A DNA stretch of 64,000 nt from Delphinapterus leucas. Lineage: Eukaryota > Chordata > Mammalia > Artiodactyla > Monodontidae. The position numbers were made by a program, and so were the translations under genes. The stretch lies in assembly GCF_002288925.2 (NCBI RefSeq), contig NW_022098021.1:4537749-4601748 (forward strand), in the 5' to 3' direction. The notes under the pieces were generated by a model. The model was given only the letters and a program-made list of their open reading frames with translations. It had not been told where the DNA came from and did no database searches. This document shows, in pieces, positions 1-64,000 of the stretch (positions are counted from its first letter, which is position 1; each line of letters begins with the position of its first letter).

Positions 1-1239
1 CCCTGCCCCCAAGCTCACGGGCGGTGCAGAGCAGCCCTGGTAAGGGGTGAATAGGCACAACTCAGGAGCCCTGTGCTTGGAAACCCCCAATCCTCTGCGG
101 CAAACCTGCCCAAACCTCTGCCCTGGAGGGAGACGTTATCATTATTATACTGTTCAGGAAACAAATCTGCCTTGTGTCCCAGAGGGAGACACTTTTTCTG
201 TCTTTCAGGGTTGTCTGATATACAAACATCCTCGAAAACTCATCCAGAACCAGCACCGTTGCCTCTGCTCACGAGACTCAGAGGAATGCAGGACACCCAT
301 GGAAAACCGTCTCCCAAGCAGCTATAAAGACCTATCCATGAGAAGTTGTAAATTGAGGAAGATGGCGTCTGACTGAAAGGATAAGGGGCATTTCCAGTTG
401 ATTGAGGACACAAGCTGTGATTTCTCCCAGCATCTTCTCTGTCTGACTATGTTTAACATTCTGCCCAGAATCCAGAGGGTGTCTGGAGCACACGCCCGGG
501 GGGCAGGGACGGCCCAAAGGTTGCTGGGTGAAAGGTGTAATTTTCTTGAAAGTGGTTCAAAAAGAGGCTTATTCAGAGCAGGGGATGGAGAGCTGGTGGG
601 AAGCCCCACGGGGGCAGAGCCCATGGACCGCCTCCTTCAGACTCTCTCCCCAGGGAGGGGGGGAGGTATCAGCCATGAAATGCCCTTGCCAGGCTGCAAG
701 CTCTGCTCCCTCTGTCCTGTGGGGTGTCTGCCTGGTGATGAGAAGGGTCAGGACCCCAGCTCTCAGCCATCTGAACCCACGGAGAGGTGCGACATCCCAG
801 GGAGAAACAATCTGACGGTCTTGCTTCTCTTGGCTTGGGAAGCGCTCTGTGATTCCGGAAGTTCTTTCTGCTCCAGAAGGAGGAGAGAAACCAAAGGAGC
901 AGCCCGTTCCCTCTTAGGCTCAGGACTGCATCTTTCTCCGGTCTGTACACCCAGCACCCCGCCAGGCCGTACAAGATGCCACAGGATAGAAACAGGGCTC
1001 AACTTCTTATTCATTCGTTCATTTGTTTATTCAGTAATGAATTTGTTCGTATGTTGAATAATGAATTGACTCAATTTGTCATCTGCTAAGCATTTTCACT
1101 CCACAGGTAATTCAAATTATTGCTTTTTTTGTTGTTTTTTGGGTTTGTTTGTTTTTTCTGGTAGGAAACTAACATAAATATTTTCAAGTAGGATGAAAAA
1201 TTCATGTTAACTTTTAAAAATATGCCTAGAGATATTGAA
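1..1239. other. Unique sequence, no gene recognised
   Basis: No recognisable exon, RNA gene or complete repeat. Open frames on both strands lack domains and look like chance frames in GC-rich DNA. An AT-rich stretch near 1005-1080 with ATTC/ATTT-like units may be a decayed simple repeat or the end of an L2, and T-rich runs follow at 1121-1160. Confidence 0.5.
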
Positions 1240-1800
1240 AACATTTCCCTCACTCATTTATTGCACAAAATGTTGCCAAGCAACAGCTATGCACCAGGCG
1301 AGCTTCTAGGTATACAGATAAAAGAAGGAGATCATTTTCGGAAGATAAGTGTTATAAAGAAAACATGACTGAGCCCAGGGACAGACAGTGATTGGATGAG
1401 GGCTGGCTAACTGGATGGATGCAGAGAGGAGGTGACATTTGAGCTTAGATCTGAATGACAAGGAGAAGCAACAAAACATGGATGAGCCGGGAGGTGGTGT
1501 CCCAGGCAAACAGGACAGCAAGTGCAAAGGCCCTGAGGTCTGAAGTGTTCAAAGGGTAGGAAGGAGGCCAGTGTGGCTGGAGAGTCATAAGCCAGCAGGT
1601 AAGAGGCAAGAAATGGCAGCAGAGAGGTAGAAAGAGGCCACCCTCTGCAGGCTTTTATAAAGGGCCCTGGGGAAAATCCCCCATGTGATAGGAGGCCTTG
1701 GGACGGCTTTCAACAGTGGAGCTATTTTGTCTGATTTATGCTTTAAAAAGCAACCTGGGCAAAAGCGAAGGCAGGGAACCAGTTAGAACGCTAACGTTGG
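1240..1800 (-). mobile_element. L2 LINE 3' part, antisense
   Basis: Read on the plus strand, the sequence follows the reverse complement of the L2 3' region: a 'gcaccaggcgagcttctagg'-like start, a 'gaggtgacatttgagcttag' block near 1430, 'agcaagtgcaaaggccctga' near 1518, 'aggaggccagtgtggctgga' near 1561, then the 'tctgatttatgctttaaaaa' block near 1730. All occur in the expected order. Heavily diverged and inactive, as is usual for this ancient family. Confidence 0.75.
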
Positions 1801-2689
1801 TCTGTGTGAACTCTCCTCCGGCATTAAAGGGACCTGGATGGAAAAGGTGAATGAGAAGCCCAGGCTTAAGCAAATATGGGGGCACAGCTAGGAGAACTCC
1901 CCCAGCATCCATCTGGAAGACACCGGAGCAGAGACGTCCTAGAAATGGACGAAAATATGAGGCAGAATCTTCAAACTATCAATACATCAACCTACAGACC
2001 ATCAAGTAGACTGCAGCTACGCATGCAGGAGCCTTAAGCCAGGAACTGGCCTTCTAGAAATAAAAAAGGCAAGACGTACCCATCTACCTGCAAAGTTCTC
2101 CTCCCCCTCTTGCCCCCCAAGCCCAGAACTTCAGATGGGGAGTAACATTCTGAACCCCCCTGCACTTTACCACTTGAATCCACCTACCCGGCAACATGGC
2201 AATTTGGGAGAAAGAGCTAATAACAAACAGGAGAGAGGGAGACCAGTCAGGTGCATCACTTGCGAAGAGCACGTACTGAAACCTCCCGTGTGCACAGTGT
2301 ACAAAGAGAGCTCAGGACCTGGCCCTCTGCTCCTGGAACTCGACGTCCGGATGGTGAGCCAGGTCCTAGAGGCATGTCACAGGCTCCTATAGTCCCCGAC
2401 CCTCCAAGCAACGGAGGCTGAGGTCAGCACCCTTTATGGGGCAGCCAGGCCGGCGCAATGCAGCTGAGGGTCAGGGTCAGGAGCTGGGCGGGAGGGGGGC
2501 CCTGACTGGAGGAGCTGCCCCAAGAACACCGACCTCCACAAAGGTGTTAGAGAAGACCCACAGGAGCCTCCCAAGAGGAAGGCCCTGATGAGAAAGGGTC
2601 TCCCTCCAGGGCTGCTCAGGCCATGGCTCACAGCCCAGCAGGCGGCCTAGCCTCCACCCATGTCAACCACATCCCGCGCAGCCTTCTCT
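1801..2689. other. Unique sequence
   Basis: No repeat or gene recognised. The last part is GC-rich (2400-2640) with short chance open frames only. Confidence 0.45.
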
Positions 2690-2995
2690 CCTAATTTGTT
2701 CCTCTCTGTTCTCTCCCTAATGGTCCTTTCCAGCCTGTTAAAGGGCCTAAATTATTATTTTAGTTTTCCAGGAAAATTGCATGCAATTTAGTTGAGCGCA
2801 CGGGGGCGTGTGCAGCCTTCCCTTGTAACCTCCCAGGCAGGCAGGAGCCCGCATCACCCCGGGTTGCCGGGTCTGAAACGCCGTCATCTCCCAGCTGAGT
2901 CTCCCGCGGAGAACGGAGCAGCCTCAGCCCTCTTGAGTTCTCGGCTGCTTGGTCGTGTAATAGTCATGAGTTGCAGCTGCAAACAATGAAATCCC
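2690..2995. promoter_or_regulatory. Candidate conserved noncoding block with palindrome
   Basis: An AT-rich island (2690-2800) in GC-rich surroundings, with homeobox-like 'cctaatttg' and 'taaattattattttag' stretches and the perfect 16-bp palindrome at 2774-2789. No repeat family fits. A regulatory role is inferred from composition alone. Confidence 0.3.
2774..2789. repeat. Perfect 16-bp palindrome
   Basis: The sequence aaattgcatgcaattt equals its own reverse complement. It holds two inverted ATTGC half-sites like those bound by C/EBP-type bZIP dimers, and the ATGCAAT core resembles an octamer (POU) site. Factor names are inference. Confidence 0.85.
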
Positions 2996-3735
2996 ACTCT
3001 GGTTCGTCTGTGCAGAACAGGCCTGCACTGAAAGGGTATCGGATAACTCAGAATGGAAAGGAAGTCTCAGAGAGCGGCCCGAACCAGGAGGTCCAGGCGG
3101 CCACGAGGACAGCCGAGTTCACCCACGGGGCCAGGCCGGCAGGGACACTGCAGCTGCTGCTGGGTCAGAGCCCACGTCGCAGCCGCCACTACCAACACGG
3201 GCCTGAAGTCCCTTCACCTCTGCCTCACTCACTCCAGCAGCAAAGTCCTGTGGGAACGTCTGCTGCCAAGAGTGTGTTTGTCCTGGGATTGTATCCCAGA
3301 CCCTGACTCGCGTTCCCAGACATAAGAAGGGCTCTGAGACGCTGTAGGAGAAATGAATGTTCACTGTAGCCACTGACTGCCCTGTACTGTCAGGAAAAAG
3401 CTCTTAATGCTCTGTGCTTCAGTTTGGTCCTTAGCGAAGACACATTACACTGAAATGACGACAAGTTTTGAAGCCATAAATCCATAGGAAATAATCTGGT
3501 TATAATATCAGAAGAAATCAGTGCAGCCCTAAGTGACCTGAGCTAGCACAAGCAGAAAGGCCGCCTAGTGCCCTGGGCTGGAGGGCAGCTCTCAACCTGA
3601 GATGCACGGGCTGAGTTCCTCCACAACCAGACCACAGACATGGACCCACTAGACAGCCAGCCACACGCTGGGCTATCGGACACACATTCTTAAATAACCA
3701 CGATGGAATGTTCAAGGAGTTAAATGATTCAGATA
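2996..3735. other. Unique sequence
   Basis: No gene or repeat recognised. The short open frames in 2970-3370 overlap on both strands and show no domain. Confidence 0.45.
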
Positions 3736-4807
3736 GTAAATTCTAGCAGGAAACTGGAAAGTATAAAAAAGAAAAACCACACGGATGACTGTATCTATAC
3801 AGCTTACGGTACAGTTTTGTAAACTGCACAGTTTTCAATAACTGTAACTAAAACGTCAGCAGATAGCTTAGGAACGATTAAATAGCTTTAAGAGAAAATC
3901 AGTCAAGAAATCAGAATCAAACAGACTAAAGCGTGGAGATCGAAAAAGAAACACAGAAAAGAGCGTGAGAGACACATTAAACATGAAAAAAAAAAAAGAT
4001 TTAAAGTATGTGTAACTGGAATCCCAGAAGGAAGAGGGGAGAATTAATCGCGAAAAAGCAATATTTCAATATATACTTAAAACTGACTCAAGACACAGAG
4101 CCATGAATTAGGAACTCCAAGCAGTAGAAATACTAAGAAAACCAAATTTAGGCATATTACAGTAAAAGTACTAAAAAAACAAAGAGAAAATCTTAAAAGA
4201 AACCAGAAGGGGAAGAAAAGTACGTTACCTTCAGAGGACCAACAGTAAGACCGACCACTAACCTTCATCAGAAACACTAGAAACCAAAAGACACGAAATC
4301 ATATCTTCAAAGTGCTGACAGAAGATAGCTGACAACCTAGCATCCTATATCCACCAAAAATATTCTTCAGAAATTAAGGTGAACTGATAATCTTTCCAGA
4401 CAACAAAACTAGCGCGTACAAACCGAAGAATAATCTTTAGACAGAAAGAAAATTATCTCAGATAGAAACACAGAAATGCAAGAAGGAATGAGGTGCCCTG
4501 GGAAGAGTAAATAGAACAACAGATAAACCTAAATGAACGCTGACCATATAAACAGTAACTGTATCAACGTCTTGCAGAGTTTTAAATATGTAGAGAGAAC
4601 TTCCTTGGCAATAATAGTACCCAACGCAGGAAGAAAGGATGTTCAATGTCCTAAGGTACTGAAATGTCCTGGGAAGTGACAAAAGTAGTAATTCATATTA
4701 GATGTTAAAAAGTCAGGAATGCATACTGTGATCTCTAGGGAACCACTAAAAATATAGGAAGAAAGTATCTAATGTATCCAACGGAGTCAAATAAAAAACA
4801 ATAAGAA
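3736..4807 (+). mobile_element. Old L1 ORF1 / HAL1-like element, first part
   Basis: Degenerate similarity to L1 ORF1 and the DNA after it: A-rich coiled-coil-like region (3740-3960), 'ggaatcccagaaggaag' near 4019, the RNA-binding region, then 'gaaaccaaaagacacgaaat' near 4280 and 'ttcttcagaaattaagg' near 4362. After ORF1 it runs into 'aattcatattagatgttaaa' and 'tgatctctagggaaccact' (4690-4750) with no ORF2 sequence. That order suggests HAL1, the L1 derivative lacking ORF2. No usable reading frame remains. Confidence 0.65.
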
Positions 4808-5092
4808 GACAAAGATAGGCAAGGGGCGGGGGTCAAAAGGTGCAAACTTCCAGTTACAAAATAAGTAAGTCCTGGGAGGTAATGCACAGTGTGGGGACTA
4901 CAGTTAATAGCACTGTATCACATATAAGCCCTCATCACAAGAAAAAAAATTGTAACTATGTGTGGTGAGGGATGTTAGCTAGACATCAGTGGTGATCATT
5001 TTGCAATATATACAAATGTCAAACCATGATGTTGTACACCTGAAAGTCATATGTTATATGTCAATTACATCTCAATTTTTTAAAAAAGAAGA
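4808..5092 (+). mobile_element. L1 3' end inserted into the HAL1-like element
   Basis: Matches an old mammalian L1 3' UTR: 'aacttccagttacaaaataa', 'aattgtaactatgtgtggtg', 'gtgatcattttgcaatata', 'gatgttgtacacctgaaa', ending 'tcaattacatctcaattttt' and an A-rich tail. Flanking 'aaagatagg' (about 4811) and 'gaagatagg' (about 5088) look like the target-site duplication. It is 5'-truncated. Confidence 0.7.
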
Positions 5093-5260
5093 TAGGAAAA
5101 AAGTAGGAACAAAGAACAGGAGTAACCAAACAGTCAAATGGTGGATTTAAACATAAGTACAATAAATGTAAATGACTAAAGAATCCAATTAAGAGATCAA
5201 TGTTGTTTGTAAGAGACAGTGCTTAAACATAAGGATGAAGGAAATTTGAAAGCAGAAGTG
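5093..5260 (+). mobile_element. HAL1-like element, second part
   Basis: Resumes after the inserted L1 end with 'aaaaaagtaggaacaaag', 'ggtggatttaaacataag' and 'aataaatgtaaatgactaaa', a typical L1/HAL1 linker text about synthesis of 'nucleotide-alternating' A-rich DNA. Edges are approximate. Confidence 0.45.
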
Positions 5261-6216
5261 TGTGAAAAATATGAACTATAAATGGAACAGAAACGGGAGT
5301 GTGAAGTTACAAGGGAGACGTCCCCAACGTTGCAGGACAGCAGAACGAGCTATCAGGGAAAGTTTTTTGGGTGCACTTAAAAATAAAAGATCCTTGTTAG
5401 CCTTCCAGAAGGACAGAGCTGGAAAAGGCAGCCTCAGGACACGCCCTCTTGTCATTCCCACGTTTCTACAATATGCCCATAGAGAGCATGGCTGGTCATT
5501 AAATAAAAATTAGTAATTTCATTACTGGATGCTGATTGGTCATGTACCATCTGGCTTTGCGTGCTGTGTCCTCAGGATATTTCACTGAGAAAATATCCCA
5601 CTGAAAAGTCCCACTTCGAGGTCAGTCATAGCACTTTCCCCTCCCTGCCACTCTCACCTGACCCTTCTAACCTTAACCTTTTAATTTTCTAAATATTCTA
5701 CCGCTCAACCTGGGTCAGGTATTAGTACTGCTTAAATCTCTGGACAAGGTTGATCCTGTTCTGTCTGGACCATGGTTTATCCCTTGAGTTTCTGGTCCAA
5801 CAATGACTACACCTGTACTGACCTCCCCAAGGTGCGTGTGTTCCCCTCCCACTGTCCGCCTCCCTGCCCACTTTTTCTGTCCTGTGCTTTCAGGCCATTC
5901 TATAGTGCTTTCCCTTGGCTTGACCCCAGAACCCTCAGATAACTAAGTTCTAATTTCTCCTTGTGTTTGCATCCCAAACTCTCTATGTATCTTCTGTGCG
6001 TCCTCTTCTCTTAGCTTCTAGCTTGCTCCCAGCTTGAAATAGATGGCCCCCCACGTTCAAGCCCTTAAACAATCATTTCTTACAAGAGCTGGTTTGAAGA
6101 GGCTCTTATTGGCCAAAGTTGGTACAATTTGAATATCAAAAGAATAGTGACTATTATTAATTGAGGTGAGTTCACAATGATACAAACAAAAGAAGACCAA
6201 AAAGCCCGCAAAACCT
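5261..6216. other. Unique sequence
   Basis: No gene or repeat recognised. Mixed composition, with pyrimidine-rich stretches (5635-5700, 5850-5900). Confidence 0.4.
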
Positions 6217-6224
6217 TATTTGCG

Positions 6225-6439
6225 GGGCTTCCCTGGTGGCGCAGTGGTTGGGAGTCCGCCTGCTGATGCAGCGGACGCAGGTTCGTGCCCCGGTCCGGGA
6301 AGATCCCACATGCCGCGGAGCGGCTGGGCCCGTGAGCCATGGCCGCTGAGCCTGCGCGTCCAGAGCCTGTGCTCCGCAACGGGAGAGGCCACAGCGGTGA
6401 GAGGCCCGCGTACCGAAAAAAAAAAAAAAAAAAAAAACG
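6225..6439 (+). mobile_element. CHR SINE, short cetacean form
   Basis: tRNA-derived head 'gggcttccctggtggcgcag', B-box region 'ggttcgtgccccggtccggg', body ending 'gaggcccgcgtaccg' and a pure A tail to 6437. Target-site duplication tatttgc at 6217-6223 and 6440-6446. The central and 3' parts present in the long form (for example at 46679) are missing. The clean tail suggests a fairly young insertion. Confidence 0.93.
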
Positions 6440-6446
6440 TATTTGC

Positions 6447-7040
6447 CACTACTGGAGGTGCCTACTACACCATCTTCTTCTTCTAAACATTTGTAATTAA
6501 AGGGAAAGAGTTAAACACTTACTGCCTTTCTGGCAGGAGCTGTACTTCAGAATAAGCAAACAGCCCCAGGAAATAAAGAAAAGCTCTACTTTAAAGAAGA
6601 ATGACATCTAATAAACGCAGAGGGATTGACAGAATGTAAAAATCACCATTTTGCAAACCCTAATGTAGTAGTTAATTGCAATGCTTGTCCTGAATACTAA
6701 CTCCATCCAGTGAACAGTTGGTGGGGAACTAGATTCCACGTGGAGCCGAAGTGCCAGCCTCCACCTTACTTGCTAACACAAGGGAAACGTCACTTTATAG
6801 TAGAGACGCTTGACCGTGTCCCCCTAATCCGGTGATTAGACCAAGCACCACAACAGTAGACGACCAACATCACGTGATGCAATGCAACATACACAGCATC
6901 ACCCCCAAATCATAATTCACCTGAACCTCGCCAGGCCTACGACCTAACGTACAGCCTACAGGAAATACAGAGGATAGAGGAACAGGTTAAATACGTAACA
7001 AGGAAACAGACAATCTGATGTGCAGCTTTGCACGAAGCAA
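6447..7040. other. Unique sequence
   Basis: No gene recognised and no repeat named. Slightly AT-rich. Confidence 0.4.
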
Positions 7041-7130
7041 CTGAGTTTCTTCAAAGTGTCAACGTCATTTTTAAAAAGGAGGAAGACGGGAAGTGTAAGA
7101 ACAGCTCTAGATTAAAAGAGACCCAAGAGA
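7041..7130 (+). mobile_element. Old interspersed repeat, 5' piece (L1M-like)
   Basis: The text 'gattaaaagagacccaagag' and its continuation at 8684 resemble a dispersed mammalian repeat whose end reads like an old L1 3' UTR. The L1 cluster at 7131-8666 interrupts it and duplicates aaaagagacccaagaga (7114-7130, 8667-8683). The family name is uncertain. Confidence 0.45.
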
Positions 7131-7590
7131 ACGTAAGTCGGTGCACCACTATGGAAAGCAGTATGGAGGGTCCTCAAAAGACTGAAAATAGAGGTGCCAC
7201 GTGACCCAGCGATCCCACTCCTGGGCATATACCCAGACAAAACTATAATTCAAAAAGCTACATGGATCCCTATGTTCACAGCAGCACTATTCACAATAGC
7301 CAGGACATGGAAGCAACCTAACTGTCCATCGACACATGAATGGATAAAGAAGATGTGGTACAAAGTAGAATGTTGGTTGCCTGGGGCTGGGGGAGGATTA
7401 GTACTGAGTGGTACAGATTTCAGTTGGAGAAGATGAGAAAGTTCTTGGGATGATGGTGGTGACAGTTGCACAGCAATGTGAGTGTACTTAATGCCACTGA
7501 GCTGTACCCTTAAAAATGGTTAAAATGGTAAATTTTATATTACCTATATTTTGCCACAATATAAAAATACAAAACAAAACAAAAAAGAAA
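7131..7590 (+). mobile_element. L1 3' end, copy 1 of a tandem cluster
   Basis: Starts inside the ORF2 C-terminal coding region ('actatggaaagcagtatgga', 'gggcatatacccagacaaaa', 'aatagccaggacatggaagc') and jumps near 7365 to a 3' UTR of the 'gttgcctggggctggggga' type, ending 'acctatattttgccacaat' with an A-rich tail (7560-7590). Truncated and non-coding. Confidence 0.8.
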
Positions 7591-8177
7591 AGATACATGC
7601 ACCTTTATGTTCATAGTGGCACTATTGACAAGAGCCAAGACATGGAAGCAACCTGAATGTCCAATGACAGATGAATGGATAAAGATGTGGTATATATGCA
7701 CGATGGAATATTACTCAGCCATAAAAAGAACGAAATAACACCCTTTGCGGCAACATGAATGGACCTGGAGATGATCATACTAAGTGAAGTAAGTCAGAAA
7801 GAGAAAGACAAATACCATATGGTATCACTTACATGTGGAATCTAATACGACACAAATGAACATATCTATGAAACAGAAACAGACTCATAGACAGAGAACA
7901 GACTTGTGGTTGCCAAGAGGGAGGAAGGTGGGGGAGGGAAAGCTGGGAGTTTGGGATTAGCCGATGCAAAATATTATCTATAGAATGGATAAACAGCAAG
8001 GTCCTACTGCATAGCACAGGGAACTATGTTCAATATCCTGTGATAAACCATCATGGAAAAGAATATATACACATATCTGAATCACTTTGCTGTACAGCAG
8101 AAATTAACACAACACTGTAAATCAACTATAATTCAATAAATTTTTTTAAAAAAGGGAAAAATGTAAAAAAAAAAGAT

Positions 8178-8178
<1 letters not shown>
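7591..8178 (+). mobile_element. L1 3' end, copy 2 of a tandem cluster
   Basis: ORF2 tail ('agccaagacatggaagcaac', 'ggaatattactcagccataa') followed by the cetartiodactyl L1 3' UTR ('catagcacagggaactatgt', 'tgaatcactttgctgtacag', 'gtaaatcaactataattcaa') and an A-rich tail at 8135-8178. Confidence 0.88.
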
Positions 8179-8225
<47 letters not shown>

Positions 8226-8666
8226 ATGGAATATTACTCAGCCATTAAAAAGAATGAAGTAATGCCATTTGCAGCAACCTGGATGGACCTAGAGATTGTG
8301 AAGTAGGTCAGAAAGAGAAAGACAAATACCATATATCACTTATATGTGGAATCTAAAATATGACACAAATGAACTTATCGACGAAACAGAAACGGTCTCA
8401 CAGACGTAGAGAACAGACTTGTGGTTGCCAAGGGGGATGGGGTGGGGGAGGGAAGGATTGCGAGTTTGGGATTGCAGATGCAAACTATTATATGTAGAAT
8501 GGATAAACAACAAGGTCCTACTGTATAGCACAGGGAACTATATTCAATATCCTGTAAGAATATGAAAAAGAATGTATATATACATATAACTGAATCCCTG
8601 TGCTGAACAGCAGAAATTAACACAACACTGTAAGTCAACTATACTTCAGTAAAATAAATTTTAAAC
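8179..8666 (+). mobile_element. L1 3' end, copy 3 of a tandem cluster
   Basis: A second copy of the same L1 tail type as copy 2, joined at a TA/CA microsatellite that lies where the ORF2 text would read 'gtggtatatatgcac'. Contains 'atgccatttgcagcaacctg', 'gtggttgccaagggggatgg' and 'caacactgtaagtcaactat', ending at 8666. The right target-site duplication follows at 8667-8683. Confidence 0.88.
8180..8225. repeat. (AT)n-(AC)n microsatellite
   Basis: About 15 AT units followed by about 8 AC units at the start of L1 copy 3. Confidence 0.95.
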
Positions 8667-8683
8667 AAAAGAGACCCAAGAGA

Positions 8684-9050
8684 TATGGCAAAGAGCATTC
8701 CTGTTTGGCTGCTGGTCAGAACAAAGCAAGGGTGAAAGACATTTTGGGGACAACCAGGAAATGCGAATATGGGTTGCATATGGGTGATATTAGAGAATCA
8801 TGGTTAATTTCATTAACCATGGTATCACGATTATGTGGGAAATGTCTGTAGTTTTTAGAGATACCTACTGAAGTATTTAGGGGTGAGTAACGACCATACT
8901 TTAAAATTCTTCCTCCAAAAAGCAGTAGATGGCAAATGTGTCAACATGTGAGCAATTGTTTCAATCTAGTGATGGCCATGGTCATTAGACTCGCCACTTC
9001 TCTCTACTTCTCTGTATATTTACCATTTTTCATAATAAAAAATTAAGCTT
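8684..9050 (+). mobile_element. Old interspersed repeat, 3' piece (L1M-like)
   Basis: Continues the element split at 7130. It has 'gacattttggggacaaccag', 'gaagtatttaggggtgagta', 'ggcaaatgtgtcaacatgtg' and the end 'tttttcataataaaaaatta'. I recognise the pattern as a dispersed mammalian repeat end but cannot name the family with confidence. Confidence 0.5.
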
Positions 9051-9060
9051 AGGAATAACA

Positions 9061-9185
9061 AAGGGGGGGAAGCATAACAGCATCCCTCCAACAGGGTTAT
9101 TGCGGGAACTAGAGCTAATGAATAAAAGGTGCTTATCTCAGTGCCTGACACATGGTCATTAATTATTGTTCCTAATAATTGTTTC
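9061..9185 (+). mobile_element. MIR SINE fragment
   Basis: Resembles the MIR 3' half: 'gggttattgcgggaactaga', 'aaaaggtgcttatctcagtg', 'cctgacacatggtcattaat'. Confidence 0.6.
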
Positions 9186-10424
9186 TCGAGCATTTCCCAA
9201 TCCTCGCAAAGTACAGCAAGAATATTAACAACTAAGGAATGAAAAGGAGACCACACAGTTACAGGCTGTTAAAATGCGCATAACTGGATCGGGATGTATA
9301 AGCACTTTTCTATGAGAAAGATCTTCCAACCTTGGTCTCCTCCCTGCCAGGTATGGGCAACGTTAAGAGGTGGCTCTGGAGCTCCCTCTAGTGGTGATAT
9401 GTGGTAACTGTTCTCTGCCCAGCTGCTGAGACTTGAGTGGAAAATGAAATCTACTGAAGGAATGTTTTAATACAAAGACGTCATTTTCCAGAGCTGGTGG
9501 TGGAGCTTTGTGGTTTGATGGGCCTCTTTCCCAAGAACCATGGGTGGCCTGCTAGCCCCTTGTTGACCACCATTTTGTAAAACAATTGAGAGCAGCACAT
9601 GGTAGAGGAGAAAGGCCTCAGCATTGCTGGGTGGGCAGTAGGCATTTGGGGACCTTACAAGGGTTTCTAGTGAAATTATATTATTTGGAAGCATGGTAGT
9701 GATGGGAGTTGCTGGCCCATTTCTAGAACCTGTGTCATTAGCTCAGGGCAACGTCTCCATCCCCGTAGAGTGGTAAGCCGGCCATCCTACCAAAGTCACC
9801 AGAGGGCATCGGCTGCCCACACAGGCTGCCTGGAGCTGAATGGCGACAGGGTGACACCAACGGAAGAGGGTTATGGTCATAATAATAATCCAGATCCACT
9901 CTGATCTGGATCACCAGCTTTGGACTTCCTGAGACAGAAATAAATTTGCACCATTTTTGAACCATAGCACATTTGGGGGTCACCACACAGATCCTCAAAG
10001 CTCTGGAGGAGGGCCGTGTCACCAGAAGCAGAGAAGGAGGGACCATGTGGAAACTCTATCCCTCACTGCCCTCGTGGACACCGCCTGCACACAAGACCTC
10101 AAATTATAAGGCCGGAGCCACACTGGACCCAGCCGGCCAGACATGCAGCACTCCACTATACAAGGCGCTGGCCCTTTCAGACCTCTGGTTTCCCCCGCCC
10201 CGTGGCCACGTTCCCAGTGGGCTCCAACTCAGCAGTCCCTCCTTCCCGCTTTCTCTCCGCAGCTGTTCCGGACGCGTGGGCACTACTCCTGGACCATCCA
10301 CCCCACTCCCTGCAGTGGCCTTGCCTTCCACCACCCTTGAAATACAGAAGGATTTTCTCCTTTCTCTCATTTCCCAGTCACTCCTTAACCTATTGCTGTC
10401 TTTTTCCACCTGAAGCTCCATGAG
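9186..10424. other. Unique sequence
   Basis: No exon or repeat recognised. GC rises at 9975-10330, where overlapping open frames of 60-150 codons occur on both strands, a sign of chance frames. The text 'gctccctctagtggtgatat' (near 9381) weakly resembles a CTCF core. Confidence 0.45.
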
Positions 10425-10725
10425 AAGAGAATCAGTGAGTTGGAGGATAGGAACTTTGAAATAACTGAGTCAGAGGAACAAAGGAAAAAGAATGAAAGAG
10501 TGAAAAAATCCTAAGTGATCTATGGGACACCATGAAAAGAATAAATATCAGAACTGTTGGAGCTTCTGAAGGAGAAGAGCAGGGGGGAGGGGGCAAAAGT
10601 TTGTTTAAAGAAAGAATAGCTGAGGACATCCCAAACCTGGGAAAAGACTCGAACACCCACGATCATGAACCTATTAGATTCAACATAACTTCAATTCAAA
10701 ACAATCTTCTTCAAGACACATTATA
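10425..10725 (+). pseudogene. L1 ORF1 relic, N-terminal and middle part
   Basis: Translates in pieces to L1 ORF1-like protein: the coiled-coil end (10425-10510), then a frame from 10532 containing MKRINIR and a Gly-Ala-Ser-Glu-Gly-Glu-Glu stretch, matching the start of the ORF1 RNA-recognition domain, then 'gaggacatcccaaacctggg'. A stop and a frame change near 10514 break it. SINEs at 10726-11409 interrupt it and it resumes at 11421. No ORF2 sequence follows, so it may also be HAL1-like. Confidence 0.72.
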
Positions 10726-11086
10726 GGGACTTCCCTGGTGGTGCAGTGGTTAAGAATCGCCTGCCAATGCAGGGGACACAGGTTCGAGCTCTGGTCCGGG
10801 AAGATCCCACATGCCGCGGAGCAACTAAGCCCATGCGCCACAACTACTGAGCCTGCGCTCTAGAGCCCACGAGCCACAACTACTGAGCCTGCGCTCTAGA
10901 GCCCACGAGGCACAACTACTGAGCTCACGTGCCTAGAGCCCATGCTCCGCAACGAGAGGCCACCGAAATGAGAAGCCTGCGGACCGCAACGAAGAGTAGC
11001 CCCCGCTCGCCGCAACTAGAGAAAGCCCGTGCACAGCAACAAAGACCCAACGCAGCCATAAAAAAGATAAATTTTTTTTTAAAAAT
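10726..11086 (+). mobile_element. CHR SINE, long form
   Basis: Head 'gggacttccctggtggtgca', B-box-like 'ggttcgagctctggtccggg', body with 'cacaactactgagcctgcgc' repeated at a 36-bp period (10838-10920), 3' part 'agagtagcccccgctcgccg', tail at 11060-11085. Left target site gacacattata at 10715-10725, and gacacattat on the right at 11087-11096. Confidence 0.93.
10838..10920 (+). repeat. 36-bp tandem unit inside SINE
   Basis: Two near-identical 36-bp units start at 10838 and 10874, with a partial third at 10910. Other long CHR copies in this window hold related but shorter or diverged versions of this internal array. Confidence 0.85.
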
Positions 11087-11096
11087 GACACATTAT

Positions 11097-11409
11097 GGGC
11101 TTCCCCGGTGACACAGTGGTTAAGAATCCACCTGCCAATGCAGGGGACACGGGTTCAAGCCCTGGTCCGGGAAGATCCCACATGCCGCGGAGCAACTAAG
11201 CCCGTGTGCCACAACTACTGAGCCCGCGTGCCACAACTACTGTGCGCCTAGAAGCCCGTGCTTTGCAACAAGAGAAGCCACCGCAACGAGAAGCCCACGC
11301 ACCGCAATGAAGAGTAGCCCCCGCTCGGTGCAACTAGAGAAAGCCGGCGTGCAGTAACGAAGGCCCAATGCAGCCAAAAATAAAAGTAAATTAATTAATT
11401 ATTTTAAAA
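11097..11409 (+). mobile_element. CHR SINE, long form, at the same target
   Basis: Head 'gggcttccccggtgacacag', 'ggttcaagccctggtccggg', 3' part 'gagtagcccccgctcggtgc', A/T-rich tail to 11409. Flanked by gacacattat (11087-11096) and gacacattata (11410-11420), the same sequence that precedes the SINE at 10726. Confidence 0.93.
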
Positions 11410-11420
11410 GACACATTATA

Positions 11421-11945
11421 AAGAAACTGTCACAAATCAAAGACAAAGCGAATCCTAAAAGCAGTAAGAGAAAAAAAGATTGTAAACACAAAGGAACGCC
11501 CATTAGGTTATCAGCAGATTTCTCAGTGGAATTCTTAACAGCCCGGGAGAAAGTGGAATGATAAATTCAAAGTGTTGAAAGAGGAAACTACCAGCCGAGA
11601 ATACTCTATGTGGCCAAGTTATCCCTTGGAAAGGAAGGATGAATACAGACTTTCCCAGACAAACAAAAGCTGAGGCAGCTCATCACCACCTTGACCTGCC
11701 TTGCAAAAAACACTGAAAGGAGTTCTTCAAGCTCAAATGAAAAGACACTAATTAATAACATTAAAATATATGAAAACATACAATGGTTAAGGTAAATATA
11801 CAGGTAGATTTAGAGAATGTTCTAAAATTGACTGTGGTGATGGTTGTACAACTCTGTGGATATACGAAAAGCCAGTGAATTGTATACTGAAAGATGTGAA
11901 TTGTTCGGTATATGAATTATATTTCAGTAAGGTGGTGATGAAGGG
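11421..11945 (+). pseudogene. L1 ORF1 C-terminal relic and 3' end
   Basis: Resumes ORF1 text: 'aaagcagtaagagaaaaaaa', 'aggttatcagcagatttctc', 'gccgagaatactctatgtgg', 'gacaaacaaaagctgaggca', 'gaaaggagttcttcaagctc'. From about 11760 it becomes a 3' UTR ('gactgtggtgatggttgtac', 'gaattatatttcagtaaggt'). No ORF2 lies between. Stops and gaps destroy the frame. Confidence 0.72.
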
Positions 11946-12548
11946 GAAAGAGGAGGGGAGGGTGCAAGGAGGGAGGAAGATTCCTGCCCATTCTAGATTC
12001 CAGACACTAGGTTGCGAAGCCCAGGCTCAGGCTTTCCCTGCTTGCCCTTGTGGGTAGGGTGGGCGCACGGCTGAGGGGTAAATAGCCCTCGCGCCAACGC
12101 CCGGCTCCGGCCGCAGCTCCGCCTCTGCACAGCAGGGTCTCAGGGTGGCAACGGGAGTATCTGCCGTTGTCTCTGTCACTCGGGAGCACGATTCTGACCT
12201 CGGCGCCCGACAGCATGAACGGCTCTTGACAGCGCAGGGCTTTTTACCTCCCCTTGACCAGGAATGGACCTAGACAGTCCTGGGTACAGAAATCCTTTCA
12301 GAATCTAGCTTTAGGCTGAAGTTGCTACAGGTGTCCACAGCCAAACTTTAATCTCCCACGAGATGGCAGTGTTATCTCACTCCAATTCTCACACTCGGCC
12401 CCCTTCCAGGCCCTCAGTAAATAAGCACAGGAGACGGAAATGAAGTGGATTCTGGATTTCTGCCTCTGAAAACACGTAGGCCTGAGTTTTATTTGAATAA
12501 ATGACTATCAGGTAACTATTAAACTACTAGAACTATGATTATTTAAAG
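11946..12548. other. Unique sequence with CTCF-like motif
   Basis: No gene recognised. GC-rich at 12040-12230, then less so. Contains the motif at 12356-12369. Confidence 0.4.
12356..12369 (+). promoter_or_regulatory. CTCF-like binding motif
   Basis: ccacgagatggcag fits the vertebrate CTCF core CCASYAGRKGGCAS at 13 of 14 positions (G for Y at position 5). It lies in sequence not assigned to a repeat. Binding is unproven. Confidence 0.4.
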
Positions 12549-12556
12549 TTAAACAA

Positions 12557-12696
12557 CTTGGGAATTCCCTGGCAGTCCAGTGGTTACGACTCAGCGCTTT
12601 CACTGCTGGGGACCCGGGTTCGATCCCTGGTCGGGGAACTAAGATCCCACAAGCAGTGGGGCACAGTCAAAAGAAAAAAGTTTTAATTAAATTAAA
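12557..12696 (+). mobile_element. CHR-1-type SINE
   Basis: Shorter, older tRNA-derived form: 'gggaattccctggcagtcca', 'ccgggttcgatccctggtcg', 'ggaactaagatcccacaagc'. Tail A-rich. Probable target-site duplication ttaaacaa at 12549-12556 and 12697-12704. Confidence 0.9.
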
Positions 12697-12704
12697 TTAA
12701 ACAA

Positions 12705-12909
12705 TTCTTCTTTATCAGACCTCCTTACTGAAAAATGTGGTGAGAAAAAAAATATTCCTTTCAAGAATGAAAGATTTCATTTTGATATTGTCTTTAGACG
12801 GGACGGACCCCACGCAAATCGGAGCTACCCTAGTGTCCCTTGACGATTTCACTTCCTGAAGTGGACGGCTCCCTGAACAGCTCATAGCCAAGGGCTAAAC
12901 AGCAAAGTC
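12705..12909. other. Unique sequence
   Basis: Nothing recognised. Confidence 0.4.
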
Positions 12910-13134
12910 GCCGAGGGGCAGGGGCTCCGGGGCCCACAGATCTGGACTTGAATTCTGGTCCCAGCACCTACTAGCTGAGCAGTCTTCACTCACCTCTGTG
13001 TGCCGGATTTTCTCATCTATAGGAAGGAGAACGGTTCCTGCCTCGCTGAGTGTTTGCGGGGGTGGTAAAGGGGTACTTAGAACAGTGCCTGGCAGATAAC
13101 GTGTCCTCAGTAGCTGATGGTCATGTAGTTGGTG
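12910..13134 (+). mobile_element. MIR SINE
   Basis: MIR order is visible: 'ctccggggcccacagatctg', 'ctgagcagtcttcactcacc', 'ctgtgtgccggattttctca', 'acttagaacagtgcctggca' and 'gtgtcctcagtagctgatgg'. Confidence 0.75.
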
Positions 13135-13188
13135 GTTCTCCATTCTGGGTGCTCACTGGCACCTCCTGGAGAGTCTTTTTAAATTATT
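13135..13188 (+). mobile_element. Possible MER5-type DNA transposon remnant
   Basis: 'ggtggttctccattctgggt' and 'ggcacctcctggagagtctt' resemble the start of MER5 (hAT-Charlie) elements. Short and weak. Confidence 0.3.
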
Positions 13189-13194
13189 AATTCC

Positions 13195-13256
13195 CAGTAC
13201 AAATCAAAATCTTAATGAGATCCCCTCACATCCATTAGGATGGTTATTATCAAATT
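13195..13256 (+). mobile_element. L1 3' end, first piece
   Basis: Starts in the ORF2 tail ('gatcccctcacatccattag', 'gatggttattatcaaattaa') and is interrupted by the SINE at 13266; continues at 13638. Confidence 0.75.
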
Positions 13257-13265
13257 AAAAAACAC

Positions 13266-13629
13266 GGGACTTCCCTGGTGGCACAGTGGTTGAGAATCCC
13301 CCTGCCAATGCAGGGGACATAGGTTCAAGCCCTGGCCCGGGAAGATCCCACATGCCACGGAGCAACTAAGCCCGTGTGCCACAACTACTGAGCCTGTGTT
13401 CTAGAGCCCGTGAGCCACAACTACTGAGCCAGCGGGCCACAGCTACTGAAGCCCGCGTGCCTAGGGCCCGTATTCCACAACAAGAGAAGCCACCGCAATG
13501 AGGAGCCCGCGCACCGCAACGAAGGGTAGCGCCCGCTCGCCACAACTAGAGAAAGCCTCCGGGCAGCAACGGAGATCCAACACAGCCAAAAATAAATAAA
13601 ATAAATAAATAAATTTTTAAAATAAATTT
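13266..13629 (+). mobile_element. CHR SINE, long form
   Basis: Head 'gggacttccctggtggcaca', 'ggttcaagccctggcccggg', repeated 'cacaactactgagcc' units, 3' part 'cgcccgctcgccacaactag' and an AAAT-rich tail. Target site aaaaacac on both sides (ending 13265; 13630-13637). Confidence 0.93.
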
Positions 13630-13637
13630 AAAAACAC

Positions 13638-14330
13638 ACAAACAGAAAATAACAAGTGTTGGTGAGAAATGTGGAGAAACTGGAATCCTTGAGAGTTGCT
13701 GGTGGGAACGTAAAACGGAGCACCTGTCATGGAAGACAGACTGGTGGGTCCCTCTGAGTCACACACAGAAAAGCCGCAGGGTCCAGCAATTCCACTTCTA
13801 GGTACACACACACAGGATTGAAAGCAGGGACTCAACGAGGTATTTGCACACCCATCTTCACAGCAGCGTTACCCACAGCAGCCAAAAGATGGAAACAACC
13901 CAAATGTCCATCAATAGATAAATGGATAAACAAATGTGGGACAGACGTATAATGGAATATTATTCATCCTTTAAAAGGCAGGAAATTCAGACACATGCTA
14001 CAACATGGATGAACCCTGCAGACATGCTGGGCAAAATAAGTCAGACACTAAAGGACAAATATTGTTTGATCCCACTGACGTGAGGCCCCTACAGTAGTCA
14101 ATTCATAGAGACTTGAAAGGAGAAGGGTGGGTGCCAGAGGCTAGGGGGAGGGGAAAGGGAAGTTATTGTTCAATGGGGACAGAGATACAGCTTTGCGAGA
14201 TCAGAAGAATTCAAGAGATGGATGGTGGTGGTGGCTGTAGAACAGTGTATGTGTACTTAATGCCACCCGACTTAAAAGTGATTAAAATGTAAATTTTATG
14301 TCATGTATAGTTCACCACGATTTTTTAAAA
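13638..14330 (+). mobile_element. L1 3' end, second piece
   Basis: Continues the L1: 'aaataacaagtgttggtgag', 'tccagcaattccacttctag', 'ggaaacaacccaaatgtcca', 'gctacaacatggatgaaccc', 'gccagaggctagggggaggg', 'tgtgtacttaatgccacccg' and 'catgtatagttcaccacgat'. It is ORF2 tail plus 3' UTR of an old L1 with many gaps; no coding capacity. Confidence 0.85.
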
Positions 14331-15654
14331 GCTTACTTTTACGAATTTTCAAAAACATTAAAAAAGAAGAAAGAAAGAACCTGAACAACAGAGGTCACAC
14401 TTGTAGAGCAGAGCCCAGGCAGCAGTATCTTACAAGAGCTCCCCTAAGAATGATGCAGAGCGGGCACTGAGAGGTTCCCCAGCAGGAGGGTCACTCGGGG
14501 AATGAGAGTGGAAGCCGTGGACAGACTCAGGAGCGCTGGAGCTCCCAGAGCCGCTCCTCTCTACCCTCTGCTGGCCCAGCCCGGCCTCCCCATGGCTCAG
14601 AGGCTGGGAGCCAGGAGGCTGAGAGCTGGCTGGGCACTGGAGTCACCAGAATTCCAAGTTGGATAGTGGCTTTGGGACCAAAGGTGGTGAAAGCTTCCAT
14701 TCGGACAGAAATCTGGAAATGAGCCACTGCGAGTGGTACCCGGGATGAAGACCAGTGTCACCTCCAGAGGGGTGACACGGTAGCTCAGTATACATTCAGC
14801 CGAGCGCGCTGATGGCTCCAGCTGGCCTGGGACCCATCTGAACACGATGGCCCTCGCCGAGCTCACCCCCAGAGTCTCTGAGCCCCAGAAGCGTGAACTG
14901 ACGCCTCCAGGCCTGGTGGCCCCCTGGGGCCCGAGGTCAGGGTGACATTTCTCTGCAGTGATCACAGTTACCCTGGGCGAGGCCCCCAGGAACACAGAGC
15001 TGCTGGAAGACCCCCAGCCCCCAGGGCTGCCCACCGGCAGAGGCAGCTCAGCACTGCCTGGACGGCCTATAGGACAGCCGATCCAGAGGACAGTCTCCAA
15101 AGAAGTGTCTAAAATCCCGGTGACAGGGCGCCTAGCAAAGGACTGTCCTGAGAGCAGAAGAGCAGCCCGAACCCACCCAAGCGCCCCCGTGGTCCCCGGG
15201 GCTCCCACCATCACCCGGCCTGTCCACAGCCACGGGAGCCAGGGGGGAGGTGACGCTCGTATGCAGAGTCAAAAGACCCACACGTGCGCACACATGCATG
15301 CACACACACACGTCACACACACACACACGCATAGACGCGCCCACACAGACACAGTGCCAGCGGGAATTTATATTACTAAACGATGCAGGGACGTCCCATT
15401 AAACACCTAAGGAGGAAGCGTTTGCAGCTTCTATGAAAATACTCAAAACTAGCTCCGATAAACTATTGTATTTTTCTCTGGGAACAACAGCGATGTCACA
15501 ACTCTACAGAAACACTTCAAACAGAAACCAACGGGAGGCCAGGGGATGCCTGTACAAAACGCTTCTCCCGGGCTCTTGCTAATCTGTACAGAGCAGCAGC
15601 GGAATTACCAGGCCAGGAGAAGAGCACTAATTCGATAAAGTTCCCTGCTTCCAG
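14331..15654. other. Unique sequence
   Basis: No gene supported. The GC-rich stretch 14530-15250 has overlapping open frames on both strands up to 205 codons (minus, 14597-15214) with no domain, typical of chance frames. Confidence 0.45.
15278..15350. repeat. CA-rich microsatellite with ACGC variants
   Basis: Imperfect CACA/CACG array containing 'cacacacacacgtcacacac'. Confidence 0.9.
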
Positions 15655-15935
15655 CCCCGTTAGTTAATTAAATTATCGCTTTACGGTGCCTTAAGAGAGC
15701 TGCAAGGCTAACCCGAGTGTTGCCAGCTTTATGGGGTCTGCGGGCCCTTTACAAGCTTCCTGTGCCCGCAAGTGTCAAATTGGGGCTGTATTGACAGATA
15801 AAAGAAAAATCGAGCTGCTAGGATTGCAGCCTTTCCCTGCGATATCTTTATACTGTGCTATAAAAGCCTATCACACTTAAAGAGTGAAAATTGTTGACAT
15901 CTCTTTGCATTGCTAATCTTTAGGAAACAATGAGT
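15655..15935 (+). promoter_or_regulatory. Paired conserved-looking element, copy A
   Basis: AT-rich noncoding block that is a diverged paralogue of 19040-19325 in the same orientation. Shared landmarks: aattatc at 15671, agtgtcaaatt at 15771, taaaagccta at 15861, gtgaaaatt at 15884 and ggaaacaa at 15923. Spacings of 100, 90, 23 and 39 bases compare with 99, 91, 27 and 40 in copy B. Also shared are ctttacaa.cttcct before the second landmark and a GATA-like aaaa stretch after it. Motifs visible include homeobox-like ttaattaaatta (15663), agataaaa (15797) and octamer-like tttgcat (15904). There is no coding frame. It is either a duplicated enhancer or two exapted copies of an ancient repeat. Confidence 0.65.
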
Positions 15936-16086
15936 GGAATATTATTTGAAATGAATAACTGCTCGCTTTATTGGCGAGTAGTAAAAATCTAATAGTTGGC
16001 AAAACAATGTGGTGTTTACTCTTCAAGATAGGCGGGTTTATTAGCAGCAGCAGAGCAAAAGCGTCACAGCTCAGCCCTCATCTCCT
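15936..16086. other. Unique flank of element A
   Basis: AT-rich, possibly part of the same conserved block. Ends at the target site of the next SINE. Confidence 0.35.
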
Positions 16087-16295
16087 TAGGGTTTTTTTGT
16101 TTTTGTTTTTGTTTTTTTGCGGTACGCGGGCCTCTCACTGTTGTGGCCACTCCGGTTGCGGAGCACAGGCTCAGCAGCCACGGCTCACGGGCCCAGCCGC
16201 TCCGCGGTATGTGGGATCTTCCCGGACTGGGGCACGAACCCGCATCCCCTGCATCGGCAGGCGGACTCTCAACCACTGCGCCACCAGGGAAGCCC
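16087..16295 (-). mobile_element. CHR SINE, short cetacean form
   Basis: Reverse orientation: T-rich tail (16090-16118), 'gcggtacgcgggcctctcac', 'catcggcaggcggactctca' and 'gcgccaccagggaagcccc'. Target site ctccttagggtttt at about 16082 and at 16296-16309. It landed about 150 bp from the recognisable end of paired element A. Confidence 0.93.
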
Positions 16296-16309
16296 CTCCT
16301 TAGGGTTTT

Positions 16310-17082
16310 ACTTGGGTTACAGCATCGGGTGTTTTGTTTGCTGTTATTATGCTTGTTTTTGCTTTTTTTTTTCCCTTTTGCTCTTCTTTCTTTCTCCCGT
16401 CCCCCAATATAAGGTGACACTTTTAAAGATATCATATCAAATGTGACATATATTCAACTGAACTGAAAAACAGCCTTCGAGAGAAAAAAATATTTGTCAG
16501 ACGCTAATTAAAGGTTGTAGTTTCCCAAAGTGAGAACTTTCAGCTCAGGAGGCTGGGAGTTCAGAGGTATGACCAGGGCTGGGAGCAAGTCTGGTGGGTT
16601 TGTGTGTCCAGGCGGCTCACATGCGCGCGCGCACACACACACCCCCTGCAGCAGGCCTGGGTCTGGGCCCTGTGCCGTCTGTCGCCGCGTTTAGTGCCGT
16701 GCTCACATGTCTCCTCCACCCTCTGGGAGCCCAGGAGTGCTTGACACACAGTCACTTAGCAAACACTTACAAAATGACGTGGCAAATAAGTGGACTCCGA
16801 ACCAGAGAAATCATTTTGAGAACAGACTTGCTGTGCGAATGGCACCCACTTCTTTCTTGCGGACGTTTTCCTTGCCGTGTGCTTATGTCACAGCAACATA
16901 CCCAAACGTCCGGAGCGGGCAGAAGGGCCGGCTGCTCCTTCACGGGACCCCGATGGTGCCCTCGTCAACTGCAGTCATTTGTGTACAGAAATAAGCTCTT
17001 ATGTCTTCACCACCTCTCGGGACAGGGTGACAAGTGTGATTCTTTTACACTGAGACCAGGCTGGGCTATCAAGGCCGAGGGC
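16310..17082. other. Unique sequence with an L2-like piece
   Basis: No gene recognised. 16725-16800 ('gagcccaggagtgcttgaca', 'gtcacttagcaaacacttac') looks like a decayed L2 3' end. A short CG/CA array lies at 16624-16645. T- and C-rich runs at 16360-16405. Confidence 0.4.
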
Positions 17083-17205
17083 AGTAGTTCCTGAACTTGA
17101 GTGCCCGCACAGCAGCCTGGGAGGGGCCCCAGGAAGAGCATGTTAACAAGCGCCCCAGGAGATCCCAAGCGCTCAGAATTCCTCTGCCCTGAGGCCACGT
17201 GAGCA
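17083..17205 (+). mobile_element. MER5-type hAT-Charlie MITE
   Basis: Begins 'gcagtagttcctgaacttga' and continues 'gcacagcagcctgggagggg' and 'gttaacaagcgccccaggag', in the order expected for a non-autonomous MER5 element. No terminal inverted repeat is left on the right. Confidence 0.55.
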
Positions 17206-19039
17206 GGCGGGCTTTACAAGTTTGCTGTTAGGCCTCACTGTGGGCTCTGAGCTCCCTGCAGGCAGGCCTGAGGCCCGGCAGCCGGCAGCCGGCAGGACCC
17301 TGCAACCCCTCTGGTGGCCCAGCCCGTCTTGGAATCAGGGACCAAAAATCACATCCGTACTGTACACTGAGGTGGAGCCCAGGTGACAAGGTCCAGCATC
17401 TCTGTTCAAGTTCCCTGCTGCTGAGACTGTGAAACAGACGGGGAACCGGCCCTCTAGTTCAAAAGGTGACAAGGCCCCTGGACCGAGCCCCAGCTGCTGG
17501 ACCTGCCGATCACTCGTGCCAAGGAGAGGCTCCTTATCTCCTGAACTTTTAGCCTGCTAATTCCAACTAAGGTACATATAGCTTAGCTTTAAGCAATAAA
17601 AAGGAGAAAAAAAAAATTGTGTTTATCTGCTGTGGCCAAGCCGGTCTCTCCCAGGTGAGTCTTCTGCAGAACTATTTCCTTGTTCTCTGTGTCCCAGTCT
17701 CTCCGGTCAAGGCCAGCCAAAGATCGAGGCTCACCCAGTGGCCTGAGAACACAGCTCCGTCACCAGGCCAGGCAGAAGGCCCTGAACACAGTTACCCGAT
17801 TCAGGGTCACCGCCAAGGTCGAGATCAAGTGCAGAGAAGACGGTTGGCCGCCAGGCTCTCTGCTGCAACAACAATGAGGTGCTGGTCAACTGGGATTGAA
17901 AAACTACTGCCATTATATAAGGAAATCCCTTTTTAGGCCAGACTGGGCCACTGCGAGGCCAGGGGGACTAACACCTCAGGGAGCCACCACCTGACTCTGG
18001 GTGGTACCTGGAGCCCCGAGGTGGCAGCCAGACCGGAGTCAGGCCAGAGACACAAAGCCCACCCGACAACGGTCCGTGCACTGCGGTGGCAGGTGTGCAA
18101 GTCACTTCTTCCCAGCAGCCCTGGAGAGAAGGGACCAGATGGAGGACGGGCCAGCTTCGACGGACATACGAGCTCCGTGTTTGGGAGCTGTGCCCCTGAC
18201 CAGAGCAGGTCCTGGGCCCACAGCCTCGGCCCAGGCCTTGGCCGAGGCTCAGAACAGCTGGTGGAAGTGAGAAGAGGGTGGGCTGGAAATGGGGGGCCCC
18301 GCTTGTTGTCCCTTAGGATGGGAGCCCCAGAGACACATCCTCCAAGAGAAACGGCCCTGCGGCCCTGCTGCCTCAGCGCCAACCCACTCGGCTCAGCCCC
18401 TGTGCCACCGCAGCCTTGACAAAGGAAGAAAAGACTTCTACTGGCCCTTTCTGTGAAGAGAGCTTCCTGGCTAGGACTGAGCCACCCAGATACAGGCAGT
18501 CCAGGGATCCCCTCTCGGTGTGACACCTGCTAACAGTATGTCTGCCTTTCAGCTGCCTCCACTGGATCGTGGTTGGGCAGTTTTTATCTTCCCCAGAAGC
18601 AGCATTATTTGGCCACATGTGACACCGTCTGTGCAGAAAGCAGAGGCCCCAGAGGAGCTTCTAGAAGAGTGCTGCCTGGAAGAGTACCAGAAGTGGCAGC
18701 CACTGAAGATGCCCAGGGCCTACCCCAAAGAGCCAGAGGGCCAGAAGGGGCGAGGGGCCGGAGGGATGCCCAGGTGTGCGCGGGCTGGCCCCTCGGCACC
18801 AGGCAGCCCCAGCAGGGAGACGCGAGTCACGGCCAGGGCTGCCGTCGAGAGGGGAAGGGAGGGAGAGGCCGTGCAGACTTGGGGGCATATCTCACGGATC
18901 GCAGTGGCTCCCCACTCTGCAGCCAGCAGCATCCACCTCCAGTGCTGATTCTGCCAGAGCATTAATGATGCTGTAAAATAATAAGGCCCCAGACGGCCCG
19001 CACGAGAGCAAGCAGTTGATAAAAGGGAGGTTTACAGCC
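17206..19039. other. GC-rich unique sequence
   Basis: No exon, RNA gene or repeat supported. Open frames up to about 200 codons occur on both strands together (17933-18526 minus, 18520-18965 plus), without domains. The last 80 bases (18960-19039) are AT-rich and may belong to the paired element that follows. Confidence 0.45.
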
Positions 19040-19325
19040 ACATCCATCAATTTAATTATCTTTCGCTAGGCTTAAACTTAGGAGTAATACTAATCTCTAT
19101 TTAGCACGGTTTACAGGATCTGTGGACACTTTACAATCTTCCTCTATTCACAAGTGTCAAATTACGGCACTATTGATAAAACGGCGGAGTAAACAGCTGG
19201 TGAGACAACCCTAGAACCGGCGAATACACTTTTTACTGCACCGTAAAAGCCTATTACTCTCTGATTTCGGGTGAAAATTTGTGGCCAATAATCTGAGTTG
19301 ATAATGTTTCGGAAACAAATGCGCG
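19040..19325 (+). promoter_or_regulatory. Paired conserved-looking element, copy B
   Basis: Diverged paralogue of 15655-15935. Landmarks: aattatc at 19054, agtgtcaaatt at 19153, taaaagccta at 19244, gtgaaaatt at 19271 and ggaaacaa at 19311. The segment from ggatctgtgg (about 19117) to tgataaaa (about 19174) is the best-matching stretch. It includes tttacaa.cttcct and cacaagtgtcaaatt. Differences are spread as substitutions with few gaps, as expected of an old duplication under constraint. No reading frame is shared with copy A. Which factor binds is unknown; the CAAGTG core and TGATAA are only suggestive of NK2 and GATA proteins. Confidence 0.65.
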
Positions 19326-20685
19326 GATCATAAAAGCTGCCTTCTCCCTAACGCCACCCCGCTCCAATCCGAGGCCAGCCCCCTCCTCGGACTTGACCAT
19401 AAAAAGCCGGGGCCACAGGGGCCGAGGTGGAGGCCATCCGGCCATCGGCAGGCACTGCTGCCTCCTTGGCCGAGGGCAGGTCTGGGAGGCCCGTGGCCCA
19501 TGGCCCGTACTGCTCTGCCCACAAGCTCCCCACGCCCGCTTGGGCTCCAGCAAGGAGACGGTCTTCTAGAAGCCCTTGCAGGAACCTGCACTCTGCACTT
19601 TGCAGGGGCGAGAAGGACAGAGCAGCAGGGAGCACCGGCCTTGGACACTGCCTCCTGGATTGTCTCAAGCCGATGACCTAGCCCCACCGGGGGGCTCTCG
19701 GGCCAATATGGTGCCCATGCACCCAACACCCCCAGAAGGATCGCTGCCCGCACCCAGCAGCCTGGTGTCACTCGTTCTCATTCACTTGCTTTGCTGTCAG
19801 GCTGAGGTTTCCCCAGTGCCCTCCGAGTGGCGGTCGGTTTAGGTTTTCTCTGTCCAGAACGTGGCATCACACCCTTTGGTGCTTCCCGGCCTGACTTGCT
19901 GGAAACTAAGGCCACCAGGCAAACACAGCAGTTCTTTCAAGCAGAGGCTCTCTGCGGGACGGATGGCACTCGTCAGAGGCGCTGGCCAGTTCTGGACAGA
20001 AAGCAGGGAAGGCCTGTGCCCACCTCTCTGCCCCTAGAGCCTCCCCAGGGCCGTGCCTGCCTGGAGCACCAGGTGGGCTGTCTCACGGCCGCACCGTGCT
20101 GCGAAGCCACCTGTTTCTCCAGGCGATCTCCACGCCACGCCCCGGGCACGCCCCGACCGCTGGGCCCAGGCTGGAGCTCCGGTCGGGGAAGCCCTGGCTC
20201 CAGACTCTGGACACTGAGTTCCCAGCGTGGAGTTTGTACTCCAGACCCACAACCAGGCCTTGTGGTCCTTGGTTCTGCTTGTCCGCCCGCGTCCTGATCC
20301 AAACAGGGAATGGAGGCTGGGGACGTGAGGACACAGTGAGGGGAGAGGGTGTTGGTCGCCCAGCATGCAGCAACCCCGCCAGCCAGCCTGCCGGTCACCA
20401 CGACCCCTCCCCGACTGCTGTGGGTGCAAAGCACTCCACAAACACAAACCCCAATCCTTTCAAAACAGGAGACCCTACCAACCACAAATTAGATATTATC
20501 CTTGTGAACCACAGACCACCCCTGGTGTGGTGGCCAAAGAAATAAACTCCCGAAACTTCTCTGAGTCGCGATTATTTGACCTGCATAATGGAATCACTTG
20601 CCTTCTCCAAGAGTCTTCATGAAAATCACACAAAACTGTAATTTTTCCGAAAGCTCTTTGTAAACCGTAAAGTGATATAACAATG
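19326..20685. other. GC-rich unique sequence
   Basis: No gene supported. 19970-20500 carries several overlapping frames of 100-170 codons on both strands without recognisable domains. CpG is moderately frequent at 20090-20320. Confidence 0.45.
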
Positions 20686-20689
20686 GCAA

Positions 20690-20925
20690 CAGCAACAATG
20701 TCACCTAACGGTTACTCCCTATGTACCAGGCACCAGGATAAGCATCTCGTGCATATTAACTCCTTTAAATAACCCCCCCGACAAAACCCTACCAGGAGGG
20801 TCCTGTTATCATTATCCCCATTTAAATGAAGTGGAAACTGGGGCTAGGAGAGGCGAAGGGACTCAAGGTCGCACAGCTGTAGTGAGTGAGAGGTGGCCTA
20901 ACCCCAGCGCTGCTCATGAGGTGTG
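20690..20925 (-). mobile_element. MIR SINE, antisense
   Basis: Reverse-complement MIR order: 'tatgtaccaggcaccaggat', 'cgtgcatattaactccttta', 'gttatcattatccccattta', 'aggtcgcacagctgtagtga' and 'aggtggcctaaccccagcgc'. Confidence 0.85.
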
Positions 20926-22281
20926 AGGGTAGAGATGCGCGGCTCGGGTAATGGTCATGTGGTCAGGGTGGCCGACTGGCCTGCTGGCTGCAGGGCCCCG
21001 GGCTCGGACAGGCATCTGAACCCATGGGGACGGGGTAGAGCCAGCCCTCTGCCAACACGGCCCTTCTGGATCAAAGTATAAAGGTACGATCCTCTTCAGA
21101 GCCCTGAAGTTGCCCAGATCTGAGCCAAGAGAAATACCTAGATATTAACCTAGACTCCCCCAGTTTTGAAGCTGGTGTGGACGGCGTGTGGTGGGAGCTG
21201 AGGAAGCTGGAGGACCTTGTAACCCATCCAGGCAGGGAGACTGGTCCAAGGTCACACTGCAGAGGAATGACTGGAAGATGGCTCTCTCCCCTCCCCTCTC
21301 AGGGCTCGTCCATCGAGCCAGGTCAGCCTTTGCAAGGTGAGCCGCATCCTGCATCAGTGCCCAGCGGGGCACCCGGCCTCAAATGTAGATTCCAAGGCCA
21401 CCTTAGCATCCTGCTGACCAGGAGTCTGCATTTTGAACAGATAGATATATATACCCTTATACACCGTGCCCGCTCCTTGTTCCCAAGGAGATGAGGGGCG
21501 CCCAGCGCTGTCTCCGGAGGCCTCTTTTGCTGCATGCGCTACAGGTAAAGGGGCTGGGCTCCGATGGGCTTCTTTCTGGGTCAGTTCTAAGTGCAGGGCT
21601 GTGGAGAAGAGGCTGCCCCGTGAGAGTGAATTAAATCTACCCCAGGCGCACACTGCTGCTTCTGAACTTACACACGGGTCTTTTAAAACCATCTTTCCTT
21701 TTTATTTTCCAAAATCCTCTTCCAGGTGTCTTCTTCTCACTCTTTTCAGGCCTGATCCAACCCAAGGCTGTTCCTTCAGTCCCCATGACAGTCCCACGCC
21801 ACCTGAGAAGCACTTACGGAACATGGGTGTGCTTTTACCCTCCCAAAGGCGACTCAGAAGACGACGGAGCCCTGGCCCGAGCTCGTGCCCAGAGCTGGGG
21901 AAGGCCAGTCTCTCGACCCTGGAGCCGTCCCGGCATGAGCACCGGTGCCTGCACCCAGGTGCAGGAGGGTGAGCCGAAGGGCTCAGAAGCTCAGAAGACA
22001 ACCGCAGCTTACAGAGCAAAGGTCCGGATCAACGTGCCGGGGCGCGAGGGCACGTGGAGGGATCCTAACAGAGCAAACAGCTAATATCACCACTGGCGTC
22101 CGGCGCTCTTCCAAACTGCACACTGAGGGAGGGGCGGTGCACGACAGACCAGAGGGCCGGCCAGCAGGCTCGCCTTAGTGGGGATGTGTTCATCAGCTTG
22201 CTTTCCAAGAGGCCTTGGGACACACAGCAGGTGCATTGGAAAGAGAGATAAAAGGAGAAGAGGCAGCGCTATGGAGGAGTC
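20926..22281. other. Unique sequence
   Basis: No gene supported. 21375-21440 ('ctcaaatgtagattccaagg', 'gaccaggagtctgcattttg') may be a MER5-like scrap. The frames in 21150-22180 overlap on both strands and have no domain. Confidence 0.4.
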
Positions 22282-22334
22282 GGGGGGCGGGGGGGAGGGG
22301 AGGGCACCCCGGCAGAGAAAAATCGGGGGGGGGG
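22282..22334 (+). other. G-quadruplex-prone G runs
   Basis: Four or more G runs lie within 23 bases (22282-22304), and a second run of ten G follows at about 22325. The pattern fits a G-quadruplex motif on the plus strand. Confidence 0.6.
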
Positions 22335-22744
22335 TGCTCAGGGCAAAGGGAGACGCTCAGGCTGGGGAAAAGGGAGCTTAGAAGGACAGAAACACCAATC
22401 CAGGTGAGCAGAGCTGTCTTCACAGGTTTTCTCAGGACCTGCTTTCCAACCTTTCTAGAACAACGTGGATTATAAAGTAGTCCCTTCATCTGCTGCTGTG
22501 GACACACTCTGGCAGCTGCGAAGAATTACCTGCATGTGTGCGTTACCACTGGAACACTGCTGATATTCTCAGAGTCAATCCTGAAATAGGCAGAGGCCTC
22601 AGGCCCATCCATCTGGCCTGACACCAAGAGTGCAGCCAGGAGCAGAGGGCCAGGTGAGCTGCAGAGAAGGCGAGGAACACTTCTGGAAAATCAGAGAAAC
22701 TTCTTTTGATGCAGGAAAGAATCCTCCCCTCTGCCTCAAGAAAA
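22335..22744. other. Unique sequence
   Basis: Nothing recognised. Confidence 0.4.
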
Positions 22745-22771
22745 AGAGAGAGAGAGAAAGAGAGAGAGAGA
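22745..22771. repeat. (AG)n microsatellite
   Basis: Imperfect GA array with one AAAG interruption. Confidence 0.95.
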
Positions 22772-25245
22772 TTTCTAGTGATAAAAGGAAGTTTCCAATT
22801 TCCAGTAATAATGAGATGAAAAGACCATTCTCAAAGATCGTCAAGGCAATTGTAGTAAAATGTCAACAGTGGCTGGAAACAAAGTCAATACAATTCCTCT
22901 ACGTGAAAATATAAATATACTAGAGATGATTGATTTGGCCATAAATTGTTTCCATGCACACATTTTCCCCCTTTTCCACTGTACATATTTTAAAATTTGT
23001 GTCACTCATACGAACAGAGTGCGATGGAAGCACTCGGATAATTTTCAATCTGTAAAATAAACATTATTAAAAATTCTAAAAATGTTAAAGAGAAATCGTT
23101 TTGGGCTTGAACAGTGACTGGGGCAGGAACTGCTTGGGAGGTACAGCTGGTCCCACAAATGATGCAGGAAACAAAGAGCTCCAGGCAGGGAAAGAAAAAG
23201 GTACCCTTTCAAGCCCATTTGTTTGCCTTGCGCGTGGAGGCAAGAAGTCAGTTTGGGATTCTGCCCTATCTTATCCACTCAATCTTATCAGGTGGTAGAT
23301 CTGTCCTTTGATCCTGTCAACAATGTGGAAAGTTGGAGACAGCTGCCACCACCCCTAGTCAGCAGGGCCTCACCATTCCCTCATAAAACATTTATGAAAC
23401 CTGTAATAAACAGGCCTGATAAGGGAGAGGGCTCAAGATTTCAAAACTCAGCAGCTCCGCTGAAAATGCCCTTCTCTGCCTCCAAGGTTCCTTTATTTGA
23501 AGAGCAAACACAAACCATCAATTCCCACTGGTCATAAAGTTTCTGAGCAAAGAGTTTCACCAAACCCTGAGATTAGCAGAATTTGTTCGGAGCCTTACCC
23601 ATAAGGGACAAAGCACCTCCCCTCCCCTGCCTGAAATTCTCTGCGCTGATATGGGCAGGGGCCAGGGTGACCATAAAAATTCAGCCACGGAGAAACAGAG
23701 TCATTTGATGCCACAAAGTAAACTAATATTCTGTGATTGAGTTTAGCAAAGAGAAGAGTAGCATTTTCATGGCGCATCACAAAATATAACTTTGTTAATA
23801 TTTATTTTAACTTCTGTTTTGTTTTCTGGGAAATTGAGTTCTCTGAGTTTAGCAGAAGTAGACTGAGTCCTCACGACTCCCACACTCTCCAGGAATTTTC
23901 TTAGTTGACTCTTCTGGGCAGGTGTCAGGTGAGTGACTTAAACCAGAGGTCTTCGAAGAATCTAGAAATAAAGAAAGCCAAGAGCAAGAGAGGGAAATAC
24001 ACTGAGAGTGACTGGAAACTTCCAGGAAGACGAATATGCTTCGGGGCGGGGGACATTGTTGTCTGCACACTGCAGGCACTGCAGGCACCTGTGGAAGGAT
24101 GAGCAGGTGGATGGAAGCAAGACCGGCAGACGCTGCAGGCGTTCCAGGAGTGGTAGCAGCGCACGTGAGCTGAGAGACAGAGAAACAGGAGCAGCTTTAT
24201 CTAGTGCCTGCTTCAAGATGGCCAAAGGCAGCACCCCTGAACTGACTGGGGGAAGATTTCCAGGTCTCTCCTCTCTTCTGCCCTAGCCAACCAGGTGACC
24301 AACTAAAGAGAAATGAGAAGGCGGATCCTCCGGAGAGCTGCTGGACAAGCCCCCCGGGGTTGAGCTATCCCCCTGCACAGAAGCCTCTCTCCCCTAGGTT
24401 CCCAAGCTGGGAGACATGTTCCCCTGCACCCTCCTCCTTGGCGCTCACCTTTCGGGGAGCTCAGCCCACATCCCTCTACATTGTCCACACCTGCCTCATT
24501 GCTTAACGTAAAGCAAACCCTCACACGTGGGCCCCTGAGCGGTGTGAGTGTTGTGTGTGTCCACTGTGTTTTCCTTTCCAGTTTTTTGTGTCCAGAGGGT
24601 GGAGGCCACCTTGACTAACCTCGTAAGCACCTGCCCCAGCACAAGCACGGGGAGCTGACGACAATGGTGGTCCTCTCACCCCCTGTGCCCAGAGCAGCGC
24701 CCGGCAGGTGGGCTCCATGGGCAGCTGGGCTCTGGGGGGCTTCAGTGTTCCAGGCACTGGGGCTAGGGATGCCTAGCCGAGGAGAAGGAGGAGAGATGGG
24801 GCTCAGCTGTAACTAGGGACCAAGGATACACAGCCGGCAGCATCTGAGATGTCCCAGCGTGTTGGTCAGCAGTACCGGTCAACAGTGGTCTGGCCGGAAC
24901 CCACGGAGGCAGGCAGAAATGAACTGACGGTCCCGTAAGACAGGACCCCGTTAGTGAACAGGCCATGTCATTTAGGATCATAGCTGAAGTGTCCCCAAAT
25001 GCTTCTGGACCAAGGGGGGCAGAGCTGGATTTTCATGGAGAATTCAGCCCAAGTAGTCTTTCCAGAGACCCCATCAGATGTGCTGTCTCCAGGCCACGGC
25101 GTTCCGGGGCCCTGAACCGTGGCCTCGGGGAGAGGAGGGGGCTGGCTGTCAGGAGGGCTGTGGGAGAGAGATGGGGGGGTTCTGTGCCCCACCCTGTGGA
25201 ACAGGCCCCAGCTCCTCCCGGAAGTCAAGGGGCAGGGCGGTGCGC
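22772..25245. other. Unique sequence with AT-rich islands
   Basis: No gene supported. 22830-23095 and 23370-23560 are AT-rich, low in CpG and not repeat-like, so they could be conserved noncoding sequence; 23760-23830 is similar. 24300-25240 is GC-richer with only chance frames. Confidence 0.4.
22830..23095. promoter_or_regulatory. Candidate conserved noncoding block
   Basis: An AT-rich, non-repetitive island with 'gattgatttggccataaatt' and 'aataaacattattaaaaatt'. The role is inferred from composition only. Confidence 0.25.
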
Positions 25246-25249
25246 TGGT

Positions 25250-25475
25250 CAAGGGTACAAGCTCCCTGTCGACCGACCGCTCACACTCCACGTCCAGCTC
25301 TCACACTTCCTACTCCTGGGACCTTGTGCGCCAAACCCTGTGCTCGGTTTTCTCATCTATGAAATCAGGATGACGAAATCGGGGTCCTCGTTGGATTGCG
25401 GTAAGGAACAGACGAGACGGTGCAAGGGTGGCATTTGGAAACCCTCAACAACTGTTAGCTGCCATCATTATTATT
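25250..25475 (+). mobile_element. MIR SINE
   Basis: Diverged MIR: 'gctcacactccacgtccagc', 'gggaccttgtgcgccaaacc', 'cggttttctcatctatgaaa', 'gcggtaaggaacagacgaga' and the end 'gttagctgccatcattatta'. Confidence 0.75.
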
Positions 25476-25575
25476 TGGAGACGTTGCCAGCATTTTTCCC
25501 TGTTAGCACTCAGAATAGTAGCCTGTAATGTTCATGCACTTTTCATGTCCACAGGAGACTGTGAAGCCTGGGTTT
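25476..25575. other. Unique sequence
   Basis: Short gap with nothing recognised. Confidence 0.4.
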
Positions 25576-25688
25576 TGCCCTGAAGGTTGGCACTTCCCGC
25601 TCCTATAGTCCACGCTGACATCTCCCACCTCGATCCCTTGCAAACTGCCAACTCTCTTTCTTACAGTGTTGCCCATTTAGTTATCTCA

Positions 25689-25747
<59 letters not shown>

Positions 25748-25855
25748 TAAAGTGGATGTGATTATCAGCCCCATTTCACCGGCAAGGCAACCGAGGTCTG
25801 GCAACACACAGGGTTTTCCAAGCACAGCTAGTGGGTGTGAACCTCATCTCTAAGG
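25576..25855 (-). mobile_element. MIR SINE, antisense, with internal CA array
   Basis: The right part reads as antisense MIR: 'gattatcagccccatttcac', 'ggcaaggcaaccgaggtctg', 'aagcacagctagtgggtgtg'. The left part is weak. The CA array at 25686-25741 splits it. Confidence 0.6.
25686..25741. repeat. (CA)n microsatellite
   Basis: About 27 CA units with one CACC interruption near 25693. Confidence 0.97.
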
Positions 25856-26285
25856 CTCCGAGCCTGACTCTGCTTGGACCCGACTGAACGGGCTGAAGAG
25901 GGGAGGCCGAGCGAGGGGGATGGCAGGTCAGAGGCAGGGATGGGATGAGAGGGAGGGAGGGGCTGTTATAACAGGTTATGTGGGGCTGTCCCAGGAAGAC
26001 CAGGGCACAGGGACGCCCTAGTTAACGGCAACAAAGACCCCAGCCCAACAATCCCAGGCCAAGGTTAAGGTGGGCAAACTCGCCATGATGTTATGGCATG
26101 TTCCTCTGTGCAGATCGGTGGGGGGCAGGCGAGGGCTGGCCACGCTCGCCTGTGCGCTGTCTCTCCTCTTCCACCAGACGTCACGCACCCCAGGGCGGCC
26201 TCCGAGCATCCTGGCACCGAGCCTTCCTTCCAGGCCAGTGTGGGAGTCCCTCATCCAGCAGACGTTGAAAGCTCCCAAACCGTTT
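25856..26285. other. Unique sequence
   Basis: No gene or repeat recognised. Confidence 0.4.
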
Positions 26286-26790
26286 AAAGGCTCGGATGTT
26301 GATGCTGAATATCTGTACACCTGTGTTCAGAGCCACACTATTCACAGTGGCCAAAAGGTAGAAGCACCCCAAGTGTCCATCGCCAGACAAATGGACAAAC
26401 AGGACGTGCTGCATCCGTGCAATGGAATAGTATTCAGCCTTCAAAAGGCAGGGAATCCTGACACAGGCTACAACACGCGTGACAGTGACATTATACTCAG
26501 TGAAGTAAGCCAGTGACAAAAAGACGAGTACTGACTACTCCACCGGTATGAGGTCCCTTGAGCAGTCCGACTCATGGAGACGGAAGGCAGACCGGTGGGC
26601 CGGTGGCTGGGAGATGGGGGGTGGGCTGGGAGTGGGGAGCTCGTGTTCGGGGGGGACAGAGTTTCAGTCTCGCGCGACGGACAGATTCTGGAGGTGGTGG
26701 CACGACAACGTCAATGTACTTAACACTGAGCTGTACACTTAAAAATGGTAAATTTGACGTTATATGTATCTTATCACAATTTCTTTTAAG
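26286..26790 (+). mobile_element. Old L1 3' end
   Basis: ORF2 tail and 3' UTR with many CpG-rich changes: 'cactattcacagtggccaaa', 'aagcaccccaagtgtccatc', 'caatggaatagtattcagcc', 'ctacaacacgcgtgacagtg', 'gctgtacacttaaaaatggt', ending 'tatcttatcacaatttcttt'. Not coding. Confidence 0.85.
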
Positions 26791-27633
26791 TTTGGATGTG
26801 GTATCCTGACACCTTCAGACACAGTGGGCTGCTAGGTCCACGCCAGGGAGGAAGCTCAGCACGCTTTCCCTGTGCCCTGAGGGGACACCTGGCCACCTTT
26901 CCCAGCCACCCACCCACACCCTGCTTGTGCCCTAGGCAGGGGAGCTGCTGCCCCGAGGAAGGGGGTCCTTTCCTGGTTGGTATGACGTGCCACTGGTCCC
27001 CCCAGCCCTGTGCCCACAGGCTGTGTCTGCCCAGAGGGGCGCCTTCCCCAAACCCCACAGGCCCCCGTGGACCGGGGCAGCCCAAGGCAGGGGCCGTGCT
27101 CACTCCTCTCCGTGTTCCCTGCTGCTCACGCAAAGCCTTGCACACAGCTGGTGCTCAAGAGACATGTGGAAAGGAGGAGAGAAGGTAGCAGGGAAGGAGG
27201 AAGGGACAGAGGAGTAGAGGAGCGGGCAGAAGGGACACACGGAGGGCAGACATGGACAAACATGGACGCGTCTCCACCTCTATGCCTCGTGCGTATTTAT
27301 GGCCGAGAACCAAGGGGGCTCTTCTGGGGTCTCCAAACTTGCCATGGTTTGTTTTAGGACTTGATGTGCCCTTCCCTCATCTCACTGCCCAGAATTCTGA
27401 AACTGCAGCAGGCTGGGGCGACGGGGCGGGAGTTCCAGGTCTCGCTTGCCCTGGGCATCTGAGGGCCCAGACGTGCTCTGACACGAGCCTCCGGTCTCAG
27501 CTGCCCCTCAGGCAGCGTCCACAGCAAACACCCACGCGACTGCAGAGGTTCAGATTCACCAAGCCCCCTGTCACCACACTCCCCCTGGGCCCTTACAGAC
27601 GCTCCTCCCCAGTGCCTCTCGGCATCTTAGTGC
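26791..27633. other. GC-rich unique sequence with an L2 scrap
   Basis: No gene supported. 27095-27165 ('tgctcactcctctccgtgtt', 'agccttgcacacagctggtg') resembles a plus-strand L2 3' end. Confidence 0.4.
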
Positions 27634-27640
27634 AAGAAAC

Positions 27641-28285
27641 CACTCCTGGGCATACGTATACCCAGAGAAAACCGTAATTCAAAAAGACACATGCACCCGC
27701 CATGTTCACCGCAGCACTATTCACAATAGCCAAGACATGGAAGCTACCTAAGTGTCCACTGACAGACGAATGGATAGAGATGATGTGGTACATATATATA
27801 TACAGTGGGATGTTACTCAGCCATAAAAAAGAACAAAATAATGCCGTTTGCAGCAACATGGATGGACCTAGAGATTGTCATACTGAGTGAAGTAAGTCAG
27901 ACAGAGAAGGACAAACATCATATGGTATCGCTTATATGTGGAATCTAAAGAAAGGGTACAAATGAACTTCGTTACAAAACAGAAGTAGAGTCACAGATGT
28001 AGAAAACAAACTTATGTTTACCAGGGGGTGGGGGGGGATAAACTGGGAGATTAGGATTGACATACACACACTACCATATATAAAATAGGTAAGGACCTGC
28101 TGGAGAGCACAGGGAACTCTACTCATTACTCTGTAATGGCCTATGTGGTAAAAGAATCTAAACAAGAGCGGATACGTGGATATGTATAACTGTATATGTA
28201 TATGTATCACTTTGCTCTACACCTGAAGCTAACACAACATTGTAAATCAACTCCTCTCCAATAAAAAATTTAAAAACTAAAAAAA
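27641..28285 (+). mobile_element. L1 3' end, 5'-truncated insertion
   Basis: ORF2 tail ('cactcctgggcatacgtata', 'atagccaagacatggaagct', 'gtgatgtta'-like TATA section) then the cetartiodactyl 3' UTR ('agagcacagggaactctact', 'gtatcactttgctctacacc', 'cattgtaaatcaactcctct', 'ccaataaaaaatttaaaaac'). Target site aagaaac at 27634-27640 and 28286-28292. Confidence 0.9.
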
Positions 28286-28292
28286 AAGAAAC

Positions 28293-28700
28293 TCAAAGCC
28301 TCCTTGGCGGAGGGATGAAGTGTGTCCCTCCTCCGCAGCCACCCGCCCCTGCACCCCTCCTCCGTCCCCTCCTGGGCCCCCATCTCCGGGACCGGCCCAC
28401 CCCCAGCAGATCCGTTATCTGCACGGACTGTTCCCAGGCGATAAAGCAGCCCAGGTCAGGTGCAGGGAGCTTTGTGGCCCTGCGGAGGCACAGGGATTTT
28501 CCTGGCCCATCGCCCCTGCTGTTTGCTCACCTGTCATCTCAGCTTGGTGACAAGGCTGACAGGAAAAGGGGGGGCGGGCGCGTGTGTGGCAGGAGAGGTC
28601 ATTTATTGGAAGGCTGCTGGCTGTAAACACACCCGCGCGGCTTTCGACGGCAGCCCTGGGCCCGCCACGCGGCCGGCCCCCTGTTAATGCGTAACCACTT
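28293..28700. promoter_or_regulatory. Candidate conserved noncoding block
   Basis: Non-repetitive sequence mixing GC-rich parts with GATA/homeobox-like pieces: 'ccgttatctgcacgg', 'caggcgataaagcagc', 'ggtcatttattggaag', 'gttaatgcgtaaccactta'. CpG is moderately frequent at 28565-28680. There is no coding frame of note. Regulatory role is inferred. Confidence 0.3.
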
Positions 28701-29659
28701 AGCCCCCCTCGGGGCAGGTGCGGGGACGTGGCTGTGACCCCGCCTTTCTTCCAGCTCCCCCAGGCCGGCCACCTCATCCTGTGCTCGGGCCAAACCCACT
28801 GAAAAGTGAAGGCCGGGGAGTGTCCCAGCCCTCGGCCTGCCCCAGAGGCCCTGGTCCTCCAGCCCCGGGCGGTCAATGCGTGACCTCTGACCCTGGGGGA
28901 GGACGGGGCATCAGGGTCAGGCGCGGTGGCCTCATGCAGCAGAGGGGCTGGCTGGGACGGCACCCCAGCACGAAGATCCAACATGTGCTGTCTGTTCCCT
29001 GCCCCTCGGCTGCAAACAATATACACTGGAGCATGAAAGATTCAGCTCTTGCTCCAGCTGCTGGGATGAGCTGTCCACGCCCAGGAGGTGCCCCTCAAGC
29101 CCTTTCCCTCTGAAGGACACACGCTGGGGCTGCCGGGCAGGCGGCAGTGAGGCCAGTGGTGGCGGGCGGGATGCTAAAGAAAAGACCATTCTGTACGCAT
29201 ACAAGGACAGTGACGGGATAAGGTGGGTTCTAAGGAAAATCTGGGGCTTCCCAGGTAGGACAACTAACCTCGCAGTGAGGCGCTATCTCCCCTTCCCGGG
29301 CTGTCTTGAGCGGTCGATTAGTCAAACTGGCCCCAGCAGTTCCTCAGCTGAATGCGTCCAGACTCCCCCCTGGGAAACCAGGATGCACTGCACCTTTGGG
29401 GCTGCACCTCCTCCATTTCTTTCCCATCGGCTGTACCTGCATCAGAGCCCTCGACTGCGAGGTTTATGGGTCTCAGAGAGGCCTTCTCTGCTCTCAGCAC
29501 GGGGCAAGCCAGTCGCAGGAGAGGACCCATCATCGTAAATCCTGGAAGCAATGCTAACGCGTTGATGAGCCCCTGCCCTGTGCCCAGCAGTCCCCTCACT
29601 CCGGTGGGGGGGGGGGGCAAAGAGACGTTATCTAACTCATCAGAACAGGCCTCCCAGCA

Positions 29660-29790
29660 ATAGTGCACCCAGTTATTATTTTATGAAGTCGTTATCACCT
29701 GCAGCCACGGGATTAATAAAAATTGAGGGTAATAAAAGAAATCACAGAGGAAACTAATGCTATCAACTATGTAACAGAAGGGAAGAAGCA
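29660..29790. promoter_or_regulatory. Candidate AT-rich regulatory block
   Basis: Contains 'ccagttattattttatgaag', 'gggattaataaaaattgag' and 'ctaatgctatcaactatgta' between GC-rich flanks. No repeat family fits. Role inferred. Confidence 0.25.
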
Positions 29791-31129
29791 GGCTTCGTCT
29801 GTAGTGACAAATTCTCCCGTCGCACAAACTCAGAAATGAGGGCCAGGAGGAAGGGGGCACAAGGCAGCGTTAGAGAAGGCCACTCACTAGGTCAGGTGAC
29901 CACCTCGCAATGGTACCTGTGCTCTGCGCAAACCAGAGGTCCGCCTCCAAATGACCTCGGGGGTGCAAGGGGGAAGGGTCTTCTGGTCAAGCCTATGTCT
30001 AAGCCCCTCTCTAGGGGAGGCTGCTGCCATCACCGCCACCCTCTTCCCGGCTGACAGCGGTGGATGGGCTGTGAGGCTCAGTGGGCCCCAGCCCCAGGCT
30101 CCCCCTGAATCTCAAGTCCCCTCTTGCATTGTGCTAATGCCAAGCCCAAGCCCAGCCAGGTCTCCCAGGGACACAGATGTGGTCCAGGACTGCTGAGAGC
30201 CCAGGGTCACACACCCACTGTGGCGTCCCTGTGTTTGGAGAAGGGCCCGGTGCTCCCCGGATGATACAGAGGAAAGGGGAGCCCAGGCCCGGCCTCGGGC
30301 ACTAACTCCAGGGAGATCACCCAATCAACTCGATCAAACAGAGTGCGGACTGCAGTGCAGACCCGGCTCTGACGGCAGATGGGAACAGATGCCACTCGAC
30401 AGCTCTGAGGAAGGGACGGCGTTTTAGGCCGTGAATAAGACGGGCAGTCTAGGGAAGGCCACTGGCTGGAGGGCCAGGGTCTAGGAGGTGGCCGGTGAGG
30501 GGAGGAGGTGAGAAAGCAGACGGGGAGTGGGGTGCAGAGACGGGCAGCCTCCCTGTGGCTAACGGGCACCAGTTGGTGGGTGAGATGGGGACACTGCAGG
30601 TTTTGTACTTGGTCAGGGCCAGGCGTTCCTGTAAAACCTGACTCGTTCAGGGGGCGTCACTTGGGCAGATGACCCTGGGACGGACCCTTCACCCCCAACG
30701 TTCTTTAATTACTAAGGACTTAGTTATGTTCATCAAGAAAGCTGGGAGATGCTACTGGGGAAAGCCGACCTGCTTTTGCAATAGGTGCATCGACCATCTC
30801 TGGCTGGTCTCAGCTCCCCTGAGGACAAATAGAGGAGAAGGAGGGGGATTCCATGAGGAAGAGAGGGTTTCAGAACAGGAAGCCCAGTCGGGCCCACCTG
30901 CTTGGACCCTGAGCAGAGTCCCCCAGGGGCACGGCCGTGACTCATCCTGGCCTCTTTGCCTTCCAGCTCGGAGGCTTCTACTCTGCCTGGGCTTCCTGTG
31001 CCCCACCTTCACCTCAGGCTTTCTCTGGGACGGGACACGGGGTGCTCAGGGCCTCTCGGCAGCTCGAGGGAGAGGCTACGAACCACCCAGACAACCCAGT
31101 TTCCCAAGTGGGGCCTGTGTCCTGTATCC

Positions 31130-31330
31130 AGCGAGGGCTGAGCTGCAGCCAAGTGGCCGCCTATCAGCCTGCAATCCAAACTCCCGCCAAGGCCCCTTGG
31201 CCAGTAATAAACCCAGCCGGCTGCAAAAACAGGCCCAGGAATACAGCCCTGGCCGGGTAATGATTAACTGGCAGCGAGGGGGCCCTGGAGGTCACAGTGA
31301 TAATGAGAAAGTTTCCCTGAGCTATCTCAA
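31130..31330. promoter_or_regulatory. Candidate conserved noncoding block
   Basis: Non-repetitive, with 'ccagtaataaacccagccgg', 'gggtaatgattaactggcag' and 'cacagtgataatgagaaagt'. The TAAT/GATTAA spacing suggests homeobox sites, by inference only. Confidence 0.25.
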
Positions 31331-32680
31331 GTGCAGAGGGCCTGGGGAGGGGCCCTGGCTGGCGCCCGACTCCCAGCAAATGCTTCCTGCCCCCTCCAGG
31401 GCGTGCTCCCTTCAACGACCCAACGCTGCCCCTCCCCACGGGAACAGGGGAACTGACGTCACAAACCTGGGGACACGGGCCCTGGTAAAGTCCACGGTGA
31501 GGACGCCAACAGGGGCGTCTTCCCGGGAGGCGGCTTTTCCCCAAACCTGACACAGATAAGCCCTTCCAAGAAGAGGGAGTGCTTTTATCTTTATTGCTTG
31601 GCCAGTCCTGAGACTTAGAGGGCCGCTCTGTTGGAGTGAAACTCAAAAAGGATTTTCAGCGGGACTTTCTGCTTTCTGATTTTTTTTTTTTTCTTTTTAG
31701 TACTTTGGCATCTTGCAATGAAATTCTCCAGCAACTTTCTTCCGAAGTTCCTAAACAACTTCACAGGCAGAACTCACGCCTCGGTTTACACGAGCGAGGA
31801 ATGCTAAGCCCCCACGATGGGTCTATCATGATGCTTCACAGAGTTCAAAAGAATCCTTTCACTGGGGAGGCAAGGCCGACAAAGAAAAAAAATAATAAAA
31901 AGGCCTCCAAGGTGGAGGATCTATAAAGCCTCAGCGTTCTAGGAAATCACAACGTCGGCTGGAGACGAAGGGGGTCTCCCAATTTGGAGACAGAAGTGAA
32001 GGCTCACTCGAGGGCATGTGACTGTCGGGGTCAAGATGGTGCCATGAGCTGCCATCCCAACTCTGGCTCTACCACCTTCTATGGAACCTTCTATTGGTGT
32101 GCTCATCCACCAACAGGGTCCCAGCTCACAGACCTTTCACACTGTCACTCCTTCGCCCTCCACTCCACCACCCCCTCTGAACTCAAAGCAAAGGTTGGAA
32201 GCACCTTTTCTACTTAATGTTGAAGCTGGGAGACTCTTCCTACACTTTCCAAATTCTTGTTGTAGAAAGGAAGCCATGTATGACTCCTTGAAAAAGCTGG
32301 TACTGATTCCTACTGACACACCCATCACATGTCCCAGAATGTCACCAAATATTGACATCCTGTCCCGCTGAGCAGGCAGCCACGTTGAAGTAAGACAAGC
32401 ACCCAGCTCTGGAATCCTCTTACTTCAGGAGGCCAATCACCGAGCAGTGTTCTTACAGCCTCTTATTTGTTATCTAATTCATCGACTAACTTGTATTAAG
32501 ACCCCACCCAGAGTAAACTGCTTCATTTTCCAGTTAGCATCTATTGGGTAAGTGATGTTTTCACTTTTTTCAGATGTGTGTGATAACGCTGGTCTACTTT
32601 CAGATACGTTATGCTTTAAAATGCGCACAACACTGTGTGCTCTTGATGGAAATAACACCACCTCCTGTAAAGTAAGTATT

Positions 32681-32887
32681 CTTTTTTTTTTTTTTTTGGT
32701 ACGTGGGCCTCTCACTGTTGTGGCCTCTCCCGTCGCGGAGCACAGGCTGCAGACGCGCCGGCTCAGCGGCCACGGCCCATGGGCCCAGCCGCTCCGTGGC
32801 ATGTGGGATCCTCCCGGACCGGGGCACAAACCCGCGTCCCCTGCATCGGCAGGCGGACTCTCAACCACTGCGCCACCAGGGAAGCCC
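32681..32887 (-). mobile_element. CHR SINE, short cetacean form
   Basis: Reverse orientation: T tail (32682-32698), 'ggtacgtgggcctctcactg', 'catcggcaggcggactctca' and 'gcgccaccagggaagccc'. Target site taaagtaagtatt at 32668-32680 and 32888-32900. The intact 13-bp duplication and pure tail suggest a fairly young insertion. Confidence 0.95.
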
Positions 32888-32916
32888 TAAAGTAAGTATT
32901 TAAAAAAAGAAAAAAC

Positions 32917-32936
32917 TATATATATATACATATATA

Positions 32937-32973
<37 letters not shown>

Positions 32974-32974
32974 G
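32917..32974. repeat. (TA)n-(TG)n-(TA)n microsatellite
   Basis: TA units, then about 11 TG units, then about 9 TA units. Confidence 0.95.
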
Positions 32975-33539
32975 AGCCCAATCAAGTTTCCAGTTTACAG
33001 GAAATACAGGACTAGGGAAAAATGTTAAATGACACCCAGGGTTGCACTTGGCAGAATCCAGAACGTGGGAAGCCATACATCAGTTGATGTCTATCCTTGC
33101 TGGGTACATGGGCGGGCGGGGCAGTGTCACCGTATTACGTGCTCTGCTTTTATGAATGTGTGAAACTTCGATAATAAAGGTTAAAAATACGTACAAGTGT
33201 TTGGCACACACACATGCACCCAAATCCCAACAAGCAGACGCCTCGCCAGCACCCACCGTGCCGGCAGACAGCGATAAGGCCAGCGTGAAGGGCGGACCCA
33301 CACCCCCCACCTGGCTCTTCCTCGTCTCTCCCCTCCCCGCGCTCATCTCCAGGGCAGGCCCGAGAAGCACCTGGACCGACTGTTTAAAGGGTCCCTCCGA
33401 GCTCTCCCTTCCCTCAGGATCATGACCCAGCAGAGGCCCTGGGCACAGGGATAAGGCCTCAAGGCTGTGCTGTCCTCAAATGGGCCCATCAGGCTCTGAG
33501 TCGTGGAGTCGTGACAGGGTTTCAGGAGACCCCACATCT
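32975..33539. other. Unique sequence
   Basis: Nothing supported. 33105-33200 ('cgtattacgtgctctgcttt', 'acttcgataataaaggttaa') could be the end of an old L1 or DNA element. Confidence 0.4.
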
Positions 33540-33670
33540 GGGTGCAGGGGATGCCTATCTGACTCCACCACTCACCAGCTGAGGGCCTTTGGGCAAATCA
33601 CTTAACCCCTGTGATCATCACTTAACCTCTCTGAGTGCTGAAGCTTTCCTCTATCAAAAGGGGAGAATTC
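33540..33670 (+). mobile_element. MIR SINE
   Basis: 'tctgactccaccactcacca', 'gctgagggcctttgggcaaa', 'tcacttaacccctgtgatca' and 'cttaacctctctgagtgctg' follow the MIR core, with a short internal duplication of the 'cacttaacc' segment. Confidence 0.82.
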
Positions 33671-34180
33671 TTTGTTCAACACACACTGCGGTGGGTGCAA
33701 AGAAGACGCAAACGGCAATCTCTGCACTCAAGGAGCAGGACTGTGCACCAGGAACGTCCTACACAAGGCTGGACAGGAGAAGGACCATCCCAGAGGCAAA
33801 GGCCACTTATAAGGAGCTTTGAGCCGAAGAGAATCATTTGTCTCTGAGTATCAGGGAAGGCTCCCTGGAGCAGGTGGCATGTGAGCTGGACCCTGACAGA
33901 CAGGTTCTCAGGCGACAGGAAGAGGAGGGCAAGCCAGCAGAGGGAGCCCTGAGCCCAGGGCATGAGACGAAAGTGGACAGGACGTAGGACTGGGAAGGTA
34001 GGTCAGGGCCAGGCTGGGGCGGCCGTGACCGTGAACACTGGCCAGTGTGTTGGAATCATACAAGGAAGGCAATGGGGGTGCCGTTTGGAGACTTTTGAGG
34101 GGAGTGTGGCTTGATCAGCACTGGTCTCTAAGAAGATTATTACAGAGAGGATGGGTAAGGGAGAAAGACTTGGTCCTGTT
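33671..34180 (-). mobile_element. L2 LINE, antisense, diverged
   Basis: Antisense L2-like order: 'tttgttcaacacacactgcg', 'ggaaggctccctggagcagg', 'tggcatgtgagctggaccct', 'gagggcaagccagcagaggg' and 'gtggcttgatcagcactggt'. Alignment is interrupted. Confidence 0.55.
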
Positions 34181-36274
34181 TGCAGCCAGAAAGAGAAGAG
34201 GCCCAGGGCAGTCTCTGTGACTCTGAGAGTACCAGAGCCAGAAGACGTTTGACAGCATAGTGGGCTTCCTTCTCCAGGGGAAAATGCACACACACCCAGA
34301 GTTGTGAATCTGAGGTTGGGGCAGGAGTTCACAAACCAGGTACGAGAGAAAGTGCAGCTGGAAAAAGGAAATACGTCAACTGCCCCCGAGACTAGGCCGG
34401 GAAAGGCCTCCTCTCTTCTCCCACGTCAGAGAGTTCTCTTTGCATCTTGCCCTGGTTAATTCTGGAACCAAGTTCTCCAGGACCCAGAGGACGGGGGTGC
34501 TGGTGCCCTTTGCTGGGTGGCTCAGACTGGCCAGGGGGTCACCTGGCCCCAAAGCCTGGCTCCCTGAGGTGGTTGGAAAAGAGGCCACCCCATCCTGGCA
34601 GCCCAGGACACTGCGTCATCTTTCTATTCTCTCTACAGAAAATGACGTTGCAAAATCAAAATGCTTGTGGAAGTAAAGAAACATAAGAAAAAGGTCAGGT
34701 TGAACCAGGCAGCTGATTCACAGCCATGTCCACTTCTGTCTGTGGTTATTTGTCAGCTTTTCAAAATTTGTAATTTGATGAGGTTTTTCTCTTCTCATCC
34801 TAAAAAAAATAGCTTTAGTAAACTTTGTATTCTTTTTCTTAAGCTCCAGCCCCCCCCAAAAAAATCCTCATCCCAAGTCCTCAGAGTAGAGAGAGCCCCC
34901 AAATTTGCACGTGCCCTTGTTCCTGGGCGAATGAAAATGTTGAGAACCACCCGGCCCCGGCAGGGAGCGCTGGGCAGCTGGACAGCAGGGCCACGGGACC
35001 CTGATGGTAAGCGGACTCTGCAGTGATGCCGATCCTGGGAAGGGCGTGGGCCCAGGAGCCGCAACGCAGCTCTCGCCAGGTTCACTGTCCACCTTCTGGG
35101 AGCCTCTGTGCACACTGCACTGGCCCCCTGGCCAGCGAGAGCTGGAGGAGACAGAGTACAAAGGAGCGAGCAGGGAACGGCGCTGGTGGAGTCTGAAGCC
35201 AGCACCCTCAGGGGACCTCACATGGTTCCCAGCAGCGCCCCCACGGCCACAGCCCAGGATGCAGCGGCTGAGGCCACCTCCCGGCGCTCACCCTCGCCCG
35301 ACGCTCTGCAGGCGGCCGCCTCCTTCCCGAGCAACTCCTCCTACAAGACAGGACGGTCTCCGACTGCAAGAGGATGCTCCAGAAATACTTGCTAAATACG
35401 TCAGCCCTCAAAATCAAGGCACCTATTCACTTCAGGGCCTGGCTCACTCGCTGGAAAGGACCACGGGTTCTGAGCCCCCAGGACACACGTGTTAACTGTC
35501 CCCAGGAGACCGCCTGAGGGCTCAGCCAGAAAAACAGGAATGAATGGGCCCTGCCCCTCCCAGCCCACCCGACAACCTTCCCTTCAGCCGAGGCCTCATT
35601 CACCAGGGCGAGCGCGCATGTGTCGGCATCTGCACGTGGGCATCACCTCTGCCACGTGGGCTCAGCACCACAGGAGGCAGAGGCTAGGGCCCTGGGCCTG
35701 CAGAGAGGCCTCCTGGTGTCGTGCCCGGTGTGAGGGCTGGGTCCACTGGGGTAACCACTCAGTGGGCACGGCAGGAACTGGCCGTGTGCTTTGGTCAGGG
35801 CTGCCAGGGAGCAGCTGTTCAAACCTCCCCGGGTCCCGCCCCCTCCCGATGCCCGTTCCCCACCACTCGCCCACCTCTCTTGTCTCATCATCCCTCAAGA
35901 AACCCTTTTTGAAGTTCAGATGGCAAGGCTGCCTCTCTTGGCCACTGTTTGCAATCCCAGATGTCCACTCCTTGGTTTTTTATTGGATTTGGCCACAGAG
36001 CCCACGTCGGTGGCCCGGAGGGCGGATACGGGACAGGCTCCCACTTGGGGGCCTCCAGAGCCTGGTGCCAGGCAGGGATCGGGTATCACCCGGGCCAGGA
36101 AGCAGGGCGCCCAGGGGAACAGAAGGGACAGAAGGAACAGCGCTGGCACGCCCACTGGAATCACTGACAGCACCACAGTTGGGAGACTGAGAAATCTGAC
36201 CGCAGAGTTTCCAGGCCCACAGTGCCCAAGGCAGCAGCCGGGGAGGGCAAGAGAAAGGGGATGTGGACGTAGCA
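34181..36274. other. Unique sequence
   Basis: No gene supported. GC-rich at 34900-36270 with long two-strand overlapping frames (for example 35489-36190 and 35791-36387) that lack domains. Confidence 0.45.
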
Positions 36275-36450
36275 GCAAGGTGGTCACCAGATGTGGATCC
36301 CAGGCTGGCCAGGAAGCCCCCTGGGCCTCAGCCTCTTCACCTGTAAAACGGGGTAACAGTAGCTCCTATCTCACAGGGCTGTGCTAAGAATTAAAGGAGT
36401 TTACATAAAGCCCTAAGATGCTGCAGGTGACACATGACTCATGTTTATTT
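36275..36450 (+). mobile_element. MIR SINE 3' half
   Basis: 'gggcctcagcctcttcacct', 'gtaaaacggggtaacagtag', 'tcctatctcacagggctgtg' and 'aagaattaaaggagtttaca' match the MIR 3' half in order. Confidence 0.85.
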
Positions 36451-36458
36451 AAAGATCT

Positions 36459-37394
36459 AGGAGGAGTCAAGATGGCGGTGTGGGAAGATGGGGAGTCAGC
36501 ATCTCCCCACAACTAGGGCGCCTGCCAGCTGCTGGTGGGGGATCCTGACACCCAAGGAGATAGGAGGAACCCCCAAGTGAACGGGTAGGACTGGGGGTAC
36601 TGAGGGGAGAGGAGAAATAGAGGCCAGACAGGATCAGCGCCCCTGAGGCCGGGGAGATCAGGAGAGGCAGGCGGGAGGGGCCCTCAGGGAGGAGCAGGAG
36701 AGGATGCATGTGTTAGCCCCACCCACTCGAGCCCAGGAAGCCTGCTGGGCTCCCAGGTGAGGTCCCCTGCCCTCTGAGACCAGGGGTGGGAGCACGCCTG
36801 GGCCCCTTCTGTTCTTTGAGCCTAAGCCCCACCCCCCCACGGCCCCCAGGGCCTTTTCCAGTCCTGTGGGTCCTAAGCATTGGCCCCACCCACCACCCAA
36901 ACTTCACCCTTGCTTAGGCCCCGCCCTCCACAGCCGAGGCCTTTTCCCCTCTTTTTCATTCTTTTCCCTCCTCCTCTTTTTTACTATTGCGGTACTGATG
37001 TACCTTCCAGTTGTTGATTCACCTACATTTTTATTTTTATAGTCCTTCTAACATATCTGTTAGTTTCCTACTCTAATTTTATTTTTTACTTTGTTATTTT
37101 TCTCTTTCTTTCACCGCCCCACACGGCTTGCGGGATCTCGACTCACGAGCCAGGGGTTGGGCCAAAGCTCCTGCAGTGGGAGCTCCAAGTTCAAACCACT
37201 GGACTCACAGAGAACCTCAGACCCCAGGGAATATTCATCAGAGTGAGGTCTCATGGAGTTCCTCACATCAGCACCAAGACCCAGCTCTACCCAACAGCCT
37301 ACAAACTCCAGTGCTGGAAGCCTCAGGCCAAACAACCAGTAAGACAGGAACACAATCCCACTCATTAAAAAAAAAAAAGAGACGGCAAAAAAAT
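36459..37394 (+). promoter_or_regulatory. L1 5' UTR with internal promoter
   Basis: Starts at the insertion point with 'agatggcggtg', which includes the YY1-type core CAAGATGGC conserved at the start of many mammalian L1s. A GC-rich stretch follows to about 36920, then a T-rich one (36950-37110), then sequence leading to ORF1. Promoter function is family knowledge, and activity of this copy is unknown. Confidence 0.7.
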
Positions 37395-38331
37395 ATGTCA
37401 CAGGTGAAGGAGCAAGGTAAAAACCTACAAGACCAAATAAATGAAGAGGAAATAGGCAATCTACCTGAAAAAGAATTCAGAGCAATGATAGTAAAGATGA
37501 CCCAGAATCTCAGAAGTAGAATGGAGGCACGGATTGAGAAAATACAAGAAATGTTTAACAAAGATCTAGAAAAACTAAAGAACAAACAAACAGAGATGAA
37601 TAACACAATAACTAAAATGAAAAATACACTAGAAGGAATAGCAGAACAACTGAGGCAGAAGAAGGAATAAGTGAGTGGGAAGACAAAATAGTGGAAATAA
37701 CTGCTGAGGAGCAGAATAAAGAGAAAAGAATGAAAAGAATTGAAGACAATCTCAGAGACCTCTGGGACAACACTAAACGCACCAACATTTGAATTAGAGG
37801 GGTCCCAGAAGAAGCAGAGAAAAAGAAAGGGTCTGAGAAAATATCTAAAGTGATTATAGTCCAAAACTTCCCTAACATGGGAAAGGAAATAGTCACCCAA
37901 GTCCAGGAAGCACAGAGAGTCTCATTAAGGATAAACCCTAGGAAAAACACACCAAGACACATACTAATCAAAATAACAAAAATTAAATTCAAAGAAAAAA
38001 TATTAAAAGCAGCAAGGGAAAAACAAAAAATAACATGCAAAGGAATCCCCATAAGGTTATCAGCTGATTTTTCAGCAGAAATTCTACAGGCCAGAGGGAA
38101 TGGCAGGATACACTTAAAGCAAGGAAAGAGAAAAACCGACAACCAAGATTGCTCTACCCAGCAAGGATCTCATTCACATTCAACAGAGAAATCAAAAGCT
38201 TTTCAGACAAGCAAAAGCTAACAGAATTCAGCACCACCAAACCAGCTTTACAACAAATGCTAAAGAAACTTCTCCAGGCAGGAAACACAAGAGAAGAAAA
38301 AGACCCAAAAATACAAACCGAAAACAATTAA
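37395..38331 (+). pseudogene. L1 ORF1 (ORF1p), broken
   Basis: ORF1p is the L1 RNA-binding chaperone that trimerises through a coiled coil and coats L1 RNA. I start it at ATG 37395 because the residues from there (MSQVKEQGK) look like the family N-terminus. The frame also runs open upstream from 37128. A coiled-coil-rich part is readable to 37670, the RNA-recognition domain (VQNFPNMGKE, NPRKNTPRH, LKAAREKQK) at about 37850-38095, and the C-terminal domain (LYPARISF, FSDKQKL, LQQMLK) at 38149-38331. Lesions: a frameshift near 37668, a TGA at 37790-37792 in the second frame, which may come from CpG decay of CGA, and a second frameshift between about 38098 and 38148. No full protein can be made. 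Confidence 0.9.
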
Positions 38332-38335
38332 GAAA

Positions 38336-41300
38336 ATGGTAATAGGAAAATACATATCAATAATAACCTCGAATGTAAGTGCATTAAATGCCCCAACCAA
38401 AAGACACAGACTGCCTGAATGGATACAAAAACAAGACCCATATATATGCTGTCTACAAGAGACTCACTTCAGACCTAGGGACACATACAGACTGAAAGTG
38501 AAGGGATGGAAAAAGATGTTCCACGCACATGGAAATCAAAAGAAAGCTGGAGTAGCAATACTCGTATCAGATAAAATAGACTTTAAAATACTGTTACAAG
38601 AGATAAGGAGGGACACTACATAATGATCAAAGGATCAATCCAAGAAGAAGATATAACAATTATAAATGTTTATGCACCCAACATAGGAGCACCTCAATAC
38701 ATAAGGCAAATGCTAACAACCATGAAAGGAGAAATCAACAGTAACACAATAATAGTAGGGTCCTTTAACACCCCACTTACACCAGTGGACAGATCATCCA
38801 AATGGAAAATAAATAAGGAAATACAAGCTTTAAATGACACAATAGACCAGATAGATTTAATTGATATTTATAGAACATTCCACCCAAAAGTGGCAGAATA
38901 TACTTTCTTCTCAAGTGCACATGGAATGTTCTCCAGGATAGATCACATCTTGGGTCACAAATCAAGCCTCAGAAAATTTAAGAAAGTTGAAATCTTACCA
39001 AGCATCTTGTCTGACCACAATGCTATGAGACTGGAAATCAATTACAGGAAAAAAAGTGTAAGAAACACAAATACACAGAAGCTAAACAGTGCGCTACTAA
39101 ATAACCAAGAGATCACTGAAGAAATCAAAGAAGAAATTTAAAAATACATAGAAACAAATGACAATGAAAACACGACGACCCAAAACCTATGGGATGCAGC
39201 AAAAGCAGTTCTAAGAGGGAAGTTTATAGCAATTCAATCTCACCTCAAGAAACAAGAAAAATCTCAAGTAAACAATCTAACCCTACAGACTTAAAACAAC
39301 TAGAGAAAGAACAAAGAAAACCCAAAGTCAGTAGAAGGAAAGAAATCATAAAGATCAGAGCAGAAATAAGTGAAATAGAAACGAAGAAAACAATAGCAAA
39401 GATCAATGAAACTAAAAGCTGGTTCTTTGAGAAGATAAACAAAACTGGTAAACCCTTAGCCAGACTCATCAAGAAAAAAAGGGAGAGGATGCAAATCAAT
39501 AAAATTAGAAACAAAAAAGGAGAAATCACAACTGACACCACAGAAGTACAAAGGATTATAAGAGACTACTACAAACAACTATATGCCAATTAAACGGACA
39601 ACCATGAAGCAATCGACAAATTCTTGGAAGGTACAATTTTCCAAGACTGAACCAGGAAGAATTAGAAAATATAAACAGACCTATCAGAAGTAATGAAATT
39701 GAAACCATAATTAAAAATCTTCCAACAAACAAAAGTCCAGGACCAGATGGCTTCACAGGCAAATTCAATCAAACATTTAGGGAAGAGCTAACGCCTATCC
39801 TTCTCAAACTCTTCCAAAAAATTACAGAGGGAGAAACACTCCCAAATTCATTCTACAAAGCCACCATCACCCTGAAACCAAAACCAGAAAAAGATATCAC
39901 AAAAAAAGAAAACTATAGACCAATATCACTGATGAACATAGATGCAAAAATCCTGAATAAAATACCAGCAAACAGATTTCAACAGCACATTAAAAGGATC
40001 ATACACCATGATCATGTGGGATTTATCCCAGGGATGCAAGGACTCTTCAATATATGCAAGTCAATTAGTGTGCTACACCACATTAACAAATTAAGAAATA
40101 ATAACCATATGATCATCTCAATAGATGCAGAAAAAGCTTTTGACAAAATTCAACACCCATTTATGATAAAAACTCTCCAGAAAATGGGCATAGAGGGAAC
40201 CTACCTCAACGTAATAAAGGCCATATATGACAAACCCACAGCAAGCATTATACTTAATGGTGGAAAACTGAAAGCATTTCCACTAAGATCAGGAAAAGAC
40301 AAGGATGTTCACTCTCACCACTCTTATTCAACATAGTTTTGGAAGTCCTAGCCACAGCAATCAGAGAAGAAAAAGAAAGAAAAGGAATACAAATTGGAAA
40401 AGAAGAAGTAAAACTGTCACTGTTTGCAGATGACATGATACTATACATAGAAGATCCTAAAGATGTCACCAGAAAACTACTAGAACTAATCAATGAATTT
40501 GGTTAAGGTTGCAGAATACAAAAGTAATGCACAGAAATCTCTGGCATTCCTATACACTAATGATGAAAAATCTGAAAGTGAAATCAAGAAAACACTCCCA
40601 TTTACCACTGCAACAAAAAGAATAAAATATCTAGGAATAAACCTACCTAAGGAGACAAAAGACCTGTATGCAGAAAACTATAAGTCACTGATGAAAGAAA
40701 TTAAAGATGATACAAAGAGATGGAGAGATATACCATGTCCTTGGATTGGAAGAATCAACATTGTGAAAATGACTATACTACCCAAAGCAATCTACAGATT
40801 CAATGCAATCCCTATCAAACTACCAATGGCATTCTTCACAGAATTAGAGCAAAAAACTTTACAATTCATATGGAAACACAAAAGACCCCGAATAGCCAAA
40901 GCAGTCTTGAGAAAGGAAAACAGAGTTGGAGGAATCAGGCTCCCCGACTTCAAACTATACTACAAAGCTACAGTAATCAAGACAGTATGGTACTGGCACA
41001 AAAACAGAAATATAGCTCAATGGTACAGGATAGAATGCCCAGAGATAAACCCATGCACATATGGGCACCTAATTTATGACAAAGGAGGGAAGAGCATACA
41101 ATGGAGAAAAGACAGCTTCTTCAATAAGTGGTGCTGGGAAAACTGGACAGCTACGTGTAAAAGAACAAAATTAGAACACTCCCTAATACCATACACAAAA
41201 ATAAACTCCAAATGGATTAAAGACTTAAATGTAAGACCAGACACTATAAAACCCTTAGAGGAAAACATAGGAAAAACACTCTTTGACATAAACCACAGCA

Positions 41301-42149
41301 AGATCTTTTGGGATCCACTTCCTAGACTAATGGAAATAAAAACAAAAATAAACACATGGCACTTAATTAAATTTAAAAGCTTTGCACAGCAAAGGAAACC
41401 ATAAACAAGACAAAAAGACAACCCTCAGAATGGGAGAAAATATTTGCAAATGAAGCAACTGACAAAGGATTAATCTCCAAAATATACAAACAGCTCATGG
41501 ATCTCAATATCAAAAAAAACAAACAATCCAGTTAAAAAATGGGTGGAAGACCTAAATAGATATTTCACCAAGGAAGACATATAGATGGCCAAGAGGCACA
41601 TGAAAAGATGCTCAACATCACTAATTATAAGAGCAATGCAAATCAAAACTGCAATGAGGTACCACCTCACGCTGGTCAGAATGGCCATCATCAAAAAAAC
41701 CTACAAACAATAAATGCTGGAGAGGGTGTGAAGAAAAGGGAACCCTCCTGCACTGTTAGTGGGAACGTAAGTTGATACAACCACTTCAGAAAACAGTATG
41801 GAGGTTCCTTAAAAAATTAAAAATCGAACTACCATACGACCCAGCAATCCCACTACTGGGCATATACCCTGAGAAAACCATAATTCAAAAAGAGTCATGT
41901 ACCAAAACGTTCATTCTAGCTCTATTTACAATAGCCAGGACATGGAAGCAACCTAAGTGTCCATCAACAGATGAATGGATAAAGAAGATGTGGCACATAT
42001 ATACAATAGAATATTTCTCAACCATAAAAAGAAACAAAATTGAGTTATTTGTAGTGAGGTGGATGGACCTAGAGTCTGTCATACAGAGTGAAGTAAGTCA
42101 GAAAGAGAAAAACAAATACCATATGCTAACACATATATATGGAATCTAA
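38336..42149 (+). pseudogene. L1 ORF2 (endonuclease-reverse transcriptase), broken
   Basis: ORF2p nicks DNA at AT-rich sites and copies L1 RNA there. Domains in order: endonuclease 38336 to about 39050 (NVSALNAPTKRHRL, QETHFRP, DHILGHKS, SDHNAM); linker to about 39600; reverse transcriptase about 39640-40500 with [18 protein letters not shown], and the catalytic FADD at 40423-40434; C-terminal region to a cysteine-rich CWRGC...LHC segment (about 41713-41756) and the last frame 41772-42149. Lesions: frameshift with stop near 38620, TAA at 39139, a frame change near 39290, stop and shift near 39590, shift near 40305, shift near 40500, another after 41390, and TAG at 41757-41759. The FADD motif and the SDH motif survive as sequence, but the protein does not. 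Confidence 0.92.
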
Positions 42150-42508
42150 AAAAAAAAAAAATCGTTCTGAAGAACCTAGGGGCAGGACAGGAATAAAGAC
42201 GCAGACGTAGAGAATGGACTTGAGGACACGGGGAGGGGGAAGGGTAAGCTGGGACAAAGTGAGAGAGTGGCACGGACATATATACACTGCCAAACGTAAA
42301 ATAGATAGCTAGTGGGAAGCAGCCGCATAGCACAGGGAGATTCTAGAGGGGTGGGATAGGGAGGGTGGGAGGGAGACGCAAGAGGGAAGAGATAAGGGGA
42401 TATATGTAAATGTATAGCTGATTCACTTTGTTATAAAGCAGAAACTAACACAGTATTGTGAAGCAATTATACTCCAATAAAGATCTATTTAAAAATAAAT
42501 AAACAAAC
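42150..42508 (+). other. L1 3' UTR and polyadenylation signal
   Basis: A-rich start, 'ggacttgaggacacggggag', 'ggtgggatagggagggtggg' G-rich tract (about 42350-42375), 'ctgattcactttgttataaa', then 'actccaataaagatctattt' with the signal, and a degraded A tail to 42508. Confidence 0.9.
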
Positions 42509-42516
42509 AAAGATCT

Positions 42517-43019
42517 TTCCCAAGCTCTTCCTCCCGCAAAGGCATCTGGGGGGAGGCAGAGTTAATGACTGATAGCGTGTGACATGGAACACAAAAATGC
42601 AAACTCTTCTTTGGCCTCGAGGTGCTGCAAGGAGGGCAGCCTGAAGATGAGTCCCGTTAGGATCCAGCTGCCCTGGGTGAGGTGTTCTGACCGCAGGGGC
42701 TCAGCCCAGCAAGTCCTGCTCACAGCCCTGCTGCTTCCCCAGGAGGAATGTCCCTCCACAGACCACATTCCCCTGCCATTCCCTCTCTGTTTTCCAATGA
42801 AATTGGTTTAGATTAGTAATTGTTTCCCTAGCCATCAATAAATTCCTACAAGCTCTTTAACGTTCATATCATTTTTACTAAGTGTCTTGGTATAACATAC
42901 TCAGTAGGGAATGTAAAAGTTCATTGATTATCGGGATGTTTCCTTATTGGTGGGGTTGGGGGGAGGCATGGGAAACAGCTCCTAAAACGGGTAGACCTCT
43001 GTTTCTCAGGTCTTTTGAT
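42517..43019. other. Unique sequence
   Basis: No gene. 42780-42930 is AT-rich and non-repetitive ('gaaattggtttagattagta', 'catatcatttttactaagtg') and could be constrained noncoding DNA. Confidence 0.35.
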
Positions 43020-43150
43020 AAAAGCATGGATTCAGCTAATTTGCTGGGCAGGACGAGTGTGTCCCTTTTACAGATGGAGAGGTTAAGTCATCTGCCCATG
43101 ATCACACCCTGACAACCTGGCTAAGACCCCGAAGCAGGGGGTCCAGGTAC
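43020..43150 (-). mobile_element. MIR SINE, antisense
   Basis: 'cccttttacagatggagagg', 'ttaagtcatctgcccatgat' and 'cacaccctgacaacctggct' match the antisense MIR core. Confidence 0.8.
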
Positions 43151-44486
43151 CAATGCCCCCTCCACACCTGCCGCCTCTCTCTCCAACTTGTCAGGACATG
43201 GGGAACCCAGGAACGTGCCCACCGCATGTAGCATCTACCCACCCAGATGCCTGCCCCAAGGCTCCCACCTCTGCCCCCCGGCTTTTGAGCCCGGCGCCAG
43301 CCAGGAGAAGATGGTGGGTGGCCAAGGCTTGCTGACTGTTGAGTCTGGGTGGTGGGTATATCAGAAGGTCCCCTGTGCTGTCTCTCTACATCTGTACGTG
43401 CTTGAATTGTGTCACAACAAAGACCTTCAGACGGAAAGACTGTTGGTGGGTCTCTGGGATCGTGGAGCACAGCACAAACCTGTAAAACGGTTGAAATGGT
43501 GCTTCGTGGTTTTGGCCACATAACCTGGGCTGGGCAGACGCTGGGCACTCCACGTGCCTCGTGTCATGTGAACAGCACCTCAAACCCCAGAGGCCGGCAG
43601 CTGCCGTCCCACACCCCGCAGCTGGGGACTCGTAAGTGACGAGATCACACCAGACCGCTGAGCCGTGGTTTTCACGGTCACTCTCGAGGGCTCACTGTGG
43701 GCCGAGACAGGATCCCCGGCACCTCTGCATCCTCATCCCACCACCGCCCAACGGCAAGGCACGGGGGCCATCGCAGGTCACAGCAGGAGGGGGCCAGGGC
43801 TCAGGCGGACAGCGGCCCACGGTTGCAGGGCCTGAAAGGGGTAGTGCAGGACCCACACCCTCCCCTTCTCCTGCTGCTTCCACGACAGCCCGGAGACCCT
43901 TCCCCTCTCGCGATGAAGGCCCGGCCAAAGGGCCCGGCAGGTCGCGGCCTCCATAGGAAGCCAAGGCCGCTGAGGCAGGACGGGGAGCGGGGCCAGGCGG
44001 AGGGCGTGTGTGGCAGGGTGCCAGGCCGCCTCTCTCAGCACCCGCCTGCCCAGGGAATGCAGAGCTCCTGGGCCGGGCGTGGAGATTTGTGTGCTACAAG
44101 CTCTCCAGGCGATTCTTCCAAGCACTGAAGTCTGTGAGCCAGGCCCTGGCTGTGAAATCGCCTTTCTGATGGCCTGCGACACCGGCTCCCCAGATGCTTG
44201 CTGCCCATCGAACAGAACCATACACGTGCATGGGCAGAGGATGGGGGACGGGGGATCTGGAGGGGAACCGAGGGCTTCTTCTGCAACACTGTTTAGCACG
44301 TCATAACTCAGCGGGGGGCCTGGATCGTCACAGCCTCCAGCCAGCAGCGGGTGAGGGCACAGCCGCAGGGTCCCTGGAAGGATGCTCACTGAACAGGCTG
44401 TGACAGCCCGGGGACAGTCACCCGTTGTAACCCGCCAGGTTCTGGGACGGGGAAGGAGCTCCAGCCCCATTTGTGTGCGAAGGTGA
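43151..44486. other. GC-rich unique sequence
   Basis: No gene supported. Overlapping frames on both strands reach 238 codons (minus, 43778-44494), without domains. Confidence 0.45.
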
Positions 44487-44526
44487 GAAACCATTCTGCA
44501 GGCGCAGAAACCATTCTGCAGGCGCA
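44487..44526 (+). repeat. Perfect tandem duplication of 20 bp
   Basis: gaaaccattctgcaggcgca occurs twice back to back (44487-44506 and 44507-44526) with no mismatch. Confidence 0.97.
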
Positions 44527-45639
44527 GAACTCACTTGTGCACTTTTGAATTTTCTAACAATAAAGAGGAAAAAATAATTTTAAAAGATGCCTGTTGGTGG
44601 GGGGGGTGCCCTGCTGCCACCAAAGGGCCGGGTGTGGGCCCTGACAGCTGGGGGGACAGCATGGGACTCGGCTTCCTGAGAGGGTGCAGACGTCCCTCCT
44701 CCAGGGAGTTTTGCTCCCAGGCCTTGACCTGCCTGGTCGGGGGGCTCAGCGGGGAAAGCCCTGAGAAGACGCGTCCAGGCCCCTCCAGCCCCGCGCCTGC
44801 AAGCTGCCCAGCCGGGTGGGAAGCGCTGGCCCGGGGCCCAGGGCTGGCCTGCCGGGCAGGATGGGCCGGCACCCGTGCGCCGGGAGCGGTTCCACGCGCA
44901 GGTCCACGTCAGGGCGGCAGCTGGGCTGGGCAGAGGTGTGGCTGACCGTGGCCGAGGACACGCAGGACAGCGGCTCTCCTACAGCAGGTGGGCCTCGGCC
45001 ACCACCCTGACCGCTGACGTGGCCCAAGGGGGACACACCTGCTCGCTGAACCGACCAGACAGAGGGTCCCTTTCAGGAGCCAGAAGCCTGAGGAGAGGGC
45101 TCTGCCGAGCTCGGGCCCAAGCCCGGCCTGGCCGGAGCCGGATGCCCAGGCCCCGGACGGGGTGCGGCCTCTCCCTGGTCGGCCCGTCCCCTGTGGACTC
45201 TGCCCGCCGCAGGGAAAAGCTCCCGAGTGCATAATCCGTGATTATATGAGCCATGATCCGCTGCCAAACTTCCCTGGTTTATCAGTTTTCCCTCACGGCA
45301 GCCATGTCCCAGTTAGGAAGGCAGCTTTCTAGAACTTTCCTGCTCAGCTCCCTTCTCTTCCTCCTGCACCCTTATCCCCTGCCCCATGCCTCTCCCTCTC
45401 CAGCCCTCTTATTCTCTCTCCAGACGCCACCATCAGCTATATTTTCTTGCTGAGCGATCGGGAGTGACCAGGGGCGCCGTGACGGAGGCCACCCCCTAAG
45501 CGGTCAGCGCCCCTCCTCCAGCCCGGCTCCATCGCCTGCTCCAGCCGCTCCCAGCGTCCGGGCGGATGCTGAGTTAGGACGGCAGAGGCCTTTCCGGGAA
45601 GGACGCCCCACCCGTCTCCTGCGGCACGAGGACCCACGG
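44527..45639. other. GC-rich unique sequence with CpG-rich core
   Basis: 44740-45210 is among the most GC- and CpG-rich parts of the window ('cacccgtgcgccgggagcgg', 'ccacgcgcaggtccacgtca'). It may be a CpG island or just a high-GC stretch. No exon or promoter element was recognised. 45225-45290 ('gcataatccgtgattatatg') is AT-rich. Confidence 0.4.
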
Positions 45640-45980
45640 CCCCGCAGCACGCGCTGCGCCATCAATTTATAACGCTAACCGTTTTCCCCTCCTCCCCACC
45701 CAACTCATAATTTAAATTGTATTCGAGGAAAAAGAGCTGAGTGTTCAAAAGCCCAAAGACAGCAATAAAACCAAGCAAGATAAAAATCTGGAGGAAAAGT
45801 GGTTCACTCTGATGTGTTTTTTACCTTACAAACTGCTGAACAAACAGAGCCCACGTAGCCCCAGAAGTGCTTTATTGCACCTCCCGTGTGTACTTCCTGA
45901 AGATGTTTCTCTGCATATCTCAGCCTCCATAATTTAGCTAAAGCTGCAGAGGTAAAAAAACAGCTGGGCCATCTGTCCCG
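45640..45980. promoter_or_regulatory. Candidate conserved noncoding block
   Basis: Non-repetitive AT-rich sequence next to GC-rich DNA: 'gccatcaatttataacgcta', 'ctcataatttaaattgtatt', 'gcaataaaaccaagcaagat', 'gtgctttattgcacctcccg' and 'ccataatttagctaaagctg'. Sharing 'catcaattta' with paired element B is too short to mean relation. Role inferred. Confidence 0.4.
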
Positions 45981-46665
45981 TCAAGCTGCGAGTCTCGTGG
46001 CTGTGTTACCTGTGTTACAGCCCTTCAGGGCTGGGAAAGGGGACTCGGAGCCAGCAGGCGGCCACATCGCAGGCAGCTCCCGTCCCGGGGCTGGTGGGAT
46101 GCCTCTCGGCCCTGTTCCAGCAGCCTCGAGTGCATTGCTTCCATTGGATACCTGTTGGTTTTCGTGAAACCTATGTCATCCCACCCTTCAGTCTAACACG
46201 GGCAATTCACGTTAGTCGCTTTGGGCTCCAGCCATTCTGAAGGAATTAAGTGATTCTGATCCATTCTGAGGTATCACGGGCAATGTCAAGCTACGCCTTG
46301 GACTCAAAGGAGGTTCCCTCCACCTTTATCTTGAATAAAACGGTGGAACTCAAAAGTGTCTACTCAGGTCTTCTACAGTGCTTGAAGGATTGCTGTGGAA
46401 TTGGGTTTAGTAGGTCCCCAAAGCAGCAGAAATACCATCGGGAGATGGTCTGGGGCTGGTGGTATAAAGGCCAGGAGGAGGTGGGTTTTAGCCCCCCAGC
46501 CCAGGCTTGCTGGCTGCAGGTGGCCTGGGGTGAGTGTGCCCAGACTCCGTGCCTGGCGTTGGGTGGGGCAGGGCAGCAGGGCGGTTTAGATAAATCCTTT
46601 TGGGGACGCTGAAGAGAACGGGATCCTGTCTGCAGAGTTCTAATCAGTCTTGTTAATGACATCAA
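45981..46665. other. Unique sequence
   Basis: Nothing recognised. Confidence 0.4.
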
Positions 46666-46678
46666 AAATGCAAGGTTC

Positions 46679-47040
46679 GGGCTTCCCTGGTGGCGCAGTG
46701 GTTAAGAATCTGCCTGCCAACGCAGGGGACATGGGTTCGAGCCCTGGTCCAGGAAGATCCCACATGCCGCGGAGCAACTAAGCCCATGCGCCACAACTAC
46801 TGAGCCTGCGCTCTAGAGCCCACGAGCCACAACTGCTGAGCCCATGTGCCACAACTACTGAAGCCCACGCGCCAAGAGTCTGTGCTCCGCAACAAGAGAA
46901 GCCACCGCGATGAGAAGCCACCGCAATGAGAAGCCGGCACCACTATGAAGAGCAGCCCCCGCTCGCTGCAACTAGAGAAAGCCCGCGCGCAGCAGCGAAG
47001 ACCCGACGCAGCCAAAAATTAATTATTATTATTTTTTTTT
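46679..47040 (+). mobile_element. CHR SINE, long form
   Basis: Head 'gggcttccctggtggcgcag', 'gggttcgagccctggtccag', 'cacaactactgagcctgcgc', 'gaagagcagcccccgctcgc' and an A/T-rich tail. Target site aaatgcaaggttc at 46666-46678 and 47041-47053. Confidence 0.95.
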
Positions 47041-47053
47041 AAATGCAAGGTTC

Positions 47054-48598
47054 CCAGAGATCCTGTCAGTAGCCTACATTCAAAGTCCTTCTTGAAGTGA
47101 GGCTCTGCCCTTCACGGACCACAGGTAAGAGGAGGTCCTCCATCTCAGTCACTCCTCAGACAGCAAACCTCCTGCCCAGGCTTAAAGTTATAGAGGCTGA
47201 GTACTGAAATAAAATGCAGGGACTCAGCAGGGAAATAGGGATTCTTCACCTCTATTCCGGACCCAACTGTATTGACAGTTTTCTTATATTAAGCCCTAAA
47301 TCTACGTGCAGAATTCCCTTCCAGTCAAGTTCAGTGATTTTCAAACTTATATGTTTATAAGAATTATTTTGCAGAATTAACTAAAACCGTTTTAGGGTGC
47401 TTTATGGGGGATTTAAGGGAATTTCAAAGTTAATTTTGGTTGGACATGATTTTTGCCTTTCATTCTGATGTCAGAGCCTAACCGGTGTGTAGATGCTCCA
47501 CACGTATCCAGGAGATCGATGAGTGTCAACACCCTGCTTGCTCAGTTCTCCTGGGACACACGTCCCCCCAAAACCCGGACCATCTGTCTTGTGTTTTCTT
47601 CTACTTCTGTTGTCAAATATAGAGAAGAGAAAAGCAAAGACAAGAGCAAGTACATCAATAGGATTCTCATGCCCTTAGATTCGGGGGATTTTTTTCTATA
47701 TATATTTTGCGTAAATATTTCCAGGTCAAAACATAACGATCCCCCTACAATACAATACAAAGGAAACCCAGCACACGAAGCAAGTCCCGGGCGCCGCTCA
47801 GTCTGAGGCTGGCCCGCGTTTATCTCTGACGTCCACTGGCAGTTTGAAGCATTACAGCTCGCTGATAACCAACAATGAGTAAGCACGAGGGCTGCTCAGA
47901 ATGTCACCCTGAAGCACCAATAAAATGCCCATAACTTCTGCACCGGCATCGCTATGCAGCCAGCGTGCTCAGAAAGGGAAGTTTACACTACACGTCTTCG
48001 GGTTACAAATGATCATTTAATAGGCATCCTGCTACCTAACCTGGGCTCTTGGCCTTCGGGCTGGTCCAGCTCAAGAGTATCCCACACCATCTGCAAGGCC
48101 TTTCCATTCCTGGAAGACGGAGCTCGGTGGACTAGAAATTCTCCGAGCCCACTTCTTCAAGGCTGAGCTCCACAAATGTGAAAACAGAAGCCGAGGTGCC
48201 GGTGTCTCAGAGGGGCTCAGGCTCAGCGGCTCCCTGAGTGGGGGGAGCCCTCCAGAGGGCCTGGCCACAATCAGGTCAGAAACCCCCTACCCGCCGCCCC
48301 GCCCCAGACCTGGGAAGACGCCCACAGCCAGGTCATCCTCACCAGGGCAGACACTGCTGCCGATTTAAAGAGTGGTGTCTGGGGCAACGTTTTACATTAA
48401 AGGACTAGAATGAGATCTCTCGATCCCCCCGACAACCGTTGCTGCTCACACAGGCCCCAGCCCTTCTGCCCCACCGGCCTTCCCCAGTCAGGCTACTGGA
48501 CAGCGGTGGTGGCCTCATTGCTGCTCTTCCCCCTGAGATGCCAGCAGGTGGGCGGTAAGGATGCTTCTTGGGGAGAATCGTGACTAACGTTTTCCTTT
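47054..48598. other. Unique sequence
   Basis: No gene supported. 47325-47385 ('cagtgattttcaaacttata', 'gtttataagaattattttgc') resembles a MER5/Charlie start, weakly. 47230-47460 and 47810-47960 are AT-rich with no repeat assigned. Confidence 0.4.
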
Positions 48599-48850
48599 TT
48601 TTTTTTTTGGTATAATTTATGGGTAGAAAAATACATGAATTTTAAGAGAACTTTGACATCTGTACAACCACCAGCCAGATGAATATATACATCATTTCCA
48701 GTCCCCTGGAGGCCCCCGTGCCCCCTGGTTTTGGCCTTCGGCAGGGACTCTTAAGTGTCTGGCTTTTTTCACTCCCCCTTCCATCTGTGACATTCACCCT
48801 TATTGGTGTGTGTGGCCGTGATTGGTTCTATTCATCACTGACTGATTTTT
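48599..48850 (-). mobile_element. Old L1 3' end, antisense
   Basis: Starts with a T run (antisense tail), then 'ggtataatttatgggtagaa', 'tctgtacaaccaccagccag', 'atgaatatatacatcatttc', 'cttaagtgtctggctttttt' and 'gttctattcatcactgactg', in the order of antisense old L1 3' UTR. Confidence 0.7.
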
Positions 48851-48853
48851 TTT

Positions 48854-49021
48854 AAAGATTGTTTTTTTTGACGTGGACCATTTTTAAAGTCTTTATTGAA
48901 TTTCCTACAATATTGCTTCTGTTTTTTTATGTTTTTGTTTTTTGGCTCCACGACCAGGGATCGAACCCACACCCCCTTCGGTTAAGGCGAAGTCGTAACC
49001 ACTGGACAGCCGGGGAAGTCC
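48854..49021 (-). mobile_element. CHR-1-type SINE, antisense
   Basis: 'aaagtctttattgaatttcc', 'ttttttggctccacgaccag', 'ggatcgaacccacaccccct' and 'ggacagccggggaagtccc'. Target site ctgattttttt at about 48842 and at 49022-49032. Confidence 0.9.
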
Positions 49022-49032
49022 CTGATTTTTTT

Positions 49033-49816
49033 CCTTTTTTAAATAAATGAGGGTTGGTCCTTGTATCGCCCTCACTCCTCTGCTTTTCCTGCCCCCCCCT
49101 CCCTTCTCCTTTCTTCAAATCAGCGTGTCTACCTGTCCTCACCAAGTGATCTGTTAAAGATGGGAATATTGGTCATGGGCATCCACGCTGCTATGGGGAG
49201 AGTAACCGTGAAGGAGGCCCCTCGCGACACCCTGTCGGCCGCCAAGGCTCCGGGGAATCATTCTTAAGTCAGGGCTTGGCCGCAGTTCCAGGAACGTGAG
49301 GCAGGGCAGAGGTTCCTGGAAGACTCTGGAAATGCCTTCCCTGAAGGGGTTTCACAGTGGGAGGGGAGCCCAGCCACTCCCGGGGTCTGGAGGAGGTACG
49401 GTACTCAGTCCTCAGATCACTGGAGTGCTGTGCTCCGCTCTGGAGGGTGGCGACCAGCAGAGAGAAGTGCTGATGCTGGCTGCGAAACGGTTGGAAGGTA
49501 AGCAAGAGGTAATGAAGAGCAAAAAAGAGAGAGAAAGGGAAAAGATGCCCCCTGTTGCCGACTGCAAAGAAGAGTCAATGATTGTTCAGGAGAAGAAAGC
49601 AACAGAGGGTGAGGCTCTCTAGCTTCCAGAATCTAGGGGAAGGGGACGAGCAGGCTTGAGAGGGCGGTGGGAATGGGGAGAGAGTGGATTTTTAAATTAA
49701 AAACAATAGTGGGGCCTGGATCTGTGCAAGTTAGGATGTAAACATGTAACAAACGTGTAACCACAAGCATGACCAGCAGATGTCAGGCTAAGACAACCTA
49801 CTCTCTGTGAAGCGGC
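49033..49816. other. Unique sequence
   Basis: No gene supported. The 49296-49622 plus frame (108 codons) has a basic, Lys/Glu-rich end and no domain. Confidence 0.4.
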
Positions 49817-49852
49817 CCCCCCCCCATCCCCACCCCCCACCCCACCCCGACC
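49817..49852 (-). other. C-rich tract, quadruplex-prone on minus strand
   Basis: Five or more C runs of 3-13 within 36 bases; the complementary strand fits a G-quadruplex pattern. Confidence 0.6.
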
Positions 49853-49869
49853 TCTGGGCTGATTAATTA

Positions 49870-49926
49870 TTGGGTTGGTCCAAAGCTGTTAAGGAAAATC
49901 CCAAACCAACATTTTGGCCAACCCAA
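49870..49926. mobile_element. Tiny mariner-type MITE
   Basis: 57-bp element with inverted ends ttgggttgg / ccaacccaa, bounded on both sides by TA (49868-49869 and 49927-49928), the target of Tc1/mariner elements. There is no transposase. The interior has a short A-rich loop. Confidence 0.85.
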
Positions 49927-49928
49927 TA

Positions 49929-50766
49929 TGAGCTCTGGCTCAGCTCTGAGCCCAAAGCTCTACAGCGACTCTGAGGTGTGACCTGCTTGTCAAATAAGTC
50001 AAATCTCTGTCATCACGCCAACAGCCTAACGAGCAAAAGGAACATGAAGAGTTATAGCTCCTTTTCTCCATGCGTTTCTTTTCCTCTCTTGACCCCAGCT
50101 ACGTTTAAACAGTTATTGGAAATCAGAAAAGATCCTAACTTAGAAAACAGTATAGTTTGAGATGTGGTACTTTTGAAAGTTGAAAAAAAAAATTTTTAAG
50201 CTAATAAGAAAGTTAAATTGCAGGAGACGGTCTTTGCAGCGTGAGGTCCCCAAACTCGCCCTCACTGTATCATCAGGAAACAACCATGGAGGTTCCTCTG
50301 TGTCCAGGGGACTGAGCTGGGTGCTGGAGAGCACGCAGGCCCCCAGGCAGGGTCTCCGCCCTCTGGCTATGATTCCTCCTCCTTTAGGTCCTTGAGCGCC
50401 TACACCCAGGAGCTTCACTGCTACGTCTCCTGCACAAGGACTGTGTGGGACACGTAAGGGATTCCAACAAACACGCATCGCTTCTGTCCTGCACACGTGA
50501 GAGCAAGCTCTCCAGCAGGGCACCACCCCGAATCCAAGATTACGTCGTTAACTACTAAGCTGTGCAGGGCAGGCACCAAAGCACGTGAAATTCCCTTCTC
50601 CGTTCTCCCAGGCCCCTTGTACAACTCGAACCAGGATCCCGTGGTTTCTGTGCCATTTCCTGAGCATGTGCTCATGCCTGGACGTGGTGTGATACGTGCA
50701 GTACACATCCTCTCAATATTCACAGCTCAGTGAGGCTGTGATTATAATCTTCCCATCATACAGGTT
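49929..50766. other. Unique sequence
   Basis: No gene or repeat recognised. Confidence 0.4.
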
Positions 50767-50779
50767 AAAACTGCGGCTT

Positions 50780-50910
50780 GGGACTTCCCTGGCGGTCCAG
50801 TGGTTAAGACTCCACCCTTTCACTGCACGGGGCGCGGGTTTGATCCCTGGTCGGGGAACTAAGATCCCACGTGCTGTGCAGTGTGGCCCAAAAAAAAAAA
50901 AAAAAAAATT
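50780..50910 (+). mobile_element. CHR-1-type SINE
   Basis: 'gggacttccctggcggtcca', 'gcgggtttgatccctggtcg', 'gggaactaagatcccacgtg' and an A tail (50889-50908). Imperfect target site near 50767-50779 and 50915-50928 (ctgcggctt, ctgaggctt). Confidence 0.92.
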
Positions 50911-50976
50911 GAAAAAACACTGAGGCTTAAAGAGGTTCAATTTGCCCAATTACAGAACTGTCGAGTTTGTCTTTTA

Positions 50977-51103
50977 TGTGGTATATGTGGGGGGAGCCAC
51001 ACTGCAAGCCATGCAGGATCTTAATTCCCGGACCAGGGATCAAACCCGTGCCCCCTGCAGTGGAAGCGCACAGTCTTAACAGCTGGACCGCCAGGGAAGT
51101 CCT
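50977..51103 (-). mobile_element. CHR-1-type SINE, antisense
   Basis: 'ggagccacactgcaagccat', 'gatcttaattcccggaccag', 'ggatcaaacccgtgccccct' and 'ggaccgccagggaagtcc'. Target site gagtttgtctttta at 50963-50976 and 51104-51117, so the insertion is exact. Confidence 0.93.
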
Positions 51104-51117
51104 GAGTTTGTCTTTTA

Positions 51118-52045
51118 AATGAGGCGATGGCAGCAGGAGTGTCTAACCCCTCATGTGGCATGGGGGATGGTATGGCCAATGGCTTGGGCCCTCACCCGAC
51201 ACCCGGCCTTCTGTGCTCCAGGTGAGGATCTCCGTGTCCGAGGTGAAGATCACTGCTTGGTTTGCAAGCATGGAACAGACTGTGTCACGTAGTGTCATGC
51301 CTTAGATGCATACCTCCTGCCAGGAGCCAGACATGTGAACCCCTGGAGGAAAGACCCTCCCTCATGCCCACCATTGCCGGCTGTGGGCGGCAGACGCACT
51401 CACTCCTGAATCAGCTGTGCACTGGTTCAACCTCAGGGATTCCCAGAGATGAATCCCAGAAAATGAATACCCATCAACCAGAACCCTGGTAAAATTAAAT
51501 ATTCAGTTCTTAGTGATGTCACCTAAGATCACAGCTCAAGGCTGAAATGTAAAGACACTTTGAAATACAGGCGTTTTCTCACATTTTCCTCCTCAGGTCA
51601 CACATACCTGTGCTCAGCCCCCTTCCCGCTCCCAAGCTTTTTCTTCTCTTGCTTCACCTCTTCAGAGAAAATGTCCTAATGAAAACCCTTGCATGTCCCT
51701 GGAAGCGACAGCAACACAAAGCCCGTCCTCTGCTTTCTAAGAACCCGTGATGCCCGATGCCCGAGCAGTGAAATCAGACCCACGGGCCGGCGGTTCACAC
51801 AGCTGCTCATCCAATGCCCAGGCTGCCGTAGGGTCTATGAGTCCAGGAGGCCTTGTTGGGCACCCTGTCTTTCCCCCTCGCTGTGTGTCCCACCTGGTCC
51901 TTGAAATAAACTTGCAGTGAAAAGACCAGCTCTCTATGGGGCTGTCAAGACCTCTAAGACTTCCAGTTTACATTTCATTATCAGTCACTGTAACCAGGAA
52001 AACTCAGACTCAAGAGATGGGCTGTCTTTCTGTGTGGTGGATTGA
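51118..52045. other. Unique sequence
   Basis: No gene or repeat recognised. Confidence 0.4.
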
Positions 52046-52270
52046 AAGATGTTGCAAGGTATTATTAGGAGCAGGAACTCTGGAGTCAGAACGCCTGGGT
52101 TCCTTCCTGGTTCTGCCGCTTAAAGCTGTGTGGCCTTGGACAAGTCACTCAACCTCTCTGTTTGCCTCAGCTTTCTCAGCTGTAAAATGGGGATAATGAG
52201 GGGGAGGAGAGCACCCTCCTTTTAGAGTTGTTCTAAGTTTATTAGCTCTGAAGAATGAGCTAATATTTGT
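52046..52270 (+). mobile_element. MIR SINE, nearly complete
   Basis: 'gcaggaactctggagtcaga', 'acgcctgggttccttcctgg', 'gctgtgtggccttggacaag', 'tcactcaacctctctgtttg' and 'ctgtaaaatggggataatga' cover most of MIR. Confidence 0.93.
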
Positions 52271-52639
52271 GAAGCGTATAAGAAACAATCCCCTGGTGAA
52301 TTTCCCACCACCATTGAACCCTATTAAAATAACACAAAGAAACCTCTGGACTTCTGCTTTGAGCTCAGGAAGCGAGGCTCCCTGCAGAGTAACTTATAGT
52401 GGAAAAATACAACTTTGAGAGCAGACGGACTATTGAGCCCAACATACTTCACTAACTCAGACAAGGCGTTCTTCCTTTACCTCCGAGGAAAGATTAGGCC
52501 TTTTGTCCTCAGGACCCTGTCACTTCTCCGATGGCGCTTTTCTCTGACCACCGCCGATCACGCGATACCAGGGTCATGTCCCTCTTTGGCCCCATTTCTG
52601 ATGATCTTTGCGTTCTGGCTGCTCTTAAACACCTTGGCT
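52271..52639. other. Unique sequence
   Basis: Nothing recognised. Confidence 0.4.
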
Positions 52640-52960
52640 CCTGTTACAACGTTAGTTTAGTTCAAGTCAGTCCACTTGTATCAAGCAGCTACCAGCACAA
52701 AGCACTAAGAAGGATGCAAAAATATTCCCATTCTTCCTCCCATGTAAGTTGTGCGCGGCTCAGTGAGTCACCACACGAAATGGGACGAGTGCTCTGACTG
52801 AGGCCCGAAATGCAGGAGGTGGCCACCTGGAGGAGGTGACCTTTGAGCTAAGCCTTAAATGGCGAGATTTCAATCAGACGAGGCACAGGCACCAAGCTCG
52901 GGAGGTGCAAGGTGTTCAATCATTCATTCAACAAACACTCATTGATTGTGTGACTCCACG
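52640..52960 (-). mobile_element. L2 LINE, antisense
   Basis: 'cacaaagcactaagaaggat', 'aggtgacctttgagctaagc', 'cttaaatggcgagatttcaa' and 'cattcattcaacaaacactc' fit antisense L2 text, with gaps and rearranged order at the end. Confidence 0.55.
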
Positions 52961-53160
52961 TGCCAGGGATTGGGTTTGAACGCCGCTCAGCCACCTACCC
53001 GGTAAGTGGTCTGGGATGGTTTCCTTAACCTCTCTGTGCCCCCGTCTCCACACACGTATAAAAAAAAAAGGGGGGAACATGTAAAATCTCTCTCAGAGAC
53101 TCCAGTGCCAGCTACATGTTAAGTGCTCAGTAAAGGCTACTAATGTTATTGTTGTGGTTA
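52961..53160 (+). mobile_element. MIR SINE
   Basis: 'gtttgaacgccgctcagcca', 'ttccttaacctctctgtgcc', an A/G run at 53060-53075 in place of the 'gtaaaatggg' region, then 'ttaagtgctcagtaaaggct'. Confidence 0.75.
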
Positions 53161-54522
53161 TAAGTCGGACACACAGTTGCCTTAATTAACCACACTACCT
53201 GCCATCGAGAAGCCCACAAAAGCAGCACCACCTACACAGCTGTGGGCTCTCCCGGGAGACATGTCCAGCGATCTTTTGTGACCCTCCCCCCCAGTTTCTT
53301 GCCAATGAAAATGTCTTCCTGTGCTCGTGGCCTTCTCATTAATCACACCAGTGACATCCACTGAGCCTTTCAGAGGCAGCCGGGCGGCCTGCCTCTCCCA
53401 GCATCTTGAGAGATTCAAGCCGTTCACTTCACGTGCTCATTCATTCTCCAAACACCATGGACCCCAGGTCCAAGCGCCGAGGCCACGGCATTCGTAAAAA
53501 GAAACACACAAGGGCAGAGGACAGAAGGCATGAGAGGCGGATCCGTAAGGCAACTATAATACAGAAAGGCGAAGACGGAGGAGAGGACATTTGAGTAAAC
53601 GATGAATCACAGTTAATTCCGGGTGTGAAGTCTGGGCGGGGGTGGGCAGATGTGTTTAGGGTATGCAGGAGTTCAGTGTTGGCCTCCGCCCACGGCCCTC
53701 TTCTCTCACCTTGCACTCACCTCCACCTGACCGCGTACATTCCCGCATCACTTCAATGACCAGTAACTCTGAATGTGCATCTCCAGTCCAGACCCATCTG
53801 TGAAGCTCCAAAACCACACAAACCATAAGAATATGAGGGTCCAGGGTCAAACCCCACAGACCCAGGTGAACTCAGGGTCCGCGCCTGAGCCCAGGCTCTG
53901 CTCCACTGTTCCCAGGAGCCTGGGCTGGAAACCGGAGCGTCCCCGTGGCCTCGCCCGCGCTGCCTTCACCAGCGGCCAGGAGCAGCACATCCTCCCCGCC
54001 CTGCGTGCCCACCACCCCGAGCACAGGCATCCCGCCTGCCCCGCCTTCTCCACGGCATCGTGGGCAACCACACATTTTACCACGTTCTCCTGGCCCTCTT
54101 TTCCCTTCGCTCCAATTGTCTTATTTATTTACTTTTTTGCCCTGTTGTACATATTTGTGTCAGCGACTCTGGGGACTGGACGAATAAACACCACAGAGCG
54201 CTTGTGCATGCATCACGGCCCTCGGGCTCCACGGCCGTCCTGGGAGACGGCAGGGCAGGGGACCAGCAGCACGTCACAGACAGGACAGGGCGGCAGGCAG
54301 GGCAGTGACCGGCCCAGCTGTGGTTCAGGGCGGCGCAGGGCTCCAGGCTCCTGGCTCATCATCCCAGGGTCTCCCAGAGCCCGTCCCACCACTGTGCACC
54401 CGCCCTTCCTGCCCTCAGGTTTATAATCTATGGGGTCAAAACCAAGAGAACGTCACTCCCTCTTCTCGTGATATAGGAGGGGCTGGGGTTGGAAAGGCAA
54501 CAATGTAAACAGAATGAAATTT
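53161..54522. other. Unique sequence
   Basis: No gene supported. A short Arg/Lys-rich frame at 53406-53594 is discussed and rejected elsewhere. 53945-54130 is GC-rich. 54100-54195 is T-rich with an aataaa at about 54183. Confidence 0.4.
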
Positions 54523-54534
54523 AAAAGGCCCCTC

Positions 54535-54842
54535 GGGCTTCCCTGGTGGCGCAGTGGTTGAGAGTCTGCCTGCCAGTGCAGAGGACACAGGTTCGAGCCC
54601 CGGTCTGGGAAGATCCCACATGCCGCGGAGCAACTAGGCCCGTGAGCCACAACTACTGAGCCTGCGCGTCTGGAGCCTGTGCTCCGCAACAAGAGAGGCC
54701 GCGACAGTGAGACGCCCGCGCACCGCAATGAAGAGTGGCCCCGCTCGCCGCAACTGGAGAAAGCCCTCGCACAGAAACAAACACCCAACACAGCAAAAAT
54801 AAATAAAATAAATAACGAATTATTCTAAAATAAAATAAAATA
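54535..54842 (+). mobile_element. CHR SINE, intermediate form
   Basis: Head 'gggcttccctggtggcgcag', body 'tctggagcctgtgctccgca' as in the short form, but with the 3' part 'agtggccccgctcgccgcaa' of the long form, then an AAAT-rich tail. Target site aaaaggcccctc at 54523-54534 and 54843-54854. Confidence 0.95.
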
Positions 54843-54854
54843 AAAAGGCCCCTC

Positions 54855-55254
54855 ACCTGGACACGCCCCAGGCCAGGCAGCCTCCGCCCCACCCCAGTTC
54901 TTCTACCTTGGGCAGTTTATGTGAACAGCTACCCTCCCCGACCTTGAACCTTGATTCTAGTCTAGTTTCCACATTCTTCTGAAGTCATTCCCCTTCGTGA
55001 GATGAGAAAGTTCAAGTGACAGGAAAGAAACCAGGGTCCCTAGTTAAACAAGGCCCAGCCCGGGCAGCAGCCCCGAGTCACAGACACCCAGACCCGAAGC
55101 AGCCTGGCCAGGGCCACCTCCTCTGCGCCCTCCTGCAGCGGGTCCCCCAGTCCCTCTCCTGTCCCGACTCGGTCCAGCTGACAAGGACCCCTCCCAACAG
55201 CAGGAACTCCTCACCTGGTGCCGTGGAGCCCACCCCACCCGGGGTCTGTGGGCA
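54855..55254. other. Unique sequence
   Basis: Nothing recognised. Confidence 0.4.
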
Positions 55255-55695
55255 GATTCGAGATGTCGTGCATGAACTTGGATGGAGGAGAAGATGACAT
55301 CTTTATTTTCACTCACTTCTAACTGCAACTTAACATTTCCTTACACTATGAATGGAACCAATGACAGACACAGACCACAGCAGTGACAGCAGTGGCTGTG
55401 ATGCTGTCACCAATAGGAATCAGTCACTTCACGTCCCGTTATGTGCGCAGAGCTCCAAAGGTCATCCACGCCCCGAGTTTCCCCAGAACTATCCCTGTTC
55501 TGATAGTTTGATCCGCTGCTAGAGTGCGGTATTTAACACACTAATAGAGAAGCACATGTACTGCTATTTCACAAATTCGTTTTAAAAATACTTTTATAAC
55601 TGCATTTTAATATAATTAGTTCCCTCCGTAGTCCTACGCATTCTGTCTCATGTACATAAACACATTATTCCAGAAGGGCCCACAGGTGCCACCAG
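55255..55695. repeat. Ancient dispersed repeat, family unnamed
   Basis: The text 'tgacatctttattttcactc', 'aacttaacatttccttacac', 'gatgctgtcaccaataggaa', 'actgcattttaatataatta', 'acgcattctgtctcatgtac' and 'acacattattccagaagggc' is like a widespread old mammalian repeat I recognise but cannot name. An alternative is a single conserved noncoding block. Confidence 0.4.
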
Positions 55696-57184
55696 AAGCC
55701 AAGCCCCTGCTTGGAGCTGCCAGGGCGGTGCCGTCTTCACGCCGGACTTACCCCATCCTGCCCCCATCTGTTTGCTCTGGAACTGCGTCATGAGGGGAAA
55801 AATCAAGCTTTCAGAAGCGGGCGGCTCCTCCTGGCCGCACAACATGGCCAGCGATCCCTGCAGGGGGGCCTCCTTTTCAACTCTGAGAGAGCTGCTTCTG
55901 GAGGTGACAGGGCTCAGCGCACCGAAGCTGAGACCCAGGGAGACTGGGCCACCCAATGGAACCTCAGGGCCCCTCGGGGAGATGGGGGGGTCACACGGGA
56001 CTACTGGAAAGTCTCCGGAATCAGGACACCTCGGCTGGCTGTCCGTGCCCATCCTTAGGCCTGTCTGCTTTCCCTCGGGTGGAAGGAGGGCCTTCCTCCC
56101 TCAAGCCAGGGTGCAGGACTGAGGATTAGGGTAAGAGGGGCATTTCCAGCAGACGTGTGTTCCCCTCCCCCCCACAAGCGCACCCCCAACCATCTGAGAC
56201 CCCCAGCCAGCAGGCAAGGACCCTGCGTCCAGAGCCTCATCTTGTAGGCATGTCAGAAACACAGAGCCACGGCCAGCCCGGGACCCCAGAAAGGGGCGCC
56301 GGACACAGGGCAGGAAACCACACAGCCGCAGGTGCGTGTGGAGAGCATCCCGCTCTTGGCGGCCCCAGATGTCCGGTGGAGACTCACCCAGCACCCATCC
56401 CAAGATGCTGCCGCCGGCGGGTCCCAGGGACCATCTCCACCCAGCTGTGCTTTCCCAATAGGCCCACAAAAGTGATCTAGGCAACCAAGAGGATTCTCAA
56501 TGCCCTTGGGTACTGTGTTAGCTTTAATACATCGTCAGGGAGCAGGGAGGTCGGGTCTTCATTGCTTCTTTGGTAACCTCCAACGACGTCCCTCAAGCAT
56601 GTTTCGTTGAGGAATGCACAGACTGCATTCAGGCTGCGTGGGGATTCCAGAACACTCGACCGTGAGCCAGAAGTACCAGGCGGGAGAGAAGCACAGAGCA
56701 GCCTCCGGTGGATCTTTCCAGTTCTGTTCACGCAGAAATTTCTGTCAGCCACGTGCCCCTTCATTCCGTGCCGTGTCAAGACCGCGTGTCAACTCAGCTC
56801 GGGAAGCCTCACCTCTGCTAGCTGTGTGGTCTGTGTTTGGAGACAGCGCCTGACTTGATCTCCGGATGCATTAAATTAGACAGCAAGGGCCCACGCCAAG
56901 GCCCCTGACAACCTTGCCCCGTCTCCAGTGTGTTCCCAGGGCAGCGACACCACGGCTAGGGCACAGACTACGGAGGGAGCGCAGGTCCCACGTGCCTGCT
57001 GGGACTGGGTCTCTGGGAGGCTGGTTGACCTTGCACCTGAGTGAGCCTGCCTCACCCAACCCTGCAGGGAAGGCTCCCGAGATAAAACGAGATGCCTGTG
57101 ACGGTCCTCAAACAGCTCGGTGTAGACACACCAAGTGTGACGGTTGCTCCAAAAGAGTCAGCCGGACTTTAGGAAATCCGGTTT
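55696..57184. other. Unique sequence
   Basis: No gene or repeat supported. Overlapping two-strand frames of 80-130 codons only. Confidence 0.4.
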
Positions 57185-57845
57185 GTTCATGCAGCACCGC
57201 ACATTGAATGAGTCCCTCCTGTGTGCCAGACACTGCACGAAGCATCATTTATCGTCCAGGCGACTCTAGGCGGGTTCCCCCAGGGACGAAGCATCGAACC
57301 AGACAAAGTTCTTGCTCTCGGGGATGTTACGTTCAAGTGGAGAGACAGGGGATACGTAAGTATACAAACACCAAACAAGGCACTTTCGACCATGACAGAT
57401 GATACAAAGACAATAGCAGGGAGACGTCATCAGGACTGCCTGGTGTGGAGCTGGGCTCCGGATGGTGTGACACTCGGTAGACTGTCTGAGTAGATGCCAC
57501 GGAGCCCAGGTCCGAAGGACGAGGGATGACTGGTCCCAGGAAAATGGGGGTGGGGGGCAGAGTCTCAGGCTACGGATCAACGCGAAGGCCCAGGGGTGGA
57601 GGGAGGGAGCAGTAGGTGGCCAGGGCAGCTGCAGGGCAGAGAGCCAGCCAGCTGGGCTCCGAAATAAGCAGGGTCCAGGCCCCAGAGGCTCTGATGACGG
57701 GCTTGCACTTTATTCTTGATGTAAAGCGAAACCTTAGGAGGGGTGAAGCAGCATACTGTCACCTCCATGAGTGCTTTGGAAAAAGTCCATCTGGCCACAA
57801 TTCAGAGGCTCTGGGCAAGAAGCCTGGATGCAGCCATGCTGTTGA
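57185..57845 (-). mobile_element. L2 LINE, antisense, long piece
   Basis: 'ttgaatgagtccctcctgtg', 'tgccagacactgcacgaagc', 'caaagttcttgctctcgggg', 'gatgttacgttcaagtggag', 'gacagatgatacaaagacaa' and the later 'cttgcactttattcttgatg' occur in antisense L2 order over 650 bases. Confidence 0.8.
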
Positions 57846-57965
57846 GTCAGGAGACTTGGCCAGGCGCCAGACAAGCTGAGGTCACTGGGCGAGTCCCTTA
57901 CCTCTGGCCATAGGGTCTTCACTTGTGACCTGCGGGGTAGACTGGGTGGACCACGGAGCACGAGT
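57846..57965 (+). mobile_element. MIR SINE fragment
   Basis: 'gctgaggtcactgggcgagt', 'cccttacctctggccatagg' and 'gtcttcacttgtgacctgcg' resemble the MIR core. Confidence 0.6.
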
Positions 57966-58229
57966 GACCCCATGAAACGGGGACTCGCCTCGAGTAGCCT
58001 GACGGCTGATGCGGACCCCCAGCTCCTCTACCCTGGGGCTCTCCCTGAGTGGGATGGAGGCCCGTAGGACCCTGGACTGGCAGTGCTTTCCCCAGACCCC
58101 TGTGTGCTTGGCTGGGTGACAGGGACAGCGGGACCTGCCAGCACGGTTATCCACAGGTGCTTGCCTTGCCGGGGCATCCTGCCGGCCCTGCGCTGACTCC
58201 TGAGGTGGGAGCTGTGTTCTCCCTAACCT
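57966..58229. other. Unique sequence
   Basis: Possibly more of the L2 that follows, too diverged to assign. Confidence 0.35.
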
Positions 58230-58515
58230 GTGGGCGTGTGCACAGGATACCCTCTGCCTGCAACGCCTTCTCCTGCCGCTGCTGATTCCTAGCCACGCGC
58301 CCGGTCTGACCCTGGACACCCTTCGTTCAGGAGCCCTCCCAGGAGCCCTGAGTCCTGTCCGGGTGCCTCCCATCCCACCGGAACATCCCTCGGAGCTCTA
58401 AGCCACAGCCCCAGCCCACCTTTCCCAGCAGTCAGAGCCCCCCAGGGGCGGGACCATCCCTGCCCCTGCACAGCACAGCAGGTGCTCAACAAACATTGTG
58501 GAAGGAGTCAATAAG
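58230..58515 (+). mobile_element. L2 LINE 3' end
   Basis: 'taccctctgcctgcaacgcc', 'cccttcgttcaggagccctc', 'gggcgggaccatccctgccc' and the end 'gcaggtgctcaacaaacatt' match sense L2. Confidence 0.72.
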
Positions 58516-58539
58516 CGGGCACCTTTCTAAAGCCATCGG

Positions 58540-58965
58540 AGGCTGGACTGCTCTAAACCATGACGAGGATCACAGCTCAACATCACAGAAATATCTGTTT
58601 AAGCCACTAACTGACAAGGGTTTCTCTGCTAAGACCACTTATTATATGTGTTGAATTCAGACTAGGCAATTTGTGAGTCTTCAAATTCAAGTGGTTTATC
58701 CTGAGTGGAGAGGAGCTGGGAACTGACGGCTCCCTTAGCCCCCAGGTATCTCAGCTGTCAACCCAGCGCAGGGCCTGTAGGGAACCTCAGAGACAACGAG
58801 GACACGCGAGTTAGGGAGGAGCTCGGCCACACCTTCCACAGAGGCCGGCTTAGTTAAACTGACGAGTCACTACTTCAGTTTTTATGTTCCTATGAATATA
58901 CTTACATAAGCAGCCTCGGGTATTGATTTATTTTTCAGCATTCAACAATATCTTTAAGGCCTCGT
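58540..58965. promoter_or_regulatory. Candidate conserved noncoding block
   Basis: AT-rich parts 'ctgtttaagccactaactga', 'cttattatatgtgttgaatt', 'cacttcagtttttatgttcc'-like sequence and 'ggtattgatttatttttcag' lie on both sides of a GC-rich centre (58720-58850). No repeat fits. Role inferred from composition. Confidence 0.25.
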
Positions 58966-59585
58966 GTTTTCAGAACAGCCAGGACGGGTTTATCTCAGAA
59001 TGCCAGCTGGAGTGTGGGTGGCAGTCGGTACCAGCCCGGGGGAGTGGGGAGTCGCCAGGTGGTGCTGGCTCAATCACGCATCACTGAGGAGGAGAAAGGG
59101 AAGGGCAGGGATGCCACCTGCTTCACAGCAACGCAAGATTTCTTTCTTCCAATGGCCTCCGCCTTCAGACCAGCAGCCCAGGTAAGCAGGCGGGGGGAGA
59201 TGCCAGCTTCACACTGCTCAGGCAACCTCAACTCTGAAACTCTGAAAGCCACAACCGGTAAGCAAAGCCCTCTGCCTGCATCTAGAGACACATCTGGGTG
59301 TCTTGGAAGAAAATGGACAAGGCAGCCTTCCCCCAGCATGGCATGCGCGTCCTCCAAACACATGGACTCCGCAAGGCCAGAGCGGCCCAGAGTGGCCCTC
59401 ACAAGGGGCTCCCGCAGTCACTGCAGGCGCCACTGGTGGTCCCAAGACTAGGGATTGAGGGGGCAGACGACCCAAACAGAGACTTATGTGTTCCCAAGAA
59501 GAACCCACGAGCTTGGACAAAACTTTTAGGTTGTTTGTCTCTCAGCAGGGACGTTCTTTCTCAGCAGACAGGGCTCTGCCAACCA

Positions 59586-59625
59586 GGTGTGTGCATGCGT
59601 GCGTGCGTGTGTGTTGTAGTTGTAG
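59586..59625. repeat. (GT)n/(GC)n simple repeat
   Basis: Imperfect tgcg/tgtg array. Confidence 0.9.
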
Positions 59626-60094
59626 CTGTGTGCACATGCATGGGGGCAGCGGGCAGGGCAGGGAACAGGAAAGTGGGAGCGCAAAATCCACCGAACAGCT
59701 TTCCGGCCCAAACTGCCTTCAAGCTAACGGTTTTTCAAAATAAACTACTGACCAGTAGTCCTCCTTCTTTCTACACCCAACCAGGACCGTGCCAGCGCTT
59801 GGGGTATTAACAGCACAGACCGGGAGCCTCCTCCAGGAGCTGAAGGGGCAGGGCCGACCCGAATGCTCTGAACATGCTGGGGCCTCTGTCCGAGAAGCCT
59901 CGTCAGGGAGGGCATCTCCCTAGGCGCCCCTCGCACGCCTCCACCTCCTGACTGTGCACTCCCTGCAGGCCTGTCCAGCTGCCACCCTCAGGACCCTGCC
60001 CAGCCCATTCCTCTCCCAGGGGGTGATGTGTGCCCACCTGCCCGCATCCTGCACCTCCAGCCTCCTGGGACAGCACCCCGGGAAGGCAGCGTGC

Positions 60095-60200
60095 AGAGGG
60101 GTGAAGACGAGGGAGGACTGGGGAGAGTGCAAATAGTGGGCTACTGCAGTGCCTGACACACAGCAAAGTTTCATTACGTGTCAGCTGTTGTTATTAACAA
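60095..60200 (+). mobile_element. MIR SINE 3' fragment
   Basis: 'gcagtgcctgacacacagca', 'aagtttcattacgtgtcagc' and 'tgttgttattaacaagc' match the MIR 3' end. Confidence 0.55.
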
Positions 60201-60735
60201 GCTACTTGCACCCTATCCCAGTGACTGTACCTGAAAAGCAAGGATGCGAAAGACAGAAAGAGATTTCCCCACTTGTATGAACTTGGTGTCTGTTCTATTG
60301 GCATCCTCGGTATTTCTAATTAGACAGTGGAATTTTCCAGGCACAGTAAGGGATTTGTTTTATCTCATCAGTTTAACTTTTTCCAACCAGAGCCTAATTT
60401 CTTTCTCATCTGCTCTGTGACAGGGGCAGAAGGCAGCACAGCTGAGCTGCAGAGAGGACCCTGGGGGGCGGGGGGGGGTCCCCTCGCTCCACCCACTTCC
60501 TCCCCGCTGGCCACTGTGGTCCTGAGATGAGAGGCAGCGGTGACAACAGGATGGGCCCATGCCCACCCATGTCTGCCATCCCTGGGGCTCCCCTGGGGCC
60601 CCCTGCTCTCGCTCTGCATGGTGGGTGGCTGCTTCCTGGGGTTCTCAGGGCTGCGGACCACGAACAGAGCCACCTCGACGGCAAAATAGTAAAGCAACAC
60701 GTGCTCAGCCTCAGTCACACACACAGACCCACTGC
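60201..60735. other. Unique sequence
   Basis: No gene recognised. A G run at 60463-60478. Confidence 0.4.
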
Positions 60736-60835
60736 GCGGTGTTTAGTCAGGACTCTGGAATCTGCAAGATCCAGCTTTAAATCTGAACTCCAGCGTTAAC
60801 TACTTGTGTGAACGAGAGCAAAATCAGGTAGTATC
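60736..60835 (+). mobile_element. MIR SINE 5' half
   Basis: 'gtcaggactctggaatctgc', 'cagctttaaatctgaactcc' and 'agcgttaactacttgtgtga' follow the MIR 5' half. Confidence 0.7.
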
Positions 60836-61007
60836 TTTTTTCCCATTTTTTTATTATGGTAAAATACACATAACAAAACTTACCAAGTGAATTATTTTTG
60901 AGTGCACCATTTAGTGGCGTCACACACATTCATGTCACCCTGCAGACACCACCTTCCATCTCCAGAACTCTTCTCATCCTGCAAAACTGACACCCTAAAT
61001 CCATTTG

Positions 61008-61133
61008 TGTCAGTCAGGGTTCTCCAGAGAAAGAGAACCACGTCCCCACAGACACACCCAGAAATAATGTTTAACCAGCTATCTGGGCACCGCTGGCCCA
61101 GACAAGTTGACACACAAAATTAACCATCACACC
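61008..61133. mobile_element. Old repeat fragment inserted in the L1
   Basis: 'gtcagtcagggttctccaga', 'gaaagagaaccacgtcccca', 'taatgtttaaccagctatct' and 'aagttgacacacaaaattaa' interrupt L1 text between 'ccctaaatccatt' and 'attaaatactcact'. I recognise it as a dispersed mammalian repeat with its middle deleted but cannot name the family. Confidence 0.6.
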
Positions 61134-62363
61134 ATTAAATACTCACTCCCCACCCTCCCCTCCACCTAGCCCTTGGCAACCACCATCCTACTTTCTGTCC
61201 CTATAAATTTGACTACTCTGGTACCTCATGGAAGTGGAATCGTACAGTATTTGTCCTTCTGTCTCTGGCTTGTTTCACTGAGTGTAACATCTCCAAGATT
61301 CATCCATGTTGGTGCATGAGCTGGAATTTCCTTCTCCTTTAAGGCTGAATAATAACTATTCCCTTGCATGTACCGGCCACACTCTACTTATCCATTCATG
61401 GATACTTGGGTTGCTCCCATCTTTTAACTATTGTGAATAATGCTGCTATGAACACAGGTGTACAAATATCTTTTAAGACCCTGCTCAATTCTTTTTGATA
61501 TATATCCAGAAGTGGAATTTCTGGATCTTATGGTAACTCTATATTCAATTTTTTCAGGAACCACCAAATCGTTTCCCACAGTGGCTGTAACACCTTCCCA
61601 CCAACGGTGCAGGGGGGGGCAATGTCTCCACATCCTTGCCAACACTTGGCTATTTTCTGTTTTTGATAATAGCCATCCTAATAGGTATGAGGTGACTTCT
61701 CACAATTTTGATTTTCATTTTCCTAATAGTGACGCTGAACATCTTTTCATGTGCATTACAGCCATCTGTATCTTCTTTGGAAAACTGTCTGTTTAAGTCC
61801 TTTGCCCACTTATGAGGCGGGTTGTTTGTTTTTTGTTGGTGGTGAGTTGTAGGAGTTCTCTATATGCTGGATATTAATCCCTTATCAGCTATACGATTTG
61901 CAAATATTTCCTCCCATTCTGTGGGTTGCCTTATTATTCTGTTGATAGTCTTTTGATGCACAGAAGTATTTATTTTCTTGAAGTCCAATTTGAATATTTT
62001 TTCTATTATTGCCTGTACCTTTGATGTCACATCCAAGAAATCATTGCCAAATCTAACGTCATGATGCTTTTGTCCTATGTTTTCTTCTTAAAGTTTTATA
62101 ATTTTAGCTCTTACGTTTAGGTCGTTGATCCATTTTGCGTTAATTTTTGCATAAGGTGTTAGGTAAGGGTCCAGCTTCATTCTTCTGTATGTGGATATCC
62201 AGTTTTCCCAGCACCATTTGTTGAAAAGACTGTCTTTTCCCCCATTGAATGTCTCTTGGCACCCTTGTCAAAAATCCTTTGACCACATATGCAAGAGTTT
62301 ATTTCTGGGCTCTCTACTCTATTCCATTAGTCTATATGTCTGTCTTTATGCCAAGACCACACT

Positions 62364-62526
62364 TATTTTCAAAGTCTTTATTGAATTTGTTAAAATATTG
62401 CTTCTGTTTTGGTTTATTTTTGGCTGCAAGGCATGTGGGGTCTTAGCTCCCCAACCAGGGATCGAACCCATACCCCCTGCACTGGAAGGCAAAGTCTTAA
62501 GCACTGGACCACCAGGGAAGTCCCAG
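62364..62526 (-). mobile_element. CHR-1-type SINE, antisense
   Basis: 'caaagtctttattgaatttg', 'ttggctgcaaggcatgtggg', 'ggatcgaacccataccccct' and 'ggaccaccagggaagtccc'. Target site gaccacact at 62355-62363 and 62527-62535. It interrupts the antisense L1. Confidence 0.94.
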
Positions 62527-62640
62527 GACCACACTGTTTTGATTACTGCCGCTTTGTAGTAAGTTTTGAAATCAGGAAATGTGAATCCTCCAACCTTGTT
62601 CTTTTTTTAAGATTGTTTTGGTCGTGTAGTGTCTTAAGCC

Positions 62641-62775
62641 TTAATTTTGCCACGTGTAAAATGGGAAGGATACTCACATCTGCCTCAATGGATCCTGTGT
62701 ATGTGTGTGTCAGATGAGGTAAGGTGTGTAAAGCATTTAGCACTTTGCATGGAATACAGTAAGTTGTATATTAAA
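62641..62775 (+). mobile_element. MIR SINE 3' half
   Basis: 'ttttgccacgtgtaaaatgg', 'gaaggatactcacatctgcc' and 'aaagcatttagcactttgca' follow MIR order. Confidence 0.7.
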
Positions 62776-62939
62776 TTTTTCCATTAATATAAAATGATAT
62801 AAAAATTCCTTTAATGAGTTATTGCCTCTTCCAAATTAACCACTGGATGTGTCTTTGATGTGCAGCCCTCATCTTCAGGAAGACAAGTCAGGGTCCCGGT
62901 GTTTACTGGTCCTGTCTCAGCATAAACAGCTCTAGGCTC
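62776..62939. other. Unique sequence
   Basis: Short AT-rich gap with nothing recognised. Confidence 0.35.
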
Positions 62940-63160
62940 GAGCGGTCAGGCCAGTGTACAAACCACAGCTCTGCCATGTGATAGGCGTGTGGCCCAGGGT
63001 GAAACACTCAATCACGCTGTGCTTTTGGTTTTTTATACTTGAACTGGGCATCATAACACCTACCTCAGAGTCCCTCGGTGAGGGGGAAGGGATACATTTA
63101 AATACTGTGTGTGAAACCCCTAGCTCCATACATGGCACACAGCAAGCACTGAGGACATTC
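62940..63160 (+). mobile_element. MIR SINE, nearly complete
   Basis: 'caaaccacagctctgccatg', 'ggcgtgtggcccagggtgaa', 'ctgggcatcataacacctac' and 'ggcacacagcaagcactgag' cover most of MIR. Confidence 0.85.
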
Positions 63161-63484
63161 CCTATTCCTCCCTCCCCATCTCTCCTTCCTCCCATTTCAT
63201 TCTTGCTCTAGACAGCTTGCTTCCTTGCTTTTCTGCTTTTCCTATGAAAAAAGGTACATGCCATGGTCTCTGACGCAGAAGAATTAACTATCTCTTTAAT
63301 GAAACAAGAAACATGTTTGCCCAAAACAGGGGCACACGATGCCAGGTCCCACCCTTGAGAAAGCCCTGAGTCTATGAGAGCTTGAGATACTGACCATTAT
63401 GCCTAAAGGTCACCACACCCAGCAGTCTGCCGGTCATGGAAGACTGCGGTGGTCTACAGGCAGGTACAGCTCAACCCAGGAGAT
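63161..63484. other. Unique sequence
   Basis: Nothing recognised. Confidence 0.4.
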
Positions 63485-63610
63485 CATTTATGTACTTTTG
63501 CATTTATGTATTCATCAAGAAACACTTATTGGAGGTCTAACACCCAGGCTTGTGCCCACCAGAACCCTGGGTAACGTGGGAAGACAAAAATATACAAAAA
63601 TGCATGCAGA
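63485..63610 (-). mobile_element. L2 LINE 3' end, antisense
   Basis: 'catttatgtattcatcaaga', 'aacacttattggaggtctaa' and 'cgtgggaagacaaaaatata' match antisense L2. Confidence 0.6.
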
Positions 63611-64000
63611 GCAATGCATGCCGTGGAGATGGAGCTGGGTTTATTTAACACCAGCCTCGATCTGCTTCTCTTTCCTGAGCTTCTTTCAGAAAGAACACTA
63701 GAAACGGTAATGAAAAAAAAAAAATTCTAAGTGAATTAAGTCCACATTAGAGCAGCGTTTGTCAGGCACGCTTCTGCTGTGTTCAGGACCCCAGCTTGGG
63801 CTTCAGACTGACTGGTAAAGCGCTAAACTCTCTCCCCCAAGGGCCGGTCATGATGGGCCAAGAGACAGTTCCCTCCTCCCTGACACCCAGACGTCAGACA
63901 AGGAAAATGTCATTGATGACACTTCAAATTCAAGGTTCAAGTTCAAAGACCTTCTTTGTGTCTTCTCATCACCTGCTCCACCTAAGTCTTCATCTCTGAA
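63611..64000. other. Unique sequence to window end
   Basis: No gene recognised. The open frame running from 63796 to the end has no domain, and the window cuts it. Confidence 0.4.

Follow-up and report, generated by a model that had tools for sequence, protein, structure and literature searches.

The interval between GPR12 and USP12 in Delphinapterus leucas (genome 2.35 Gb) contains two similar stretches of DNA, henceforth referred to as 'A' and 'B', and this raises the question of whether they are copies of one element and, if so, what kind of element would be found twice at a single locus. The DNA analysed (the 'window') is a stretch of 64,000 nucleotides at positions 4537749-4601748 of contig NW_022098021.1, in which an earlier note, made from the letters alone, had described A and B as collinear paralogous blocks. 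This description was borne out when the blocks were aligned locally: the score was 141, whereas 2000 dinucleotide-preserving shuffles, in which both blocks were shuffled, gave a mean of 22.7 (sd 3.3) and a maximum of 38. The alignment could be extended over the positions given in Table 1, where 217 of the 316 aligned bases agree and 13 gaps are opened, so that the homology is present as noted and its extent is slightly longer than had been thought. A and B lie in the same orientation, are each about 330 bp long and start 3384 bases apart. With blastn settings like those of PMC1896008 (word 8, mismatch -1; gap costs and reward chosen here), which place fewer gaps, the two are 61% identical over 288 columns with 4 gaps, at an E-value of 1.0e-10 scaled to the 2.35-Gb genome.

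We also searched 29 records (328.5 kb) by nhmmer with either block as the sole query. A alone found B at 18996-19323 (E 3.1e-19), a search that tests homology without presupposing the pair, and B alone found A at 15612-15931 (E 2.1e-20). When the window was scanned in segments of 286 bases, the best score outside A and B was 38, which is not above the shuffle maximum. The five short landmarks on which the pair had been recognised by eye were recovered exactly as given, in order, orientation and spacing (100/99, 90/91, 23/27 and 39/40 bases in A/B). Three of them, AGTGTCAAATT, TAAAAGCCTA and GTGAAAATT, are confined to A and B when both strands of the window are considered; AATTATC occurs three times on the plus strand and once on the minus strand, and GGAAACAA seven times and twice, respectively. 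Overall, the shuffle scores and the nhmmer E-values rule out chance similarity, and it is almost certain that A and B go back to one noncoding element that was copied long ago.

Table 1. Coordinates of the A/B pair, its shared words and the neighbouring genes (window positions, except where a contig position is stated).
Feature	Position	Strand	Remarks
Element A	15611..15938	+	aligned extent with B; GC 44%, 9 CpG, CpG o/e 0.56
Element B	18995..19327	+	aligned extent with A; GC 41%, 14 CpG, CpG o/e 0.98
Landmark AATTATC	15671 / 19054		in A / B
Landmark AGTGTCAAATT	15771 / 19153		in A / B
Landmark TAAAAGCCTA	15861 / 19244		in A / B
Landmark GTGAAAATT	15884 / 19271		in A / B
Landmark GGAAACAA	15923 / 19311		in A / B
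Core 1 of A, CTTTACAA...AAGTGTCAAATT	15747..15781	+	35-place pattern, at most 3 mismatches
Core 1 of B	19129..19163	+	35-place pattern, at most 3 mismatches
Core 2 of A, TAAAAGCCTA	15861..15870	+	pattern with AAGTGTCAAATT 65-95 bases earlier
Core 2 of B	19244..19253	+	pattern with AAGTGTCAAATT 65-95 bases earlier
Shared 3' block GGAAACAA of A	15923..15930	+	landmark match
Shared 3' block GGAAACAA of B	19311..19318	+	landmark match
GPR12	contig 4432189-4433190	minus	96% identity to a GPR12 sequence
USP12	matched exons, contig 4640659-4670449	minus	exon matches

The element appears to be noncoding, as the earlier note had it: judged by eye, A and B have no open frame of at least 35 aa in common, and on this ground we rejected a protein-coding remnant. 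Since A and B are evenly built and face the same way, they could in principle be repeated exons of a noncoding transcript, and we considered whether a long noncoding RNA, represented by exons or by conserved segments, or some other structured RNA had been duplicated locally. No Rfam match over threshold was obtained in the A/B region; the sole such match in the window is a tRNA-Glu(TTC)-like gene on the plus strand at 12566-12639 (Rfam tRNA, 41.1 bits), which ARAGORN also reports. A permissive Rfam search of the region returned three weak matches, all well below their cut-offs, of which one (S4-Clostridia leader, 19.9 of 37.5 bits) lies inside A and none in B. The two blocks fold no better than their shuffles (z -1.08 and -0.65). 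With no Rfam match over threshold and no unusually stable fold, a structured RNA was rejected, and we regard the RNA reading as a whole as very improbable. Known transcription-factor words were counted in A and B without a null model, and nothing was therefore built on these counts.

The earlier note had allowed for either a tandem duplication or an old repeat family, and had held that many dispersed copies would speak against its view of the pair. Both patterns with which we searched the whole genome gave A and B only: AAGTGTCAAATT followed after 65-95 bases by TAAAAGCCTA occurs in two places in the 2.35 Gb (reversed control, 0), and the 35-place pattern of core 1 matches the same two places with up to three mismatches allowed. 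Core 2 entered these searches jointly with core 1, and copies that have diverged in the cores would escape both patterns. In the 29 records, nhmmer gave no third copy (next best E 4 with A and 9.9 with B) and a two-sequence A/B profile gave nothing beyond the pair better than E 2.6; an A/B model run on 25 records (288.5 kb) found A and B only, and nothing in the 40 kb to the left. A whole-genome DNA search with A or B returned each query alone and missed the other, and is thus silent on how many copies exist. Bacterial genome contigs and viral contigs were scanned with exact patterns for stray vertebrate DNA, with 0 matches in either. A dispersed high-copy repeat was rejected on the two whole-genome patterns and, since only two copies were found, of the two origins entertained at the outset local duplication is favoured and a repeat family disfavoured.

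The same evidence bears on the possibility that A and B stem from an old transposable element present in few copies, comparable to Eulor, UCON or MER121, which by chance inserted twice 3.4 kb apart, both insertions possibly being co-opted later. Ancient low-frequency families do exist (PMC5753468), copies diverged in their cores would have slipped past both genome-wide patterns, and a compact homology of about 330 bp with unalignable flanks is the outcome expected of two insertions. Against this stand the lack of a third copy by profile (328.5 kb) or by the two genome patterns, one of which tolerated 3 mismatches, and the shared orientation and closeness of A and B, which local duplication explains better. 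The ends of the blocks speak to both sides: inverted repeats linking one end to the other are absent from both A and B, and short imperfect direct repeats, which can be chance, lie near the ends of both (15576/15910, 92% of 13 bases; 19012/19323, 79% of 14 bases). In the case of A, the 13-base near-repeat has one member just outside the block (15576-15588) and the other just inside it (15910-15922). Taken together, we consider a pair of transposon insertions unlikely.

How far the homology reaches was determined by comparing the flanks of A and B in matching position. Four partly nested comparisons, with 200 shuffles each, gave scores of 18, 38, 36 and 22 against shuffle maxima of 27, 44, 62 and 34, respectively. 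The second of these (15939-16900 versus 19328-20300; shuffle mean 27.9, sd 3.7, maximum 44) lies 2.7 sd above its mean, and weak similarity of the flanks is therefore still conceivable. A larger tandem unit was rejected, since none of the four scores, including the one at 2.7 sd, went beyond its shuffle maximum. A homology that ends at the edges of A and B implies either that the duplicated unit was just the element, or that the flanks decayed while the elements did not. The surrounding DNA has features of its own. The stretch directly 3' of A (15939-16090) has 40% GC and cannot be aligned with the sequence 3' of B; this AT-rich stretch possibly belongs to a longer element. Between A and B, at about 16094-16297, is a SINE that we take by eye to be of the cetacean CHR type, and further along the window (about 37100-42150, plus strand) are long broken reverse-transcriptase-like frames, presumably an old LINE-1 copy.

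Whether A and B have been held by selection is a separate question from whether they are homologous. The earlier note had argued that divergence with preserved spacing suggests constraint. We therefore compared A/B with other pairs of similar divergence, taken from a self-comparison of 25 records, the window among them, that yielded 34 pairs at 58-66% identity over 200-420 columns, A/B included; the other 33, which are not independent and were not individually identified, were assumed to be mostly old repeats. The A/B gap rate is 1.39 per 100 columns, and 12 of the 33 other pairs have a lower one; the net length difference is 5, and in 23 of the 33 it is 5 or less. Nor do the runs of identity in A/B exceed those obtained by permuting the columns (p 0.14; the longest is 13 bases, p 0.25). 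With gap rate and length difference ordinary and identity not significantly clustered, the argument for constraint from spacing fails.

These three observations fit neutral decay and are thus what would be expected if A and B were a functionless local duplication, both copies of which are decaying but are young enough to be aligned. Other features agree less well with such a duplicate. As the flanks do not align beyond shuffles, its bounds would need to have fallen exactly at the element. The transition/transversion ratio of A/B is also low: at 0.72 it is the fourth lowest of the 34 pairs (38 transitions and 61 transversions in an alternative alignment), and the pooled ratio of 47 pairs at 60-66% identity, A/B included, is 1.19. 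This low ratio suggests that variable sites are saturated and hence that the pair is old, some positions having been held; as the ratio is lower still in three other pairs, it is not diagnostic by itself. That B is rich in CpG although its DNA is AT-rich is a further point against neutrality. Of 3989 overlapping AT-rich windows, 55 (including one on B) have an observed/expected ratio as high as that of B, whereas that of A is ordinary, 14% of AT-rich windows reaching 0.56. B forms an AT-rich island (41% GC between 62% and 65%), and A, which lies within a wider AT-rich stretch (48% GC before, 40% after), does not. A stretch overlapping B (19042-19374; 15 CpG, o/e 1.05) is AT-rich and yet CpG-rich, which is unusual outside a CpG island. 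We judge a functionless duplicate to be rather improbable; the substitution ratio, the homology bounded at the edges and the retention of CpG in B would together favour an old, partly constrained pair.

The A/B pair is at contig positions 4553359-4557075, within the 207-kb interval between GPR12 and USP12, and the order along the contig is GPR12, the A/B pair, USP12, RPL21, GSX1, PDX1 and CDX2, which agrees with human 13q12. The exons of RPL21 lie on this same contig beyond USP12, and the homeobox exons are those whose translations we take to be GSX1, PDX1 and CDX2. A and B lie 120 kb upstream of the start codon of GPR12, 84 kb beyond the last matched USP12 exon and 0.63 Mb from the ParaHox genes. 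None of the titles among the matches listed for USP12, GPR12, WASF3 or GSX1 concerned the GPR12-USP12 gap, and none among the matches listed on locally duplicated conserved elements concerned the A/B locus.

The reading that we favour, and which we place just on the probable side of even, is that the GPR12-USP12 gap once contained a single noncoding, enhancer-like element of some 330 bp, which was copied locally at an early date; in short, the pair may be a duplicated gene switch. According to this reading, both copies would have been retained while the surrounding DNA decayed, which agrees with flanks that cannot be aligned. Each copy would be bound by transcription factors and serve as a distal cis-acting enhancer, with GPR12, the start of which faces the interval, as the most likely target, USP12 as a less likely one and the ParaHox genes at 0.63 Mb as the least likely. 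Together, A and B would either add up in effect or divide the expression domains between them. Only tentatively, and with clearly less confidence, would we go further and propose that a deeply conserved enhancer was duplicated beside itself before placental mammals and that both copies have since been under selection.

How does such a pair compare with known systems? Regulatory modules have reportedly been formed by local duplication in a fly study, and a paper on ParaHox genes in the coelacanth is said to contain the term conserved non-coding. Closest to A/B are vertebrate duplicated conserved noncoding elements (dCNEs), of which 124 families are cited in PMC1896008, and the earlier note's expression 'undescribed system' is accordingly too strong. 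By the definition used there, a dCNE occurs in the genome at least twice when sought by sensitive BLAST (word 8, mismatch -1, E <= 1e-4); the dCNEs described have paralogous developmental genes in their vicinity and are attributed to whole-genome duplication (PMC1896008). A and B resemble dCNEs in being noncoding and in having more than one copy, their E-value at genome scale being 1.0e-10; they differ in that they lie 3.4 kb apart at one GPR12-USP12 locus instead of beside paralogous genes. As the copy number agrees with the definition and the location does not, we do not file A/B as a dCNE; the pair would be a local variant. USP12 does have a paralogue, USP46 (PMC5577775). Neither whole-genome core pattern matches in the gap beside a second set of USP12-like exons, on another contig, which we take to be USP46. 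Other contigs also carry two GPR12-like loci.

Eulor, UCON and MER121 elements are old, short and partly retained as conserved noncoding elements (PMC5753468, PMC3826495). These are repeat families, whereas only two neighbouring copies of A/B were found; two patterns, which would miss core-diverged copies, gave no further, dispersed ones, and a repeat of the Eulor/UCON type is an unlikely reading of A/B in view of the copy count. Tandem duplication of an enhancer as such is known from human SOX9, in disease (PMC13333887). The likeness is that a regulatory element, and not the gene with it, has been copied next to the original, and the difference is that the SOX9 duplications cause human disease, whereas the A/B pair looks old and is a candidate enhancer pair. 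Finally, a review on extreme conservation of noncoding DNA (PMC3826495) describes such elements as generally unrelated in sequence except via whole-genome duplication; it has some of them arise from repeats and concludes that duplicated ones are selected against or lost. A pair retained side by side, if A/B proves to be one, would allow a direct test of whether dosage, redundancy or divided expression domains preserve both copies, and would offer a starting point for asking what is regulated from the GPR12-USP12 gap.
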